DNA of 64,000 bases from Gammaproteobacteria bacterium. Its GTDB lineage: Bacteria > Pseudomonadota > Gammaproteobacteria > Pseudomonadales > Azotimanducaceae. The DNA lies in assembly GCA_009837185.1 (NCBI GenBank), contig VXUA01000071.1:62001-126000 (forward strand), in the 5' to 3' direction. Below the pieces are notes generated by a model. That model ran no database searches and was not told the origin of the DNA. It worked only from the letters and a program-made list of their open reading frames with translations. Every line of letters starts with the position of its first letter. Position 1 is the first letter of the stretch. This document shows, in pieces, positions 1-64,000 of the stretch. The position numbers were made by a program, and so were the translations under genes.

Positions 1-121
1 GATATTGAAAAAGGTTTTCGGGTGGGTCGGTGAAGCTAGTGAGGTGATTCCACCCCTTAACACCAAAAGGTCGAGACACACGCCCAACGACCACGAATGA
101 CTGTGTGATTGCCGATTGCAT
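1..121 (-). CDS. rimM: Ribosome maturation factor RimM, N-terminal part
   Basis: The reverse strand opens with an ATG at 119-121 and reads MQSAITQSFVVVGRVSRPFG followed by VKGW and SFTDPPENLF, the typical RimM N-terminus (VGR...G.KGW....SFTD). Only about 40 codons are present because the gene runs off the left edge of the window. RimM is a 16S rRNA and 30S assembly factor that binds S19 and acts late in head maturation. It lies 37 bp downstream of rpsP on the same strand, the normal gammaproteobacterial order rpsP-rimM-trmD-rplS, so co-transcription with rpsP is likely. The frame is too short to judge the rest of the protein. Confidence 0.9.
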   Translation of the reverse strand, partial: MQSAITQSFVVVGRVSRPFGVKGWNHLTSFTDPPENLFQY

Positions 122-158
122 GTCTTCTAAACACTGAGATTTTTGTCAAATGATCAAT

Positions 159-1043
159 TTATGAGGACTTGTCATCATCAGACTTCGCATCCTCGTCGTC
201 TGAAGCCTTTTCGACATCGAGCTCACCTGTCGTGTCTTCTGTAGCATCCTCTGATGAGTCAACTTCGTCTGATTGAGCTGCTGACTCAGACTCAACTGCA
301 TCTTCTTGTTCCACAGATTCCTCTTCTTCAACCTCAGTGCTTGTTTCCGTTGCTTCCTCCGAGGTTTCTTCTTCCTCTGCCGAGTCTTCCGAGACCGTGT
401 CGTCTTCAGCTTCTTCCGCGGGTTCCTCTATTTCTACGGTGGCCTCGGCCCCGGCTTCTACGTCCGCAGACTCTTCTTGGGAAACTGTGTCTTCCGCAAC
501 GTCTTCTAGCCCAGCACTCTTTTCCGATGACTGCGGTTCCGGGGTTGAATCCACCGAATCAGACTCATCGGTATCTTTCGTCGCCACTTCTTCTGTTGCG
601 TCTACTTCTGAAGACTCAGCTGCAACTTCCTGATCCGTTTCTTCTGCGATGGCTTCAGAATCAGCAGTTGCAACTTCCGATTCTTCAGTCTTAACCGATG
701 TATCTTCGCTCTCTTCCGCTGCCGTCTTTTCTTGTTCTTGATCATCGGCAATCGAGCTTTCAATTGGCTCGGTCGCAACAGGTTCCGGTGGTAGCGCATC
801 CAATATACGAGCTCTAGCAACAATACTCTTAACTTTTGGCGACAACTGTGCGCCAACACTCAACCAGTGGTCGACCCGTTCGAGATCGACCCGCAACGGT
901 TCAGATTTGCCGCGCGCGACGGGATTGTAAAAACCTACTCTTTCGATGAATCTTCCGTCCCGAGGACTACGCTTATCAGCAACCGCCAGATGATAAAACG
1001 GCTTTTTCTTTGTACCTGCTCGAGACAGGCGAATTACTACCAT
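159..1043 (-). CDS. rpsP: 30S ribosomal protein S16 with ~200-residue acidic tail
   Basis: Residues 1 to about 82 are a normal S16: the start [21 protein letters not shown], the [19 protein letters not shown] motif, and the end near [12 protein letters not shown]16 binds 16S rRNA in the body of the small subunit. Bacterial S16 is usually about 80 to 100 residues, but this protein is 294. After about residue 85 it continues, without a stop, as a low-complexity stretch made almost only of E, D, S, T, A, V and Q with few lysines, ending [13 protein letters not shown]. The tail should be intrinsically disordered and strongly negative. Short acidic S16 tails occur in some proteobacteria; one of this length is striking. 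The ATG at 1041-1043 has no strong Shine-Dalgarno, but the S16 homology begins right there. A good promoter lies at 1119-1147. Confidence 0.93.
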
Positions 1044-1118
1044 GTTGAGATTAGAACCAATGCCAAATTGAAGCGTGGAATTTTACAAGAATTGTACCGA
1101 ATTTGGAAATGTTTCGGG

Positions 1119-1147
1119 ATTATTCAACGATTGTTAGTACTAGTCAA
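1119..1147 (-). promoter_or_regulatory. Sigma-70 promoter for rpsP-rimM
   Basis: On the reverse strand TTGACT (1142-1147) is followed after exactly 17 bp by AATAAT (1119-1124). Each hexamer matches five of six consensus bases. Transcription would start near 1112, giving a leader of about 70 nt before rpsP. The rest of the gene-free stretch 1044-1387 shows no other convincing element and no clear terminator for the upstream gene at 1388. Confidence 0.65.
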
Positions 1148-1387
1148 AAACAGTCAAGGACAGGAATTGGTGCCTCAGGTCCAGTCGCTAGCTTAACCCA
1201 AGCCAGATTGGTTAGCCGAACACAAACGATTGATGAACAAATTTTTCAACAACTATCGTACATAAAACGTCGCAAATTCGTAACTATTTGGACTGAGAAA
1301 TATGAACTTGAAGGTTACGGTACAGCAGCAGTCAATGCTTGACTCTTTCGTACGCATAGGAACGATTCTCTACATTTATGTACAGTA

Positions 1388-2221
1388 CTATCGCTTGACT
1401 TTCAGACTCAAACTCAAAGACCAACTACTCAGTTTGCTGATTCTGGTAGTATTCTTCGCGTCCGGGATCGGGTGTCGAAGATAACTCGCGCTCCGAACTA
1501 GGTCATCCGTTCTTCGATGTGCCATCTTCAGACCGATCAGTACGCGACGGCTAATCTGGTAATCCATACCAGCGGATACGTTGACAGCCCACACGAAGTC
1601 TTCTAAATCAACATTTTGCAGTACATTGAAACGCGAGACTTGTTGATCGTTGCACGGTTCGTTGATACAGTGGTACTCCGATCGAAAGATCAATTCTTCA
1701 ATCTGAACACGACTTACACCTACTCCGAATCCGATGTAGGCGGTAAGTGGAATCGAGTTTGTCACTCGAAAATCTCGGTACGTATTTAACATCAGTCCAC
1801 TGAACGAAATGCTACCAATCCTAGACTCGACCTCGTTACTGTATTCCGAATTTTCATCCAAGACTACAGGCGAACGGTCCAGAAAAGTGAGACTTTCATA
1901 TATCTGTCGAATGTCGTTGCTGGCAAGTGCCACAGCCAATTCCGCCCTATATTCGTTGATTGACTTGCCGATCGACAGTTCCATGCCATATCCAGTATGG
2001 GTTTCTAAATTGTAAAACCACCTATAACCGTCTGGTTCTTCTGGACACAAGAACGTTGGGTAGCAGACGCTATCGGTATTGAAACCAGCTTGTTGCAACA
2101 CGTCCATCCAGTCCGTACCAAGAGTAAGTCCAATATACCAATCGGAACTTTGACTTGATAGATTGCTCACACACAGTACCGCGAGCACCAATGCGACCGA
2201 AAATTTCAACGTCTTCACCAT
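1388..2221 (-). CDS. Predicted outer-membrane beta-barrel protein
   Basis: The 277-residue product starts with a classic signal peptide (MVKTLKFSVALVLAVLCVSNLSS, cleavage likely near SSQS). The rest alternates polar and hydrophobic residues, has an aromatic-rich start (DWYIGLTLGTDWMD), and contains segments such as SIPLTAYIGFGVGVSR and WAVNVSAGMDYQISRRVLIGLKM that look like barrel strands. It ends in strand-like SWSLSLSLKVKR. I do not recognise a named family; an OmpA- or OmpW-like eight-strand barrel is possible. Four cysteines (CYPTFLC and CINEPC) suggest loop disulfides. It sits between ffh and rpsP, 61 bp below ffh, a place where many gammaproteobacteria have no gene. A GAGAAG-type ribosome site lies just before the ATG. 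Confidence 0.7.
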   Translation of the reverse strand: MVKTLKFSVALVLAVLCVSNLSSQSSDWYIGLTLGTDWMDVLQQAGFNTDSVCYPTFLCPEEPDGYRWFYNLETHTGYGMELSIGKSINEYRAELAVALASNDIRQIYESLTFLDRSPVVLDENSEYSNEVESRIGSISFSGLMLNTYRDFRVTNSIPLTAYIGFGVGVSRVQIEELIFRSEYHCINEPCNDQQVSRFNVLQNVDLEDFVWAVNVSAGMDYQISRRVLIGLKMAHRRTDDLVRSASYLRHPIPDAKNTTRISKLSSWSLSLSLKVKR

Positions 2222-2282
2222 TCTTTCTTCTCAACAAGGATGTCAAGCGTTCCCAGCTTGAAACAGCACAACATTAGAGCTG

Positions 2283-3641
2283 TCATTTCATTTTCAGCTG
2301 CTCGGGGTTCATCGCCGCCATGGCCCGTGTGAGATGTTTCTTACGACCCATACGTTTCATTTGCTTTTCTAGCTGTTGAAATTTTCGTAAAGTGAGATTT
2401 ACGTCTTGGACTCGCGTTCCGCTACCGCTTGCAATTCTTCTCTTACGGGACGGCGAATTATTGACGAGGTTAGGAAACAACTTCTCTCTCGACGTCATAG
2501 AGTCGATTATCACGCATTGTTTCTGAATCTCCGCTTCGTCGACGTCTTTGATTTTTGCATTCATTGAACCTAAATTCGGCAGCATATCAAGCATGCTTGA
2601 GCGTCCACCCATCTCAACGAACTGCGATAACTGGTCTCGCATATCTTCCAGATTAAATTTTCTCCCACTAACGATTTTTTTGCCGAGTCGTTGCGCTTTC
2701 TTGTGGTCTAGTTTTCGTTCTGCTTCTTCGAGATAAGAGAGCACGTCTCCCATGCCCAGAATCCGTGAAGCGATTCGATCGGGGTGGAAAGGCTCTAACG
2801 AATCGATGCCTTCACCTGTACCGATGAACTTTATGGGTTTGCCCAGAACTGATCGAACAGACAACGCAGCACCACCTCGCGTGTCCGCGTCTGCCTTAGC
2901 TAGTATTACGCCAGTTAACGGTAGTGCGTCCTGGAATGCTTTCGCGGTATTCGCGGCATCTTGACCGGTCATTGCGTCGACGACGAAGAGCGTTTCCCTC
3001 GGTTGCAGTACTTTGTGAAGCGTTGTAATTTCGGCCATCATCGTATCATCTATAGTGAGGCGACCCGCTGTATCCACAACCAACACTTCATCAAACTGCT
3101 TTTGCGAGTCTTTTAGAGCACTCATTACAATTTTTTCAGGACTATTGTTGATATTGGAGGATATGCATCGAACACCTGCTTCTCCCGCTAAGATCTCAAG
3201 TTGTTCGAGCGCGGCGGGACGATACACGTCTGCAGAAACAACCGCAACTTGCTTCTCTTCGCGCTCTTTCAATAGTTTCGCTAGTTTAATTGCCGTAGTG
3301 GTTTTACCGACACCCTGAAGCCCAGCCATCAATACTACATTGGGACGACTCCCACCATCAAGATCAAGCCGATTATTTGTTCCTCCCATGATCTCGACTA
3401 AGGACTCATGAACGATCTTTATGAATGCATCACCCGGCTGGGTTTGTCGAGCTACTGTTTGGCCGATTGCTTTTTGCTGTACGGTTTGTACAAAATCAAG
3501 TACGACACTAAACGCGACATCAGCATCCAACAACGCAGTGCGGACTTCCCGCATGGCATCTTTTATGTTGCTTTCCGTTAGCTTCCTGTGCTTTAGAGGG
3601 AGCAGGACGTTCGATAACTTGTCAGATAAATTACTAAACAC
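2283..3641 (-). CDS. ffh: Signal recognition particle protein Ffh (SRP54)
   Basis: Ffh is the GTPase of the signal recognition particle; with 4.5S RNA (encoded here at about 42.6 kb) it delivers nascent inner-membrane proteins to FtsY. The 452-residue length is normal. The N domain covers roughly residues 1-85. The P-loop GLQGVGKTTT is at residues 108-117, DTAGRL follows near 190, and the RGG insertion motif is in ADTRGGAALS. The usual TKLD guanine motif is AKAD here, a mild deviation. The methionine-rich M domain occupies the last ~130 residues (GMGD, MKRMGRKKHLTRAM). The start is GTG at 3639-3641, fixed by the conserved MFxNLSDKL beginning. It is divergent from the ypjD-like gene, with 131 bp between them. 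Confidence 0.97.
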   Translation of the reverse strand: MFSNLSDKLSNVLLPLKHRKLTESNIKDAMREVRTALLDADVAFSVVLDFVQTVQQKAIGQTVARQTQPGDAFIKIVHESLVEIMGGTNNRLDLDGGSRPNVVLMAGLQGVGKTTTAIKLAKLLKEREEKQVAVVSADVYRPAALEQLEILAGEAGVRCISSNINNSPEKIVMSALKDSQKQFDEVLVVDTAGRLTIDDTMMAEITTLHKVLQPRETLFVVDAMTGQDAANTAKAFQDALPLTGVILAKADADTRGGAALSVRSVLGKPIKFIGTGEGIDSLEPFHPDRIASRILGMGDVLSYLEEAERKLDHKKAQRLGKKIVSGRKFNLEDMRDQLSQFVEMGGRSSMLDMLPNLGSMNAKIKDVDEAEIQKQCVIIDSMTSREKLFPNLVNNSPSRKRRIASGSGTRVQDVNLTLRKFQQLEKQMKRMGRKKHLTRAMAAMNPEQLKMK

Positions 3642-3772
3642 TTGGAAAAAACTTGTGGATCATTGAGCCCAGAATATTGGGCTATCGTTACAAAGTATAG
3701 GTAAGAACCTATGCCGCAGACTCTACTCTACAGCCAACTCCCTCTTTTACTCATCATCTCAACTCTGTCAAC

Positions 3773-4579
3773 ATGACATTCGCGGACTTTGTCGTTCCCC
3801 TATTGATCGGAATAAGCTACCTGACTGCTGCTGTTCTGGTTTTTGGGCTCCGCGGTTCTAAACGTGGTCTGTACAGCGTTGTTTACGTTCTCGGAATCTT
3901 AGCGACGGTTCTTCATGCAGGGTACGCCTACTCTCGATTTTGGGTTCCAGGAGGAATCGACTTCGCAATCTATCCAATCTTGCTCGTGGTTACTCTGTGT
4001 ATCGCGTTAATCGTGCAAGTTGAACACGTCTACCAACCCAACCGTGCGAAACCGATATTGTTTGTATCCTACGTCGTGATTGGGCCAGTAATAGCGATCG
4101 GTGCATTGTTTCACCAAGAAGGTACTCATATAACCAGCGCGTTACCCAACTTGACTGTACATGCGCTTTCGAGTCTCGCCGCATACTCCATATTAGCTTA
4201 TGCTGCTTGCCATGCGATCTTACTGATTTATCTCGACTATGCACTTAGAGCAAACGCAACCAACGCGTTCCTCAGTATGTTTCCCCCACTTGAGTCGGCG
4301 GAGAAGATCTTGTTTAACGCAATCTGGGTTGGGTTGTTGTTGTTGACGGGCGCAAACGTGTCAGGCTTAGTGTTTTTCTGGGGAGAGCTATTTTCGGAGA
4401 TAAGTCATCTACATATGATTTTCACGATGATCGCGTGGGTGTTGTATGCATTCGTAATGTTCGGGCACACTAAGTTTGGTTGGCGAGGAAACTTTACAAC
4501 GAGACTGTCGCTCATTGCTTTCGCTTTTCTATTGGCTGGCTACTTTGGCTTAAGGTTCATACTCAGGCTGACCACTTAA
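3773..4579 (+). CDS. ypjD: YpjD/CcsA-family integral membrane protein
   Basis: The protein has 268 residues and about eight hydrophobic helices with short loops, the layout of the YpjD branch of the CcsA/CcmC cytochrome-c-assembly superfamily. Histidines inside or near helices (VLHAGYAYSRFW, LTVHALSSLAAY, ISHLHMIFTMIAW) resemble the heme-handling histidines of that superfamily. The exact role of YpjD is not settled in the literature I know. The gene is divergent from ffh and is followed by a corB-like gene 20 bp downstream; ffh/ypjD/corB neighbours are common in gammaproteobacteria, which supports the call. ATG at 3773. Confidence 0.85.
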   Translation: MTFADFVVPLLIGISYLTAAVLVFGLRGSKRGLYSVVYVLGILATVLHAGYAYSRFWVPGGIDFAIYPILLVVTLCIALIVQVEHVYQPNRAKPILFVSYVVIGPVIAIGALFHQEGTHITSALPNLTVHALSSLAAYSILAYAACHAILLIYLDYALRANATNAFLSMFPPLESAEKILFNAIWVGLLLLTGANVSGLVFFWGELFSEISHLHMIFTMIAWVLYAFVMFGHTKFGWRGNFTTRLSLIAFAFLLAGYFGLRFILRLTT

Positions 4580-4599
4580 ACAGACACACTATTCGAAAT

Positions 4600-5934
4600 A
4601 TGGATCTCTCTCTTATATTACAAGGAATCGCAGTTTTCTTGTTGTTACTGTGTAGTGCATATTTCTCTAGTTCAGAAACAGCAATGATGAAACTGAATCC
4701 GTACCGACTCAAACACATGGTGCTAGAAGGGCACCGCGGAGCGCGTAAAGCGAATCGAATGTTGCGCAAGACGGACCGGTTGTTAAGTGTAATACTCATT
4801 GGGAATAACTTAGTAAATATTTGCGCAGCGGTAATAACTGCTAACATTTGCAAAGAGCTGTTCGGTTTTCTCGGCGAGGCCATGGCCGATGCCATATCCG
4901 TCATATCGTTGACAATAGTCGTATTGATTTTTGCGGAGATTGCACCGAAAACTATCGCCGCGAGACGACCTGAGACGATCGCATTTCCGTCAACTTATCT
5001 ACTCGACCCACTACAACGATTGCTAGCACCCGTCGTAACGTTCGTAAACTATTTCGCTCGAATGATCGTCGACCTCTTCGTGAAAAAAGTCAAACCGGAA
5101 CCCTCCTCCTTGTCCCTCGATGAATTGCGTACGGTCGTTCAGCGTGACAGTGACATTGATCTAAAGCGTCAGGCTATGTTGCTAGGGATTTTGGATTTAG
5201 GGAAAGCTACGGTCAACAACATCATGATCCCCTATCAGAAAGTTAAAGGAGTCGATGTTGCGAAGTCCAAAGAAGCTATCGTTAGGGACATAGTTAAGGC
5301 ACAACATACTCGACTCCCAGTCTATCACGAGGAACTCAATGGCGTTATCGGTGTTTTTCACATGAAACGCTCCGGCGAACTCTTTGAAGCAGGCGAATTC
5401 GACCAAAAACAGTTTGAACGTGAGCTAGAACCCCCAACTTTTGTACCGAGTGGTACTCCTTTGTCGACTCAGTTGATTAACTTTCAACAAAACAAACAAA
5501 GGATTGCTCATGTAGTCGATGAATATGGTACGATCTTAGGAATTGTGACGTTGGAAGACATCCTTGAAGAAGTCGTGGGAGAATTCACGACCGACATTAA
5601 CGCTACAGTTACCGATGTCTACCCTCAGAACGACGGGACCTTCGTAATTAATGGGCGGGCACTTCTACGAGAAATAAACATTAGCTTGAACTGGGATCTC
5701 CCGATCACAGGTCCTAGAACTATGAATGGTCTAATATTGGAGTGTCTTGAAGCTATACCGGACGGACCTACGTGTGTTAAAATCGAAACTGAAGAGGCTC
5801 AGTTTATTATGGAGACGATCCTTGTGCGAGAAAACGTTATTAGGAGTCTGCGGGTTATGCATCAAAAGATCGACCGAGAACTGAGCGAAGACGAAGAACA
5901 AACTATAGATTCAGAACAGGAGTCCAAAGCGTGA
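4600..5934 (+). CDS. corB: CorB/HlyC-CorC family CNNM-type transporter
   Basis: The product (444 residues) has a DUF21/CNNM membrane domain at about 1-190 (start MDLSLILQGIAVFLLLLCSA, with SSSETAMMKLNPYRL), a CBS pair at roughly 200-340 (IMIPYQKV, TRLPVYHEELNGVIGVFH, RIAHVVDEYGTILGIVTLEDILEEVVGE) and a C-terminal CorC/HlyC domain. The family is implicated in magnesium or cobalt efflux and tolerance. A longer open frame begins at 4480 inside the ypjD-like gene. I chose ATG 4600 because the homology and first membrane helix begin there. The last base pairs overlap the next gene as GTGA, implying translational coupling. Confidence 0.9.
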   Translation: MDLSLILQGIAVFLLLLCSAYFSSSETAMMKLNPYRLKHMVLEGHRGARKANRMLRKTDRLLSVILIGNNLVNICAAVITANICKELFGFLGEAMADAISVISLTIVVLIFAEIAPKTIAARRPETIAFPSTYLLDPLQRLLAPVVTFVNYFARMIVDLFVKKVKPEPSSLSLDELRTVVQRDSDIDLKRQAMLLGILDLGKATVNNIMIPYQKVKGVDVAKSKEAIVRDIVKAQHTRLPVYHEELNGVIGVFHMKRSGELFEAGEFDQKQFERELEPPTFVPSGTPLSTQLINFQQNKQRIAHVVDEYGTILGIVTLEDILEEVVGEFTTDINATVTDVYPQNDGTFVINGRALLREINISLNWDLPITGPRTMNGLILECLEAIPDGPTCVKIETEEAQFIMETILVRENVIRSLRVMHQKIDRELSEDEEQTIDSEQESKA

Positions 5935-6182
5935 TTTTTTCAGCATTTAAACGATGGTTCAGCCGCTCTAAATCGACTTCAAATAGGCCCGCAGAAGGCG
6001 CGGAGAGCATGTTTATCGCTCCTGCGGTAGCCCCTATCGGAGCTATTCATCCATCAGAAACAGACACTGAAGCCGACGAAACTGAAGCAGTTGAGGGAAA
6101 GGCCGTCGATACCGACAGCGGCGTTGACTCCTCGGGAGGAGAATCTAGTTGTGGGGCTTCGTGCGGCGCGATGTTTCCGTAG
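5931..6182 (+). CDS. Small acidic protein with Cys-Gly tail, function unknown
   Basis: This 83-residue protein starts at a GTG that overlaps the corB-like stop codon by four bases (GTGA), so it is probably translated by coupling. It has a basic N-terminus (IFSAFKRWFSRSKS), a short hydrophobic stretch (MFIAPAVAPIGAI), a long D/E/T linker, and ends GGESSCGASCGAMFP. The only two cysteines sit in that C-terminal SCGASCG motif. I do not recognise the family. The tail resembles a metal- or cofactor-binding end, or a peptide modification site, but no maturation enzyme is adjacent. It is convergent with leuA, one base apart from its stop. Confidence 0.6.
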   Translation: MIFSAFKRWFSRSKSTSNRPAEGAESMFIAPAVAPIGAIHPSETDTEADETEAVEGKAVDTDSGVDSSGGESSCGASCGAMFP

Positions 6183-6183
6183 C

Positions 6184-7968
6184 TTAGTTCGTTTGTCCAG
6201 AAGTTTCGCGCCATTGACGATTTAAAGCGGACAAAACAGCCAAGAAAGATCTCTCGATCACGTCTCGATCTCGGCTGATTCCAAAGTACTTTTGACCTTC
6301 GAAGCTAATGGTAGCGATGCCAAACTGCGGTACTTTCTGGAACACACCATCAAAATTGGACGTCCCGTATAGCTGGTAAGCCTCTAATTGGAGAGGTTCG
6401 TTGATAGTTTCGACCAGCGAGTTTACAAAACCGTCAATCGGTGTCGTACCGGTTCCCTTGAGTTCTAAGAAACTATCTGCCAAGGCCATTGACGCGTTGA
6501 CACTTATATCCGGCTCTTCACCGTCCACTTCCCAACGTAACAGCCTGTATGGACCAGATTCAACACTATATTCGATAAACAGTTGTTCGAGAATTTCGTC
6601 TGGAGAGACTTCACGCTGTTTGGTTTCAGTGAGTGACTGCACATCGCGTGCAAATTCCACCAGCATGTCTCGAGGAAGATGTATGTCGAAATACTCCTCG
6701 AGAATAAAGCCGACACCTCCTTTACCTGACTGACTGTTTACACGGACAGATTCGCGATACGATGCGCCAATGTCCGCTGGATCGATCGGTAAATATGGAA
6801 CTTCCCACCGTTCTCTATCTACTTGTGCCATACCCTTGCGGATGGCGTCTTGATGCGAACCGGAAAATGCCGTAAATACTAGATCGCCGGCGTATGGATG
6901 GCGTGGGTGCACGGGTAATTTGTTGATTCCGATAACTGTTTCCCGGATACCTGTCATATCGCGCAAATCTAACTGTGGGTCTACTCCTTGCGAGAACAAG
7001 TTCATTGCGACCGTAACCAAATCGCAATTTCCGGTGCGTTCACCATTGCCAAAAAGTGTCCCCTCTACTCGCTCCGCCCCAGCCATGAGCGCTAGTTCGG
7101 TGGCGGCGACGCCCGTGCCTCGATCATTGTGGGTATGGAGACTTATTACTGAAGAGTCTCGATACTTGTAATTACGACAGAAATACTCAATTTGATCTGC
7201 GTAGATATTTGGGGTTGCTAACTCGACAGTGGACGGTAGATTGATGATGATTTTGTCGTCAGGTGTAGCTCCCCAAGTCTTAGCGACAGATTCACTAACT
7301 TCAATCGCAAAATCTAGCTCCGTTCCAGTAAAACTTTCGGGTGAGTACTCAAACCGAATGTCAGTACTGCTTAATCCACCGCACATTTTTCGTACCAATT
7401 CTGTTCCGGACACTGCTAGATCGACGATCTCTGACTGGTCCATATCGAACACTACGCGACGTTGAAGCGTCGAAGTAGAGTTGTATAGGTGAAAGATTGC
7501 TTTCTTCGCACCGTCGAGAGCTTCAATAGTTCGAGTAATTAACTCTTCCCGCGCTTGGCACAAAACTTGTAAGGTTACGTTGTCGGGAACCAAGTCTTGA
7601 TCGATTAACTTCCGGATGAAATCAAAATCAGGTTGCGAAGCAGCAGGAAAACCAACTTCAATCTCGATAAATCCAATGTTTACGAGCAGCTCAAACATCC
7701 GAGTCTTTTCATCAACTGTCATCGGATCAATCAATGCCTGATTGCCATCGCGTAAGTCCACACTACACCACATAGGTGCTTCATTCAGCTGTTTGTGTGG
7801 CCAACTGCGATCCGGGAGTTGGATTGGAGAGAAAGCTCGGTACTTCCCATACGGCATGACACCGGACTTACTTCCTGATAGTTGGCTCTCGTTCATTGAC
7901 ATCAATAATTTGGCAAACTTAATTAAAGTAGATGATTCGGACAAATCATTACCGTATTTCCCCGGCAT
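6184..7968 (-). CDS. leuA: 2-isopropylmalate synthase
   Basis: LeuA condenses acetyl-CoA with 2-ketoisovalerate, the first committed step of leucine synthesis. The catalytic barrel is clear: WCSVDLRDGNQAL at the substrate/metal site, EVGFPAASQPDFDF, and the HxH metal motif in SLHTHNDRGTG. A C-terminal allosteric domain follows (SVNASMALADSFLELKGTGTTPIDGFVNSL). With MPYGKYRAF and LPDRSWP at the front, this is the longer LeuA type also found in actinobacteria and yeast. The ATG at 7968 gives 594 residues; an in-frame ATG at 7896 would give about 570, closer to the family length, and neither has a clear ribosome site. A perfect TATAAT lies at 7997-8002 on this strand, with a poor -35. Confidence 0.95.
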   Translation of the reverse strand: MPGKYGNDLSESSTLIKFAKLLMSMNESQLSGSKSGVMPYGKYRAFSPIQLPDRSWPHKQLNEAPMWCSVDLRDGNQALIDPMTVDEKTRMFELLVNIGFIEIEVGFPAASQPDFDFIRKLIDQDLVPDNVTLQVLCQAREELITRTIEALDGAKKAIFHLYNSTSTLQRRVVFDMDQSEIVDLAVSGTELVRKMCGGLSSTDIRFEYSPESFTGTELDFAIEVSESVAKTWGATPDDKIIINLPSTVELATPNIYADQIEYFCRNYKYRDSSVISLHTHNDRGTGVAATELALMAGAERVEGTLFGNGERTGNCDLVTVAMNLFSQGVDPQLDLRDMTGIRETVIGINKLPVHPRHPYAGDLVFTAFSGSHQDAIRKGMAQVDRERWEVPYLPIDPADIGASYRESVRVNSQSGKGGVGFILEEYFDIHLPRDMLVEFARDVQSLTETKQREVSPDEILEQLFIEYSVESGPYRLLRWEVDGEEPDISVNASMALADSFLELKGTGTTPIDGFVNSLVETINEPLQLEAYQLYGTSNFDGVFQKVPQFGIATISFEGQKYFGISRDRDVIERSFLAVLSALNRQWRETSGQTN

Positions 7969-8105
7969 TCAAGGCCCAAAGACTACTACACTTTCTATTA
8001 TAAAAACATCAATTACGAGAACACTTCGAATGAAATGAGATTCACCTCCGCACTTACAACTATGTCGTCGTGACCGCACTTACCAATCAACACCTCTTGT
8101 CCAAG

Positions 8106-10967
8106 TCAATCACTTCGGTATCGCATCGTGAGTGAGTAATAGGGTCCTTGCCAAGGTACAAGGGAATCAGAGCGAACAATTCGTCCACAACACGCTTCAA
8201 ACTGAGCTGTGTCAGGTACAGCATCAAAAGCATTCGTCACCGCTGCAGTAACTGTAAAGTTATGTTTTAGATTGAACCCCACATGTGCATCCAACTGCCA
8301 CTTCGAACTGAAGGTTTGAATGAGTTCTAGCGAGGAGTTGCTCGCGTTTTTGTGAGAACCAAATCGATTCGCACGAACCATTAGATTCATGCCCCCGCGA
8401 AAACGATGATACGCTGTCAAAACTCCTCGATACCGCGGCCACGTATTTTCAAAATCAAAAAGACCTTCGGCGTTGATTAGCAGAAATGTCGTCCCATCAC
8501 CGCGCGTTTGGGGTACTTGACCGACGATCTCAATCTTGTTCCAATTGACCGTACCCACGAGCTCGGTTGTACCGAATCGGTTGTTAAATCTATAGGTGCC
8601 AACAATGTCCAATCCCTCAGATCGAGTCTTCAGCGAGTTCGTGAAGTAGACCACTTGAGCAATGGAACCCGCATTCGGTACCCCACGAGCGATCAAGTCT
8701 GCCACAGCGCGTTCATCGACTACGAACGGAGAAGATAGAGTTAACCGATCTTCAAGTTCAACCACGTATCCATCAAGTGTCACAACCCAGTGGTCTTTAG
8801 AAACGGAAGCCGACCTAATTGGTGCTTGAGTTTGATCTGACTGAGAAACCGTGCTTCTTTGTCTTGCTTGCGTGGTAGGACTTGATAGTACGATACCTGC
8901 GGTAAAGTGTGATGACTTTTCCGGATTCAGCGGTACTGCACCAAAATAAGCTGCGACTGGATGACCAGTAGGAAAAATGCCTTCCGCCACGGGAATACCC
9001 TGGCTATTGATACGGGTGACCACACTGACAGTAGAAATCTGACCAATGGTCGGAGCTTTAAAACCGGTACCGATGGAAGACCTTACCGCGGAGTAATTCG
9101 TAAATTTGTACTTCGTCGCAAATTTCCAAGTTGCGATGTTGCCGTACGCGCCGGCATCTTCGATCCTGCTTGCAAGATCCACAACCCAATTGTTCGCTAT
9201 ATCGTAGGATAGATCGACATATGCTGCGCTCCCATCTCGATTGCGATCTACCGAATACTGCGGAGGGTAACCGGGGAAACCGTTTGACCCAACCGCCATG
9301 ACGTTATAAATCGGGTCGCCAGCAATACAGTTTCCACCGGGTTGCGCTTCAATATCGGGATCACTGGCTATCAGTGCTTCGTGTCCAGGTATTCGACACA
9401 TCGGCGTTACCAGCGCATCATTTGGATCTGCGTCAACTTCAGCACTAGTAATATCCCAGTTGAAAGGGTCGATGCGAGCAAATGGTCCTACCATATGTGA
9501 GGCCGGATCACCCGTTCTGATCTCGTAGGAGTCTCGACGAACGTCAAAACCAAATGCAACAACGACGGGCTGGAACCAAGCTGTGAACAGAGTCCACTCA
9601 AAATCGAAGTTAAGGGCTAATTCGGAAGAGTTCAATTCACCCGGTCGAAAAGTGGTAGGGGAACTCGGTCCCATGGAAGGATTCCAAGTATCCTCTAATT
9701 GATATTTCATAGTACTGCTGCCGAATCGCAAGCTTAGATCCCAATCAACATATTGGAAAACATGCCCGCGAAATCCGACCACGGCCGCAAGATCATTAAT
9801 GTTGCCAGTAAATTTCGGCGTGAATCCTCCAGGGAAGCGATCTCGAGGATTGAATATTGATCCATCCCTCAAGCGAATCGGATTGAGCTGACCGACACCG
9901 GGGCGGCGATAGAAGAATGAACCGGTGCTCTCGCTGTCTCGCCAGTTTCCGAAGCCGTAGAATTCGACGGTTCCAAATATTTGGCTATACAACGGAACTG
10001 CAAAGTTTGCACTCAATTTAGCATCCTCTCGTACGGGTTCTCCCCATACCTGTTCAGGATTAGCCAGATTTTCTCGGTACTTTGGAGTTGTGTCATCTGG
10101 AATGCCGTCCGCACCCCACACTAGACTGAGAAAAGCACCGTCTTGATCTCGAATTTCTGTGAGTGAATCCGGTCCAAATCGATCGGGAACGCCGTCACCG
10201 TTTGTATCGACTGCAACTTCAGCACTTTGTGCTGGGGTTAGCCCACTACCCCCACCTACTGCGAGGTCATAACGTTGTCCTCTCGACGTGCCACTTGAAT
10301 CACTGTACTCGGCACTCAAATTTATGAAACCTTGAAGTAGCGGTAGTCCAATATTTGAAGTAAGCCTAACGTCGCCGCCACCTTGAGTGTACTCTCCCAC
10401 CGATGCGGTAAAAGAGGATGAGTCACGAGTGTCTTTCAGTTTGAAGTTTATGACGCCGGCAATAGCGTCTGAGCCATAAAGAGCACTCGCTCCGTCGTAC
10501 AAGACTTCGACGGCCTTCAATGCCGAAACTGGAATCGACGCGATATCAGCTCCGTGGGTACCACTACCGCCTAACCGGACGAGAGCACCTTTGTGTCGAC
10601 GCTTGTTATTCAAAAGAACGAGTACTTTGTCTGAGTCTAAACCACGCACAAATGGAGGACGCATAAAGGAAGCACCGTCAGAAATGGGTTCGCGTGAAAC
10701 ATTGAACGACGGCACCAACCGTTGCACCACATCAATTAAATCTGTTGCAGTCGCTACGCTCTCGATCTCTTCTTCGTCAAACAGTTGCACGGGCACGGTG
10801 CTCTCAATCGGCGACCGATCACTTGTGCGAGTTCCCACTGAGATGACTTCTTCCGAAATTTCGTACTGCTCTGTAGACTCACCAAATATCAACAACGTAC
10901 TGAAGGAAAACAACAACAAAATGGAATATCGATGTGCGGAGATGCGAGTTTTACGGTTGAGTTGCAT
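8106..10967 (-). CDS. TonB-dependent outer-membrane receptor
   Basis: A 953-residue outer-membrane active transporter. After the signal peptide (ISAHRYSILLLFSFSTLLIFG), a TonB-box-like stretch EEVISVGTR precedes the plug domain, which has VPVQLFDEEEIES, PSFNVSREP, FVRGLDSDKVLVLLNNKRRH, and the conserved VEVLYDGASALYGSDAIAGVINF. The rest is a beta-barrel with many aromatic-ended strands, finishing near YYSLTMRYRSD. The substrate cannot be read from the sequence; the plug is of the long-loop type often seen in carbohydrate or siderophore uptake of marine bacteria. An AAGGA ribosome site stands nine bases before the ATG. There is no TonB, periplasmic binding protein or hydrolase gene beside it. 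Confidence 0.93.
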   Translation of the reverse strand: MQLNRKTRISAHRYSILLLFSFSTLLIFGESTEQYEISEEVISVGTRTSDRSPIESTVPVQLFDEEEIESVATATDLIDVVQRLVPSFNVSREPISDGASFMRPPFVRGLDSDKVLVLLNNKRRHKGALVRLGGSGTHGADIASIPVSALKAVEVLYDGASALYGSDAIAGVINFKLKDTRDSSSFTASVGEYTQGGGDVRLTSNIGLPLLQGFINLSAEYSDSSGTSRGQRYDLAVGGGSGLTPAQSAEVAVDTNGDGVPDRFGPDSLTEIRDQDGAFLSLVWGADGIPDDTTPKYRENLANPEQVWGEPVREDAKLSANFAVPLYSQIFGTVEFYGFGNWRDSESTGSFFYRRPGVGQLNPIRLRDGSIFNPRDRFPGGFTPKFTGNINDLAAVVGFRGHVFQYVDWDLSLRFGSSTMKYQLEDTWNPSMGPSSPTTFRPGELNSSELALNFDFEWTLFTAWFQPVVVAFGFDVRRDSYEIRTGDPASHMVGPFARIDPFNWDITSAEVDADPNDALVTPMCRIPGHEALIASDPDIEAQPGGNCIAGDPIYNVMAVGSNGFPGYPPQYSVDRNRDGSAAYVDLSYDIANNWVVDLASRIEDAGAYGNIATWKFATKYKFTNYSAVRSSIGTGFKAPTIGQISTVSVVTRINSQGIPVAEGIFPTGHPVAAYFGAVPLNPEKSSHFTAGIVLSSPTTQARQRSTVSQSDQTQAPIRSASVSKDHWVVTLDGYVVELEDRLTLSSPFVVDERAVADLIARGVPNAGSIAQVVYFTNSLKTRSEGLDIVGTYRFNNRFGTTELVGTVNWNKIEIVGQVPQTRGDGTTFLLINAEGLFDFENTWPRYRGVLTAYHRFRGGMNLMVRANRFGSHKNASNSSLELIQTFSSKWQLDAHVGFNLKHNFTVTAAVTNAFDAVPDTAQFEACCGRIVRSDSLVPWQGPYYSLTMRYRSD

Positions 10968-11134
10968 GCAAAAGTGTCCTTTGAAGATTCACTGCGGGAG
11001 ATCACATTGTAGAAGGCTGACTCGTTCACGAAGAGCCAAGAATCTCGTAAACGAAATTGGGATAGTGATCAAAAAATTGAGCCAAAATTGTAGATATACA
11101 AACCGAAGATTTTTAAGCACGTGAGATTGGTATG

Positions 11135-11163
11135 TTGACCTTCTTGGATAACTGGCTTAAATA
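11135..11163 (+). promoter_or_regulatory. Promoter of selC
   Basis: TTGACC at 11135-11140 is followed after 17 bp by TAAATA at 11158-11163. The predicted start near 11170 coincides with the first base of the tRNA-Sec, leaving essentially no leader. The -35 matches five of six consensus bases; the -10 is weaker. Confidence 0.5.
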
Positions 11164-11169
11164 CTCATT

Positions 11170-11263
11170 GGAAGAGAATCGTCTCCGGTGAGATGCGCGG
11201 CCTTCAAAGCCGTTGAGATGCCTAATTGGTGTCTGGTGGGTTCGACTCCTACCTCTTCCGCCA
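11170..11263 (+). tRNA. selC: Selenocysteine tRNA (anticodon UCA)
   Basis: GGAAGAG (11170-11176) pairs with CTCTTCC (11253-11259), followed by G and an encoded CCA at 11261-11263. The anticodon arm GCGGC-CTTCAAA-GCCGT carries TCA, which reads UGA. A long variable arm and the T loop TTCGACT follow. At 94 nt, with GTCTCCGGTGAG in the D arm, it closely resembles the E. coli tRNA-Sec. The T stem contains one G-U pair. With selD about 3.5 kb away this indicates a selenocysteine-decoding organism; selA and selB are not in the window. Confidence 0.95.
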
Positions 11264-11314
11264 TCAATCGGGCGAAACGGAAGTGTTTCTTCGAAATTAC
11301 TCATAACCGAATCC

Positions 11315-12199
11315 TTACCACGGGTTTGTCTTCAAAACGGCCCAACAAATGACACCGATGGCACACGCGCCCGCAATCCATTGGCCCGACCTTCCCAACC
11401 ACCGTAGATTGAAGCTTGCTACCGCGGCACCCACAATTACACCACAAAACATGCCTGTGAAATGAGCGATTACATCGGTATTTTCGCCTCCAATTCCGAG
11501 CAAAATGAAGAGGCCGATAGCGCCAGCGATCGGTAGCGCGTTGTACCTCCATCCCCGACCGATGATCAACCTCCGGCGAAAAAATAGTCCAGCAAGTAAT
11601 CCGACTGCCGCAAACGTAGCGGTGGATGCACCGATGGACGCAAACATTGATCCTTGAATAAGTGAGTTTAAATAGTTTCCCATGGCTCCACAAAGAAGCA
11701 CCAACAACCAACACAATCCACTTCCAAAATGACGAGCGACAAGACAACCAAAAACCACGCCCATAACGGTGTTTCCCACAATATGAGCGACGTTTGCGTG
11801 TAGTAAAAGAGCAGTTATGCATCGCCACCATTCACCGTTCTCGACCGCGTGGACCCACATCGCACCTTGATCACGAAAGTTTGGGATGACACCCAAACCC
11901 TCCAAAATCCAAATACTCCAAATTAGCGCAACAAACACCACGCACCCAACGATACCGCTGTCGATGATTGGAGACGGGGCGCGTGTGCGATTGAAAATTC
12001 GATTCTCGGACAGATAGAGTGAGATTTGATCCCGAGCACTTCGCTCGAGATTATTTGGTACCAACAAAACCCAATCGCGTCCAATGCGCTCAACTTTAGA
12101 TTCGATACCCACGGATGTCAACACCAAATCAAATTCGAGGATTTTTCGATAGCGTTTCGCTTCGACAATCCCAATCCATTCACGAGTTTCTACGGACAC
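11315..12199 (-). CDS. Rhomboid family intramembrane serine protease
   Basis: The 294-residue protein has a ~85-residue cytoplasmic N-terminal domain (start GTG at 12197-12199) and then about six to seven membrane helices. The rhomboid signatures are present: WWRCITALLLHANVAHIVGN (the HxxxxHxxxN motif on helix 2), the catalytic serine in ASIGASTATFAAVG, and the catalytic histidine in DVIAHFTGMFCGV. The serine motif is GAST rather than the usual GxSG, a small deviation. Rhomboids cleave membrane proteins within the bilayer; the substrate here is unknown. It is convergent with selC and divergent from the glutamate-cysteine-ligase-like gene. Confidence 0.9.
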   Translation of the reverse strand: MSVETREWIGIVEAKRYRKILEFDLVLTSVGIESKVERIGRDWVLLVPNNLERSARDQISLYLSENRIFNRTRAPSPIIDSGIVGCVVFVALIWSIWILEGLGVIPNFRDQGAMWVHAVENGEWWRCITALLLHANVAHIVGNTVMGVVFGCLVARHFGSGLCWLLVLLCGAMGNYLNSLIQGSMFASIGASTATFAAVGLLAGLFFRRRLIIGRGWRYNALPIAGAIGLFILLGIGGENTDVIAHFTGMFCGVIVGAAVASFNLRWLGRSGQWIAGACAIGVICWAVLKTNPW

Positions 12200-12373
12200 T
12201 GCTTACGCTCAGTTCAATCGACAGTTGAAGGGGTAATAGCCATTAGCCAATAATGCTGTGACCGACCATTGGTAACTCTATCCATGTGACAATCGATAGG
12301 GGAACATTTCTGTTCGTAAAATTTTCGTGTTTAAATTTGATCAATACGGTTGATAACTAGCGAGACATCTTAG

Positions 12374-13795
12374 ATGGGAGACGAAATTGATCGCCGACAT
12401 TTCGGTGCAGTTGACTTTAGTCGTTTTAGGCGATTGTTAAAGCAAGAAACAGACCATCTGCAGAATTTGCTGGACTCTGACCGTATGAGCGAGCGAGGAG
12501 ACATTGTTGGATTTGAACTCGAAGCTTGTATTGTAGGAGAGGATGGACATCCCCGCGCCGCAAATAAAGAGTTGCTCAACGCTCTGAAAAATCCACTCGT
12601 CGTACCGGAATTATCACAATTTAACGTCGAACTCAACGGTAGTCCGACAGCCCTCACGGGTAATGTTTTCTCTCGTCTACACGATGAGCTGATGTCGACT
12701 TGGGAAGACTGCCAATCAACAGCTAATGCCCTCAACTGCCACTTAGTACAAATAGGAATATTACCTACCATTGAACAACGGCTCTTAACATCCGATCACA
12801 TGTCTGACATGGTGCGGTTCGAAGCGCTCAATGATCGCCTTATGGCGATACGCGACGGTACTGAAATTGAAATTCGCATAGAAGGCGCGAACGAAGAGTT
12901 AGATATTAGACACGACGATGTGATGCTGGAAGCGGCGGCAACCAGCTTTCAAATCCACTTACAGTGTAAACCGGAACGAGCCATCCGCGACTTCAACGCT
13001 GCGATAGTAGCGTCCGCTCCTATGGTCGCGCTCAGTGCAAATTCCCACTATTTGTTTGGCAAAGAGCTTTGGTCTGAAACCCGAATTCCGTTGTTCGAGC
13101 AAGCTATTGACATTGGTGCCAGACACTTAAACCGAGTTTATTTTGGATCGGATTATGTGAACGAATCGCTCATGGAAGTGTTTGCAGCCAATCTCCATGA
13201 CCATGCGATTTTGTTGCCTTTCGTTCAAGCAGAGCCGCTCCATAAATTCGCACATCTAAGGTTCCAAAACGGTACCATTTGGCGGTGGAACCGCCCTCTC
13301 ATTGGATTTGACTACGACGGACAACCGCATCTTCGTATCGAACATCGAACAGTTCCTTCTGGACCTACCATCAAAGATTGCGTAGCAAATTGTGCGGCCT
13401 TCGTCGGGTTTGTACGCGCACTAGTGAACCGCGCCACACCGGTAGAACAAGAAATACCCTTCGATATTGCAAAACAAAACTTTTACACTGCGGCAACACA
13501 TGGTTTAGAAGCTGAAATCGTGTGGACCAACGACCAAACGGTAAAGATAACGGATGTAATTACTGAAGAATTGCTGCCTGCCGCTCACGACGCATTGGTT
13601 GCCGCACACGTTCCACAAGAAGAATGCAATCTTTTCCTTGGAATCGTAAATGAACGTGTTCGAAGCGGTTTGAACGGTGCTAATTGGCAAAAACAATGGG
13701 TCGCAAAACACGGTCGCGACTTCCCACGACTCACAATCGATTACACTCGCCTACAGGAAACTAACGAACCCGTGCATACTTGGCCGACACCATGA
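12374..13795 (+). CDS. Glutamate-cysteine ligase family (GCS2-like) enzyme
   Basis: The 473-residue protein carries the carboxylate-amine ligase fold: IVGFELEACIV near residue 43 (metal/ATP binding), LSQFNVELNGSP, EAAATSFQIHLQC, and LRIEHRTVPSGPTIKDCVANC (arginine-rich active-site strand). This family joins an amino group to the gamma-carboxylate of glutamate; GshA-, EgtA- and YbdK-like members exist, so the substrate is not certain. Its stop overlaps the next start as ATGA, so it is translationally coupled to an AstE/AspA-like deacylase. That coupling hints at a shared small-molecule amide rather than glutathione itself. ATG at 12374. Confidence 0.8.
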   Translation: MGDEIDRRHFGAVDFSRFRRLLKQETDHLQNLLDSDRMSERGDIVGFELEACIVGEDGHPRAANKELLNALKNPLVVPELSQFNVELNGSPTALTGNVFSRLHDELMSTWEDCQSTANALNCHLVQIGILPTIEQRLLTSDHMSDMVRFEALNDRLMAIRDGTEIEIRIEGANEELDIRHDDVMLEAAATSFQIHLQCKPERAIRDFNAAIVASAPMVALSANSHYLFGKELWSETRIPLFEQAIDIGARHLNRVYFGSDYVNESLMEVFAANLHDHAILLPFVQAEPLHKFAHLRFQNGTIWRWNRPLIGFDYDGQPHLRIEHRTVPSGPTIKDCVANCAAFVGFVRALVNRATPVEQEIPFDIAKQNFYTAATHGLEAEIVWTNDQTVKITDVITEELLPAAHDALVAAHVPQEECNLFLGIVNERVRSGLNGANWQKQWVAKHGRDFPRLTIDYTRLQETNEPVHTWPTP

Positions 13796-14772
13796 AATTG
13801 TCGTCGGATCTGACATTCTTCAGGAATCTAACCTCACGACACGCAAACGAACTCGCTTCGATTCTACATACCCCTACGTTATTCGACTTTAGTAGTCCAG
13901 ACCAAGCCCCATTTTTTCTATCGATTCTGCTACACGGGAATGAGACGTCCGGGTGGGATGCACTGCGCACTCTCGTGCAAGAAGAGTATCAGGACAAGAA
14001 TCTTCCCTCCTGCTTGATTTTGATCGGAAACGTCCAAGCCGCACAACACAACAAGAGAATGCTAGACGGACAACCCGACTTCAATAGGATCTGGGAGGGT
14101 GGGAGCTCACCGTATGCGAAATGGGCAGATGACGTAATTTCATTTTTAGAGACAAAACACCCGTGGTTTGCACTTGACGTTCATAACAATACCGGTCCCA
14201 ATCCGCACCACTCGATTGTCACCAGCATTGACGCGACTACGATGTCTGCTGCACGCCTCTTCAGCCAAACAGCAATTTTTGCGCAGCAACCTCCTGGCGT
14301 ACTAACTCGTCGTACTTCGGCTTTTTGTACGTCTATTACCATAGAAGCAGGCTTGCCAGAAGACCCTGGAAGCGCTGCTCGTGCCCGTGAATATATTAGC
14401 GTTTTGTGGAACGCCGGTAAAGTACCAGAAACCGACACCTCTGATCAAGAGCTGTTCCAAAATAACGTCCGTGTCCTAATCGAAAATGCTGACACGATCA
14501 CTGATGACCAAGTCCCGAAATTTGCCCCTAAACTTTATCGCTACAACTTTAAGATTATTCCCGAAGGTACAGAACTCGCGCGTTTGGTAGTGGACCATGC
14601 GCGACTAATGGCTGTCGACGAGGATCAGCGAGATCAAACTCGAACTTTCTTAACCTACAAAGGGAAAAATGTTTCCCTTCGAAGAGACACGATCTTGTCT
14701 ATGTACACAGAAGATCCACGAATCGCTCGTCAAGATTGCGTCTGTTATTTCTTAGAGCCTCTGCAAGTTTAG
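13792..14772 (+). CDS. Succinylglutamate desuccinylase/aspartoacylase family zinc enzyme
   Basis: The protein (326 residues) has the M14-like zinc site: HGNETSGWDAL (His and Glu ligands, about residue 50), a conserved asparagine/arginine stretch GQPDFNRIWEG, and FALDVHNNTGPNPHH with the third histidine. The family hydrolyses N-acyl amino acids (AstE, aspartoacylase). I take ATG 13792 because it overlaps the previous stop as ATGA; a TTG at 13780 would add only four residues. Coupling to the glutamate-cysteine-ligase-like enzyme suggests synthesis and breakdown of the same compound, or a two-step modification. The real substrate is unknown. Confidence 0.8.
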   Translation: MKLSSDLTFFRNLTSRHANELASILHTPTLFDFSSPDQAPFFLSILLHGNETSGWDALRTLVQEEYQDKNLPSCLILIGNVQAAQHNKRMLDGQPDFNRIWEGGSSPYAKWADDVISFLETKHPWFALDVHNNTGPNPHHSIVTSIDATTMSAARLFSQTAIFAQQPPGVLTRRTSAFCTSITIEAGLPEDPGSAARAREYISVLWNAGKVPETDTSDQELFQNNVRVLIENADTITDDQVPKFAPKLYRYNFKIIPEGTELARLVVDHARLMAVDEDQRDQTRTFLTYKGKNVSLRRDTILSMYTEDPRIARQDCVCYFLEPLQV

Positions 14773-14782
14773 TCCGGTCGTT

Positions 14783-16960
14783 TCAGCTGAGAATCCTTGA
14801 GGATTTCTCGACCACTGTTCGCCCGACAATCGCAGCGTGTTGATACCCTGCATCCACGAGAGCCGATAAGCACTCACTAGATACTTCAGTAGGTACGGCG
14901 GCCAAAAGCCCACCACTGGTCTGAGGATCCACTAGTGGTGCAAGATTTTGGTCTTCCAAGTCAGAAGCAACCTCAAAATCGTCTAATGCTTGAACATTTG
15001 CATCGTGTAGCGTACTTTTGACACCTTGACTTAAGATGTTTTCAGTACCCGGAAGAACATTAGCAGAGTTTGCAAACAGTTCGATACTTACGTCCGAACG
15101 CTTTACGAGTTCCGCACAATGACCGACGAGTCCAAAGCCACTGATGTCTGTGACTGCAGATGCATCAAACTGGCGGAACAAGGAGGCTGCGCGTTTATTG
15201 GAACGTTCCATACTCTCGATACATTTCACCAAGTCGGCTGCACGAGTTTTCATATACATTAACCCCGCCAACAGTATCCCAGTACCCAGTGGTTTGGTGA
15301 GAATTAAATCCTGACCCTGCAACATGCCGGATCGAAACCACGGTGCATCCATGTGTGTGCCAGTCACAGCAAAACCCAAAGACGCTTCGACACCTTCGGC
15401 GGAATGACCACCGACAAGGGTCACGTTGTCAGTGTTAAAAACCGAAACTGCGCCCGATAACACTTGATAGAAGTCATCCTCCATCAGAGGTTCTGCCATC
15501 AAGGGGATAGTTACCATCGCTAACGCAATTTTGGGAACAGACCCCATAGCATATAGATCATTCAATGCGTGCGCGGCGGCAACCCGTCCAAATCGAAAAG
15601 GATCTGTAATCATCGGTTTAAAGTGATCACAACTCGTTGCTATCGTGTTGGAACCAAGGTCCACTACGGCGGCATCATCATCCAAACCATTGATCGTTCC
15701 GAGCGTGTGATTGGCTTTTAACCGCGAGAGGACACGATCCAACAACCGCGCGCCCAGCTTCGAAGCACAGCCACCACAACGCATCTCATCCACTCTGAAC
15801 TTTCTGGGTACAAACGAAGTCAAAGCCGGGAACGGCATCGCCTTTAACTCTTTAAATCTACGCATGAACTTCACATCGATTCTGTGTTTCCAACGACTGA
15901 TAACTTTCGAGCGCATACACCAAGGTCCCTTGGACGCGAGTGCGTTGTTGCCAGGTAGCCGCAAGATCGCTAGAGCTTGTCTTTGAGCGTTGTATGAACG
16001 AAGTGCCTTTTCTTTGAGAAATGCTCGCGCGTTGCGTGCAAGAATCGGTCCTTCACGTACTGCGAACACGCCGGACTTCGGTCGTTCCTGACCTACCAGA
16101 CAAACCATGTCGCCGCCAGCAAAGACATTGCGATGAGAAGTGCTACGTAGTTTCTTATCTACCTTTAGAAAACCTCCTGTATCAACATCGAATCCGGACT
16201 CCCGAATCCAAGCAGGTGCTTCCACCCCGGTAACCCACAAAACATGATCACATGGAATCTTAGCGCCATTTTCCGCTCCTACTTCCGTATCAGTCACTGA
16301 GGAAACACGAAAATCGACGAGAAACTTGATGTCATTTCGCGTTAATGTTGCTACCGCGATTTTTCTCACTCGTCGATTGTGTTGAATCATCAGTTCAGGA
16401 TCGGCGGATACGATCGTGATATCGAACACCGACCCAAACCGTTCTCTAACAGCAAGGGCAACTTCAACACTTCCCGGACCTCCTCCAACAACTACAAGCT
16501 TACTATGCACACCGGATTCACCTTGTGCCACAATGAGGTCCCATTCCGTAGTAAAACGACCGATTGGTTTTACCGCGGTGACGTTCGATAGACCGCGAAA
16601 CTTTATACCGGGTTCACCACCGGTATTGATGACTAAACAGTCGTAGCGAAGATCAGGTCTTTCTCGAAGTTTGACGCTGTTGTCTGAGGGCCTAATTTGA
16701 ACCACTTCATCCACGATTAACCGAGCGTTTGCAAAGGTACACAACTTCGCTAGGTCAATGTGAATGTCTTCCCACGAATACATACCATAGACGAACCCCG
16801 GGAGCATTCCTGAATAAGGCGAATGAGCTTCGCGAGCGACCACGGTTATACGAACATTGCGTTGCGGTCTCCTACCGAACATTCGCAAAACTTGCACATT
16901 TGAGTGGCCTGCACCAACTAAGAGTAGATCGTGCTTAAAGTGCGATGCAGAATAATTCAA
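14783..16960 (-). CDS. selD: NADH-dehydrogenase-like domain fused to selenide, water dikinase
   Basis: A 725-residue fusion. Residues 1 to about 370 form a type II NADH-dehydrogenase-like flavoprotein: FAD motif LLLVGAGHSNVQVL, LVVVGGGPGSVEVALAV for NADH, and FAGGDMVCL. The C-terminal half is SelD, which makes selenophosphate from selenide and ATP: EMRCGGCASKLG with the catalytic cysteine region, NGLDDDAAVVDLG, ALNDLYAMGSVPKIAL, VGGHSAEGVEASLG and DPQTSGGLLAAVP. Such fusions are known in many proteobacteria; the flavoprotein may supply reduced selenium. It has cysteine, not selenocysteine, at the catalytic position. The start is TTG at 16958-16960 with AAGGA ten bases upstream. It supplies the selC tRNA system. 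Confidence 0.95.
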   Translation of the reverse strand: MNYSASHFKHDLLLVGAGHSNVQVLRMFGRRPQRNVRITVVAREAHSPYSGMLPGFVYGMYSWEDIHIDLAKLCTFANARLIVDEVVQIRPSDNSVKLRERPDLRYDCLVINTGGEPGIKFRGLSNVTAVKPIGRFTTEWDLIVAQGESGVHSKLVVVGGGPGSVEVALAVRERFGSVFDITIVSADPELMIQHNRRVRKIAVATLTRNDIKFLVDFRVSSVTDTEVGAENGAKIPCDHVLWVTGVEAPAWIRESGFDVDTGGFLKVDKKLRSTSHRNVFAGGDMVCLVGQERPKSGVFAVREGPILARNARAFLKEKALRSYNAQRQALAILRLPGNNALASKGPWCMRSKVISRWKHRIDVKFMRRFKELKAMPFPALTSFVPRKFRVDEMRCGGCASKLGARLLDRVLSRLKANHTLGTINGLDDDAAVVDLGSNTIATSCDHFKPMITDPFRFGRVAAAHALNDLYAMGSVPKIALAMVTIPLMAEPLMEDDFYQVLSGAVSVFNTDNVTLVGGHSAEGVEASLGFAVTGTHMDAPWFRSGMLQGQDLILTKPLGTGILLAGLMYMKTRAADLVKCIESMERSNKRAASLFRQFDASAVTDISGFGLVGHCAELVKRSDVSIELFANSANVLPGTENILSQGVKSTLHDANVQALDDFEVASDLEDQNLAPLVDPQTSGGLLAAVPTEVSSECLSALVDAGYQHAAIVGRTVVEKSSRILS

Positions 16961-17232
16961 TCGCCATACGTCCTTGAATGTTGTGAAGTCTGTAACTCTG
17001 TATTGATGTTTCAGTGATACAAATGACGGGAAGTCCCATTGAAATTTTGTGTCCGTTTGAAATCCAAAGTCGCGTCACTACCGACTGACCTCTACATCAT
17101 GTCAAATAGTGGATTTGATCCTTTGAATTAGCACAATCCAATGCGAACATAATAATAATGTTTGGGTAGACAAAACCTAAACTTACAATCTCAGTTTCTG
17201 AAGCTTAACTGTTCTTCCACAAGACCTATCAC

Positions 17233-17376
17233 ATGACACGCCACCCTTTAAGACGAAAGTTCGCATGGTTGTTCTTCATTACACTAGCACTCCTATTCGT
17301 GGGCGGTTGTGCGTTGTTTCAGCCTAGGGATTGCGAAACCGACGAACTCCCTGACGAGATAAAAACGTTGGAATAA
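17233..17376 (+). CDS. Mini-lipoprotein (47 residues)
   Basis: A short frame from ATG 17233 to TAA 17374-17376. It reads MTRHPLRRKFAWLFFITLAL, then LFVGGCALFQPRDCETDELPDEIKTLE. A basic N-terminus, a hydrophobic core and the lipobox VGGC (Cys26) make it a probable lipoprotein with a mature part of only 22 residues, acidic and with one further cysteine. It lies 79 bp before coaE on the same strand and may share its transcript. No family is recognised; similar tiny lipoproteins occur in many gammaproteobacteria. The 16961-17232 stretch in front of it holds no other gene that I can see. Confidence 0.6.
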   Translation: MTRHPLRRKFAWLFFITLALLFVGGCALFQPRDCETDELPDEIKTLE

Positions 17377-17455
17377 CGGGATAACCTTCGCACAGCGTAC
17401 CCTTCAACCCGCGTTAATTACGAGGCGTTATTTCTACGGTCGTTTACTTTCAAAA

Positions 17456-18070
17456 ATGTACACTATCGGCCTGACGGGAAGCATCGGTGCAGGGAAGTCA
17501 ACCGTTGCACGGTACTTAGAACAGCGCGGGTATCCGGTAATTGACGCTGATCGACTCGGACATGAAGCATACCTTCCCAATACTTCGTGCTATCAACAGG
17601 TCGTCCGCGTTTTTGGGGACGAAGTGGTTGCCGAGGATGGAACGATTGATCGTAAAACACTCGGAAATATCGTTTTCGCAGACCTAACCCAACTACAGTG
17701 CTTAAACGAAATTGTCTGGCCTGCCATCAAACAATTAGCAATCCTGCGTTTTCAACAAACTACCGATGATCAAGACAGTCCAATCGCGTTTTTTGAAGCT
17801 GCAGTACTAGTCGAAGCCAACTGGCATATGATTGTGGACGAAGTCTGGACGGTGCTTGCCGATGAAACAAGTGTGGTACAACGGGTAATGAAACGAGACC
17901 ATACAACTGAACTACAACTCAAACAACGGCTTAAGGCGCAGATTTCAATTGACGAACGAGTACGTTGGTCAAGTGTAGTGATCAATAACGATGCCAGTAT
18001 TGAGGAACTCTACAAAGCTATTGATCAGCAACTCATAAGTTTACACCTTAGAATTGAAGGAGGTAACTGA
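17456..18070 (+). CDS. coaE: Dephospho-CoA kinase
   Basis: CoaE phosphorylates the ribose 3'-hydroxyl of dephospho-CoA, the last step of coenzyme A synthesis. The 204-residue length fits. The start MYTIGLTGSIGAGKSTVARY contains the P-loop, followed by VIDADRLGHEAY and later FFEAAVLVEANWHMIVDEVW, all family hallmarks. In many relatives coaE follows pilD; here the upstream neighbour is a mini-lipoprotein instead. The last codons of coaE contain the ribosome site of the next gene. Confidence 0.97.
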   Translation: MYTIGLTGSIGAGKSTVARYLEQRGYPVIDADRLGHEAYLPNTSCYQQVVRVFGDEVVAEDGTIDRKTLGNIVFADLTQLQCLNEIVWPAIKQLAILRFQQTTDDQDSPIAFFEAAVLVEANWHMIVDEVWTVLADETSVVQRVMKRDHTTELQLKQRLKAQISIDERVRWSSVVINNDASIEELYKAIDQQLISLHLRIEGGN

Positions 18071-18071
18071 G

Positions 18072-18566
18072 GTGGTATTCGAACAATTCAAATCAACGGC
18101 AGATCAAATTAAAGATAAGGTGAAAGCGAGCGGCGACGAAGTATTTGCTAAAGTTGCGGGAGCTGGAAGACAAGGGCTCGCCAAAGCAGTTCAGAAACTG
18201 TTTGAAGAGTACTCCAAGATTGCTCCAATCCTAGAGAGAGCCGGATTCATCGTAGGTGATGTCGAACTTCGACTAACACTACCGCCCGCGATCGTAGTGT
18301 GTATTGAACCTACCGAACCAGACGCATTGGACCGGTTGAAAACTGTGGAAGGCGAAGTGGAGTTGGATGACAATCAAAAAAGAGTTTTGCAATTAATCAA
18401 AGAAGCGTATGCGCTCGAAGAAACTGTGAAAGCGCACGGACACGAGATCGGTCAAATTGAACTGGTGTTTAGTGTACCTCCAGGAGTGAATGTACACCTT
18501 AGTTCAAGTTGTTCGCGCGTATTTGGGTCTGTTGATCGATCCCCTAGTTCGTCTGAAAACGACTGA
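18072..18566 (+). CDS. Hypothetical protein coupled to coaE
   Basis: I place the start at GTG 18072 because a perfect GGAGGT lies at 18059-18064, seven bases upstream and inside the end of coaE. This gives 164 residues. The N-terminal ~50 residues are helical and charged (FEQFKSTADQIKDKVKASGDEVFAKV), and two segments look alike: VGDVELRLTLPPAIVVCIEP and IGQIELVFSVPPGVNVHLSS. The pair suggests an internal duplication of a small beta motif. I do not recognise the family. It has no signal peptide or membrane helix, so it is probably cytoplasmic. It faces copA, whose terminator lies just downstream. Confidence 0.7.
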   Translation: MVFEQFKSTADQIKDKVKASGDEVFAKVAGAGRQGLAKAVQKLFEEYSKIAPILERAGFIVGDVELRLTLPPAIVVCIEPTEPDALDRLKTVEGEVELDDNQKRVLQLIKEAYALEETVKAHGHEIGQIELVFSVPPGVNVHLSSSCSRVFGSVDRSPSSSEND

Positions 18567-18579
18567 TAGAGATTCGGAC

Positions 18580-18604
18580 AAAAACTCTCAAGACACTTGA
18601 GAGT
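18580..18604 (-). terminator. Rho-independent terminator of copA
   Basis: A perfect 9-bp inverted repeat ACTCTCAAG (18584-18592) and CTTGAGAGT (18596-18604) with a 3-nt loop is followed on the reverse strand by a T run (18580-18583). The copA stop codon at 18588-18590 sits inside the stem, so the last codons of copA double as terminator. On the forward strand there is no T run after the stem. Confidence 0.8.
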
Positions 18605-20978
18605 GCCACCGTTTTAACAACAACGAGTTGGTCACCACACTCACGCTCGACAATGCCATTGCGGCACCAGCAATTGTAGGATCAAGGTATCCTAATACCG
18701 CTAACGGTATCATCACAACGTTGTAGATAAAAGCCCAGAAAAGGTTTTGTCTTATCTTCCTGAAGGTACGAGTACTGATATCCAAGGTTGCTGCTACGAG
18801 TCGAGGATCGGAGCGCATCAACGTTACTGGTGCGACTTCCATTGCGATGTCGGTTCCGGAACTCATCGCAATACCAAGCCGTGCTTGTGCTAGCGCGGGA
18901 GCATCATTGATGCCATCTCCAACCATAGCCGCCGCGTTCCCTTCGGTCTGAATCGCTTCAACTCTCTCTACTTTGGTTTCAGGAGTCTGCCGATAAGCAT
19001 AAGAATTAATACCGAGAGTATGCGCTAGACGTTCAGTGACCTCTTTGCTGTCGCCACTAAGTATGTGAACCTGAACTTTCCTTTGTTGAAGCTTCTCGAC
19101 TGCCTCGCGAGATGTTGGACGTTCGATATCTACGAAAACAAACTCCGCGACCACTTGATCCGCAAACAGCAGCCACACAGTACTTTCAAACTCGTCCGTC
19201 GCTACTGGTTCGTGTCCAAATCGTCTTAGTAAACGATCGTTACCCAAAGCACAAGTAACACCGTCTACACTTCCACTAACACCCTCACCGACATATGCGC
19301 GAAACTCTGTTGGATTAACGATATCTATACCCTGCTCCTTCGCATGGTCGAGAAACGCTTTTGCGATGGGATGTTCACTTAGAGACTGTAGCGCGACGGC
19401 AGCTTTAAGATAGGTGTCGTACAACTTTACGTTTCCTTCACGCACCACCTGACCTCGAACAAATGAAGGCTTACCGTGTGTTAGTGTGCCTGTTTTGTCA
19501 AACACTACTTCTTGTACGCGATGGGCGTGCTCTAGGGCTTCAATATCGCGAAACAAAATCCCTGCGCGTGCCGCAGTTCCCGTTCCGGTAATCACTGCGG
19601 TCGGTGTCGCTAAACCTAGGGCACAAGGACAAGCAATGACCAAAACCGACACAGAATTGATAAGTGCATTTTCGAAGTCACCTACGATGCTCCAAGCAAT
19701 TAGGGTGATTAATGCGATGAGAATAACAACGGGAACAAAAAATCCACTGACTTTGTCCACAAGGCGCTGAATATCAGTTTTTCCAACTTGCGCTTGTTGT
19801 ACAAGTCGTGCTATTCGATTTAAGGTTGTGTCGTCCCCAACTTTTGTGACACGCACCAAGAGATGGCCGTCTAAATTTACCGCACCTTCATACACTTCGT
19901 CGCCAATTCGTCGGTGCACCGGATTACTTTCGCCGGTTATTAGAGATTCGTCAGTGTGTGCTTCACCTTCAATCACCTCTCCATCGGCCGAGATTCTTTC
20001 CCCGGGAATGCACGTTATTACTTCGCCCAGTTCAAGTAGTTCAGTTGGTTTTTCGATAGTCTCGCCAGTTTCAGTTCGAACTCGCACCACTCGGGGTCGT
20101 AAGCTCAGAAGTTCGCGGATTGCAGAAAACGTTCTTCTTTTCGCACGCGTTTCTAAATATTTGCCCCAAAGCACAAGCGTAATAATCACTGCTGCGGACT
20201 CGAAGTACATTAGCCCCTGCGCAGCTTCGCCATGCTGAATCATGAGATACCAGCTGTAGAGGTATGCCGAAGTCGTACCTAGGACAACCAAGACATCCAT
20301 GTTCGCGCTGCGATTTCTGAGCGCGTTGAAGGCTCCAATATAGAATTTTCGACCAAACCAGAACTGAACCGGTGTCGCAAATAGCACTTCAGCTGCGGGC
20401 ATCCAATGAAATGCACGCCAACCAATGAATTGCGCAATCATTTGTAAAATCAATAACGACGAAAAGAACGAGGCTAATAACGCGGATCGACGTTCTTTGG
20501 TAACTTCAGCCTGAAACTGTGCTGCTTCATCATCGGGCTCCGGTCGCGTCAACAAACTAAAGCCAGCGTCTCGAACTCGACTTATTAAATCTCGTTCTGT
20601 CACCAGGCCTTTGATAGTTCGGACTGTTGCATTCTCCGTTGCAAAATTCACCTCTGCAGTCTCAATACCGGGAACTTTGAGTAGTGCGTCTTGTATCCTA
20701 CTTGCGCAAGCGGTACAAGACATTCCTCCAACTTGGTAGGTCTGTGTATCAACGCCCACGTCAAACCCAGCACGACGAACTACTCCTGCTAAGTCTTTCA
20801 CACGTAGGAGTTTTGGATCGATATGCAAATATGCCTTCTCAGCTGCAAGATTTACCGCAACATCTAACACCCCGCGTTCTTTCTTGAATGCAACTTCTAA
20901 TCGTTCAACACAAGAACCGCAAGTCATGCCGGTGATGTTGAAGCTAAGCTGTTGCGAGGCACTAACTGACGTGCTCAT
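18588..20978 (-). CDS. copA: Copper-exporting P1B-type ATPase
   Basis: The 796-residue pump has two N-terminal heavy-metal domains with GMTCGSC (Cys20, Cys23) and GMSCTAC (Cys88, Cys91). It then has the membrane CPC motif in VIACPCALGLATP, the phosphorylation site FDKTGTLTHGK, the SEHPIA histidine-proline motif, GDGINDAP, and two C-terminal helices. All mark a P1B-1 Cu(I) exporter at the inner membrane. The gene lies six bases after the oxidase-subunit-III-like gene, so the two are probably one transcript. That could mean a role in supplying copper to oxidase maturation rather than only detoxification, which is inference. Confidence 0.95.
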   Translation of the reverse strand: MSTSVSASQQLSFNITGMTCGSCVERLEVAFKKERGVLDVAVNLAAEKAYLHIDPKLLRVKDLAGVVRRAGFDVGVDTQTYQVGGMSCTACASRIQDALLKVPGIETAEVNFATENATVRTIKGLVTERDLISRVRDAGFSLLTRPEPDDEAAQFQAEVTKERRSALLASFFSSLLILQMIAQFIGWRAFHWMPAAEVLFATPVQFWFGRKFYIGAFNALRNRSANMDVLVVLGTTSAYLYSWYLMIQHGEAAQGLMYFESAAVIITLVLWGKYLETRAKRRTFSAIRELLSLRPRVVRVRTETGETIEKPTELLELGEVITCIPGERISADGEVIEGEAHTDESLITGESNPVHRRIGDEVYEGAVNLDGHLLVRVTKVGDDTTLNRIARLVQQAQVGKTDIQRLVDKVSGFFVPVVILIALITLIAWSIVGDFENALINSVSVLVIACPCALGLATPTAVITGTGTAARAGILFRDIEALEHAHRVQEVVFDKTGTLTHGKPSFVRGQVVREGNVKLYDTYLKAAVALQSLSEHPIAKAFLDHAKEQGIDIVNPTEFRAYVGEGVSGSVDGVTCALGNDRLLRRFGHEPVATDEFESTVWLLFADQVVAEFVFVDIERPTSREAVEKLQQRKVQVHILSGDSKEVTERLAHTLGINSYAYRQTPETKVERVEAIQTEGNAAAMVGDGINDAPALAQARLGIAMSSGTDIAMEVAPVTLMRSDPRLVAATLDISTRTFRKIRQNLFWAFIYNVVMIPLAVLGYLDPTIAGAAMALSSVSVVTNSLLLKRWHSQVS

Positions 20979-20984
20979 ACAAAA

Positions 20985-21599
20985 CTACGTTGAAACAAAG
21001 AGAGCTAAGATGACAACCCACACCAGAAGCAAAAAGTGCCAGTAAATCGCACATAACTCGACACTCAGCCGGATGTGTGCATAGTCCCCCTCGCGGTCGC
21101 GCATCCGCCACAAAGCACGACACCACGCAATCAGACCGCCGAATAAATGTGCTGCGTGGAGTGCTGTGAGGACATAAAAAAAGGCGTTGGAAGGATTTCG
21201 TTGTGCAGCATATCCAAGCTCGATCAGTTGCCACCACACAACTATTTGTAACACTAAAAACACGACGGTTAAGACACCGCCAATCAAGAAAACAAGCATT
21301 CCGTCTCTTTTACTGTTGACGAGTCGTCGAGAATATTCCAAGGCCATGCTCACTGCCACTAAGACGATACTATTGACCCAGAGTAAGAACGGCTCAGGCA
21401 TTGGTACCCAATCGGTCGCTAGCGCGATGCGCATGTGAGTAGCCGCGAACAACAGAAAGAAAACACTTCCCACGACGCATAGGAAAACATACAACGCTAC
21501 CTTCCGATCGTGAGTTCGAAAAGATTTCGTGTGCAGCGACTCCACACGCTCATCTGTTTCCACCCAAGGTTTTTCTGTTAAACGACGAAAAATGCCCAT
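20985..21599 (-). CDS. Heme-copper oxidase subunit III-like protein
   Basis: The 204-residue protein has five hydrophobic helices and the subunit III pattern: LFAATHMRIA, FLLWVNSIVLVAVSMALEYSRR, a central pair ending in LHAAHLFGGLIAW, and the last helix CAIYWHFLLLVWVVILALF with YWHFLxxVW, the usual subunit III signature. No subunit I or II gene is adjacent. It may be a stand-alone subunit of an oxidase encoded elsewhere. It is followed by copA after six bases. ATG at 21597-21599. Confidence 0.85.
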   Translation of the reverse strand: MGIFRRLTEKPWVETDERVESLHTKSFRTHDRKVALYVFLCVVGSVFFLLFAATHMRIALATDWVPMPEPFLLWVNSIVLVAVSMALEYSRRLVNSKRDGMLVFLIGGVLTVVFLVLQIVVWWQLIELGYAAQRNPSNAFFYVLTALHAAHLFGGLIAWCRALWRMRDREGDYAHIRLSVELCAIYWHFLLLVWVVILALFVST

Positions 21600-21794
21600 A
21601 TTTCAGTGACTTAGTATCTTCTCTTTATTGTATTGGACGGAAGGTGAAAAGATTCTTTGCTATACCCACTCGAACTCAAGGATTCTCTTGACTGTAAGTC
21701 GCGATGTTGTCAAATAGCGCGCGTCTTCTAGTTTGTTTTAGCATACGTTGAGAACCGAACATAATTCTATAATTTGAAGGTTGTTTCGCTTGTC

Positions 21795-21823
21795 TTGACA
21801 ACATCAATGGACGTAAGTAGACA
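21795..21823 (+). promoter_or_regulatory. Possible promoter for the 21843-25022 gene cluster
   Basis: A perfect TTGACA at 21795-21800 is followed after 17 bp by TAGACA at 21818-21823, a weak -10. A start near 21830 would leave a very short leader before the ATG at 21843. A lone TATAAT at 21768-21773 has no matching -35. Which is used cannot be told from sequence. Confidence 0.35.
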
Positions 21824-21842
21824 CCTAGGGTAGTAGTTTCAT

Positions 21843-22082
21843 ATGGACTTTAAATATATGTGGGCTGGCATCGTCATGATCGTGTTTCTCTCGATCACTT
21901 CAAGCTTGATATCCCAATGGATTCGCGCGCGCTACCGTACACGGAAGGGTGAGTACGACGCACGACTCTCTGCGCTCGAATCGCAAACGGATTTAGCACA
22001 ATTAGAGGAACGTGTTCAAGTTCTTGAGTCCATTCTTACCGACCCTAAACGCAATCTTCGAAAGAATATTGATGCACTCTGA
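21843..22082 (+). CDS. PspB-like small membrane protein
   Basis: A 79-residue protein with one N-terminal helix (MWAGIVMIVFLSITSSLISQW) followed by a basic stretch and a coiled-coil tail LEERVQVLESILTDPKRNLRK. The layout and the end motif match the PspB protein at 40.4 kb (LSERVDTLEKILDHSAPRWRR) closely enough to suggest the same family. PspB is an inner-membrane partner of PspC in the phage-shock response. It is not next to the psp operon but is followed after 18 bp by an MscS-like gene. Confidence 0.65.
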   Translation: MDFKYMWAGIVMIVFLSITSSLISQWIRARYRTRKGEYDARLSALESQTDLAQLEERVQVLESILTDPKRNLRKNIDAL

Positions 22083-22100
22083 TGTGAATTAAACCGCGGA

Positions 22101-22877
22101 ATGTCGTCCCCAGCGGAGCAAACCTCAAACGGTATCGGTGCCTATATCGGTGCTATCCCAAATGAAGTCTGGGCACTCGTCCTCATAGTCTCTGGACTGA
22201 TTTGCGGTCTCGTAGCGCGGTTGATTTTTGTACGATTAGCTGAGCGAATCAGTCGAGCTAAGGACAGTCCCGCAAAGAGCTTGGAAATCGCTCTCCGTCG
22301 TGCAGGACCTATCGCGCTATGGACGTGTGTCTTCGTGATGGCCTTGTTGGCGTTTCAATTCTTAGATTTGCGGAGTGAAAATCCACTGTTGGATGAATTC
22401 TCGCAACGACTTCCCAATGTACTGTTAGGAGCAATCGTCATATTGGTCGGGCATCTTGTCGGTGTCGCAGTGCGAGACTTCGTAATACGCGCAATGTCCG
22501 ATACTCGGATAGCAGTCACAATCGGTCGCGTTAGCTACGTCAGCATATTTGTTATCGGCATTATCATCGGTCTGCAACAAGTAGACGTCGACATTTCGTT
22601 TTTGGGCAATTCCATAATCGTGTTGCTAGGAGTTGTTTTGGCTTCCATCGGTATTACGATTGGAATTGGATCACATCACCACGTCGCGAATTTGGTTGCG
22701 AGACAGGAACTCGCGAATTTATCTGTGGGAGATCGCATAAAGATTCAAAACTATGTCGGTACGATTGTCGAAATTCGCCGAACAAAAGTACATTTAATGA
22801 CGGAAGAAGGTACCACTTACGTTCCCGCTTCTTTATTTTCACATGAACCCTTCGTGCTGATTTCCTCAGACGACTAG
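22101..22877 (+). CDS. Small MscS-like mechanosensitive channel protein
   Basis: The protein (258 residues) has about five membrane helices and a short soluble end. The last helix region VSFLGNSIIVLLGVVLASIGITIGIGS and the following domain LANLSVGDRIKIQNYVGTIVEIRRTKVHLMTEEGTTYVPASLF match the MscS pore-lining helix and beta domain (SxGDxIxI..xxGxVxEI). It lacks the larger C-terminal cage of E. coli MscS. It likely opens under membrane tension. It sits between a PspB-like gene and the MgtE pair on one strand, with only a 13-bp gap to the next gene. Confidence 0.75.
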   Translation: MSSPAEQTSNGIGAYIGAIPNEVWALVLIVSGLICGLVARLIFVRLAERISRAKDSPAKSLEIALRRAGPIALWTCVFVMALLAFQFLDLRSENPLLDEFSQRLPNVLLGAIVILVGHLVGVAVRDFVIRAMSDTRIAVTIGRVSYVSIFVIGIIIGLQQVDVDISFLGNSIIVLLGVVLASIGITIGIGSHHHVANLVARQELANLSVGDRIKIQNYVGTIVEIRRTKVHLMTEEGTTYVPASLFSHEPFVLISSDD

Positions 22878-22890
22878 CGGCGAGTTTAGC

Positions 22891-23727
22891 ATGTCGGATT
22901 CAGTAGTTTTACAGCGCGGTCTGATTCTCAACTTCGCCGAAGAACATCCTGAACAATTCGGCCAGGTATTAGCGAGTTGTGCGACAAATGAAGCACACCA
23001 AATATTAAAAGACTTGCCGACAAATTCATTGATTGAAGTGTTAGCGTATGCGCCACGCCGATTTACCGTCGAGTTCATTGGTACTCAAGACTCCGATGCG
23101 ATTTTGAAATGGATTCACCTTGGAAGCGATGATGCGGTTGCGAGGATCGCGAGACGATTACCAGAAGACGTGCGCGCAGCCGTCCTTGCACAAGTTAAGG
23201 ATGTGAATAAATTGCGTGTGTTACGAGAATACGTGAATTTCGAAAAAGATTCTGTCGCCGCACTCGCTGACAAAGACTTTCTTACCTTTCCTGACAAGAT
23301 GACATGTGCGGAAGTAAGGGAAAGTATTCGTAAGCTTGATGAAGACGACACCGAAAATCTCTTAGTCGTAAACGACGAAGACCGCGTACTAGGTCTTTTG
23401 GATGACAGACGTCTACTCCGTAGTGGTCGAAGTGAACCAATTACTGGATGCATCAAACGAACGACTTTGTTACCTGCAAGTGCGACAGCTAAGTCCATAA
23501 TAGAAATAGAGGCTTGGCACCAGGTAGACCGACTCCCAGTCGTCGACAAAAACCGGAGAGCTATTGGAGTTTTACATTGGGACCAATTGATTGAACGTCA
23601 CAAAACACGAGAAGATACATCTCAGAATGAAGAATACGCTCTTATGATGGACATCATGAGCACCATGCTTGATGTGGTCAAAGAACTACCAAGTGCGCAC
23701 AAACCGAGAACGAGAACCCGAGGCTAA
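22891..23727 (+). CDS. Soluble MgtE-like protein (N domain plus CBS pair, no membrane part)
   Basis: The 278 residues contain an MgtE N-terminal superhelix at about 1-130 (LKDLPTNSLIEVLAYAPRRF, WIHLGSDDAVARIARRLPED) and a CBS pair at about 140-250 (ENLLVVNDEDRVLGLLDDRRLL, VDRLPVVDKNRRAIGVLHWDQL). It then ends in a helix and a basic tail (HKPRTRTRG) and has no membrane helices. In MgtE these domains sense cytoplasmic magnesium and gate the pore. Here they form a separate protein. The TAATG junction with mgtE (shared base 23727) means tight coupling and roughly equal production. A regulatory partner of MgtE is the obvious inference. Confidence 0.75.
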   Translation: MSDSVVLQRGLILNFAEEHPEQFGQVLASCATNEAHQILKDLPTNSLIEVLAYAPRRFTVEFIGTQDSDAILKWIHLGSDDAVARIARRLPEDVRAAVLAQVKDVNKLRVLREYVNFEKDSVAALADKDFLTFPDKMTCAEVRESIRKLDEDDTENLLVVNDEDRVLGLLDDRRLLRSGRSEPITGCIKRTTLLPASATAKSIIEIEAWHQVDRLPVVDKNRRAIGVLHWDQLIERHKTREDTSQNEEYALMMDIMSTMLDVVKELPSAHKPRTRTRG

Positions 23728-25022
23728 TGGTGCAGGCGAACGTAGTATTGCGACAACAGTTTGTAGAGCAGTTCCCAGCGGAAGCCGCAGATGTACTCCA
23801 AGCCTTACCTGATGACCAACTGTTAGAAGAAATACAAGATTTACCTGTCGATTCCCTCATTGAAATCATCGATTTCTTTTCTCCAAGTCGAGCGACACAC
23901 ATTTACCCGAAATTGTCTTCAGATCAACAACGAGAGATTTTGTTACAAGCACCAACTCGAGTACTTCTCAAGGTCCTGCTCACGATGTCAGAAGAGAAGA
24001 AATCTACGGTACTCGATAGTCTTCCTGACAGTACTCAAAAGGAAATAGAAACTGTGCTGTCGTTCCCGGCAGATTCTGTCGCCAACATCATGAGTTCAGC
24101 GGTTGGCACCATTTATGTCGACATGACTGTGGACGAAGCGATCGAACAAATTCGCGTCGAAGCACAAACGGTCGATTTGACTCAACTTATTGTCGACAGG
24201 GATAATCGATTGCTCGGTCGAGTAACAACACACTCCCTCGCATTAGCTCACGGGAGCACGTCTATTAGAGACATTATTGAAAACGTTCCTTGTGAGATTA
24301 ATGTCGTCGAGTCGCGAGATGCTGTCGTGGAAATGATGGAGACGTTGGACTTCGATATTCTCCCCGTGCTCGACGACGAAAACAAACTCCTTGGAGTGGT
24401 ACGGCAAGATATCTTGCAGGATGTGGTTCAAGAAGATGCGCAAGCCGACTTACAACGCATGATGGGGGTCAGTGTAGACGAACGAGCTCTCTCTCGAGGA
24501 ATCTTTTCAATCAAGCACCGATTACCTTGGCTTTACATCAATTTAGGTACTGCTTTCTTAGCTGCCGCAGTTGTTGGACTTTTTGAAAATATGTTGGCAC
24601 AGTTCACCGCATTGGCAGTACTGCTTCCAGTTGTGGCGGGACAAAGTGGGAATGCCGGATCACAATCGATGGCAGTAACCATTCGCGGCTTAGCTCTTCG
24701 AGAAATTAGCTTTCGGCAATGGTTCAGGTTGTCTCGTAAGGAGTTGTTTGTAGGTACGACCAATGGAGTTCTTATCGCCGTCGTTTGCGGACTAGCAGTC
24801 TTCCTTTGGCAACAATCTTGGGGGCTGTCGCTAATTATTTCTCTGTCGATGGTGATTGCCTTAGCTATTGCAGGCATAGCCGGTGCGTTAGTTCCGATCT
24901 TGCTCGCTCGATTTGGACAAGATCCTGCGACCGCATCCTCGATCATATTGACCACAATCACGGACGTGGTGGGGTTTTTCGTGTTTTTGGGAATCGCTAC
25001 ACTGTTAGCGAATGTGATTTAA
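23727..25022 (+). CDS. mgtE: Magnesium transporter MgtE
   Basis: The 431-residue protein has the full family architecture: N domain (LQALPDDQLLEEIQDLPVDSLIEI), CBS pair at about 120-245, plug helix, and five membrane helices starting at LPWLYINLGTAFLAAAVVGL. The channel signature LLPVVAGQSGNAGSQ and the conserved aspartate in ILTTITDVVGFFVFLG are present, so it should conduct Mg2+. Its ATG overlaps the stop of the soluble MgtE-like gene by one base. No clear terminator follows; tRNA-Ala lies on the opposite strand 24 bp downstream. Confidence 0.93.
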   Translation: MVQANVVLRQQFVEQFPAEAADVLQALPDDQLLEEIQDLPVDSLIEIIDFFSPSRATHIYPKLSSDQQREILLQAPTRVLLKVLLTMSEEKKSTVLDSLPDSTQKEIETVLSFPADSVANIMSSAVGTIYVDMTVDEAIEQIRVEAQTVDLTQLIVDRDNRLLGRVTTHSLALAHGSTSIRDIIENVPCEINVVESRDAVVEMMETLDFDILPVLDDENKLLGVVRQDILQDVVQEDAQADLQRMMGVSVDERALSRGIFSIKHRLPWLYINLGTAFLAAAVVGLFENMLAQFTALAVLLPVVAGQSGNAGSQSMAVTIRGLALREISFRQWFRLSRKELFVGTTNGVLIAVVCGLAVFLWQQSWGLSLIISLSMVIALAIAGIAGALVPILLARFGQDPATASSIILTTITDVVGFFVFLGIATLLANVI

Positions 25023-25046
25023 AGAATCGTTACTTTCGATTTCTAT

Positions 25047-25122
25047 TGGTGGAGCCAGGGGGGATCGAACCCCCGACCTCGACAATGCCATTGTCGTGCT
25101 CTCCCAGCTGAGCTATGGCCCC
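25047..25122 (-). tRNA. tRNA-Ala (anticodon GGC)
   Basis: Read on the reverse strand from 25122: acceptor GGGGCCA pairs with TGGCTCC, discriminator A, encoded CCA ending at 25047. The D arm has AGCTCAGCTGGGAGAGC, the anticodon arm CGACAATGGCATTGTCG carries GGC, and the T arm is GGGGGTTCGATCCCCC. The 76 nt are complete. It lies just beyond the MITE-like element downstream of gltX. Confidence 0.97.
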
Positions 25123-25160
25123 AGGGGAATTAATTTTAGTCTGTATCAGTGGTGACAATC

Positions 25161-25370
25161 GGTAGTGTCTCAGTTTGAAATCTGAGCCATTTCGGAGCTC
25201 CTCGACAAGGATGCCCAACCCACTCGCTTCATCGAAGACTGCTGAATACTCAATAGCATCTAGTCTGACACCTTCTCCACGATTGACGAAGAAGTACCTC
25301 TCCTCCGATGTTTAAATCATCTGTAAACATATACAATATTATAGTCATAAATTCAAACTGAGACACTACC
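25161..25370. mobile_element. 210-bp MITE-like element with 19-bp perfect terminal inverted repeats
   Basis: The left end GGTAGTGTCTCAGTTTGAA (25161-25179) and the right end TTCAAACTGAGACACTACC (25352-25370) are exact inverted complements. The 8-bp sequence TGACAATC directly flanks both sides (25153-25160 and 25371-25378), as expected for a target-site duplication. The element is too small to encode a transposase, so it must have been moved in trans. An 8-bp duplication and ends starting with GG would fit an IS1595-type transposase, but that is only a suggestion. Inside, the reverse strand keeps an open frame of about 50 codons (containing GILVEELRNGSDFKLRHY) that I cannot identify. The right terminal repeat supplies the gltX stop codon. 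Confidence 0.85.
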
Positions 25371-26862
25371 TGACAATCAATTGAGACGCATGCTGGTGCC
25401 ATTCTGCATCCAATCGTTTTGTAACTTTCTTAGACACACCTCCGAGCACGTTTATTGCAGAACGAAGTCGAGCGTTCACAACATCCAAACCTAGGATCTG
25501 AATGGAATCAAAAAGTGGAAGAGAAACTGAACGACCCGAAATTGCCACAAACAAGGGAAACAAGAACTCTCGAAATTTAAGCTCTAACAACGCCGCCAGT
25601 TGTTTAAACGTTTCGGATATTACGTCACTGTCCCAATTCTTTATTTGTTCCAGTAGCAGTTGTGAGAAATACAACACTCTAACACAATCTTCCGAAGTTA
25701 CTTTCTTGTGGTTAAACGATTCTGCCGTGAGTGTCGCGCGCTCGCCTAAGAGATAGTCTGCTTGCGAGAACACGTCGTCAAATCTCTCCGTTCTGTCATG
25801 CACCAATCTGAGAATCGCGTCTGCTCGTCCATCGCCAAACGCCCAGGCTCCCATTTTCTCCTTGAGCTCAGAGTGTGAGAGGCTTCGAATATATTGGCCA
25901 TTCAACCACGAGAGCTTGGCTAGATCAAACACTGGACCAGAGGTGGACACACGCGCCGGTGTGAGTGCTTCTTGAAATTCTTGAAACGAAAACATTTCCC
26001 TTTCATCAGGCATGGAGAATCCCATAGTAGCGAGATAGTTCAACAACGCTTCCGGGAGGTATCCACAGCGGCGAAAATAGTTGATCGAAGTACTCTGCTT
26101 TCGCTTTGAAATTTTCGAATGATCTGGATTTCGCAACAATGGTAAGTGAATCAATTCTGGTTGTTCCCAACCAAAGTAGGTGTAAATCAATTGATGTTTA
26201 GGGCAGGAGCTCAACCACTCTTCCCCGCGAAAAATGTGCGAGATTTCCATTAGGTGATCGTCTACCGAAGCAGCAAAGTGGTAAGTCGGAAATCGATCTG
26301 ACTTTAAGAGGATTTGCATATCCACTTGTCCCCATGGAATTTCAATTGGACCGCGTAAGGTGTCGTGAAACACGCAACTTCCGTCGGTTGGAACCTTTAG
26401 CCGGATGACATGGGGTACTCCTTCCTCGATTTGAGATTCAATTTCTTGCATGCTCAAACCAATGCAATGCCCATCATATTTAGGTACTAGTCCCTGTTGA
26501 CGCTGGTTCGATCTAACTTCGTCTAATCGTTCTTTCGTGCAAAAACAATGGAACGCGCCGCCGATAGATACTAATTCGGCAATCAGGTCATGATAGATTG
26601 ATAAGCGTTCGCTACACCTATACGGACCGTGAGGACCACCGACATCGGGACCTTCATCCCAATCTAACCCCAGCCAGCGCAGGGCATCTTGTATTGCTTG
26701 ATCCGATTTGGCGTCACTGCGTTCGACATCAGTGTCTTCCATTCGCAGTACAAATTTGCCGCGATGCTGGTGCGCAAAAGCACGATTGAAAAGCGCAACA
26801 TAGGCTGTTCCGAGGTGCGGTAAGCCAGTTGGCGAAGGTGCAACGCGTGTTCTAATCGTCAT
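25366..26862 (-). CDS. gltX: Glutamyl-tRNA synthetase with C-terminus altered by an insertion
   Basis: GltX charges tRNA-Glu. The class I signatures are clear: RVAPSPTGLPHLGTAYVALF (HIGH-like) at residues 5-24, RMEDTDVERS, the HIFRGEEWLSSCPKHQL region, and the KMSKS-like KISKRKQS. The anticodon-binding half follows and the total of 498 residues is normal. The last codons cross into the MITE-like element: ...QLIV is host sequence, then AGG TAG comes from the duplication and terminal repeat. Removing the element in silico and rejoining the flanks gives QLIVTTDTD and a TAA, so the insertion replaced the last five residues with one arginine. The change is small and the enzyme is probably functional. 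ATG at 26860-26862. Confidence 0.95.
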   Translation of the reverse strand: MTIRTRVAPSPTGLPHLGTAYVALFNRAFAHQHRGKFVLRMEDTDVERSDAKSDQAIQDALRWLGLDWDEGPDVGGPHGPYRCSERLSIYHDLIAELVSIGGAFHCFCTKERLDEVRSNQRQQGLVPKYDGHCIGLSMQEIESQIEEGVPHVIRLKVPTDGSCVFHDTLRGPIEIPWGQVDMQILLKSDRFPTYHFAASVDDHLMEISHIFRGEEWLSSCPKHQLIYTYFGWEQPELIHLPLLRNPDHSKISKRKQSTSINYFRRCGYLPEALLNYLATMGFSMPDEREMFSFQEFQEALTPARVSTSGPVFDLAKLSWLNGQYIRSLSHSELKEKMGAWAFGDGRADAILRLVHDRTERFDDVFSQADYLLGERATLTAESFNHKKVTSEDCVRVLYFSQLLLEQIKNWDSDVISETFKQLAALLELKFREFLFPLFVAISGRSVSLPLFDSIQILGLDVVNARLRSAINVLGGVSKKVTKRLDAEWHQHASQLIVR

Positions 26863-26944
26863 GGTGGTTTAGCAAGTATACAGCGAACTGTGTTCGTTCA
26901 ACACGCATTGGATGCATTGTTTCGTTTGCTCACCGCGGCGAACA

Positions 26945-26963
26945 GTCATCGTCCGGCGATGAC
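26945..26963. repeat. Short inverted repeat between lpxC and gltX
   Basis: GTCATCG (26945-26951) and CGATGAC (26957-26963) flank a 5-nt loop. It lies just past the lpxC stop. There is no T run on either strand, so it is a weak terminator candidate at best, or an RNA processing or mRNA-end stem. Confidence 0.35.
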
Positions 26964-26989
26964 CGACAGTGAGGTGAAATTGAGAGAGC

Positions 26990-27910
26990 CTAGTCGGCGC
27001 GGAAGTGATGAGGACGAAAAATAGCGTTTTCCTCATCAACTATTTCATTTCCTTCTGAATCTACGATAGTCCATGCTTCTGGCGTTCGGAGTACCGCTCG
27101 CACTAATTTGTTGTTCAAAGCATGACCAGACATATATCCCTCAAACTCTGCTAGCAGAGGCATACCGAGCAAATACAAATCGCCTATCACGTCTAACACT
27201 TTGTGCTTGACGAATTCATCCTTGTACCGTAAACCTTCAGGATTCATGACTCCTTTGTCGTCAATGCCGATGGCATTTTCCATACTTGAACCCAGGCATC
27301 GATTTACTGATCTAGCTTCGTCTAATTCTGAAGCAAGTCCAAAGGATCGAGCCTTGCATACATCGTCAATATAGGAGTCTTCCGAAAAATCCAATTCGAC
27401 GTGTTTTGGGTATCGATTGAACACGTGGTGATACTTCACAAACGTATATCCAACCTTAAAACCATTGAATGGACGGAGCGCCGCGACCGCATCGCCTTGG
27501 CTAACGGTAATATCGCGGTTGATCTTTAGAAACTTGCGTATTCCATCACACTCTTTAACACCGTGCATCATTATTAAGTTGACGAATCCTTCCGCACTAC
27601 CATCCATGATGGGTACCTCTTCTCCGGTCACATGCACAATCGCATTGTCGACCTCCAGTCCCCATAGCGCGGACATCAAGTGTTCTATTGTCGAAATCTC
27701 AATGTCGTTGTATCTGATCGTAGTTGACAGAGTTGTATCCGAGACATGTGCAGCCGAAGCTCGAATAAATGTGTTGGGAAAATCGTCTCGTACGAATTGA
27801 ATACCGAAATTTGTGGGTGCAGGTCGAATCGAAACTCGAGACCGTTCCCCAGTATGGACGCCTATTCCAATGGCATCTACTGACTCAGCGAGTGTATGCT
27901 GTTTTTTCAT
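26990..27910 (-). CDS. lpxC: UDP-3-O-acyl-N-acetylglucosamine deacetylase
   Basis: LpxC is the zinc deacetylase for the committed step of lipid A synthesis. All signature elements are seen in its 306 residues: ESVDAIGIGVHTG at the start, STIEHLMSALWGLEVDNA with the zinc histidine, VPIMDGSAEGFVNL, EFVKHKVLDVIGDLYLLG with the second zinc site (KHKxLDxxGD), and GHALNNKLVRA with the catalytic histidine. In most gammaproteobacteria lpxC follows ftsZ; here its upstream neighbour is a divergent TerB-like gene, so the division cluster is elsewhere. A promoter candidate is at 28014-28042. Confidence 0.97.
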   Translation of the reverse strand: MKKQHTLAESVDAIGIGVHTGERSRVSIRPAPTNFGIQFVRDDFPNTFIRASAAHVSDTTLSTTIRYNDIEISTIEHLMSALWGLEVDNAIVHVTGEEVPIMDGSAEGFVNLIMMHGVKECDGIRKFLKINRDITVSQGDAVAALRPFNGFKVGYTFVKYHHVFNRYPKHVELDFSEDSYIDDVCKARSFGLASELDEARSVNRCLGSSMENAIGIDDKGVMNPEGLRYKDEFVKHKVLDVIGDLYLLGMPLLAEFEGYMSGHALNNKLVRAVLRTPEAWTIVDSEGNEIVDEENAIFRPHHFRAD

Positions 27911-28236
27911 ATCCTATGCAGCTTCGTTGTAAAACTAAGTGTTTAACCTAGATGGGTGACAAAAAATGGAGAGAAAATGGAGGGTTTCTGAAGTAAATCC
28001 CAAGATTGAGTGTATTTTAACGATTTCAGTATAAATACGCAATCTCTAAATCGATGGTAAAAAAAGTACAGAATTGGGTGTTTCGCGTGCTTTATTGTGC
28101 TTCGGTTGTTACGTTTGTCGTATTCCTGTAGAAGCACACGGTGGCACTATCGAAAGGAAAGTAAAGCTTACCGTTTTGGACAATAGAATTTTAACTTTAA
28201 TAACGTTTCAAAGATTGAATTTCAGAAGCATTCAAC
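27911..28236. other. Gene-free stretch between lpxC and the TerB-like gene
   Basis: This AT-rich divergent region holds the lpxC promoter candidate and an 8-bp inverted repeat, TGTGCTTC (28096-28103) with GAAGCACA (28131-28138), separated by 27 nt. A 64-codon reverse frame here is rich in aromatic and basic residues and looks like chance. I see no RNA gene. Confidence 0.5.
28014..28042 (-). promoter_or_regulatory. Promoter candidate for lpxC
   Basis: On the reverse strand TTGCGT (28037-28042) and TAAAAT (28014-28019) are separated by 17 bp. The -10 matches five of six bases; the -35 is weak. The transcript would carry a leader of about 95 nt before the lpxC ATG. Confidence 0.45.
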
Positions 28237-28707
28237 ATGTTTAACAGTGTAAAGGCTTTGTTTGCAAAGGCTGACTCCCAACACACATTAGAGCTTGAAG
28301 AACAAGATTTAGTTCCAATCGCTGCCGCAATGGTTCTACTAGAGGTTGCTTGGGCTGATCACATATTACAACCTGAAGAAAAAGATCTCATTGAGACCTC
28401 ATTAACAAAACTATACGGTTTTGATCAAACACAAGCGAGCAGGGTCCTTAAGCAAGCAGAGAGTGAACACAAACAGTCGACAGGTCTTCACAAGTTTACC
28501 AGGACCTTGAATGAGCAATTAGATCTAGATGAAAAGATCACACTATTGACTCAACTATGGCGAATGAACAGCCTAGAAAGCACTTCGTTCCATTATGAAG
28601 AGCACGTGATTCGCAAAATCGCAGATCTGTTACACTTACGTCATTCAGAATTCATCAAAGCGAAGTTAGACGCGAGACGAACTCAATCGACAGAAAGGTC
28701 GGTTTAG
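28237..28707 (+). CDS. TerB-like (tellurite-resistance fold) protein
   Basis: A 156-residue all-helical soluble protein with the TerB/DjlA-like pattern: VPIAAAMVLLEVAWADHILQPEEKDLIETSL and, later, LDEKITLLTQLWRMNSLESTSFHYEEHVIRKIADLLHL. The D/E residues after WADH and the final EHVIRKIADLL match the metal-binding helices of this family. Despite the name, most members have no proven tellurite role. It is convergent with the hvfC-like gene, overlapping it at the stop codons by four bases. Confidence 0.75.
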   Translation: MFNSVKALFAKADSQHTLELEEQDLVPIAAAMVLLEVAWADHILQPEEKDLIETSLTKLYGFDQTQASRVLKQAESEHKQSTGLHKFTRTLNEQLDLDEKITLLTQLWRMNSLESTSFHYEEHVIRKIADLLHLRHSEFIKAKLDARRTQSTERSV

Positions 28708-29468
28708 TTTTTATGGGTTGTTAATATCACTCCTCGTTTATTGAATACCTCAATCGTGGGCACTAACTGATTGAACAGTAATTCGTGAGCGACATCAAAT
28801 TCTTCACTGAGTTGAGTTGTCAGCTTACTAAGCGATAGAGGGTGTTCCAGCACTTCCAACATTCGGAATGTGCGCACGTTGGTTCCTAAAACTTCAACTT
28901 GATCGTTGCGATCGCGAAATGCGATTAACCATGTCGGTTGTTTCGGTTGTTGGCTGTTCCACGTAGCTGGAGTCAGTTTATGCACCGGCCATTGATAAGA
29001 CAGTAATCGCACAGTGGATGATCGCTGGACACAGGTAGCATCCTTATAGATATCGAGATTGTTGCACCGCGGCGCATCTGGTGCAAGTCGTAGTTGCATT
29101 CTCATCGCATCCAAGTGACACATTTCACTCATGAACGGATACTCGGTACGATCTCGATCTGAATTCTCCAAGTACTCGACGAAAGCTAAAGGAATGTCTT
29201 TGAAATAAGGTGATGAGCACGAATGTTCTCGCATGAATCCTCGAATGAGCTTGTCCCATTGATCGTCATCGACGAAAGGACGAAACGACTTAAACGATTT
29301 CGCGCAGAACGACGCCAAGTTATTAAAAAAGAGACGTTTGTAAATGTCCATGCGACGTTGCTCAATACCTGGCGGTGCGGTATTGTGCTCAGGGTCTCGA
29401 ATGTAATTAGCGAACTGCTGTTGAATTCGTTGATAGTCCGGAAAATCGTCCCGAACGTTACTATCCAC
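28704..29468 (-). CDS. hvfC: HvfC-like DUF2063 partner of the MNIO maturase
   Basis: The 254-residue protein has the DUF2063 N-terminal domain (about 10-100: FANYIRDPEHNTAPPGIEQRRMDIYKRLFFNNL, then FAKSF-like CAKSFKSFRPFVDDDQW), a linker, and a C-terminal winged-helix-like part (VRTFRMLEVLEHPLSLSKLTTQLSEEF). HvfC/BufC proteins bind the precursor leader and are needed with the DUF692 enzyme. The start is GTG at 29466-29468; it overlaps the hvfB-like stop (TAG at 29461-29463) by eight bases, so the pair is coupled. This is the last gene of the three-gene operon; the DoxX-like hvfX that often follows is absent. Confidence 0.85.
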   Translation of the reverse strand: MDSNVRDDFPDYQRIQQQFANYIRDPEHNTAPPGIEQRRMDIYKRLFFNNLASFCAKSFKSFRPFVDDDQWDKLIRGFMREHSCSSPYFKDIPLAFVEYLENSDRDRTEYPFMSEMCHLDAMRMQLRLAPDAPRCNNLDIYKDATCVQRSSTVRLLSYQWPVHKLTPATWNSQQPKQPTWLIAFRDRNDQVEVLGTNVRTFRMLEVLEHPLSLSKLTTQLSEEFDVAHELLFNQLVPTIEVFNKRGVILTTHKN

Positions 29469-30324
29469 TATCGACCTGCTCCGCTTCGGTGGTCACGTAT
29501 TGTTGTTGGTACTCTTTGATCCGAGAAACCTCCGATATTAAATCGGGGATCGCCGGAAAGTTAAAGTCTCGTTCTAATAGTGTTGGGATCGTGCCATATC
29601 GCCGGTAGACATGTTCAAGTAATTGCCAAACCGGATCAGCCACTGCAGCCGCGTGTGTATCAATCCTCAAATCTTCTGCTTCTTTAAAGTGTCCAGCGAT
29701 GTGAATATAGGTGATTCTTGAGATCGGTAGAGAATCGATGAACTCGAAAGGATCGTATCCAAAGTTCACACTGTTCACGTAGGCATTGTTGACATCGAGT
29801 AAGAGATTGCAGTCCGCTTCCGTGAGCACGGCGTTAATGAAATCACTTTCGTTGAGTTCCTGACCCGGAGCAGCGTAGTATGAAACGTGTTCAACTGCAA
29901 TTTTTCGCTCCAGCACCTCTTGTACCGTACGAATTCTGGATGAGACATGTCGCACCGCATCTTCGGTGAAAGGAATTGGCATCAGATCATAGAGATGTCC
30001 ATGATCACTACATGCACTTAAATGGTCCGAATAGAATGAGATGTCGTGTTTGTCGAGAAATTCTCGAACACTCTCAAGAAAATCTAAATCTAAGGGGCTA
30101 GGACCGCCGATCGAGAGCGACAGACCATGGCAAACAATGGGAAATCGTTCCGCGTATGTCCGAAATTCCCGCCCAAAACGACCACCGACATCGATCCAAT
30201 TTTCTGGTGCGACTTCCCAGAAGTCGACATTCTCATTGATAAGTTCCGGATGCTCCCGTAGAGCGCGAAACATACCACGACGTAGGCCTAGACCGGCACC
30301 TCGAATAGATAGCTGTTGGGGCAC
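29461..30324 (-). CDS. hvfB: HvfB-like DUF692/MNIO iron-dependent RiPP maturase
   Basis: The 287-residue TIM-barrel enzyme has the multinuclear non-heme iron signature: EVAPENWIDVGG near residue 40, His66 in VCHGLSLSIGG, Asp100-His101 in YSDHLSA, Glu145-His146 in VEHVSYY, Asp177 and Asn179 in LLLDVNNAYVN, His208 in YIHIAGH, Asp222 and His224 in DTHA, and Glu251 in LLERDFN. HvfB-type enzymes oxidise cysteines in EGxCG motifs of a precursor to oxazolone-thioamide groups. The start is GTG at 30322-30324 with no visible Shine-Dalgarno, only seven bases after a terminator-like T run. Expression of the enzyme is therefore probably kept well below the precursor. Confidence 0.9.
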   Translation of the reverse strand: MPQQLSIRGAGLGLRRGMFRALREHPELINENVDFWEVAPENWIDVGGRFGREFRTYAERFPIVCHGLSLSIGGPSPLDLDFLESVREFLDKHDISFYSDHLSACSDHGHLYDLMPIPFTEDAVRHVSSRIRTVQEVLERKIAVEHVSYYAAPGQELNESDFINAVLTEADCNLLLDVNNAYVNSVNFGYDPFEFIDSLPISRITYIHIAGHFKEAEDLRIDTHAAAVADPVWQLLEHVYRRYGTIPTLLERDFNFPAIPDLISEVSRIKEYQQQYVTTEAEQVDSG

Positions 30325-30329
30325 AAGTG

Positions 30330-30379
30330 AAAAACGGACGAATTGCAGTTCCGAATTAAGCCCGGAACCACAATTCGTC
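30330..30379 (-). terminator. Hairpin plus T run between precursor and maturase genes
   Basis: GACGAATTG (30337-30345) pairs with CAATTCGTC (30371-30379). After a symmetrical CA/CA internal loop, GTTCCG (30348-30353) pairs with CGGAAC (30363-30368), closing on a 9-nt loop. On the reverse strand the stem is followed by CG and TTTTT (30330-30334). This is a strong Rho-independent terminator shape placed inside the operon, just before the hvfB start. It should let only a fraction of transcripts into the maturase genes. Confidence 0.75.
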
Positions 30380-30417
30380 AGTCAAAACGAAAGTTTGTAT
30401 TGAGGGAAAGAAGGAGA

Positions 30418-30765
30418 TTACTCCTCAGTGGTTTCCTCTTCTTCTTCCTCGTCGGCGTCTTCGTCGTCTTCGTCGGCGTCGTCTTCTTCTTCTTCTTCAC
30501 CGCATTGACCTTCGCCACACCCGCCTTCGTCTTCTCCACATTCACCTTCATCGTCACCGTCTTCATCGTCTTCACCGCATTGGCCTTCGCCGCACGAGGC
30601 TTCTTCGTCGTCTTCAGCGGCTAAAACATCGATATCGTCGAGAGACTCTGCTACGAATAGATTGTTAGCATCTTCGTCCATAGAAGCACTGAGGGCTACA
30701 CCGAGAGAAGCGGCCATAAACGCACCAACGCCAACAATGGCAGGCTTGGATTCATTAATTTTCAT
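30418..30765 (-). CDS. hvfA: HvfA-like RiPP precursor, very acidic, five Cys-Gly motifs
   Basis: The 115-residue precursor starts MKINESKPAIVGVGAFMAAS, an N-terminal signal peptide (hydrophobic core to about residue 28). A linker ending near LAAEDDEE leads to the core. All five cysteines (58, 63, 76, 83, 88) are followed by glycine: EASCG, EGQCG, EGECG, EGGCG and EGQCG. Four match the EGxCG target motif of HvfB-type MNIO enzymes. The remainder (about residues 90-115) is almost pure E and D. The modified peptide should be exported to the periplasm, where HvfA/bufferin-type products bind copper; that function is inferred from relatives. A GAGGA ribosome site lies seven bases before the ATG. Confidence 0.88.
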   Translation of the reverse strand: MKINESKPAIVGVGAFMAASLGVALSASMDEDANNLFVAESLDDIDVLAAEDDEEASCGEGQCGEDDEDGDDEGECGEDEGGCGEGQCGEEEEEDDADEDDEDADEEEEEETTEE

Positions 30766-30848
30766 AGAAAAATCCTCACAAGGGTTAGGGGTTTTGTAAC
30801 TAGAAACTGCCTTGTAACAGTTTCAATCTACATTGCAATTAGTAGAAG

Positions 30849-30892
30849 TGACAATATTATTCACAAATAATTCCATTATTCCTCCATTATTC
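30849..30892 (-). promoter_or_regulatory. hvfA promoter region with phased AT-rich repeats
   Basis: ATTATT occurs at 30856-30861, 30875-30880 and 30886-30891, and its complement AATAAT at 30866-30871. The starts are 10, 9 and 11 bp apart, so they face the same side of the helix. They lie directly upstream of a -35-like TTGTCA (30849-30854, reverse strand), which is 18 bp from TAGATT (30825-30830). A 7-bp hairpin (30803-30809 with 30818-30824) overlaps the expected transcript start. This looks like a multi-site operator; the regulator is not identifiable. Confidence 0.45.
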
Positions 30893-30965
30893 AGTCAGAA
30901 TCAGAGAATTCGCAAAAAGTCCCAGAAATTTAAAGGCCAGATTCCTAATTAGAGTAGAAGGGTAA

Positions 30966-33900
30966 CTATTTTGGGTGTTCCCACTGTGCAAATGCTTGTT
31001 CCAAGCGCTGAGGAGAGAGTTTTGTTCGAGTCTTTAATTCCTGACAGAATAGCGACAGTCGATACTCTTGAAGTAAGTGAAACAATCCGTCTGCATAGGG
31101 GTGTTGACGCTGGACGCCAAGGGAAGCCAGTCGTTCTTGCCAACGTGTTATTTCCCTCGTCGCAAGTACGTCCTTTTTCAACTTCCCGGAGAGCCGATCT
31201 AACCGAGCCTTGATACCGTCTAGATAACGAGGTAAATCAGGCATGCGTTCACTAGAAAATGAAAACGGAAAGGTCGAATCAAAGAGGCTATTGAGTTGTT
31301 GCTTGACGTCTTCTCGAGATTCCTGAAATACAGGCTTCTCTAAAGACTCTACACGAAGCATCAAGTGATGTCGCATTGACAATGCGTTCGACACTAGATC
31401 CATCAGATGTAGGGCATTGGGTATGAAATATTGACGTTGAATTTCGATTACTTGCCGAAACTCTTCTTCACTTTCTGGCAATGTTGGAGGAGGAAAAAAC
31501 GTGTCGCGAGCAGCGGTCAAAAAAAGCAACTGTCGAAACTCATGAATATTCCCAAGAGTGGTCGAGTACAACTGCAATGCTCGGTCATTGTTAAACTGAG
31601 ACGATAAGTAATTTATTGTCTCGTGTTCCCGTATAAGTGCTAGCCGACACATCCCTCTTAATGATCCTTGGTACTGGTCTCGCTCATCGAAACCTACCAG
31701 TATGTCAACGCAATCTCCGCGATCGACTAGCACAGGGAAAAGCACGATCGTTCCCTTCGGACTTTTTACTGTAATAGTGCGAGTTAGCCCAGATGGTGGA
31801 AATGTCTTCAATCCCTGCTGCTCAAACTGCGCTTTGAACGATTCATCGAAATGATTCTCAAGAAGGTGTTGAACACGTTGACGCACAGCAGACAAGTTTC
31901 GTCCTTGTGCGATCACGTTTTGCTTTTGATCAATAGTTTGAACGTTCACGATCAGATGTTTTGATACATCTTCTAAACGCCACACAGACGTAGCTATTTC
32001 CACATGAAATAAAGCTCGTATTCTTTGCGACAACACTTCTGCGAGATGGCCGACGCGATATTGACTGTCCTGTAATAGAAGAGGCACGAGTTCCCCGATC
32101 TTATCGGGTATGGGAGCTAGTTGCTTTCGAAACTGTTTTGGAAGTCGACGCAACAATTCAATGCACTTTTCTTCAAAGAATCCTGGAACAATCCATTCCA
32201 AGCTCGATTGCTGGAGCTTTGGTAAATCCGCGAGTGGCACGCGAATCGATACTCCATCGTCTTCTCGACCGGGACCAAATTTGTATCGTAGAGAAAATCG
32301 ATCAGAGTTGATTTCCAACTCTGCTGGATACGCATATTCGCGAATGGAATAGCTAGGGTGATGCAGAAAGTCTTCGCGTTGAATAAGCAAATCATTTCGT
32401 TGCTTTGCATCGGCAGTGCGGTACCATCGTAGGAACGACATTCGATCACAGACTTCATTCGGAACCTTTTTACGATATAGCTCGACAACGCCGTCTTCGC
32501 CTAAGACAATGTCTGTTCGTCGTTCCTTCGATTGTGTTTCCAGCAGGGATTCTCGCAGTTCGAAATTTGTACTAACTTCCTGAATTTCAATGTTGGCTTC
32601 ATCGCGAACCAGCGCGTGGGTCAAAAACAGTTCTCGAGCTGCACAGTGATCAAAGTCTTTGAGTCTAACGTTACGGTTTTGAACAATGGGTAAACCGTAC
32701 ACGGAAATGTCTAAGTAGGTGCAACTATCGTTTTTAATTGAATCCCAATAGTGATCGTGTACCCGTGTACTCACAAACGAACGAGCGTAGGGCTCAACCC
32801 ATGTTGGTTTGATTTCGGCTAGACCACGTGCATAGACTCTCGAAGTTTCAACAATTGTTGCGGCAACCACCCACTTCGGCTTGCGCTTTGCAATGACTGA
32901 GCCTGGAAACAACGAGAACTTGAGATTCCGGGCACCCTGATAAGAAGAATCGTCTAAACGAAGTCCTAGAAAACTCAACGACCCACTCAATACGGATTTG
33001 TGGATCCTGTCGAAACTTGCTACCTTCTCGTTGATATTCATTCGCAAGCGTTTGCACGTTAGCACAAGTTGCCGATGTAGAGCGCGCCATTCCAAGTATC
33101 GTTGCGTGGAGACAAAGTGCCGCTCAAGAACACGCTTTAGCTGACTCCATGAATGGTCGTCCCTATGTCCTTCTATCCATTCCCACAAATTGAGATAGGA
33201 CAAAAAGTCCGATTTGGGATGCCGGAATTGTTGGTGGGCTTCATCCGCAGCCTGTTGCTGTTTAAATGGTCGGAGAAATGGGTCTTGTGCTGCTAATGCA
33301 GAAACAATAACTAGTAGTTCCTTTAGTGCGCGCTGTTGATTCGCCTCGATTAGCATTCGAGCAAGTCTAGGATCGACAGGAATTTGCACCATTTGTCTGC
33401 CAAGATCGGTAATCTCACCGCGCTGCAAAGCACCCAATTCATGCAACAGTCTCGTCGCCGCAGCGACGGCTCTGTCGTCGGGACGATTTATAAAGGGAAA
33501 TGTAGCAATCTCACCAAAGCCGAAAACAACCATTTGCAACACGACGGCCGCAAGATTAGTCCGCATGATTTCTGGATCGGTGAATGCTTCTCTCGATAGT
33601 AAATCCGACTCCGAGTAGAGACGAAAACACACTCCTGGAGCTAAACGACCACATCGGCCAGCTCGCTGATTCGCACTGGCTTGGGATATAGCTTCGATGG
33701 GCAATCTCTGAATTCGAGAACGCACACTAAAGCGGCTAATCCTCGCCTGCCCAAAATCAATTACATATCGAATATTTGGAACGGTGAGACTGGTTTCCGC
33801 GACGTTGGTCGCAAGCAAGATGCGACGTTTTGACGACGTCGAAAAAATCTTGCGTTGCTCTGAGGCAGGTAATCGAGCATATAGAGGTAGCACCTCAAAC

Positions 33901-34793
33901 TGATTACCAAATTGCTTTCTGAACCAGTGCGCCCAATTAAAAATTTCTCGTTCCCCAAGCAGAAAAACTAAGACATCCTGTACTTTACTAGTGGGTTCAG
34001 CTTGAATTTCTTCGAGGCAGTTAATCATTACTTCCTCAGCGTCGTCTTCAACCGGTTTATACCTCGTATCTATTGCATAGGATCTACCCTCTGACACAAA
34101 AACAGGCGCGTTATCGAAGAAAGAAGAGAATGCTTGGACATCGATTGTCGCGCTGGTCACAATTACGCGTAAATCAGTACGTTTGACTAAAAGATGCTTG
34201 AGATATCCAAGCAAGAAATCAATGTTTAAGCTACGTTCATGTGCTTCGTCAATAATTATCGTATCGTAATCGTACAAAGATCGGTTGCGCCGGATTTCGG
34301 TTAAGAGTAGCCCATCTGTCATTACTTTAACGAGCGTATTCGGGCTCACTCTGTCTTCAAACCGAACAGCGAATCCAACTTTTTCACCCACACTAGTATT
34401 TAGTTGCTGAGCAAGCCGGTCTGCAACGCTTCGAGCGGCTAACCGACGTGGTTGTGTGTGACAAATCATGCCGCGGGTACCAAGACCAGCTTCTAAACAT
34501 GCTAACGGAAGTTGCGTAGTCTTACCCGATCCGGTCTGGCCGGCAACTAGTATGACTTGATGCTTCTTTAATGCTCCGACGATTTCTGGCAAAACCGAAC
34601 AAATTGGAAGGTCAGATTGATAGTCGAATCGTGGTACCAACTTCTTTCGGCGAGCTAACTCACGAACACTCTCTGTCAATTGAGAAAGAGTTTTTTGATT
34701 CGGTCCGCCACGCCGACGCGCTCGCTGCAGGACAGGAGTATCCCGCGCGAGTAAAAGATCAACTGAAAGTTCTTCGATCCTAGGACGTCGCAT
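30966..34793 (-). CDS. hrpA: ATP-dependent RNA helicase HrpA
   Basis: The 1275-residue protein matches HrpA in length and order. The helicase core has the P-loop GQTGSGKTTQLPLACLE near residue 88, IIDEAHERSLNIDF (DEAH box), TSATID, and QRAGRCGR. It continues with the helicase-associated and OB-like domains and the long DUF3418 C-terminal half typical of HrpA (RLDRLSGKLKKDVLATREI near the end). HrpA is linked to rescue of stalled or collided ribosomes. It is transcribed alone, with a 68-bp gap to the following upstream gene. ATG at 34791-34793. Confidence 0.97.
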   Translation of the reverse strand: MRRPRIEELSVDLLLARDTPVLQRARRRGGPNQKTLSQLTESVRELARRKKLVPRFDYQSDLPICSVLPEIVGALKKHQVILVAGQTGSGKTTQLPLACLEAGLGTRGMICHTQPRRLAARSVADRLAQQLNTSVGEKVGFAVRFEDRVSPNTLVKVMTDGLLLTEIRRNRSLYDYDTIIIDEAHERSLNIDFLLGYLKHLLVKRTDLRVIVTSATIDVQAFSSFFDNAPVFVSEGRSYAIDTRYKPVEDDAEEVMINCLEEIQAEPTSKVQDVLVFLLGEREIFNWAHWFRKQFGNQFEVLPLYARLPASEQRKIFSTSSKRRILLATNVAETSLTVPNIRYVIDFGQARISRFSVRSRIQRLPIEAISQASANQRAGRCGRLAPGVCFRLYSESDLLSREAFTDPEIMRTNLAAVVLQMVVFGFGEIATFPFINRPDDRAVAAATRLLHELGALQRGEITDLGRQMVQIPVDPRLARMLIEANQQRALKELLVIVSALAAQDPFLRPFKQQQAADEAHQQFRHPKSDFLSYLNLWEWIEGHRDDHSWSQLKRVLERHFVSTQRYLEWRALHRQLVLTCKRLRMNINEKVASFDRIHKSVLSGSLSFLGLRLDDSSYQGARNLKFSLFPGSVIAKRKPKWVVAATIVETSRVYARGLAEIKPTWVEPYARSFVSTRVHDHYWDSIKNDSCTYLDISVYGLPIVQNRNVRLKDFDHCAARELFLTHALVRDEANIEIQEVSTNFELRESLLETQSKERRTDIVLGEDGVVELYRKKVPNEVCDRMSFLRWYRTADAKQRNDLLIQREDFLHHPSYSIREYAYPAELEINSDRFSLRYKFGPGREDDGVSIRVPLADLPKLQQSSLEWIVPGFFEEKCIELLRRLPKQFRKQLAPIPDKIGELVPLLLQDSQYRVGHLAEVLSQRIRALFHVEIATSVWRLEDVSKHLIVNVQTIDQKQNVIAQGRNLSAVRQRVQHLLENHFDESFKAQFEQQGLKTFPPSGLTRTITVKSPKGTIVLFPVLVDRGDCVDILVGFDERDQYQGSLRGMCRLALIREHETINYLSSQFNNDRALQLYSTTLGNIHEFRQLLFLTAARDTFFPPPTLPESEEEFRQVIEIQRQYFIPNALHLMDLVSNALSMRHHLMLRVESLEKPVFQESREDVKQQLNSLFDSTFPFSFSSERMPDLPRYLDGIKARLDRLSGKLKKDVLATREITRWQERLASLGVQRQHPYADGLFHLLQEYRLSLFCQELKTRTKLSPQRLEQAFAQWEHPK

Positions 34794-34861
34794 CGGAAAT
34801 CCAAATGGTAACCCAAACGAAGCACATTAAATACAAGCCGTAGTCAGTCTAAAGTTCTAAA

Positions 34862-35188
34862 CTAGACCGATTTCTTTTTCGAACTTGCAGCCTTGCGTAG
34901 TAACAAAATAGCCAAGAACACCAGTCCAATACAAAGAGTTCCTAATAAGCCGAATGCAGTTGCACCTGCTGGATCTTGGTCAACTTCAAGAAACGTTTGG
35001 TAGAAAAATACCACAAACAGAGGGGCGAAAAAACCATCTTCAAATTCCCACGGCCATAGTGCCCAAAAGCTCCCCACCGAAATCATGAAATAAGCGAGTA
35101 GTTTAACTTTCCTCAGTACAAGATATACTAACCACGCTAAAACCCCAGTGGCAACCACTGCCACTAACCAGGCTAGGTTATACGACAT
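34862..35188 (-). CDS. Small inner-membrane protein, unknown function
   Basis: The 108 residues contain four hydrophobic helices (LAWLVAVVATGVLAWLVYLVL, LAYFMISVGSFWALWPW, FFAPLFVVFFYQTFLE, ATAFGLLGTLCIGLVFLAILLL) and a lysine-rich C-terminus (AASSKKKSV) that is probably cytoplasmic. I do not recognise a named family. It follows the ycgN-like gene after 16 bp on the same strand and is likely part of the dnaX-recR-rnd-ycgN transcript. Confidence 0.65.
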   Translation of the reverse strand: MSYNLAWLVAVVATGVLAWLVYLVLRKVKLLAYFMISVGSFWALWPWEFEDGFFAPLFVVFFYQTFLEVDQDPAGATAFGLLGTLCIGLVFLAILLLRKAASSKKKSV

Positions 35189-35204
35189 AGTCCATTAAGT
35201 ACGG

Positions 35205-35675
35205 CTACTCATCAGAATTTTCGACCCATTTAATAACCTGCGTTGCAAGATCATCAGGATGAATGTCTCGTTCAGATATGGTGCGATTCGCTACCGAAAT
35301 GCCCAAGTCTCTCATCTTCTGAGAGTCTCCAGCGATCAATGGATGCCAGTCAAACAATGACTCACCATTAGCGATTAACCGATACGCACATGTATCGGGC
35401 AACCAATAAAGTGAATCCACATTGTCTGGTGAGATGTCAACGCAGTCAGGAACTAAGCTGTGTCGATCTTCATAAGAAAGACAGCGACACGTGTCCGTGT
35501 CGAGTAGTTTACAGACAACAGGGGTCATGACGAATTTTGAGCTGCCTGCCACTTTAAACTTCAACTGGCAACACTGTGCGCATCCATCACACAGACTCTC
35601 CCACTCTTCCTCATTCAATTCAGCTAACTTCTTGGTTTGCCAAAATGGTTCAGTTGCTGCCACGCTCTTTCCCAT
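35205..35675 (-). CDS. YcgN-family cysteine-cluster protein
   Basis: A 156-residue cytoplasmic protein with the cysteine pattern of the UPF0260/YcgN family: SLCDGCAQCCQLKF, VVCKLLDTDTCRCLSYEDR, VPDCVDISPDNVDSLYWLPDTCAYRL. The clustered cysteines suggest an Fe-S or zinc site; no biochemical role is established. It begins directly after the rnd stop codon with no gap, so translational coupling is likely. In E. coli ycgN is also near RNA-processing genes. Confidence 0.9.
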   Translation of the reverse strand: MGKSVAATEPFWQTKKLAELNEEEWESLCDGCAQCCQLKFKVAGSSKFVMTPVVCKLLDTDTCRCLSYEDRHSLVPDCVDISPDNVDSLYWLPDTCAYRLIANGESLFDWHPLIAGDSQKMRDLGISVANRTISERDIHPDDLATQVIKWVENSDE

Positions 35676-36806
35676 CTACGAGTTCAAAATCTCTCGAAGC
35701 TCGGTGCCAATTACTTCTTCTCGCCAAGCTCCGAAGGATGGTGGAAATTTGTGATGTTCGTCATAGTGAGAAATCCAATTGCTGATTTGGGTACTACGGC
35801 CGAGGGTCTCCAATGCTAACTGTATTGACTCAGATTTTTGGGCCACAAGTTGTTTGATCGGTTCTTTAGTACGATGAAACAACTCCCTTTTGCGGGTTGT
35901 TTGCTTGTACTCAAGACTATAGTGCATATCGTTGCAGTTGGAGTTTCCTTTTTTGATTCTCGAAATCAAGCGATGCAGCCCCTTACCGAACCCGTGAAAG
36001 TGTTTCTGAAAAAAATCAATATCTTCAGCGTGATGCTCAACAGCTATTTTGATCTCTTTTTGTGTCAATACTCGTTCTCGAGGACGATTGCGTGACCGCG
36101 CAGTTCGTTCGCGCCACTCAAGTAAACCAAAATAAATTGTTAATTCCATCGCATTCCAGTCAATCTGAGCTGGAATTGCGGCTAAATCCGATAGGGAAAA
36201 TTCATACACTGATCGGAAATAGTGTTGCATTTCTTCCAAGAACCAAGAGAGTCGACCCTTTTTCTTGAGTAGAGATCGAATTTGATCCCAAAGCGACAGG
36301 AGAAATCGAACATCGTCGTAGGCGTACTTGACCTGTGTCGGCGTAAGAGGTCTTTTCCGCCAATCACTCTGCGTCATCTTTTTATTTTGTTCTAAGGGAT
36401 GGTCAAGGTAGCGTTCTACTAGAGACGAGTAGTTCAATGCCGCGTCGGTGGACAGAAAAGCGTGGGCAAGCTGAACATCAACGAGATTGGGCAACTCTGC
36501 CCCAAAAATGAGATGAAGAAGTTCTAAGTCTTCTCGCGGCGAGTGAGTCACTTTTATCCGATCTTCTGAAAAGAGTGCAGACTCCAGCTCAGTTAGATCT
36601 AGCGGTGCGAGTAAGTCCACGATGAACGCACCAGTAGAAGTCGATAATTGAAGGACACATGGTCTTGGAAAAAATGTTCGTCGACGGTGAAATTCTGTAT
36701 CCATCCCAATGACATCATCGAGTTCAGATACAACTTGATCTAAGTCTTTCTGTTTCTCAATAACTGATTCTTCAGTCTTCAATCGGGATTCGGCCACGTA
36801 ATGCAT
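35676..36806 (-). CDS. rnd: Ribonuclease D
   Basis: RNase D is a 3'-5' exonuclease for tRNA and structured RNA 3' ends. The DEDDy exonuclease domain is seen in IGMDTEFHRRRTFFPRPCVLQLS, NLVDVQLAHAFLS and VKYAYDDVRFLLSLW, which supply the acidic metal ligands and the tyrosine. An HRDC-like helical region follows (NAMELTIYFGLLEWRERTARSRNRPRERVL). The 376-residue length is normal. The chosen ATG (36804-36806) overlaps the 3' end of recR by 35 bases; a downstream start cannot be excluded because the first ~20 residues are not conserved. Confidence 0.93.
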   Translation of the reverse strand: MHYVAESRLKTEESVIEKQKDLDQVVSELDDVIGMDTEFHRRRTFFPRPCVLQLSTSTGAFIVDLLAPLDLTELESALFSEDRIKVTHSPREDLELLHLIFGAELPNLVDVQLAHAFLSTDAALNYSSLVERYLDHPLEQNKKMTQSDWRKRPLTPTQVKYAYDDVRFLLSLWDQIRSLLKKKGRLSWFLEEMQHYFRSVYEFSLSDLAAIPAQIDWNAMELTIYFGLLEWRERTARSRNRPRERVLTQKEIKIAVEHHAEDIDFFQKHFHGFGKGLHRLISRIKKGNSNCNDMHYSLEYKQTTRKRELFHRTKEPIKQLVAQKSESIQLALETLGRSTQISNWISHYDEHHKFPPSFGAWREEVIGTELREILNS

Positions 36807-37371
36807 GATTGATTGTGTTCACGTCGGTGTAGGAAAGTTCACCACCTGCTGGGACTCCATGCGCGATTCGAGTGACTTTAAGGTTATTTTTATCGAACAT
36901 GCTGGCGATATAGTGAGCAGTAGCCTCCCCTTCGGCGGACGTACCTGTCGCGACGATCAATTCACTAACTGAATCTGCTAGCACTCTTTCGTACAACGTT
37001 GATAGCCCAAGGTCATTTGGTCCGATACCATCAATGGGGGACAGATGACCGTGAAGGACAAAGTAACGTCCGGAAAAACTACCAGAACTCTCAATTGCGT
37101 ACGCGTCTCCTGGAGTCTCGACGACGCAAATCAACGATGTGTCTCGTTTAGGATTCGCACACAAAGCACAAACCGGTTCTTCTGATACATTACGACAACG
37201 GGTGCACTCCTTAACGTTCGACACGGCATCATGAAGTGCATCAGCCAGTTCCTGTCCGGCGGTTCTATCTTTGTGTACTAGAAATAGCGCTATTCTCGTT
37301 GCCGTCTTCGGTCCAACTCCAGGTAATATCTGCAGAGCTTGAACCAGTCGCGCTATGAGGGGACTAAACAT
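36772..37371 (-). CDS. recR: Recombination mediator protein RecR
   Basis: RecR works with RecO and RecF to load RecA at gaps. The 199-residue protein has the helix-hairpin-helix LPGVGPKTATRIALFLV, the four-cysteine zinc finger CTRCRNVSEEPVCALC, and a Toprim domain beginning ICVVETPGDAYAIE, with the C-terminal GVPAGGELSYTDVNTINHALRGR. It is 65 bp downstream of dnaX. The ybaB/ebfC gene that usually separates dnaX and recR is missing here. Confidence 0.97.
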   Translation of the reverse strand: MFSPLIARLVQALQILPGVGPKTATRIALFLVHKDRTAGQELADALHDAVSNVKECTRCRNVSEEPVCALCANPKRDTSLICVVETPGDAYAIESSGSFSGRYFVLHGHLSPIDGIGPNDLGLSTLYERVLADSVSELIVATGTSAEGEATAHYIASMFDKNNLKVTRIAHGVPAGGELSYTDVNTINHALRGRIPIED

Positions 37372-37436
37372 CTACCTGATAGATTGCCAATCTCTACGTA
37401 TAAAACGAACCACTATGCTCGAGATTGACCCATTCG

Positions 37437-38834
37437 CTAAGAGCGTTTGATGTCGACTATGTGCGCATCAAAATTTTCAATCAGCGACGAGACAATCGGA
37501 TTTTTTAGTGCGATCTCTCGATCTACATTGTTATCGACTGAGACCTGTGACTTTTGTTGGGTATCGTCGCCTAAATTTGGCGTTCTGGTTGATTGAACCG
37601 GCTTCAAATTCGTTTGGATGGTTTCCGAATCTACGTTTTCAGGTTTGGACGCTTGCTTCGAGTCGTTAGAACCTAGCTCGGTTTTTTCTTTTTTACTGTC
37701 CCTACTATCTACCACTGCTGTAGTATGTTTATTCTTTAAGGATGATGGTTCTGCAGAGTTGCTTGTAGCCGGTTCAAAGTCCAACAAGCGAACAAGCGTC
37801 ATTTCAAAACCGATCTTATGGTCTGGGGCGTACTTCAAATCGCGCATGCCAACCACTAAGATTTGGTAAGCTACTTGAAGCCACTCAGCGGAAAATTTTC
37901 CGACAAACGGTTGTAACTGTTCCGTGTCGGCCTGTCCAGTAATCTGTGCTAAGGCAAGCTCGTGTATGGTGCGTTGCAGATTCTCAAGTAAGTCGGCAAA
38001 GCTGACTGCCTGTCTAGACAACTGGTTAACAAATGCCAAGGTCGCACAGCGATCGCCCTTAACGAGCATATTCAAAATCTCCAAGACCTCGTCTGTCCGT
38101 ACCGTTCCCAACATCTCAGCGACGCTATCGATTGCGATGCTTCCACCTCCATGAGATACAGCTTGGTCAGTCAACGACAGCGCATCTCGCATGCTCCCCT
38201 GAGCTGATCGAGCTAACAACTGTAATGAAGCTTCATCAAACTGTATGTCTTCGTGAGTGAGAATAGTCTCGAGTTGTTTTTTTATTACCGTGGGTTCGAT
38301 GTTGCGCAGATGAAACTGAAGACAACGAGAGAGGACGGTTAGTGGAACTTTCTTCGGATCGGTTGTCGCGAAAATGAACTTCACGTGGTTTGGTGGTTCT
38401 TCTAGGGTCTTTAACAACGCATTGAAGCTAGCTGTCGACAACATGTGGACTTCGTCAATGAGGTACACTTTAAACCTGCCAACATTGGGTGAATAGTGGA
38501 CATTTTCTAGCAGTTTGCGCATATCGTCAACGCCAGTTCTGGACGCCGCATCGACTTCATACATGTCAGGGTAGTTCCCACTTTGAAAGCCCTCGCACGC
38601 GATACAATCACCACAAGGTGTTGACGAAATTTTTTCCTCGCAGTTAAGACAATTAGCAAATATCCGCGCCAGAGTCGTCTTACCAACGCCACGGGTGCCA
38701 GAAAACAAATAAGCATGATGCAATCGATCAAAATCTAACGCATTGACAAGAGCTCTTACCGTATGATCTTGTCCCCGTACCTCGCGAAAATCTCGAGGAC
38801 GATATTTCCTCGCTAGTACTACGTAAGCCATCAT
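37437..38834 (-). CDS. dnaX: DNA polymerase III subunit gamma/tau, short form
   Basis: The clamp-loader ATPase starts MMAYVVLARKYRPRDFREVRGQD, with P-loop FSGTRGVGKTTLARIFANCL, the zinc cluster CLNCEEKISSTPCGDCIAC, YLIDEVHMLSTASFNALLKTLEEPP, and SRCLQFHLR. Domain III ends near residue 360. After it there is only a ~100-residue linker rich in S, T, K, D and N. At about 465 residues it is shorter than the usual 550-650, so the alpha- and DnaB-binding tau domains appear reduced or absent. I use ATG 38834 rather than the TTG one codon earlier. Confidence 0.93.
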   Translation of the reverse strand: MMAYVVLARKYRPRDFREVRGQDHTVRALVNALDFDRLHHAYLFSGTRGVGKTTLARIFANCLNCEEKISSTPCGDCIACEGFQSGNYPDMYEVDAASRTGVDDMRKLLENVHYSPNVGRFKVYLIDEVHMLSTASFNALLKTLEEPPNHVKFIFATTDPKKVPLTVLSRCLQFHLRNIEPTVIKKQLETILTHEDIQFDEASLQLLARSAQGSMRDALSLTDQAVSHGGGSIAIDSVAEMLGTVRTDEVLEILNMLVKGDRCATLAFVNQLSRQAVSFADLLENLQRTIHELALAQITGQADTEQLQPFVGKFSAEWLQVAYQILVVGMRDLKYAPDHKIGFEMTLVRLLDFEPATSNSAEPSSLKNKHTTAVVDSRDSKKEKTELGSNDSKQASKPENVDSETIQTNLKPVQSTRTPNLGDDTQQKSQVSVDNNVDREIALKNPIVSSLIENFDAHIVDIKRS

Positions 38835-38873
38835 CAAAATTCTAAGTTAACTCGAAGACTGTAAGATGAAGGA

Positions 38874-39569
38874 ATGACACAACCGTTCTACATTATTGGT
38901 CATCGTGGAGCACCAGCTCAAGCTTCTGAGAACACGATTCCGTCGTTTTCACGGGCGATCGAGGAAAGAGTCGACGGAATTGAGTTAGACGTACACAAGG
39001 TTGACCGACACTTGGTCGTCATACACGATGTGTCAGTTGATCGAACGAGTAATGGTACAGGTGTACTCCATGAGTTTTCCTTTGAGGCACTTCGTAAACT
39101 AGATTTTGGCGAAGGCGCGACCATACCTACTCTTGTGGAAGTCATTGAGACCGTTCCCGCAAGCATCCTAATCAATGTTGAATTGAAAGGTCAACGCACA
39201 GGTAAAGCAGTCGCTCAGTTATTACCCCACTACCCAACGCATAGATTTATGGTTTCGTCATTCGATAAACACGAACTCGTCCACTTCACTAGGAAATTTG
39301 GTACCTACACCAACACCGAAGTCGCATTGCTTGGTATTCGATTAACCGGTAAATTGATGGAGGAAGCCCGACAACTCGATGTGAAAACACTAAACGTCTC
39401 CAACAAATTCCTAAAAGCAAAGCAACTCAGCCTAGCTCTTGAAAACGGATTTAGGATTAATGTCTACACCGTAAATGACGTGTCGCGCGCGAGGCAATTG
39501 CGAGATGCAGGTGTCGCTGGAGTCTTCACCGACGAACCAGCTAAGCTAAAGGTTTTACACGATGAGTAG
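38874..39569 (+). CDS. Glycerophosphodiester phosphodiesterase
   Basis: A 231-residue GDPD-family TIM barrel: FYIIGHRGAPAQASENTIPSF at the start carries the catalytic HRG and ENT, GIELDVHKVDRHLVVIHDVSVDRTSNGTG gives the ELD metal ligands and the second catalytic histidine (HD), and VFTDEPAKL ends the barrel. It hydrolyses glycerophosphodiesters to glycerol-3-phosphate. There is no signal peptide, so it is cytosolic like UgpQ. It is divergent from dnaX (39 bp) and convergent with pspC across a 215-bp gap in which I see no element. Confidence 0.93.
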   Translation: MTQPFYIIGHRGAPAQASENTIPSFSRAIEERVDGIELDVHKVDRHLVVIHDVSVDRTSNGTGVLHEFSFEALRKLDFGEGATIPTLVEVIETVPASILINVELKGQRTGKAVAQLLPHYPTHRFMVSSFDKHELVHFTRKFGTYTNTEVALLGIRLTGKLMEEARQLDVKTLNVSNKFLKAKQLSLALENGFRINVYTVNDVSRARQLRDAGVAGVFTDEPAKLKVLHDE

Positions 39570-39784
39570 ATTGATCATCTAAGCACTCCTCGAGTACAGT
39601 CCCTTAGTGGATTTCCTTTTGGGCTGAGAATCGCGCTTAGTCAGTTAAATTTTTTGAGGATTTCGAGAGTTTCGACTTTTTGTTTAATGGAAAATTGTTG
39701 CAGACCCTGTGCCTTTGAGATACAGTCCACTCGTCAAACCAGAAATATTCTTACGGGTATTAAGTGTGGAGCTAACGCTTAACT

Positions 39785-40276
39785 CTACGAATCTAACGCG
39801 CGAAACTCTTCATCAAGACGGTATCGGCCGGACGTAATATAGTGTTCCATACGAGAAAGTTTTTTCTCCATTTGAGCGATGTCTCTTTTAACCATTCCCA
39901 TGCGAAAGATCATACTACTCTTCGCGGCTGAGTCGCTGAATTCGTCAACGGTGCGCGTATAGCCTTTACTCGTTCGGGAATAACGTCGGCGTGATCGACG
40001 ATATCGGCCGTGAACCGGAGTCATTTCTTCCTCATCGTACGGTTTCTTATCCATCACAAAAATCGCAACAATATAGGCAGGTATAACAATCCAAGCTATA
40101 CAGACCACACCAACAACAGTTAGAGCGCGAACAATCCACGGTTCAATACCAAGGTAGTCGGCGATGCCAGTACAGACACCAAATAACGGTCCATGTTCCG
40201 GGTCACGGTACAGTCTTCGAATGGGCCGTTCTTCAAATTCTTCTTTGGCTTTGCTATAGGTCTTTCTGTTGTTCAT
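39785..40276 (-). CDS. pspC: Phage shock protein C
   Basis: The 163-residue protein has the PspC domain at about 15-80: RRLYRDPEHGPLFGVCTGIADYLGIEPWIVRALTVVGVVCIAWIVIPAYIVAIFVM, with its conserved G.C.GIADYLG and membrane helix. A basic linker (RYRRSRRRYSRTSKG) and a C-terminal coiled coil follow. With PspB it senses envelope stress at the inner membrane and releases PspA from PspF. It is the third gene of the psp operon, 71 bp after pspB. Confidence 0.93.
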   Translation of the reverse strand: MNNRKTYSKAKEEFEERPIRRLYRDPEHGPLFGVCTGIADYLGIEPWIVRALTVVGVVCIAWIVIPAYIVAIFVMDKKPYDEEEMTPVHGRYRRSRRRYSRTSKGYTRTVDEFSDSAAKSSMIFRMGMVKRDIAQMEKKLSRMEHYITSGRYRLDEEFRALDS

Positions 40277-40347
40277 CGTGTGTTAGCTTGAGAGCTTAGT
40301 TAAGGTCGTAGTCGAAGTTGATGACAACATGCTTATGTGTCTGCTCT

Positions 40348-40614
40348 TCATTCTCTCTCCGTTTGTGTTCGCCGCCACCTTGGAGCACTGTGATCCAAAA
40401 TCTTTTCTAGGGTATCGACTCGTTCAGAAAGCTCTTCAGCGTGATCTTCCAACCGCTGAAGCTCTTCACGATCCTCTCGAGCCAGTATTCGGTGCGCACG
40501 TTTAGAACGAGAATAGTGTAGGATCAACCATAGTGGTATGCATATTACTATGAAAAGAATCGCACAAACGAGGCCGAAACTGAATATCACACCGAAGAAA
40601 CTATCTGCGTACAT
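40348..40614 (-). CDS. pspB: Phage shock protein B
   Basis: The 88-residue protein has one N-terminal membrane helix (FGVIFSFGLVCAILFIVICIPLWLIL), the PspB motif PLWLILHYSRSKRA, and a coiled-coil tail EELQRLEDHAEELSERVDTLEKILDHSAPRWRR. AAGGA stands six bases before the ATG at 40612-40614. It lies between pspA and pspC, the normal order. A second PspB-like protein is at 21.8 kb. Confidence 0.92.
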   Translation of the reverse strand: MYADSFFGVIFSFGLVCAILFIVICIPLWLILHYSRSKRAHRILAREDREELQRLEDHAEELSERVDTLEKILDHSAPRWRRTQTERE

Positions 40615-40637
40615 GATGAATCCTTATATTCGATGAC

Positions 40638-41303
40638 CTAAGATGATTTGTCGCTTATCGAGCGTTTGAGTCTTTCGAGTGCTTCGTCAACTTTCTCATC
40701 GGCTTCAAGTTCTCGAATCTCATCAGAAAGATTGCGTTGTCCCATATCGTAAGATTCTACAGCGCCTTCAAGATCATCGATCTTTCGTTCAAATTGCTCG
40801 AAACGAATCATTGCTTCGTCGACATTCCGTTCGGTCAGTTGCCTGCGAACATTCAATCTCGCGCGTGCGGTACTTCCTCGAACCAATAATGACGACTGTT
40901 TAATTTTTGCGTCCTTGAGTTTTTGCGTGAGTGTAGTGATGTCATCGTTCATCTTTATCAGCATGGACTCTATCGTGTCGAGATCGTTGTCGATCGCGAC
41001 TACCATTTCTTTGGCTTTTTCTGACTCAGCCAACGCTGCTCGAGCCAGGTCTTCACGATCTTTACGTATTGCTGTCTCCGCTTTGCGCGTCCACTCATCG
41101 ACCTCTTGTGCAAAAACATCACGTTTTCGCAACATCTCTTTTTTGTCGGCAATACCCCGAGCGGCTGTCGTTCTCACCTCGACCAAAGTTGCTTCCATCT
41201 CTTGGATGATCATACGAACCATCTTCGACGGGTCTTCAGCTTTGTCTAACATTGAATTAATGTTAGAGTTTACGATGTCACTGACACGGGAAAAAATACC
41301 CAT
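40638..41303 (-). CDS. pspA: Phage shock protein A
   Basis: PspA is a 221-residue coiled-coil ESCRT-III-like membrane-maintenance protein and the negative regulator of PspF. The start MGIFSRVSDIVNSNINSMLD is the conserved amphipathic N-terminus. KMVRMIIQEMEATLVEVRT and long heptad stretches follow. An open frame extends upstream to 41354, but ATG 41303, preceded by a GGAG site, is the true start. It is transcribed from the sigma-54 promoter at 41350-41365. Confidence 0.96.
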   Translation of the reverse strand: MGIFSRVSDIVNSNINSMLDKAEDPSKMVRMIIQEMEATLVEVRTTAARGIADKKEMLRKRDVFAQEVDEWTRKAETAIRKDREDLARAALAESEKAKEMVVAIDNDLDTIESMLIKMNDDITTLTQKLKDAKIKQSSLLVRGSTARARLNVRRQLTERNVDEAMIRFEQFERKIDDLEGAVESYDMGQRNLSDEIRELEADEKVDEALERLKRSISDKSS

Positions 41304-41349
41304 AATTTTCTGTCTCCTGTGTAATGAAGAGTTATACTGCTCTTTGTTA

Positions 41350-41365
41350 AGCAACTATCGTGCCA
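41350..41365 (-). promoter_or_regulatory. Sigma-54 promoter of pspABC
   Basis: On the reverse strand TGGCACG-ATAG-TTGCT matches the sigma-54 consensus TGGCACG-N4-TTGC(A/T) at every position. Transcription should start near 41338, about 35 bases before the pspA ATG. PspF, encoded divergently, would bind in the ~110 bp upstream; I cannot pick out its exact sites. Confidence 0.93.
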
Positions 41366-41475
41366 CGTGTTTGATTGATGAAAAATTAATTTTGAAGATC
41401 GAAGATAAACCGTGCATTCTAACAGTGTAGTTATGATATGTTGGTGAATTTTCGCGAATATTGGTTTTTTTGAAC

Positions 41476-42501
41476 ATGGTAGAACAAGCACCGACACTGG
41501 TTGGTCAATCTCCTGCATTCCTGAGAGCTTTAGAAGAAATCTCTAACATTGCTGAACTGACCAAGCCGGCATTAATAGTAGGTGAACGGGGAACAGGGAA
41601 AGAGCTCTTTGCCGCGCGCCTTCATTACCTGTCGCCCCGCTGGGATTCAGTCTACTTACAACTCAATTGTGCGACGTTAACCGAAACACTGCTAGAAACT
41701 GAATTGTTCGGACACGAAGCTGGAGCTTTTACTGGTGCGACCCGTCGGCACCTAGGGCGGTTTGAGCGAGCCAGTTCGGGCACTCTGTTTCTTGATGAGC
41801 TCGCGACAACATCACAACGCGTCCAAGAAAAAATTTTGAGAGTCATCGAATATGGTGAGTTTGAACGCGTAGGAGGGAGTAATACGATTGAGACTGATGT
41901 TCGAATCGTCGCAGCGACAAATGAGGACTTACCTACGCTCGCGCAAGAAGGTAAATTTCGCATCGACCTGCTCGATCGGCTCGCGTTTGACGTGATTACT
42001 CTCCCACCTTTGCGCGAGCGTGCTGAAGATATACTGTTGCTGGCTGAACACTTTGCTGTGAATATGGCAAACGAACTCAAGCGTGAATTGTTTCCCGGAT
42101 TTTCCGACTCGGCAACAAAGATCCTCATGGAACACCACTGGCCTGGAAATGTTCGGGAGTTGAAAAATGTTGTTGAGAGGGCTGTGTATCGAAATAATCC
42201 GACAGATTTGGTTGAGGAAATCATCCTAGACCCCTTTGACTCACCCTTCAGACTTCAAAACAGTGCCCAACCGACAAACTCGACTAATTCGAATACCAAA
42301 GAGATGGAGTTTCCCGTCAACATTCGAAAACGGGTTGAGGAATTTGAAGCCTCGATAGTACGGACTGCCCTCGAAAAAGCGAAGTTTAATCAACGCAAGA
42401 CTGCTGAACTGTTGGGATTGACGTACAACCAAGTTCGAAATACAGTACGTAAGTACAGTATCTCAACTAACGAACCTGACGGTTCCAATAAGAAAGGCTA
42501 A
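41476..42501 (+). CDS. pspF: Sigma-54 activator PspF
   Basis: The 341-residue protein lacks a receiver domain and starts directly with the AAA+ module: LIVGERGTGKELFAARLHYLS (Walker A), GAFTGATRRHLGRFE (the sigma-54-contacting GAFTGA loop), GTLFLDELATTS (Walker B), and HHWPGNVRELKNVVERAVY. A Fis-type helix-turn-helix ends it (KAKFNQRKTAELLGLTYNQVRNTVRKY). The true start is ATG 41476; a TTG five codons earlier opens the frame but adds non-conserved residues. It is divergent from pspA and activates the sigma-54 promoter there. Confidence 0.96.
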   Translation: MVEQAPTLVGQSPAFLRALEEISNIAELTKPALIVGERGTGKELFAARLHYLSPRWDSVYLQLNCATLTETLLETELFGHEAGAFTGATRRHLGRFERASSGTLFLDELATTSQRVQEKILRVIEYGEFERVGGSNTIETDVRIVAATNEDLPTLAQEGKFRIDLLDRLAFDVITLPPLRERAEDILLLAEHFAVNMANELKRELFPGFSDSATKILMEHHWPGNVRELKNVVERAVYRNNPTDLVEEIILDPFDSPFRLQNSAQPTNSTNSNTKEMEFPVNIRKRVEEFEASIVRTALEKAKFNQRKTAELLGLTYNQVRNTVRKYSISTNEPDGSNKKG

Positions 42502-42610
42502 GAAACTGTCTGTCTATTGAAATTACCTTGTCGTACAGTCGTGATGTAGGAGATTCGACGCATTTCTATAATTTTCAGTTAGTCTGGACAACGTGGTTGT
42601 CTGATTGAAT

Positions 42611-42720
42611 GGCAATTAGCCGGTCCCTTCGCGGCGATAGATTGTGAACCCCGCCAGGCCCGGAAGGGAGCAACGGTAACAGTTGAATCGGGTGCCGAAG
42701 ATTCGATTGGCTAATTCGCC
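42611..42720 (+). ncRNA. ffs: 4.5S signal recognition particle RNA
   Basis: The conserved domain IV is plain: CCAGGCCCGGAAGGGAGCAAC at about 42654-42674, with a GGAA tetraloop closed by the symmetric CAGG/AGCA loop, then GGGTGCC near 42690. The ends AATTAGCC (42614-42621) and GGCTAATT (42709-42716) pair to close the hairpin, giving a size of about 105-110 nt. A TATAAT at 42567-42572 could be the -10, leaving a short leader for RNase P removal. It is the RNA partner of Ffh, encoded at the left of the window. Confidence 0.92.
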
Positions 42721-42748
42721 GCCCTTACGTTCACCCGAAGGTTATTAA

Positions 42749-42837
42749 GGAGAGGTGTCCGAGAGGCCGAAGGAGCGCGCTTGGAAAGCGCGTATGGGGA
42801 TAACTCATCGAGGGTTCGAATCCCTCCCTCTCCGCCA
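42749..42837 (+). tRNA. tRNA-Ser (anticodon GGA)
   Basis: GGAGAGG pairs with CCTCTCC, followed by discriminator G and an encoded CCA ending at 42837. The anticodon arm CGCGCTTGGAAAGCGCG carries GGA, reading UCC and UCU. A long variable arm (TATGGGGATAACTCATC) and the T arm GAGGGTTCGAATCCCTC mark a class II serine tRNA. It lies 28 bp after the 4.5S RNA and may share its transcript. Confidence 0.97.
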
Positions 42838-42957
42838 TCGTACTAAACTGGTGGAAGACGCGAACCATCACCGCACAGGTCAGCGGTCTACCTTAAGAAT
42901 CTCGTGGTTTAGGTGTACTAACTTGTCGTAGCTAGTCGGGACAATTAGTTGAAGAAC

Positions 42958-44211
42958 TTATTCTGACTGTAACGCAGCTACCGGATCGAGCTTAGCGGCT
43001 GACACTGCTGGATATACGCCAAACGCTACCGCGATGGCCATACAAACTACTACTGCAACAGAGATTCCAAAATAATTCCAAGCGACTGGCCATTTTGCGA
43101 AGAACGTGATCAAAATCGCGAGTACTACTCCTGCGACAATTCCAAATAATGCTCCGATAAACGCAATGACTGTCGTCTCAATCAAAAATTGACGCACTAC
43201 GTCGGATTTGGTCGCACCGACTGCTCGTAACAAACCGATTTCTGACTTTCGCTCCAAAACGCTAGCAAGCATGATGTTCATAATTCCAATTCCTCCCACT
43301 AACAAAGAGATAATTGCAACCGACGTCATCACAATATTAAATATTCGATTAGTTTGTCGTTGTTGCGCGAGGATATCATTTGGTACGGTGACGAGGAAAT
43401 CGTCTTGAGCGCCATGTCGTCGCTGTATATTTAGCCGAATAGCCGCCTCTGCGGATACTAGGGATTCATCTTTTATTTTGAATTTAACTTCTGAAAGTTC
43501 AGAGGCCATTTCCTCTACCTTCAGCCGATTCAAACCAGTGTTTAACGGGATGTAGACTCGATCCGAATCACCTCCAACCTTTACACCTTGAATTTCTTCT
43601 CCCGGAATCTTTTGGTCTTGTAATACCCCTATTACCTCAAACCAAGTAAAGTTAACCTTCACTGGTTTCCCTACAGCATCTCCGTTAGGAAACAGTCGCC
43701 GCGCCGTGGTTTCGCCTAAAACTGCCTTGGTCGCAAATTCTTGATTGTCCTCTTCAGTGAACAGGTCACCAACCTCGATTCCGAGACTTGATAGTGCAAA
43801 AAAGTCACTACTGACCGCCCAAACCTCAGAATTTATGCTACCGCCCTCATCCTCGTGCGAAAAGAGCGTCCAAACCCTCATGTTTTTTATACCGGCCCAC
43901 TTGTCCACGAACTTCAGAGTCTCTTTTACCGCTCTGGCATCGTCTACCGAGAGTCCAGGACTATGCTTACGCACCTCCAAAAGTTCTTCAGAACTAAAGT
44001 TTTTATCTTTGACAATTATGTTCTCGACTCCCAATCCTTGAATCATTTTCATCGACTGTTTCAAGCCACCCTCACTGACGGCAAGCATGGATATCACCGC
44101 GCCTACTCCAAAGATCATCCCAAGTAGTGTCAAAAAGGTTCGTAGCGGTCTGTGTGCTAATTGACCAACAGCTAACCGAAAATCCGGCCACATTGTCGAA
44201 AGTATTTTCAC
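42958..44211 (-). CDS. MacB-like ABC exporter permease
   Basis: The 417-residue FtsX/MacB-type permease has one N-terminal helix (ALRTFLTLLGMIFGVGAVISML as TFLTLLGMIFGVGAVISML), a large periplasmic domain from about 60 to 285, and three C-terminal helices starting IFNIVMTSVAIISLLVGGIGIMNIMLASVLER. The motif RKSEIGLLRAVGATKSDVVRQFLIE is the coupling helix. It is the last gene of the five-gene exporter operon. The start is GTG 44211, without a clear ribosome site; ATG 44193 is possible. Confidence 0.9.
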   Translation of the reverse strand: MKILSTMWPDFRLAVGQLAHRPLRTFLTLLGMIFGVGAVISMLAVSEGGLKQSMKMIQGLGVENIIVKDKNFSSEELLEVRKHSPGLSVDDARAVKETLKFVDKWAGIKNMRVWTLFSHEDEGGSINSEVWAVSSDFFALSSLGIEVGDLFTEEDNQEFATKAVLGETTARRLFPNGDAVGKPVKVNFTWFEVIGVLQDQKIPGEEIQGVKVGGDSDRVYIPLNTGLNRLKVEEMASELSEVKFKIKDESLVSAEAAIRLNIQRRHGAQDDFLVTVPNDILAQQRQTNRIFNIVMTSVAIISLLVGGIGIMNIMLASVLERKSEIGLLRAVGATKSDVVRQFLIETTVIAFIGALFGIVAGVVLAILITFFAKWPVAWNYFGISVAVVVCMAIAVAFGVYPAVSAAKLDPVAALQSE

Positions 44212-44265
44212 TAAGGTTTGATCACCCGTCTAATATGGAATGTTTACAAAGGACTGTAGATGGAG

Positions 44266-45480
44266 TTAGGTAGAGGGCGTTTCTTCTGGTGCGACCAAAC
44301 TCACCGCGTCTCCCGACTCTAGTCCATCAACGACTTCAATCAATGTTGGACTTTTGTGGCCAAGAGTCACGTCGCGCTGATTAATGTCGCCTTTATTGTT
44401 AATGACATATACAAAAGCTTGATCTTTGTCAATAAACACAGCTTGTTGAGGTACTAAATATGCACCTTTTAACTCACCTGTGATGATCTCCGCATCGATA
44501 GTGCTACCGACTCGCATTAAGTCAGCATCAATGGCATCAATATCCACGCTCAAGGTGAAATACTTCGTTGGATCTACGTTGTCTAGCGGGGCTGCGATAT
44601 GAGAAATGTCAACGATCTTGCCCGTTATTTGTTGATCTAATGCACTGTGCATGCGCATCACAACGTTTTGTCCAACTTCGACTCCGACAGCATCAACTTC
44701 TAAGACGTAAAGTTTCGCTTGGATCATCCCCCGCACTGGAATCTGACCTACCTGGGACCTTCCCCACACAGTCTTCCCAGGCGCGTATTTTTCTCCCCAC
44801 CAAGAAGATCCGTATATAAACGTTCCATCCGAAGGACTCTTAATTTCCATGTTGTCGAGTATCTCTTGTTGCGAGTCGAACTGTTGTTCAGTGTTTTGAA
44901 GATTCGCTTCAAGTCGAATGATTTCGGCATCGTGACGTTGGTCGTGAGTCTCAATCTGCCATTGAATGAACTCACCTAACTGTCTTAAATACTCTAAGTT
45001 TCCTACCTGCTCTATTAGTTCATTTTGACTAAACATGTCGTCGTCAAGCAAGGTATAGATCGCCGCAATATCTATTTCGCCATCAACCCGAATATCTTCG
45101 TGTCCCAGCTGAATTCGTTCCCCAAAGCTTGAGTTAATGAAGTTGTCAATCGAAGTCTGTTGTCGCTCAAGTTGCAATAAGCTACGATCTCGTACTTGCA
45201 CCATGTCTGCATTATCAAAGCGAACCACAACGTCGCCGGCTTTTACCTCGGAGTATTCCGGGATCATCCAAGCTATAGTGAACTCACCACGAACGTTTCC
45301 TCCCAATTGCACAGCATCCGATTCAGTTGAAATGATTTCTCCGTGAGCACGAACGAAGAATCTATGATCCCGCGGTTCGATTATTACTTTTGAGTACTCG
45401 CTCGTGTCAAAAGAACATCCAACACCACCTAGTAATACAACAAATGCGAGTGTTCCTGCTAAAAATTTCAATGTTTTCAT
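44266..45480 (-). CDS. Periplasmic adaptor (HlyD/RND type), lipoprotein
   Basis: A 404-residue membrane fusion protein with a lipobox: KFLAGTLAFVVLLGGVGCSFD, so Cys22 should be lipidated. The beta-barrel/lipoyl pieces (GEIISTESDAVQLGGNVRGEFTIAWMIPEYSEVKAGDVVVRFDNADM and, after the coiled coil, IKSPSDGTFIYGSSWWGEKYAPG) flank a helical hairpin at about 105-215. Its start overlaps the preceding adaptor stop as ATGA, so the two are coupled. It is the third adaptor of the operon and directly precedes the permease gene. Confidence 0.88.
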   Translation of the reverse strand: MKTLKFLAGTLAFVVLLGGVGCSFDTSEYSKVIIEPRDHRFFVRAHGEIISTESDAVQLGGNVRGEFTIAWMIPEYSEVKAGDVVVRFDNADMVQVRDRSLLQLERQQTSIDNFINSSFGERIQLGHEDIRVDGEIDIAAIYTLLDDDMFSQNELIEQVGNLEYLRQLGEFIQWQIETHDQRHDAEIIRLEANLQNTEQQFDSQQEILDNMEIKSPSDGTFIYGSSWWGEKYAPGKTVWGRSQVGQIPVRGMIQAKLYVLEVDAVGVEVGQNVVMRMHSALDQQITGKIVDISHIAAPLDNVDPTKYFTLSVDIDAIDADLMRVGSTIDAEIITGELKGAYLVPQQAVFIDKDQAFVYVINNKGDINQRDVTLGHKSPTLIEVVDGLESGDAVSLVAPEETPST

Positions 45481-46691
45481 AGTCTTACTCGTTGCCCCTC
45501 TTCAAGTCCTTCTTCAACGATAAAGTGATCTTGACTGGCCTTCCCTAATCTAACCACGCTCCACTTATCCGATAGCACAAATCCACCTAACGAAAATCTT
45601 GGCGTGACAACGCCAGGTTTGCCCTCTTTATACACAAGCGCCGCTTTAGGAACTACCAGCACGTCGTTGAATGTTGCAATTTCAACTTTGACTTCTACAG
45701 ACACTCCGATGCGTAGGATGTCTGAGTAATCTTCGTCGAGTTTCACGGTGAAATCTCGTACCATTTCTAGGGATTTCGGAGATCTGCGGCGGACTGTATT
45801 TCCCACAGAATGTACAAGACCCGATAGTTCGGCTGTACCTGTAGTTTCGGTAACAATTACTGCTCTTTGGCCTACACTGAGCACGGTGGCTAAATTTTCC
45901 GGTATAGTCGCCCGAATCAGCACCTTCTCGTCGTTGACAATTCTTAGTATTTGAATTCCCCCACTAGCATTAGAACCTGCGGTGAGTTTTTCGCCGTTCC
46001 AACCAGTTCCAATGACCGCAATTCCGGCCTTTGGAGCGCGGATTGTAAAAGTATCCAACGCTCGTTTCGCTTCGGCTAGTCGGAGTTCAGCACGCGCGAT
46101 TTGCCTTTTTTTGTTTTCTTCCGCCGCGACTTTGTCTCTATCGCTGAGCTGTTTTCGATATAGCGCGCGCTCATAAAGTGTTTCGGCTAAGCGACGTCGC
46201 TCCACGAGTTTTTGATACTCTATACCCGGAACGATCCCTGCTGGAACTTCTGCCAAGCGCACAGCTTTATCAACGTCGGCTTTGAGATTCGACATATCAA
46301 GGGCTTCTTGACGCATTTGTTGCTCTTTTTGTTCTTTATCGACACCAACATCACCGGCGTGTACGTTGAGTTCACCTTCCAGTTCGCGAATACGTTCATC
46401 AGTTCGTGAGACTTCAAATTGGACTACAACTTCACCTTTACGTACCCGTTTTCCTTCCGGTACAATTGATTCGAGCCGAGACCGCCAACGAGCTGTGGGA
46501 GGAGCACCGATCGATTCAACATCCTCCGAATCGACAACACCGGTGGCACTTACAGTCACAACAAATTCTTTTTGCTTTTGAATGTCTCTCCACTCCGCTG
46601 CTTGTACACTCACAACAATGAGTGTGGCCAGCACAGCTAGCAACGCTATCGTGCGAGTAGATTTATTCAACTTGATCAGAGGCTTCTTCAT
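45477..46691 (-). CDS. Periplasmic adaptor (HlyD/RND type), second of three
   Basis: The 404-residue protein has an uncleaved or cleavable N-terminal signal (STRTIALLAVLATLIVVSVQAA), a lipoyl half (TVSATGVVDSEDVESIGAPP, SIVPEGKRVRKGEVVVQFEVS), a long coiled coil (RIRELEGELNVHAGDVGVDKEQKEQQ through RQIARAELRLAEAKRALDTF), and the second lipoyl half FTIRAPKAGIAVIGTGWNGEKLTAGSN, followed by barrel domains. It overlaps the first adaptor by 29 bases and the third by four. Three distinct adaptors in one operon is unusual. Confidence 0.88.
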   Translation of the reverse strand: MKKPLIKLNKSTRTIALLAVLATLIVVSVQAAEWRDIQKQKEFVVTVSATGVVDSEDVESIGAPPTARWRSRLESIVPEGKRVRKGEVVVQFEVSRTDERIRELEGELNVHAGDVGVDKEQKEQQMRQEALDMSNLKADVDKAVRLAEVPAGIVPGIEYQKLVERRRLAETLYERALYRKQLSDRDKVAAEENKKRQIARAELRLAEAKRALDTFTIRAPKAGIAVIGTGWNGEKLTAGSNASGGIQILRIVNDEKVLIRATIPENLATVLSVGQRAVIVTETTGTAELSGLVHSVGNTVRRRSPKSLEMVRDFTVKLDEDYSDILRIGVSVEVKVEIATFNDVLVVPKAALVYKEGKPGVVTPRFSLGGFVLSDKWSVVRLGKASQDHFIVEEGLEEGQRVRL

Positions 46692-47670
46692 TTTTAATTA
46701 CTCCCAAAACTGACATACCCGGTATATATACATCGGGTATCGGTTCTAATGGTTCGGTTAATATTTCGTAGTATCCAGCTGAACTCCAGTCACTTCGACT
46801 AGCTGCTTGATTGGACATCCAAGTTACTTTTGCTTTGACCTTCACGTCCCCAGCAGCATCGGGCGATACGATAACTTCGTCGTTTAGAGCAATCTTTCGG
46901 ATATCAGCTTCATGCACCCAAAATCTAAACCGCAAGTCTTCCCGACTCGCAACAATTAGCAGCGTCGTTCCAGAACCGTAACTCTCACCGGGAAAAATCT
47001 TCAAGCCGGTTCTCGGGTTCGCCGCGTAAATAACTAACCCAGTTTGTTCTGCATAGAAATTAGTATGTTCTAGTGCATTTTCGATGCGTTCTTTTTCGTT
47101 TTGTGCATGCAACAAGTCCCGTTCTGCCATCGGCCGATCTCTGTCTCGCGCGGCATAGGCTTCTTCAAGACTCCTAATTGTTCGCTCTAACGAGTGAATT
47201 GAATTTGCCAATGCTAACCGATTACGGTCGTGCGTAAGTTCCGGTACAGTATCCTTTGGCACCATCGCGTCTAAGCGCGCATTTTCTAACGAAGACTCAG
47301 AACGAATTAGACTTGTAATCGCGTCGAAAATCCGTAATTCATGTGCCGCTTCTTGAGACTCTGCCGACGTAATTTGGGATTCAATATTCACTTCCGCTTG
47401 CTCAAGTTGGGACTCAAGGTCGCCGGGATCAAGTCTGATGATTTCATCACCGGGGTTTACCTCTTCGCCCTCAGGAGCCATCCATGCGATCGTACGTGAA
47501 TAGGAACCGGGTAGACGAGGCATTTGTACCGTTTGGGCGTTTCCGTCCTCGATTTCACCTGTAATGAGAATTGTTTCAGCCCATGTGGTAGCACTAAGCA
47601 TGAACACGCTCAACACTAATAAACAACAAAAACAACTACTCATTCGTCTATCGAAAATTAGTTTCAGCAT
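46663..47670 (-). CDS. Periplasmic adaptor (HlyD/RND type), first of three
   Basis: I take ATG 47670, which gives 335 residues starting with a signal peptide (RRMSSCFCCLLVLSVFMLSATTWA, cleavage before ET). Frames upstream run into the ATPase gene and are not conserved-looking. It has a lipoyl half (GSYSRTIAWMAPEGEEVNPGDEIIRLDPGDL), a coiled coil, and the return half NFYAEQTGLVIYAANPRTGLKIFPGESYGSG. It is shorter than the other two and ends without a full membrane-proximal domain. It follows the ATPase gene by 34 bp. Confidence 0.83.
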   Translation of the reverse strand: MLKLIFDRRMSSCFCCLLVLSVFMLSATTWAETILITGEIEDGNAQTVQMPRLPGSYSRTIAWMAPEGEEVNPGDEIIRLDPGDLESQLEQAEVNIESQITSAESQEAAHELRIFDAITSLIRSESSLENARLDAMVPKDTVPELTHDRNRLALANSIHSLERTIRSLEEAYAARDRDRPMAERDLLHAQNEKERIENALEHTNFYAEQTGLVIYAANPRTGLKIFPGESYGSGTTLLIVASREDLRFRFWVHEADIRKIALNDEVIVSPDAAGDVKVKAKVTWMSNQAASRSDWSSAGYYEILTEPLEPIPDVYIPGMSVLGVIKNEEASDQVE

Positions 47671-47704
47671 TCGTTTTCTTCTACAACTCCAATGATGTAC
47701 TAAG

Positions 47705-48415
47705 CTATGCGATACCATACTTGGTATTTTCGATTTCGCCTTCGATTTTACCATCCCGCATCTGTATGACTCGAGTAGCATGCTTTGCTACTTCATCTTC
47801 ATGGGTAACAATCAAAATAGTCTGATTTTGCTCGTTCAAGGCATCAAACAGTGACAAAATATTCGCCGAAGTTTTTGAGTCTAAATTTCCCGTTGGCTCA
47901 TCTGCCAGTACGAGAGAAGGACGAGTGACCAATGCCCTCGCGATCGCGACTCGTTGCCGCTGACCACCAGAAAGTTGGTTTGGATTGTGCTTCATTCTAT
48001 CGTCCATACCTAACTCTTTAACGACCTCGTGAGCATGCTTAATCGTTTCACTCGCGTTCGCCCTCGACGAACGGGCGTAGCGCATGGGCAATAACACGTT
48101 ATCCCAAGCGGTAAGGCGCGGTAGTAAATGAAAACTTTGAAACACGAAGCCGAGGTACTGGTTACGGATATCTGACAACTGATTGTCGTCCATTTCCGAT
48201 ACTTTGTGTTCCAACAACTCGTAGCTACCCGATGTCGGGGTGTCTAAGCATCCCAAAATGTTCATTAAAGTAGACTTGCCACTTCCGGATGGTCCCATTA
48301 CAGCGATGAATTCACCTTCGTGAATGTCAAGATTAACATGATCCAATGCATGGACGTCTATGTCCCCAACATGGAATGTCCGACACAAATCTCGAACCGA
48401 AATAACTTTCTTCAT
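47705..48415 (-). CDS. MacB/LolD-like ABC exporter ATPase
   Basis: The 236-residue nucleotide-binding protein has Walker A GPSGSGKSTLMNILG, Q-loop FVFQSFHLLPRLTAWDNVLLPM, signature LSGGQRQRVAIARAL, Walker B LVLADEPTGNLDSKTS, and the switch histidine in ILIVTHEDEVAKHA. It has the LolD/MacB/FtsE subfamily features (CLDTPTSGSYELLEHKVS). It is the first gene of the operon ATPase - three adaptors - permease. A TATAAT lies at 48486-48491 upstream, with a poor -35. Confidence 0.93.
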   Translation of the reverse strand: MKKVISVRDLCRTFHVGDIDVHALDHVNLDIHEGEFIAVMGPSGSGKSTLMNILGCLDTPTSGSYELLEHKVSEMDDNQLSDIRNQYLGFVFQSFHLLPRLTAWDNVLLPMRYARSSRANASETIKHAHEVVKELGMDDRMKHNPNQLSGGQRQRVAIARALVTRPSLVLADEPTGNLDSKTSANILSLFDALNEQNQTILIVTHEDEVAKHATRVIQMRDGKIEGEIENTKYGIA

Positions 48416-49000
48416 GTAGTCCTTGAATGGATTCTCAACAATAATCGAAGGTGTATGAAATTTTATGGAATTAGCTTGTTATTGCATTATACGATTGCGC
48501 ATTGGCGCTTCCTTCGTTGAGTACGCACACTCCAACAATATTCTCATCACTAGAACTTGGTTATTTCGGCTATATGCGCGCTACGGCTGAGAAGCAATTA
48601 TCGATAGAAAATTCAAGCTTTCAAACCGTGCACAATAAGTCTACTTGAATCTAAGTAACTTGATCCAACGAAAGTGCAAGATCAGCGCGATCGCCTCTGT
48701 CGAATCCATTCACGCAAAGCTTTATCCGAAGCTACCAAAACTAAGGGAACGCTTGGACCAAATATCGATCTGAGAGACGAGTAGGACCTGTTCTAAATCG
48801 GATACCGCAATTCGACTCCGAGTCATGTAAACACCGAGATTAGCGTTTAAGGGTAAGTACCTCTCAAACTACTCAGTCTGTTTCATCTCTACCCCACTAG
48901 TGGATCCTCTCAGATCTACACGAGAGAGAATGCTGAATAGCGCACTGCCACGTAGTAGCAGTTAACAGCGCGCTGGTATTAAGAAGTTCGCCTAAACTTT
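48416..49000. other. 585-bp gene-free stretch between exporter and TldD/E operons
   Basis: No complete gene is evident. Near its right end ACTGC (48944-48948) and GCAGT (48958-48962) could form a stem after the tld operon, but there is no T run. A -10-like TATAAT is at 48486-48491 on the reverse strand. Reverse-strand frames around 48695-48830 give two overlapping protein-like pieces, MTRSRIAVSDLEQVLLV and, one frame over, FGPSVPLVLVASDKALREWI. They may be remains of a decayed small gene, but could be chance. Confidence 0.45.
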
Positions 49001-50731
49001 CTACCTCTTCGACTCTTCTATTGAAGGTGCCTCAGAGTATGGATGTGGCACTACTGGGGGAAGCGATCCAGATCCTTGAACTTTTCGTACGCCGAGCTCT
49101 TCAATAATGAAAGAAGGCGCGACAATTGACACAGGGATTGAGTTCGTTCCTGTCCCACTGTAGTGTGTTGTATCAAATTGAGTTACTTCCTCAGAAACCG
49201 CCACGATATCACGGAGAGTTCGATCGGTAATGTCGAGTATTTCAACAGGAGCGAGCATTTCTTCCCGACCATCCGGGTAGACTTTGTAAGCTTCCATAAC
49301 ACTCGCCAGTCCTCGTGTACTACCAGTGATTGCGTTCGGTGACGAAATCTGACGCACAACAACACCAAAATCAACGTTGAAGTCAACTAGCAATTGCCAC
49401 AATTCTTCCTTCATGTCCTCCGCGGACAATCCATCTTCTGGTTCAATCAGGACGTTCCCAGGGATGCCTGTTCCGCCACCAAAACCGAACCATCGAGTTG
49501 AACCATTGCTTTTGCGAAAATCGTCCACTGGTGTTCTAGTGGTCAACATGGTCTGTAATCGGCCTTGTTCTACTAAGAGCGTGCGTTGTGGCGGTACTCC
49601 TTCTAAATCGACAGGATAACTGCCAATTAACCGACGCCCATCGTACTCTGTCATAGTCGGATCATTAACTACGTTTATCTGACGAGATGCTATACGTGCA
49701 CCTATCCTATCCATAAAAGAATTCCGATCAGGACGAAACTGGCCAGGATTGGCTGTGAGCGGAGGTCGACTTGTTGAAAGCTTTGATATAAGGTAGGTTT
49801 TCATAAATTGTGCTGCTGCTTGACCTTCAAACATGATTGGACCGAAGTAAACCTCGTCAAGCTCGCTAGCTAAACGCATAGTCTGCAGACTTGAAATCAT
49901 GCCTCGTACATCGCTTATCATGGTTTCCGTATCTGGAAGCTCTGAACAGTCGATTGCAATATGAGCACGAAAATCTCTTAACTCCTGACCATTTTCGTTC
50001 TGAGTCGAAGCAGTGGTCAGAATCTGGCACTTCTGTTCCTCAAAATCTACGAAGCTTCCTTCCGAATTCAGAAATACGGTACGGCGATTCGACGCGGTTG
50101 TAGTGACTCTCGACGAATAGATGTCTGCTGCGCCTTTGAAGAGTGCGGACAAATCCTTTCCGGTCGCGGCGAACGATGCTAACTGTTCATCGTCAAACTT
50201 TGTATCAGACCTATACTCAAAAGCTTCTTCTTTAGTGAAATCGGGGTCTCGTTCTTCGGTTGAACTTTGATTGGCTAATGCCGTCTGTTTCTGGGCATAA
50301 GCGTTTATCCGGCTTTTGAAAACTGAATCGGTGAGGCGCCAAGCGATACGTCGTATTTCATCGTAATCATCTTCAATCGGGAGATCGGCTGAGAACGGCC
50401 TATTGCTAACGCCGCGACCCATGAAATTTGATTGATCGACTTCGTATGAACCAACTCGGAGATCCACCTCTAATGTACGATTACCTCCTCGTGTTGAAGC
50501 TACAGTACCACCCAATTCGTAGTTTTTGGAGACGAATCGAGTGTCTACGACACGGTACGAAACGAAGTAAATTTCACCTGAGTTTTCTTCTTCATCTTTG
50601 AGTTCAGCAAGGGTGCGTTGCATCTCATCTTTTAGTGCTTGTACTAGAATGTCTTCACTCTGTTCTTGGCCCCATGTAAATAAAACAAAGAAGACAGTCG
50701 TTGCTATAGTGATGCGTTGAAAAATTTTCAT
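49001..50731 (-). CDS. Exported TldE/PmbA-like protein (no metal site), fourth of quartet
   Basis: The 576-residue protein begins with a signal peptide (MKIFQRITIATTVFFVLFTWG) and shares the order of TldD/PmbA proteins: an N-terminal domain (DILVQALKDEMQRTLAEL, VDLRVGSYEVD), a central region, and a C-terminal barrel (RLIGSYPVDLEGVPPQRTLLVEQGRLQTMLTTRTPVDDF). The zinc motif HExxxH is absent at the expected place (FEGQAAAQFMKTYL) and the late cysteine is replaced by HYSGTG. It therefore resembles TldE, the inactive partner of TldD. Just three bases separate it from the preceding tldD-like gene. Confidence 0.85.
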   Translation of the reverse strand: MKIFQRITIATTVFFVLFTWGQEQSEDILVQALKDEMQRTLAELKDEEENSGEIYFVSYRVVDTRFVSKNYELGGTVASTRGGNRTLEVDLRVGSYEVDQSNFMGRGVSNRPFSADLPIEDDYDEIRRIAWRLTDSVFKSRINAYAQKQTALANQSSTEERDPDFTKEEAFEYRSDTKFDDEQLASFAATGKDLSALFKGAADIYSSRVTTTASNRRTVFLNSEGSFVDFEEQKCQILTTASTQNENGQELRDFRAHIAIDCSELPDTETMISDVRGMISSLQTMRLASELDEVYFGPIMFEGQAAAQFMKTYLISKLSTSRPPLTANPGQFRPDRNSFMDRIGARIASRQINVVNDPTMTEYDGRRLIGSYPVDLEGVPPQRTLLVEQGRLQTMLTTRTPVDDFRKSNGSTRWFGFGGGTGIPGNVLIEPEDGLSAEDMKEELWQLLVDFNVDFGVVVRQISSPNAITGSTRGLASVMEAYKVYPDGREEMLAPVEILDITDRTLRDIVAVSEEVTQFDTTHYSGTGTNSIPVSIVAPSFIIEELGVRKVQGSGSLPPVVPHPYSEAPSIEESKR

Positions 50732-50734
50732 AAA

Positions 50735-52456
50735 TTACTCGCTTAGATTGTTTCTTTGTTGATTGAACGACACTTCATCGTCATCCCGTTCTACTGGGGT
50801 TGGCAGTATCGGTGGTTTATCTCGCGACGTCATTGTCTTCTGAACTTCAACCTGCGAGATCAAAATTGACGGCGATACAGCAGACACTGGTATTCGTCCA
50901 GATTCCGCTCCGCAATAACCGTTGAACGTATCATAATCAGAGGCTCCGGCTTCGATTCGACTCATTGTCGTTAGAGGTGTGCCAATCAGATCGACACCGC
51001 GGACAAGCTCTTGCCTACCGTCTGCGAACAACCGATAGACAATCAACGGCTGCACGTTATACGCATTAGGCATGGATCGTCCGGTAATTGCAAATCCTCC
51101 TTGAATATCTCCAAAATATAAGCCGAACTCGCGCCCTTGATCGCGTACGCGATCCAGTAGCATCTCTTTCAACTCTTCAGCGCTCACTGGGTTTTCGACT
51201 TCAAGAATTAGATTCGATTGTCGAGACACTGATCCATAACCACTTATACTTTGACGGCGACCGTGTCCGTTCGACTCCAAGAATCCTTCCATTGGTTGCC
51301 GCGACATCAAAAAGCCTTTTAACACACCATTTTCAATTACGGTGACTTTCTGGCCCTTTACTCCTTGATTATCGTAGTCATAAAAACCCCATAAAGTTAA
51401 ACCGCGGTGTTCGCGAATATTCGGATCGAAGTACATCGTGAAATTTTCCGGAAGAATTCGTTCGCCAAGTTTAGCTTTAAAAGTTTGACCGTCGGTGACC
51501 GATTTGAGGCGGTGTCCCTCCAATCGATGTCCAAGAATTTCATGGAAGAAAACTCCTGCGGCCCTAGCACCCAAAATTGCAGGTCCCGTGTATGGTTCTA
51601 CAATTGGGGCATTTCGCAACGCGTCCAATTCTTCGATCATTGCGCGAACATCGGTCATTACTTTGTCATCATCGGGAAAACCTTCCGGAGACAAAGCCTC
51701 GTAAGAAACGTACCGACGCAATTCCATGCCGTCCTCGGCTTTTGCGGTCGCAGAAATGCTGATTCTATAGTAAGCTTCTGATGTAGCAATCTTGGTCCCT
51801 TCAGAATTTACATACCAACGAGTCTCGACCTCTCCGATGATTAAAACGCTATTAGACTGAATGTGTTCCTCATATTTAAACGGCAGACCGTATCGTTTTA
51901 CTTTCTCACGAAAGCTCTCTCCAACATCGGCTAGACGCACAGACCTCCCGCGGTAGTCCGCTGTTGGCATCGAAGTAAAGTCGCCGGTTTTGTCTTCTTC
52001 CTCGACTGAGGCTTGAACTTCACTTTCCACTCGAGTGAGTTGTGAAAGAGCGCTACGAAAGCTATCGTTCGTCGCGTTCCAAAGCGCAACTTTTAGAGGT
52101 TGCTCCGCGTCAACGGAAATTGCACCAAAATTTACGCGTTGTGGAGTCCTATCAACTCGGGTATTGTCGAGTTCAGGAGATCCCACGCGCAAATCAATTG
52201 TCAACACTCGATTTAAGAAATCGGCATCGCGCAAAGTTTCTCCGTAAGAACCACTCACCTGAACAACATCGTCCTCAACAATCTCGTAGCTCATATAGAA
52301 AGGTGGTTTATCTTCGTCTTGGAGAACGTCGAAATTTCGCATTAATTCATCTTGCATGTTCCCCAAAATGCGTTCTGAGTCGTGTTCATCTGCAAAACTC
52401 AGACCAGACCAAGCTAGCAAAAACACAACACAAATCATCATTCGTTTCATATTCAA
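50735..52456 (-). CDS. Exported TldD-like metallopeptidase, third of quartet
   Basis: This 573-residue protein has a signal peptide (MKRMMICVVFLLAWSGLSFA) and a complete TldD-type zinc site: HEILGH at residues 305-310 (GVFFHEILGHRLEGHRLK) and the late cysteine Cys515 in NGYCGAESG. DNQGVKGQKVTVIENGVLKGFLMSR and SNGHGRR are also TldD-like. TldD/TldE pairs are peptidases that act on unfolded peptides and RiPP precursors in the cytoplasm; a signal peptide is atypical, so this copy should work in the periplasm. It is directly followed by a TldE-like gene. Confidence 0.9.
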   Translation of the reverse strand: MNMKRMMICVVFLLAWSGLSFADEHDSERILGNMQDELMRNFDVLQDEDKPPFYMSYEIVEDDVVQVSGSYGETLRDADFLNRVLTIDLRVGSPELDNTRVDRTPQRVNFGAISVDAEQPLKVALWNATNDSFRSALSQLTRVESEVQASVEEEDKTGDFTSMPTADYRGRSVRLADVGESFREKVKRYGLPFKYEEHIQSNSVLIIGEVETRWYVNSEGTKIATSEAYYRISISATAKAEDGMELRRYVSYEALSPEGFPDDDKVMTDVRAMIEELDALRNAPIVEPYTGPAILGARAAGVFFHEILGHRLEGHRLKSVTDGQTFKAKLGERILPENFTMYFDPNIREHRGLTLWGFYDYDNQGVKGQKVTVIENGVLKGFLMSRQPMEGFLESNGHGRRQSISGYGSVSRQSNLILEVENPVSAEELKEMLLDRVRDQGREFGLYFGDIQGGFAITGRSMPNAYNVQPLIVYRLFADGRQELVRGVDLIGTPLTTMSRIEAGASDYDTFNGYCGAESGRIPVSAVSPSILISQVEVQKTMTSRDKPPILPTPVERDDDEVSFNQQRNNLSE

Positions 52457-52512
52457 TCTCTCCTAAAGTTTTAAAGTTGAATTGAAATTTAAATTTCTTC
52501 CACGGATAACAG

Positions 52513-54333
52513 TTATTCACTCGCAGGGTGTGCAACGATCGGTAATCTCGGATGACCCGTTCCACCACCTTGAAATGACAGTTCTTCAAGTAACACATCG
52601 GGAGCGACGACACCAAGAAACCCTGGCGATCCGAACGCTCCGCCCAGTCCCCCTAGCGATCCTAACATCGCAGACATCAACGTTGATGCGGAGAACGGCG
52701 TAGAAACGTTGTAAGCACGTCTCGTGTCCGACACGGCTACAATGTCTTTCAATTGACTATCGGAAAACGAAGTAACCGTTATCGGGCGAATCGGTACCTC
52801 GTTACCGTCCATATCTACTTTGTATGCGTGCAATGTTGGTAACAATGGAATACCTCCGCCCATCATGGCTTGGGTAACTGCCATAATACCGTCCATGCCT
52901 GAGCCCAATGCTACCGATCCTATATCGCTAAATCTCTTGATCACAATTCCATAGTCAAGAGCATTATCTTCGACAAGGACGAGTAATTCTTCCTTGAGTT
53001 CTTCTTCGGTCATTCCCTCGCTGGACGAAACAAATAAATTTCCTGGTAGTGGAGTACCGGTCCGATTACTGCCAGTACTTTTGTTTAATTCTTTGGTCGG
53101 CGCGCGCGTCGTAAGTAACGTAAGCAATCTACCGTCCTTGATCAGTTCGGTGCGGCGCGCAGGCATTCCCTCGCTATCAACCACATAACTGCCCATTAAG
53201 GAAACACCTTCGTGTTCCCGAATGGTGGGATCATTGACAACGCTAAGAAATCTGGGTAAAACTCTAGTGTCGATTTTGTCCATGAACGGATTTTGTAGCT
53301 GTCCCATCATACCACCCATACCGCCGAATTCTGACACGGGGAGTGGAACAGCACCCGCTCGAGAACCAAGTACCTGTGAAAAGAAATCAGCAGTCGCTTC
53401 ATCGGTTATCAAAACAGGACCAGTGTAAGCTCTCACGTGCTCCGCGTTCTTGAATTCAAGGATCGATGCGATAAGCTCTTCATGACGTTGCTTGAGTTCC
53501 TCTACTTCGTTATATAGGTCCTCACAGTTGTTTCCATAGGCTGTCAAATAATCATTGACCAGGGCACCGTCGTCGGCCTGGGCGCTTGCTTGTGTGCGTA
53601 CTGAACATAACGAAGACTCTAGGCGATGAAAATTGCCGTCAGAGTCGATATAGGTCCGCTTATTTGTCACATAACTAACAGTCGTGGACGTCTCTTGAAG
53701 TTCGGGGTGACCCTTCAGAACCGCAGACAGTTCATTAGCGAACGCCTTCACTCGGTCAATGTCAATCGCAGCAAGTTCCTGCTCGGAAACGTACTCAAAA
53801 GGTTCTTCCTCGTTGAAATCGTTCGCGCGTTCTAAACCTGGCTGTTGCTCAAGTGCTGTTTTCTTTGCTGCCAACGAACTAACAGCTTCTTTATAAGCTG
53901 CGTCGGTACTCATCCAAATTACACGCCGCAATTCATCGTAAGAATCGGTCAGGGGGAAGGAGCCGCCTCCCATTAGGCCACCCAAGAGACCACCCAACCC
54001 AAACATACCACCGCCACTTCCTTCAAAATTGGTGTTATCGAGTTGTCGATCGCCCACCCTTACATTGACGGACAAATTTCGATTCGTAGAGTGGTTCGAA
54101 TCTGCTGAACCCCCAAGAATGGATTGCACGACACTCATCGACACCTCATTCACGGTATAGGACAGGAAATACGGTGGTGGTTCTTCATCAATCTGCAGCT
54201 CTGTTAACGAACGATCCATTTCGTCCTTTAGAGCATTAATTAAAACATCATCCGTGTCCTTGTTTGCTTGTCCTTGTAAGGAAATAGTTAAAGCAAGTAA
54301 GACAAATAGGAACAATTTTTGCACGTAATTCAT
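52513..54333 (-). CDS. Exported TldE/PmbA-like protein (no metal site), second of quartet
   Basis: A 606-residue protein with signal peptide (MNYVQKLFLFVLLALTISLQGQA). Like the gene at 49001 it keeps the TldD/E frame (DVLINALKDEMDRSLTEL, RNLSVNVRVGDRQLDNTNF, SLMGSYVVDSEGMPARRTELIKDGRLLTLLTTRAP) but has no HExxxH and no late cysteine. It carries two glycine-rich insertions, GGGMFGLGGLLGGLMGGGS near residue 108 and SAMLGSLGGLGGAFGSPGF near the end. These are flexible or membrane-contacting segments not seen in the other three. It follows the first tldD-like gene by 19 bp. Confidence 0.85.
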   Translation of the reverse strand: MNYVQKLFLFVLLALTISLQGQANKDTDDVLINALKDEMDRSLTELQIDEEPPPYFLSYTVNEVSMSVVQSILGGSADSNHSTNRNLSVNVRVGDRQLDNTNFEGSGGGMFGLGGLLGGLMGGGSFPLTDSYDELRRVIWMSTDAAYKEAVSSLAAKKTALEQQPGLERANDFNEEEPFEYVSEQELAAIDIDRVKAFANELSAVLKGHPELQETSTTVSYVTNKRTYIDSDGNFHRLESSLCSVRTQASAQADDGALVNDYLTAYGNNCEDLYNEVEELKQRHEELIASILEFKNAEHVRAYTGPVLITDEATADFFSQVLGSRAGAVPLPVSEFGGMGGMMGQLQNPFMDKIDTRVLPRFLSVVNDPTIREHEGVSLMGSYVVDSEGMPARRTELIKDGRLLTLLTTRAPTKELNKSTGSNRTGTPLPGNLFVSSSEGMTEEELKEELLVLVEDNALDYGIVIKRFSDIGSVALGSGMDGIMAVTQAMMGGGIPLLPTLHAYKVDMDGNEVPIRPITVTSFSDSQLKDIVAVSDTRRAYNVSTPFSASTLMSAMLGSLGGLGGAFGSPGFLGVVAPDVLLEELSFQGGGTGHPRLPIVAHPASE

Positions 54334-54352
54334 TTATCTATGTAGTCCGTTC

Positions 54353-56074
54353 TTAGTGAGTATGAATGCTTCGGTCCGCGGGCGGTCGTACCGGGGACGG
54401 CAGGATCGGAGGAATGTCCCTAGAAGTACTAGATTTTTGTACTTCTATTTGAGACACTAAGAGAGATGGAGCTACCGTAGATACTGGTACCCAACCAGAT
54501 TCAGCACCACACATGCCGTTGAACACCGCGTAATCGTCTGCTCCCTGTTCCACTCGACTAAAGGTCGTCAATGGAGTACCGATTAAATCGGCCCCCCGGA
54601 TGACTTCTGTCTTCCCATCTGGGTATATCTTGTAAACCAATACCGGCGTAACATTAAACGAGTTTGGTATGGTTCTCCCAGTGGTAGTAAATCCGCCTTG
54701 AATATCGTGAAAAATCAACCCATATGGTTTATCTTCTTGGGTCACTCGCTCTATGAGCATTGTCTTCAATGTTTCATAAGAAACTGGATTTTCCACTTCA
54801 ACAAACATATTCGACTGGCGAGCAATCGCTAAATATCCAGCGTTCTTTCGCCCGTGCCCGTTAGAAGTGGGAAAGCCTTCAAGAGGTCGTCGAGACATTA
54901 GAAACCCTTTAAGCACACCGCGGTCGACGATTACTACTCGTCTTCCTTTTACTCCTTGGTTGTCATACTTATATGTTCCAAGAAGCGGAACATCGCCGAA
55001 TTGTTCGACCGTTGGATCGAAAACAACTGAAATAGATTCTGGTAGTATCTGAGTATTCACTGCCTTAAGGAACGTTTGACCATCATCATCGTCTTTCAGT
55101 CTGTGACCTTCCAATCGATGCCCAAGTACTTCATGGAAAAATACTCCGGTTGCCCTTCCATACAAAATTGCCGGTCCTGTGTACGGTTCGGCTAAAGGAG
55201 CTTCACGTAGAGCTTTCAAGTCTGCTATCAGTTGTTGTACTTCGGTCACAATTTGTGTGTCCTGGAGAAGCGACTCCTGCGAAGTTCCTTCAAACGTCAG
55301 CGATTTGCCCAGCACCATGCCATCATCAGCTTTCGTAGAGGCTGAAATGATCAAACGAAAGTAGGGATGTGAAACCTTAATCCTAGTTCCTTCCGAATTT
55401 ACAAACCAACGAGTCTCAATGTCAGTAGAAATCGTCGCACTATTGCTACGAATGTGAGCCACATCGGAAAAGAATTGGGTATAGAGTCTAATCTTTCGTT
55501 TCAGCAAATCTTCATCCACTATAAGATCTTTCGTTTCTTCCGCGTAGGTCTCTGTGGGAGTTTGCGAAAAATCGCCTGATTGGTCGTCTTTTTCGACCTG
55601 TGCTTGTAATATTGATTGCACGTTGGTGAGCTGGGTAACGGCTTGCTTGTACTTTTTGTCAGTATGTAACCAAAGTACCGTACGTAGTGCGGCCGGATCA
55701 TCGACAGGAATGATCGAGGGAAGCGCTAAGTCGAATATGTCTCCAAGTCCACCGAAGGGAGCATTCACCGGGTGCGTGTTGTCAACAAAGTAGTCTCCCA
55801 CCCGTATATCGACGTCAAGGACGCGATTAACAGACTTTTCCGTCCCGGTAACTTGGCCGAAAGCACCGTTGATGGAAACGACTTCATCTTGAGTTATTTC
55901 ATAACTCAAAAAATAAGGTGGCTCGTCTTGTTCTTGAAGAGCTTGAAAAGATCGATCAAGTTCCGTCCCCATCGTGTCTAGCACCGAATCTTTAGCGTTC
56001 AGCACAACATTGGCCAAAAGCATTACGGAACAAGTAGTAATAATTAGTTTTGGTTGGTACAAATTCTTCACCAC
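54353..56074 (-). CDS. Exported TldD-like metallopeptidase, first of quartet
   Basis: The 573-residue protein opens at GTG 56074 (AGGA ten bases upstream) with a hydrophobic signal (LIITTCSVMLLANVVLNA). The zinc site is intact: HEVLGH at residues 314-319 and Cys522 in NGMCGAESG. It is clearly a paralogue of the gene at 50735: both share GVFFHExLGHRLEGHRLK, YDNQGVKG, IQGGF.xTGRxxPN and xGxDLIGTPLTT. It heads the four-gene operon, with a promoter candidate at 56109-56136. Substrate unknown. Confidence 0.9.
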   Translation of the reverse strand: MVKNLYQPKLIITTCSVMLLANVVLNAKDSVLDTMGTELDRSFQALQEQDEPPYFLSYEITQDEVVSINGAFGQVTGTEKSVNRVLDVDIRVGDYFVDNTHPVNAPFGGLGDIFDLALPSIIPVDDPAALRTVLWLHTDKKYKQAVTQLTNVQSILQAQVEKDDQSGDFSQTPTETYAEETKDLIVDEDLLKRKIRLYTQFFSDVAHIRSNSATISTDIETRWFVNSEGTRIKVSHPYFRLIISASTKADDGMVLGKSLTFEGTSQESLLQDTQIVTEVQQLIADLKALREAPLAEPYTGPAILYGRATGVFFHEVLGHRLEGHRLKDDDDGQTFLKAVNTQILPESISVVFDPTVEQFGDVPLLGTYKYDNQGVKGRRVVIVDRGVLKGFLMSRRPLEGFPTSNGHGRKNAGYLAIARQSNMFVEVENPVSYETLKTMLIERVTQEDKPYGLIFHDIQGGFTTTGRTIPNSFNVTPVLVYKIYPDGKTEVIRGADLIGTPLTTFSRVEQGADDYAVFNGMCGAESGWVPVSTVAPSLLVSQIEVQKSSTSRDIPPILPSPVRPPADRSIHTH

Positions 56075-56108
56075 GTAAGTGGATTCCTAAGTTGAAATGA
56101 GCGTAGCA

Positions 56109-56136
56109 ATTGTACGAAAAACTAGTTTCAAGACAA
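56109..56136 (-). promoter_or_regulatory. Promoter candidate of the TldD/E operon
   Basis: On the reverse strand TTGTCT (56131-56136) and TACAAT (56109-56114) are 16 bp apart, with five of six -10 bases matching consensus. Transcription would begin near 56102, about 28 bases before the GTG start. The rest of the 225-bp divergent region up to the acetoacetyl-CoA synthetase gene shows no clear second promoter. Confidence 0.5.
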
Positions 56137-56299
56137 ATCTGCCCTCCGTAGTCATTGAGCGCGAAATTCGCAAGCGAGAAACCGACCACACACTAAACAG
56201 TTCCGTAGTATTACAATTCGCACGTATTGACCTCCGATAAATGATGTTGGTCGACGTGCATCCCATAACGCGCTACATGCCAAAATCGAATCTAACCTG

Positions 56300-58219
56300 A
56301 TGCCGAAGAAACAACTCTGGCACCCCTCGCAAGAATTGATAAATTCTTGTAATCTCACGAGATTTGCGAATTCGTTTGGTTTTGAGCCTCCAAATTATTT
56401 TCACCTCCATGATTGGTCAATCAACAATAAGGCGGAGTTTTGGCGCAACATTTGGGAGTTTGCCAATGTCTCGGGAAACAGAGGGGAACCAATCTTAGTA
56501 AACGAAGACAATTTTTTGACGAGTACTTGGTTTCCCAAGGCTCAATTGAACTTCACAGAAAATTTACTTCAGGGAAATGACGATGACGTAGCGATCGTGT
56601 CGGTGACCGAGCTGGGCGTGAGAACGGAGTTGACCTTCAGTGAGCTAAGTCGGAAAGTCGCGCAATTTGCTAGTGAGCTTACCGAGATCGGAGTCGAGGC
56701 AGGAGATAGAGTCGCAGCATACCTACCGAATGTTGCGGAAACGGTCATTGCTATGCTTGGCACTGCAAGCATAGGTGCGGTTTGGTCCTCCTGTTCACCT
56801 GATTTTGGTTTTCAGGGTGCATTTGACCGATTCAGTCAAATCACGCCGAAAGTGCTGATCGCCTGCGACGGATATACCTACAACGGGAAACGGTTTAACG
56901 TAAGCCAGAATGTACGTTTGTTGGAGCAGCACATCGAAAGCATAAAACGTGTCATTACGCTAAATTTCTTGTCGCGCCAAAAGGACGACTTCGATTCCAT
57001 TTTTCTACGAGATGAGAACGCTTGGGATTTTCAACGGTTCTCTTTCAATCAACCGTTGTATGTGATGTACTCGTCTGGGACGACCGGAAAACCAAAGTGT
57101 ATCGTTCACGGTGCAGGAGGGACGTTGATTCAACACCTCAAGGAACATCAGTTACACGTTAACCTCGGAGACGAATCGACAATCTTTTTTTTCACTACTT
57201 GTGGTTGGATGATGTGGAACTGGCTTGTTTCAGCGCTCGCAAGTGGAAGCACAATCGTGTTATATGAAGGTTCCGCGTTTTGGCCAAATCCAAACACTCT
57301 CATCCAAATGATTGAAAATGAGAGAATCAGCGTGTTTGGCGCGAGTGCGAAGTACTTCTCAGCATTGGAAAAATCAAACGTTAAGCCCAAAACGGAGCAG
57401 GATTTGACCAGTCTCATATCGATGCAATCTACCGGATCACCACTTGCACCCGAGTCTTTTGACTATGTCCATCGGGACATTAAAGACGATATACAGATAG
57501 CATCAATTTCTGGCGGTACAGATCTAATTTCTTGTTTCGCTCTGGGTGTTCCGTGGCTACCCGTAAACCGCGGCGAACTCCAAGGACCGGGACTTGGCAT
57601 GGCTGTGGACGTGTTTGACGAACTAGGAAACTCAGTTCGCTCGGCGCGCGGAGAACTAGTCTGTACAAAAACTTTTCCGAGCAAACCAATCGGTTTTTGG
57701 AACGACCCTGAAGACGAAAAATATCGTGCAGCATATTTCGACAAATTTTCCAACGTCTGGGCACACGGCGATTTCGCTGAGATCAACAAAATGACCGGTG
57801 GACTGATCATTCACGGAAGAAGCGATGCAGTGTTAAATCCCGGCGGTGTCCGGATCGGCACGGCAGAAATTTACGGTCAGGTCGAGGCTATGTCGGAGAT
57901 TACTGAAGCACTGTGCGTCGGTCAGGACTGGAATGACGACGTGCGCGTGATTCTCTTTGTCGTATTAGCTCCGAACATCAAATTTGGAGAAGATCTGTGT
58001 GCCCGGATCAAGCAGCGACTACGTGCAAACGTATCGCCACGTCATGTACCTGCTAAGATTATCGCCGTACCAGAGATACCTCGTACTAGATCAGGAAAAA
58101 TTGCTGAACTCTCGGTTCGAGATGTGATTCACGGGCAAGACGTGGGTAACACGTCGGCGTTGGCAAATTCCGAGTGCTTATCCAGTTTCGAAAATATGCC
58201 TGAATTGACGACCGACTAG
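56300..58219 (+). CDS. Acetoacetyl-CoA synthetase
   Basis: A 639-residue acyl-adenylate enzyme that activates acetoacetate to acetoacetyl-CoA. Evidence: N-terminal LWHPSQELINSCNLTRFANS and FWRNIWEF, the AMP-binding motif YVMYSSGTTGKPKCIVHGAGG, FFTTCGWMMWNWLVSALASGSTIVLYEG, SGGTDLISCF, and the C-terminal PRTRSGKIAELSVRD with the catalytic lysine. The acetoacetyl-CoA synthetase family is distinguished from acetyl-CoA synthetase by the CGWMMWNW and SISGGTD blocks. It allows use of ketone bodies or PHB breakdown products. It is convergent with the threonine dehydratase gene. Confidence 0.93.
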   Translation: MPKKQLWHPSQELINSCNLTRFANSFGFEPPNYFHLHDWSINNKAEFWRNIWEFANVSGNRGEPILVNEDNFLTSTWFPKAQLNFTENLLQGNDDDVAIVSVTELGVRTELTFSELSRKVAQFASELTEIGVEAGDRVAAYLPNVAETVIAMLGTASIGAVWSSCSPDFGFQGAFDRFSQITPKVLIACDGYTYNGKRFNVSQNVRLLEQHIESIKRVITLNFLSRQKDDFDSIFLRDENAWDFQRFSFNQPLYVMYSSGTTGKPKCIVHGAGGTLIQHLKEHQLHVNLGDESTIFFFTTCGWMMWNWLVSALASGSTIVLYEGSAFWPNPNTLIQMIENERISVFGASAKYFSALEKSNVKPKTEQDLTSLISMQSTGSPLAPESFDYVHRDIKDDIQIASISGGTDLISCFALGVPWLPVNRGELQGPGLGMAVDVFDELGNSVRSARGELVCTKTFPSKPIGFWNDPEDEKYRAAYFDKFSNVWAHGDFAEINKMTGGLIIHGRSDAVLNPGGVRIGTAEIYGQVEAMSEITEALCVGQDWNDDVRVILFVVLAPNIKFGEDLCARIKQRLRANVSPRHVPAKIIAVPEIPRTRSGKIAELSVRDVIHGQDVGNTSALANSECLSSFENMPELTTD

Positions 58220-58248
58220 TAGTGCTGAGAAATTAATTGAAAAACACT

Positions 58249-59463
58249 TCAATTGACCAAGACGTCTACCTCATAACCCTCAGCGCGCAGTTGTTCGACA
58301 ACATGTTCAGCTTGTTCTTCACCACACAAATGAATCAGTACATCGATTGGTTGAGCTCCGAGAGTACTGGTATGAAGTTTCCGTTGATGTGTTATATCAA
58401 CTATGTTGCTATCAAGCGTTCCTAGGTGTTGCGTAAGTTTAGCAAGCGATCCTGGAACGTCCGCAACCAATGCGCGCAAGCGAATTAAGCGTTTGGATCG
58501 TACCAATCCTCGCTCGATGACGTTTGCAAGAACCATCATTTCGATGTTACCTCCAGTAACCAGAAGCGCGGTCCTTCCTTTCGTTAGATGAGCGTGTCGA
58601 AACAAAGCTGCTAATGGTGCTGCACCCGCGCCTTCAACTACCGTTTTTTTCACCTCAAGTAGTGTAAAGATCGCGCGTTCAATTTCTTCTTCGGCCACTT
58701 CCACGATGTCATCGAGAAGTTCTTTCATCATCGGTCCAGTAATCTCTCCCGGACGTTTCACAGCCATTCCTTCAGCAATCGTCATCGCGGTGCGCTTTTC
58801 GGTTGGTGGAAAATCGTAGAACATAGCATACGCGGTATTGAAAGTATCCACCTGTACGCCTAAAACGCGCACATCTGGTTTGATCTGTTTCACGGCAGAG
58901 ACGACGCCGCAAATCAGTCCTCCGCCCCCGATCGGCACAATGACTGTTTCGATACTTGGGTCTTGTTCTAGAATCTCAATGCCTAAGGTACCTTGACCTG
59001 CGATCACGTCTAAGTCGTCAAATGGATGAACTAGAGTACGTCCTGAAGAAGCCGCGAGTTCTCGAGCAAATTGCATCGATTCATCGAATCGGTCTCCGAC
59101 TAAGTCAACTTCTGCCCCAAGTGCTTTGGTATTTTCTACTTTGTTATTCGGAGTGTATTTTGGCATCACTATTCTTATCGGAATGCGTAGCAAACCAGCG
59201 TGTCGAGCAATGCCCTGAGCGTGATTCCCTGCCGACGCGGCAACCACCCCTCGAATTCTCTCGTCGTGTGACAAGAGAAGCAATTTGTTTACAGCGCCGC
59301 GTTCTTTAAACGCTGCAGTAAACTGCTGATTTTCGTATTTAAGCGTGAGGTCTACGCCTGTCAGTCTGGAAAGGATCTCCGATCGGAGTAGCGGCGTGTA
59401 AAGGACGTGATCTCGAATTCGCTCATGTGCTTCTTGAATTTGTTGTAACGGGATCGCCGGCAC
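58249..59463 (-). CDS. Threonine ammonia-lyase with ACT domain
   Basis: A 404-residue PLP enzyme deaminating threonine (and serine) to 2-oxobutyrate. The lysine motif is QFTAAFKERGAVNKL near residue 51, followed by VVAASAGNHAQGIA, the glycine loop IVPIGGGGLICGV, and VTGGNIEMM. An ACT-type regulatory domain ends it (LRALVADVPGSLAKLTQHLGTLDSNIVDITHQR). This is the TdcB/short IlvA type with a single regulatory domain. It starts at GTG 59463 and is downstream of the second ABC exporter, 15 bp after the permease gene, so it could be the last gene of that transcript. Confidence 0.93.
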   Translation of the reverse strand: MPAIPLQQIQEAHERIRDHVLYTPLLRSEILSRLTGVDLTLKYENQQFTAAFKERGAVNKLLLLSHDERIRGVVAASAGNHAQGIARHAGLLRIPIRIVMPKYTPNNKVENTKALGAEVDLVGDRFDESMQFARELAASSGRTLVHPFDDLDVIAGQGTLGIEILEQDPSIETVIVPIGGGGLICGVVSAVKQIKPDVRVLGVQVDTFNTAYAMFYDFPPTEKRTAMTIAEGMAVKRPGEITGPMMKELLDDIVEVAEEEIERAIFTLLEVKKTVVEGAGAAPLAALFRHAHLTKGRTALLVTGGNIEMMVLANVIERGLVRSKRLIRLRALVADVPGSLAKLTQHLGTLDSNIVDITHQRKLHTSTLGAQPIDVLIHLCGEEQAEHVVEQLRAEGYEVDVLVN

Positions 59464-59478
59464 GGTTAGTTTTAGCTC

Positions 59479-60642
59479 TTATTCGCCTCTTAAAGCGGCA
59501 GTTACCGGCAATAACGCTGCCCGAATTGCGGGAAAAAAGCCTCCAATCATACCAAGCCCGACGCTTACGACAATACCAAGCGAAATTAGAAAAGGGGAAA
59601 CGTTGAAGTCAAACACTATCTGAGAAAAAGCTGTCGAATCTAGTGTAGAAACAGTAAAGCCGTTGAACGCTAAATAAGCGATCAGAGCTCCTAAGCCACC
59701 ACCGAAAATAGCCAAGATTAAAGATTCGACAAGGACCGAAATAACGACTGGACCTCCACCAAAACCAATCGCGCGGAGCGTCGCAATCTCATAAGTACGC
59801 GATGCCACAGCCGTATACATCGTGTTCAATGCAGCAAATACTGCCCCAACACTCATGATGATTCCAACAATCAGAGCGAAAATCTTAATCAGTCGCGTAT
59901 TGTCCTGTAAACTCTTTTTGTACCAGTCTTGTTCCGAATGAAGATCGACTTGGAGACGAGGATCTTCTTTTATGCTCTCAGCTAGACCCTTGATCAAACT
60001 CGGGCTAGTTAGTCGTAATCGAATTGAAGTTATTCCACCTTCGTATCGAAATTCAGACTGCACGTTTGATAAATCCCCCCAAATTTCAGATTCAATGGAA
60101 CTACCGTCTGCTTCAAACGTTCCGACCACGGTCCATGTAAACTCCCTCAACTCTACTATGTCGCCCAAGTTCAATCCGATGAATTCCTCTTGAGCTTTAG
60201 TTCCCACGATGATCTCATTCTTACCGGGTTCTGTGCGGCGTCCCTCAACCAGTTCTAACTCAGGTCGAATGTTGTATGAGTCCTCTGACACACCTCTCAC
60301 CACTACGTTCGCGGCGGTGTTCGTCGCTTTTTTCGGAATATCTGCAATAACAAAAAGCTCTGCAGCAGCGAGTTCTACACCGTCCAACGTGGAAACAATA
60401 TTTGCTTCATCTAGGCCCAAATTACTAGAGAGTTCTCCTGTCGCACCGCTTCGCACTGCGACTCCACGATAGGGATCAGTTGAGCTTGTAAAAACGGAAG
60501 TTAGCCCAGTCGCCATCGATAACAACGCGACTAAGACCGCTACGACTCCACCAATTCCAATCACAACCACGAGCGATGAACTCCACCTTGAAGGGATATT
60601 CAAGATGTTCAATCGAGTAACTGCGAATATTTGTGCTAACAC
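59479..60642 (-). CDS. ABC exporter permease (FtsX-like), second of two
   Basis: The 387-residue protein has one N-terminal helix (SSLVVVIGIGGVVAVLVALLSMA), a periplasmic domain, and three C-terminal helices (IFALIVGIIMSVGAVFAALNTMYTAVASR, VVISVLVESLILAIFGGGLGALIAYLA, ISLGIVVSVGLGMIGGFFPA). The coupling sequence SRTYEIATLRAIGFGG is typical of MacB-like permeases. Together with the upstream permease and ATPase it should form a heteromeric exporter. Start GTG 60642, with no good alternative. Confidence 0.9.
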   Translation of the reverse strand: MLAQIFAVTRLNILNIPSRWSSSLVVVIGIGGVVAVLVALLSMATGLTSVFTSSTDPYRGVAVRSGATGELSSNLGLDEANIVSTLDGVELAAAELFVIADIPKKATNTAANVVVRGVSEDSYNIRPELELVEGRRTEPGKNEIIVGTKAQEEFIGLNLGDIVELREFTWTVVGTFEADGSSIESEIWGDLSNVQSEFRYEGGITSIRLRLTSPSLIKGLAESIKEDPRLQVDLHSEQDWYKKSLQDNTRLIKIFALIVGIIMSVGAVFAALNTMYTAVASRTYEIATLRAIGFGGGPVVISVLVESLILAIFGGGLGALIAYLAFNGFTVSTLDSTAFSQIVFDFNVSPFLISLGIVVSVGLGMIGGFFPAIRAALLPVTAALRGE

Positions 60643-60675
60643 GGTAGATTTAAACTCGTACTTATTTGAAAGTTG

Positions 60676-61824
60676 TTATCGTGCATGTAGGGCGTCTACG
60701 ATGACTAAGCGATTTGCACTAAACGCCGGTACAAGTCCAATGAAAAGACCCAAACCAACTGCGATACAAGTTCCCCAAAATAGCGTGTTCCACGTAACTA
60801 TTAGAACAAAACCAGAGGGGAGATAGGGGCCGATCAGAGCAAGGGTTGCGACAGCAATCCCGATTCCAACGGCAGCACTTGACGTACAAAATAGCAAACT
60901 CTCAAAGATCATATAACGGGCTACTTTACCGTCAGAAAAACCCAATGTCTTTAAGACAGCTAAATCAGGAATGCGTTGACGATAACTGTGAATCATCGTG
61001 TTGGCGGTTAATAACAGCATAGTAAAGAAAACCGCACCGATAATTCCATTCATCATCAAACTAATGTCACCGAACTGTTCCATCATATTCCTAAACGCTT
61101 GCGACTCGGTCATGGTCTTGGTTTTGTCTGCAGTGTTTTCAAACTTTGAATCGACAATCTGCGCAATTTCAGTAGCCTTGTCTGGATCCTCAATAGTAAA
61201 CGTATACCATCCGACATCAGATTCTCCGCTCGCTTCTTTGAGATACTCATAGTGAAACAAGAACGGCAAAAAGGCTGCTTCTGACTCGTTTTCTGAGCGA
61301 TACGTCCCAACCAGGTCGAAAGTCCATGGTTCGCCATTCGTGTTCGGATAAATTGAACTAGTCACAGGTACCTTTTCTCCGACTTCTAAGTCATATCTAT
61401 ACATAATAGCTTCCGGTGCAACGGCAGCTGTCCGTAATCCTAGAAATGCTTCCAGATGTTCAGTTGAGATTTGGTAATTTTCGTGCACCTCAAAGTAAGT
61501 AGATGGGTCCACGGCAAAAGTCATGGCACTTGTATCTCCTTCTCTAAACGTGCCGCCAAACCAAGATGCAAAAGTGACAGCGAGCACCCCTTCTACGGCT
61601 GCAATTTCCTCACCGTAGCGGTGAGGTAGAGGAAAAATCATCGCATATTTTGAGTTTGTCTGCATGCGTACATCAGGTACATCAATGACGTCTCCGCTGA
61701 ATAACACCGCTACCGAACGGAGAAGAATGAATAGTAAGAACGCTGTCGTCAGAGATAGCATGCTTAGAGTGACCAGCAATTTTCGACGAAACATGCTCTT
61801 TATTAAAAAACCGAAAATCGTCAT
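60676..61824 (-). CDS. ABC exporter permease (FtsX-like), first of two
   Basis: A 382-residue permease of the same fold as its neighbour: N-terminal helix FRRKLLVTLSMLSLTTAFLLFILLRSVAVL, periplasmic domain, and C-terminal helices from LMMNGIIGAVFFTMLLLTANTMIHSYRQR. The coupling motif RIPDLAVLKTLGFSDGKVARYMIFES is present. Its ATG overlaps the ATPase stop by four bases (ATGA). The two permeases are clearly different proteins (heterodimer). Confidence 0.9.
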   Translation of the reverse strand: MTIFGFLIKSMFRRKLLVTLSMLSLTTAFLLFILLRSVAVLFSGDVIDVPDVRMQTNSKYAMIFPLPHRYGEEIAAVEGVLAVTFASWFGGTFREGDTSAMTFAVDPSTYFEVHENYQISTEHLEAFLGLRTAAVAPEAIMYRYDLEVGEKVPVTSSIYPNTNGEPWTFDLVGTYRSENESEAAFLPFLFHYEYLKEASGESDVGWYTFTIEDPDKATEIAQIVDSKFENTADKTKTMTESQAFRNMMEQFGDISLMMNGIIGAVFFTMLLLTANTMIHSYRQRIPDLAVLKTLGFSDGKVARYMIFESLLFCTSSAAVGIGIAVATLALIGPYLPSGFVLIVTWNTLFWGTCIAVGLGLFIGLVPAFSANRLVIVDALHAR

Positions 61825-62531
61825 GCCTCAACCTCTGCTTCGACGTCAGGTTGAATTAAACGACTAACCAACTTACCCTTATCCAACAGCATTGTTCGTT
61901 TCGCGTACTCGGCCGCCTTGGGATCATGAGTCACCATGATGATGGTTTTGTCGTGTTCCTGATTCAATATTTGAAGCAACCGCAGTATTTCTGTGGCGGT
62001 TGATCGATCTAAATCACCAGTTGGTTCATCACATACGAGTATCTTCGGATCCGCTACAATCGCTCGGGCTATGGCTACACGCTGTTGTTGCCCTCCAGAC
62101 AAGCGAGCAGGCGTGTGTCTCGCACGATCACTCAAACCTACAATGTCTAGTGCCAGTGCAGCGTTCTTCTTCCTTTGCTTGCGACCGAGTTTCGTCAGCA
62201 GTAGTGGAAGTTCGACGTTCTGTCTTGCATTAAATACGGGAAGTAGGTTGTAAAACTGAAATACGAACCCAATACTTTCCGATCGCCAACGCGCAAGTTT
62301 CCCTGACGAAAGATTATTCAAGACTAAATCATTAACGGTGACTACTCCGCTGGTAGGACGATCCAAGCCTCCAATAAGATTGAGCATGGTTGTCTTGCCG
62401 CTACCGGACGGTCCCATTAATGCAACGAAATCGCGGGAGTTAACTCTGAATGAGATGTCATTTAGTACTTCGACGCGATCTCGACCTTTCTTGTAAGACT
62501 TCCACACACTCTCTAAATTGACCAACGCCAT
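61821..62531 (-). CDS. ABC exporter ATPase (LolD/MacB type)
   Basis: The 236-residue ATPase has Walker A GPSGSGKTTMLNLIGG, Q-loop FVFQFYNLLPVFNARQNVELPL, signature RLSGGQQQRVAIARAI, Walker B ILVCDEPTGDLDRST, and switch His in IIMVTHDPKAAEYA. It lies between adaptor and permease genes with a 16-bp gap upstream and an ATGA overlap downstream. It energises the two FtsX-like permeases. Confidence 0.93.
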   Translation of the reverse strand: MALVNLESVWKSYKKGRDRVEVLNDISFRVNSRDFVALMGPSGSGKTTMLNLIGGLDRPTSGVVTVNDLVLNNLSSGKLARWRSESIGFVFQFYNLLPVFNARQNVELPLLLTKLGRKQRKKNAALALDIVGLSDRARHTPARLSGGQQQRVAIARAIVADPKILVCDEPTGDLDRSTATEILRLLQILNQEHDKTIIMVTHDPKAAEYAKRTMLLDKGKLVSRLIQPDVEAEVEA

Positions 62532-62547
62532 TTAACTTTGCTCCAAA

Positions 62548-63810
62548 TTAATTTGCGATCTTCACTCGCATGCCACTTTCAAACTTCGAGAAGTCGAGTT
62601 CAGATAGGTTGCGCACCACTCTCGCGCCTCGTTCAAAGTCGTTAACCAATCGAGTTAAACCTGTAGGAGTTCGAGTCAAGACTTCTACACTCTTTCGATG
62701 AATAGTGTCCTGTTCGATCAACCAGACGTAGTGTTGTCCATCTTCAACTACGACCGCAGTTTGTGGAACGTCCGCTCCCAAAGGTGTATCTTCGTTTGAT
62801 ACAAGAGTTGTTCCTTCTTCAAAAAAAGACACTTTGACTGCCATATCCGGTAAAACTCGAGAATCGCGTTCTAGAAACGCGATGCGGACTCGAACCGTCG
62901 ATCTGGCGCGGTCAGCCGTGGGAATGATAGCAATCACTTGTGCTGGAAGCTGAGTTTCTGGATAAGAAACGAGTGTAACAGTTGCTGGTTGACCCGGAGA
63001 CACTCGATTGATGTACTTTTCGTTAACGTCTACTTGCACTTCGATCGAATCCATGTCGACGATAGTACAAATACCAGTTCGGGTGAAACCGCCACCTGCG
63101 GATACCGGCGAAATCATTTCTCCCGGTTGAGCAGCTTTTGCAATCACGACGCCTTTAAAGGGAGCGCGAATGTTAGTGTCTTCGAGTTCTTGTTCTCGTA
63201 GAGTCACGTTTTTTTGAGCGACGTCAACACTCTTCTCAAGTCTCTGTTTTTGTGCTACGAAGCCATCAAGTCTTAACCGAGTTTGATCGACTTCGTCTTG
63301 GCTTACCATAGCTTCGACAACAAGTTGATTAACCCTTTCAAGGTCTAGTTGAGACTGTTTGATTCTGACGTCAATTTCGTCAATCGAGGCACGGATTTCT
63401 TCCACTTGGGCTAGCGCGAGTTCGAGAGTGGTTTGCTGGCGACTGTCATCTAGAGTCGCCAATAGTTGATTGTTTTCAACCAACATGCCTTCTTCAACAT
63501 AGACCGTAGCCACCCTCCCGGTAGTCTTTGAACTAACAGTTGTTTGTCGGCGTGCCACAACGTATCCAGTCCCTTCTAGTACGGTACTCTCCAAAGCCTG
63601 AGGAGTTGCAATTCGAACCACTACAGCTTCTACTTCCACAACACCACGACCAGAGAGAAAGAACCAATAGCCAGCGAATAGTGAAGGTCCAGCAATCACC
63701 GCGATGACTAGAAACACAAGCCAAGGACGTGAAGACTTTCCCGTAGACGACGATCTGTCGATACGAAGTCCATGAACTTTATCTTCAAGAGAACTTTTTG
63801 ACTCTGTCAT
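62548..63810 (-). CDS. Periplasmic adaptor of the second ABC exporter
   Basis: A 420-residue RND/HlyD-type adaptor: a cytoplasmic N-terminus, one membrane anchor (WLVFLVIAVIAGPSLFAGYWFFL), lipoyl half SSKTTGRVATVYVEEGMLVENNQLLATLDDS, coiled coil (ALAQVEEIRASIDEIDVRIKQSQLDLERVNQL), then NIRAPFKGVVIAKAAQPGEMISPVSAGG and barrel domains. I take ATG 63810; the preceding TTG is only one codon further. It is the first gene of the operon adaptor-ATPase-permease-permease. No clear promoter was found in the remaining 190 bp to the right edge. Confidence 0.9.
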   Translation of the reverse strand: MTESKSSLEDKVHGLRIDRSSSTGKSSRPWLVFLVIAVIAGPSLFAGYWFFLSGRGVVEVEAVVVRIATPQALESTVLEGTGYVVARRQTTVSSKTTGRVATVYVEEGMLVENNQLLATLDDSRQQTTLELALAQVEEIRASIDEIDVRIKQSQLDLERVNQLVVEAMVSQDEVDQTRLRLDGFVAQKQRLEKSVDVAQKNVTLREQELEDTNIRAPFKGVVIAKAAQPGEMISPVSAGGGFTRTGICTIVDMDSIEVQVDVNEKYINRVSPGQPATVTLVSYPETQLPAQVIAIIPTADRARSTVRVRIAFLERDSRVLPDMAVKVSFFEEGTTLVSNEDTPLGADVPQTAVVVEDGQHYVWLIEQDTIHRKSVEVLTRTPTGLTRLVNDFERGARVVRNLSELDFSKFESGMRVKIAN

Positions 63811-64000
63811 CAATATATGTCAAATAAAAAACGAAAGAGCTCGTTCAAACCGTATACTAACATGTCGAGTGCCCTGTAACACAAGAATGACATCTCTTTA
63901 GAGGACGATACAAAATAGAACCCAGGCAATTCGTTGCGTTCACCTCTGAGGTTCCTGCGTCTCCGATTTGAACAACAGGATTTACGAAAAGTTGAATTAT

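Follow-up and report, generated by a model that had tools for sequence, protein, structure and literature searches.

Introduction

Enzymes of the MNIO type act with PME1 partners to turn Cys residues in EGxCG-like motifs into 5-thiooxazole, and the peptides so modified bind copper (PMC13097082, PMC13419390, PMC12452194, PMC12538549). This assignment is recent: the family modification was revised to 5-thiooxazole from oxazolone-thioamide (PMC13097082, PMC13419390), and the original prediction for the locus described here, which had spoken of oxazolone-thioamide sites, is superseded in that respect. Among the described systems, the oxazolin cluster HvfA-HvfB-HvfC(-HvfX) of Haemophilus influenzae combines a signal-bearing precursor with repeated EGxCG motifs (six sites), the MNIO HvfB and the RRE protein HvfC, with HvfX in the genome. 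Fontiphorin, from Fontimonas thermophila, is made by a minimal A-B-C cluster (FonABC) whose precursor FonA has seven sites in EGKCG-type repeats, with Lys before Cys. The substrate-contacting residues reported for FonB are R15, R16, D249 and F250; at position 3 of the motif FonBC accepts Ala, Arg and Thr and is severely impaired by Phe or Glu; and copper-loaded fontiphorin aggregates (PMC13097082). Other Buf_EGKCG/oxazolin precursors consist of a short EGKCG-type part and a further C-terminal part, an EF-hand_5, and the bufferins (DUF2282, Buf_6/12Cys) have an MNIO and a DUF2063 partner related to those found here, whereas their precursor families differ. Here we describe a captophorin-type precursor that is real and under constraint and whose charge type is unusual, and the lineage of bacteria in which that charge type occurs.

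Results

The window, a 64,000-nucleotide stretch of a gammaproteobacterial genome, contains an hvfA-hvfB-hvfC operon on its minus strand. The first gene, hvfA (30418..30765, (-)), has an ATG start and encodes a precursor peptide of 115 aa. Its N-terminus resembles a Sec signal, as judged from the sequence without a predictor, and codons 1-28 (30682..30765, (-); MKINESKPAIVGVGAFMAASLGVALSAS) probably form a signal peptide that would be cleaved after SAS. A leader or linker follows (codons 29-54; 30604..30681, (-); MDEDANNLFVAESLDDIDVLAAEDDE) that is kept in the closest relatives and is probably contacted by HvfC. The core (codons 55-89; 30499..30603, (-)) holds five E(G/A)xCG motifs, with Cys 58, 63, 76, 83 and 88 in EASCG, EGQCG, EGECG, EGGCG and EGQCG, respectively; this motif read-out bears out the original prediction that all five Cys are of the E(G/A)xCG type and four exactly EGxCG. 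When residues 29-115 were shuffled 20,000 times, no arrangement had more than two such sites. After the last CG comes an acidic tail (codons 90-115; 30421..30498, (-)) in which 22/26 residues are D or E, much as had been noted for the region past the last Cys, and whose composition is kept in relatives while its length varies by indels. Residues 29-115 as a whole include 48/87 D/E and no K, R or H, and the charge computed for pH 7 is -48.4, so that the earlier description of an extremely acidic core was apt. Compared with H. influenzae oxazolin, the window precursor has no Lys in its motifs, a strong D/E tail and five sites instead of six, and its hvfX is unlinked.

By domain model, hvfA belongs to the HvfA family, if marginally. 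The protein reached 22.5 bits against the KCGExKCG domain model NF050137 (cut-off 19.5), and we call this match marginal because a genome-wide search of the window's own genome with the same model at E <= 1 did not list hvfA; against the full-length HvfA equivalog NF050188 it scored 19.1 bits, well below the cut-off of 95. Position 1 is Glu and Cys is followed by Gly at 5/5 sites, and Lys stands before Cys (EGKCG) at 0/5: Ser, Gln, Glu, Gly and Gln stand in place of the usual Lys. The proposal of an HvfA-like precursor thus holds at the domain level, and HvfB and HvfC adjoin it.

These two genes lie downstream of hvfA, hvfB first, and both exceed their NCBIfam equivalog cut-offs. hvfB (29461..30324, (-)) encodes an MNIO-type maturase (PF05114, E 8.4e-100; NF003818, 422.6 bits versus a cut-off of 360; structure match 3bww, E 1.9e-78), and hvfC (28704..29468, (-)) a DUF2063/RRE partner protein, or PME1 (PF09836 and PF22106; NF050145, 216.8 bits versus 142; 3dee, E 2.7e-12). 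A bufferin system was considered and rejected, the window HvfB scoring 252.6 against the BufB equivalog, below its cut-off of 310. As in the fontiphorin cluster, the arrangement is a minimal A-B-C, and the contact residues reported for FonB appear to be shared: D249 and F250 of FonB probably correspond to D253 and F254 of the window protein by way of an RDF motif, and R15, R16, D253 and F254 are kept in 107, 108, 108 and 107, respectively, of 108 distinct HvfB sequences. The order hvfA-hvfB-hvfC is found in the six closest genomes and four genus sisters. Two further arginines, R20 and R23, are present in the six closest HvfB proteins and rare elsewhere, R23 occurring also in the four genus sisters. 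We rejected a co-adaptation of HvfB charge to acidic substrates, since the two did not correlate over 85 pairs (Spearman rho -0.15 and -0.16, p 0.16 and 0.15).

The neighbours scanned around the operon (LpxC, TerB and a CxxCxxCC protein) are not copper genes. About 8 kb away, the window also encodes a P-type metal ATPase of 796 aa with two HMA stretches (18588-20978, (-)), beside which lies a 204-aa ORF (20985-21599) with no Pfam match. The hvfX gene had been thought missing; this was right for the surroundings of the operon and wrong for the genome (2.77 Mb, 86 contigs), whose one DoxX match is an hvfX (G000:C3:181076-181579; NF050144, 186.1 bits versus a cut-off of 80) on contig C3, with hvf on C27. 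DoxX matches exceeded the cut-off in 17/18 genomes of the genus and HvfB in 18/18, and the best DoxX lay on a contig other than that of hvfB in these 17, except in G063, where the two are about 379 kb apart. In a sample of 120 genomes from the window's bacterial family, 55 had HvfX over the cut-off and 48 of those also a strong HvfB match (the seven HvfX genomes without a strong HvfB row were excluded from the linkage count). In 11/48 the starts of hvfX and hvfB are no more than 5 kb apart, and in 37/48 this is not so, which makes unlinked hvfX the common state in this sample; in G001, which belongs to the 37, another HvfX match lies close to an additional, weaker MNIO match.

A codon alignment was made of five complete hvfA copies, that of the window and those of four relatives (L002, L003, L040 and L005). 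In the core, the window copy differs from the four others by 6-10 synonymous and 1-7 nonsynonymous changes (dN 0.012-0.092, dS 0.38-0.97, dN/dS about 0.02-0.13). None of the five copies has lost any of the five CG sites, in-frame indels alter the stretches between CG sites and the tail, and the tail codons that were compared give a dN of 0-0.10. Because core dN is far below dS, the frame is very likely translated and under purifying selection. A chance low-complexity frame would agree with the GAA/GAC-type repeats of this DNA and the long open frames present on either strand, but the NF050137 score above cut-off, the low dN relative to dS and the adjoining hvfBC leave this reading practically no weight, and we regard it as already refuted. 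A decaying substrate, poorly modified as its position-3 residues no longer fit HvfB, would agree with the severe impairment of FonBC by position-3 Glu (PMC13097082) and with a relative (L127, in G150) that combines four EGECG sites with an internal stop in HvfB. Low core dN/dS, the five CG sites kept in the five complete sequences compared and the presence of HvfB throughout the genus argue against decay, which we consider improbable. At the L127 locus itself (G150:C115:1246-2067), the HvfB frame is interrupted by a TGA and adjoins a precursor with four motifs, all EGECG; the stop could be an assembly error or the sign of a decayed system.

The charge of the precursor was placed among relatives by combining 80 named loci, 30 family-search loci and genus searches, which gave 91 unique cores once duplicates had been collapsed. 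Fifteen loci had no precursor by the rule used (L025, L045, L048, L052, L064, L065, L067, L072, L128-L133 and L135), and L009, L020, L090 and L098 were left out for masked stretches (N) in the precursor. Over the 566 CG sites of the 91 precursors, position 1 is Glu at 557, and position 3 is Lys at 412, Ser at 64, Glu at 28, Gln at 22 and Gly at 13; all 28 sites with Glu at position 3 (EGECG) come, in this sample, from the window's bacterial family. The window core, at -0.61 net charge per residue, is equal lowest among the 91 with L004, whose precursor begins at a contig edge and is partial; the value of -0.34 for L040 is an artefact of a core start set too far upstream. The idea that five sites would mean a high copper capacity finds no support here, five being an ordinary or low number: the sampled cores carry up to 16 Cys, and as many as 58 are reported in PMC12452194.

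On a tree built from 85 HvfB proteins, the cores below -0.3, 26 in number, all map to a single branch of 35 rows (support 100/91), the remaining 50 rows holding none; this placement was read off the drawn tree, with the acid label counted only against other labelled rows. Rows of the acidic branch belong to the window's bacterial family wherever the family is known. A 19-row branch of Alcanivorax and relatives, with near-neutral cores, lies beside the 36-row branch that contains the acidic one, and cores not in the acidic branch mostly have a charge near zero and commonly three residues after the last CG. The trend is graded: the genus sisters L006-L008 carry EGECG-EGKCG pairs, and in the six closest precursors Lys before Cys occurs at no site (window, L002, L003 and L004) or at one (L005 and L040). 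Low-Lys position 3 without acidity is found elsewhere, in methanotrophs and some Alloalcanivorax, and loss of Lys and acidification are therefore separable. The bin names of the relatives (COS, RHO, SB) would, at a guess, point to sponge metagenomes; MAGs from Coscinoderma, Rhopaloeides and Ircinia are described in PMC8163846.

Linkage of precursor and maturase varies within the genus. Six members (G007, G040, G124, G153, G155 and G156) have no precursor beside hvfB, and at the two such loci that were inspected, L148 (G124) and L150 (G040), hvfB lies directly 3' of a long helicase-like ORF, taken by eye to be hrpA. Five of the six have a precursor with EGECG, EGKCG and EGQCG motifs at a separate locus (L140-L143 and L145), several of these unlinked hvfA genes having, by eye, a GC-rich hairpin with a T run downstream. 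The sole precursor candidate in G040 falls below the NF050137 cut-off (16.5 bits). This model exceeds its cut-off in 10/18 genomes of the genus, the window's own not among them, and thus undercounts Lys-poor precursors.

A halophile-like, salt-in proteome was rejected as the cause of the acidity: the median pI is 5.4 over the 46 ORFs in the window that reach 150 aa, a set from which hvfA, being shorter, was computed apart. Among these 46, only the S16-like protein stands out (-0.23 net charge per residue; the next lowest is -0.09). This ribosomal protein S16 (159-1043, (-); 294 aa, PF00886 at residues 8-68) ends in an extension of 212 residues with 85 D/E and 7 K/R; in the genus its frame is 153-307 aa long in 17/18 genomes, and the 11 of these 17 loci that could be resolved and read all have the acidic tail.

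Such an extension raises the prospect that the tail and the Lys loss of hvfA are lineage drift, part of a general tendency to grow acidic low-complexity extensions that has nothing to do with metal handling, the Cys motifs still working as in other captophorins. That S16 in the genus bears an acidic C-terminal extension suggests that the hvfA tail may not serve copper, and the acidic DNA of hvfA is a short-unit repeat that varies by indels. Several points run counter to drift: the compared tail codons are conserved, the loss of Lys falls inside an otherwise constrained core, the acidic cores sit in one branch of the HvfB tree, and proteins of the window are not generally acidic. We judge drift a real possibility, if one that falls short of even chances.

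The polyanion might instead bind divalent ions (Ca, Mg or Cu(II)) weakly, as a second site in addition to the thiooxazole Cu(I) sites and a simple counterpart of the EF-hand fusions known in this family. Polyacidic stretches bind divalent ions non-specifically, which counts against a second site of this kind, and we rejected an EF-hand in hvfA, as neither EF-hand_5 nor any other Pfam domain was found in it at E up to 1, unlike in the Buf_EGKCG fusions. In favour are the acidic composition itself (48/87 residues, none basic) and the precedent of the EGKCG/EF-hand_5 fusion precursors, for which a link to calcium is suggested (PMC12452194). On this evidence we hold a second metal site to be rather unlikely.

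Between hvfA and hvfB lies a 19-pair hairpin followed by CGTTTTT (30337..30379, (-)). None of 200 shuffles was as stable (z = -5.76), and over six sequences 91.2% of cells are paired, versus at most 46.5% when the pairing is slid. Three pairs are changed on both sides across the six sequences; because covariation is not above that of column shuffles (of 500 such shuffles, 50 to 163 score at least as high), the case for the hairpin is built on stability and pairing conservation. It is a candidate partial terminator, processing or mRNA-stability element, and if it stops part of the transcripts or shields the 3' end of hvfA, more precursor than enzyme would be made. The longer hvfA-hvfB gaps of many relatives also hold stable folds, with folding energy growing with length, and in many Alcanivorax relatives the gap is only 4-24 nt. 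Gap length and acidity were not convincingly related over 84 precursors (rho -0.21, p 0.054), and an Rfam search of 30300-31000 returned one match, below its gathering score.

Upstream of hvfA, a region kept in the closest relatives by sequence comparison (30766..30885, (-)) contains a palindrome and a promoter-like pair. Pairs like the latter (30854-30825) are no more frequent there than by chance. The palindrome AATAATNNNATTATT (30866-30880) is the sole match in the window at up to one mismatch (0.14 expected), is conserved in L002 and L003, with slight change in L040, and is a possible operator. A 17-codon ORF with GGAGG before its start (30823-30876, (-); MELFVNNIVTSTNCNVD) has a nearly identical counterpart in L002 and in L003; the L040 frame lacks a stop at that point and continues into hvfA. 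The ORF possibly encodes a leader peptide.

Discussion

We think it quite probable that hvfA encodes a captophorin precursor, that is, an oxazolin/fontiphorin-type 5-thiooxazole metallophore, that is modified on most of its five Cys. By homology with the characterized systems, HvfC would engage the leader of the precursor, and HvfB would oxidise Cys next to Gly in the E(G/A)xCG motifs to 5-thiooxazoles in the cytoplasm; the modified peptide would then be exported, probably by Sec, and act in the periplasm as a protective buffer that binds Cu(I).

The five sites may not be equal as substrates. Those with Ser, Gln and Gly before Cys are plausible substrates by the FonBC rules, these three residues being outside the FonBC variants cited. 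EGECG is more doubtful because FonBC processes position-3 Glu poorly (PMC13097082), whereas this residue is native in the window precursor, and the site may stay unmodified. Since EGECG recurs in the window's bacterial family, either HvfB has adapted to it or such sites stay unmodified there.

As for the charge, the normally balanced Lys/Glu repeat has turned polyanionic in this lineage as Lys disappeared from position 3 and a D/E tail grew. We suggest that the polyanionic charge may stop copies of the copper-loaded peptide from coming together and so keep them in solution. This role is a tentative guess, which we nonetheless prefer to weak divalent metal binding or lineage drift. With similar reserve, one may picture a separate polyanionic captophorin class within one family, in which HvfB has shifted to acidic or neutral residues at position 3, EGECG included, and the D/E tail is functional, either for solubility or as a second mode of metal binding. 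We found no description of Lys-free acidic precursors in the captophorin/MNIO literature covered (supplements and most subscription papers lay outside its scope), and searches for the EGQCG, EGECG, EGGCG and EGSCG motifs returned only unrelated papers. The word 'acidic' is absent from the main text of PMC12452194 and occurs once in PMC13097082, where it concerns FonB variants.

The lineage offers natural precursors that grade from Lys-rich to Lys-free, each with an enzyme that has presumably followed. The maturing enzyme would read Glu at position 1 and be sensitive to position 3; the substrate rules inferred from FonBC are thereby testable with natural pairs, and the same natural series lends itself to asking whether the aggregation that fontiphorin is reported to undergo with copper is under the control of charge. 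More generally, a Lys-free, acidic precursor raises the question of how the maturing enzyme recognises its substrate.
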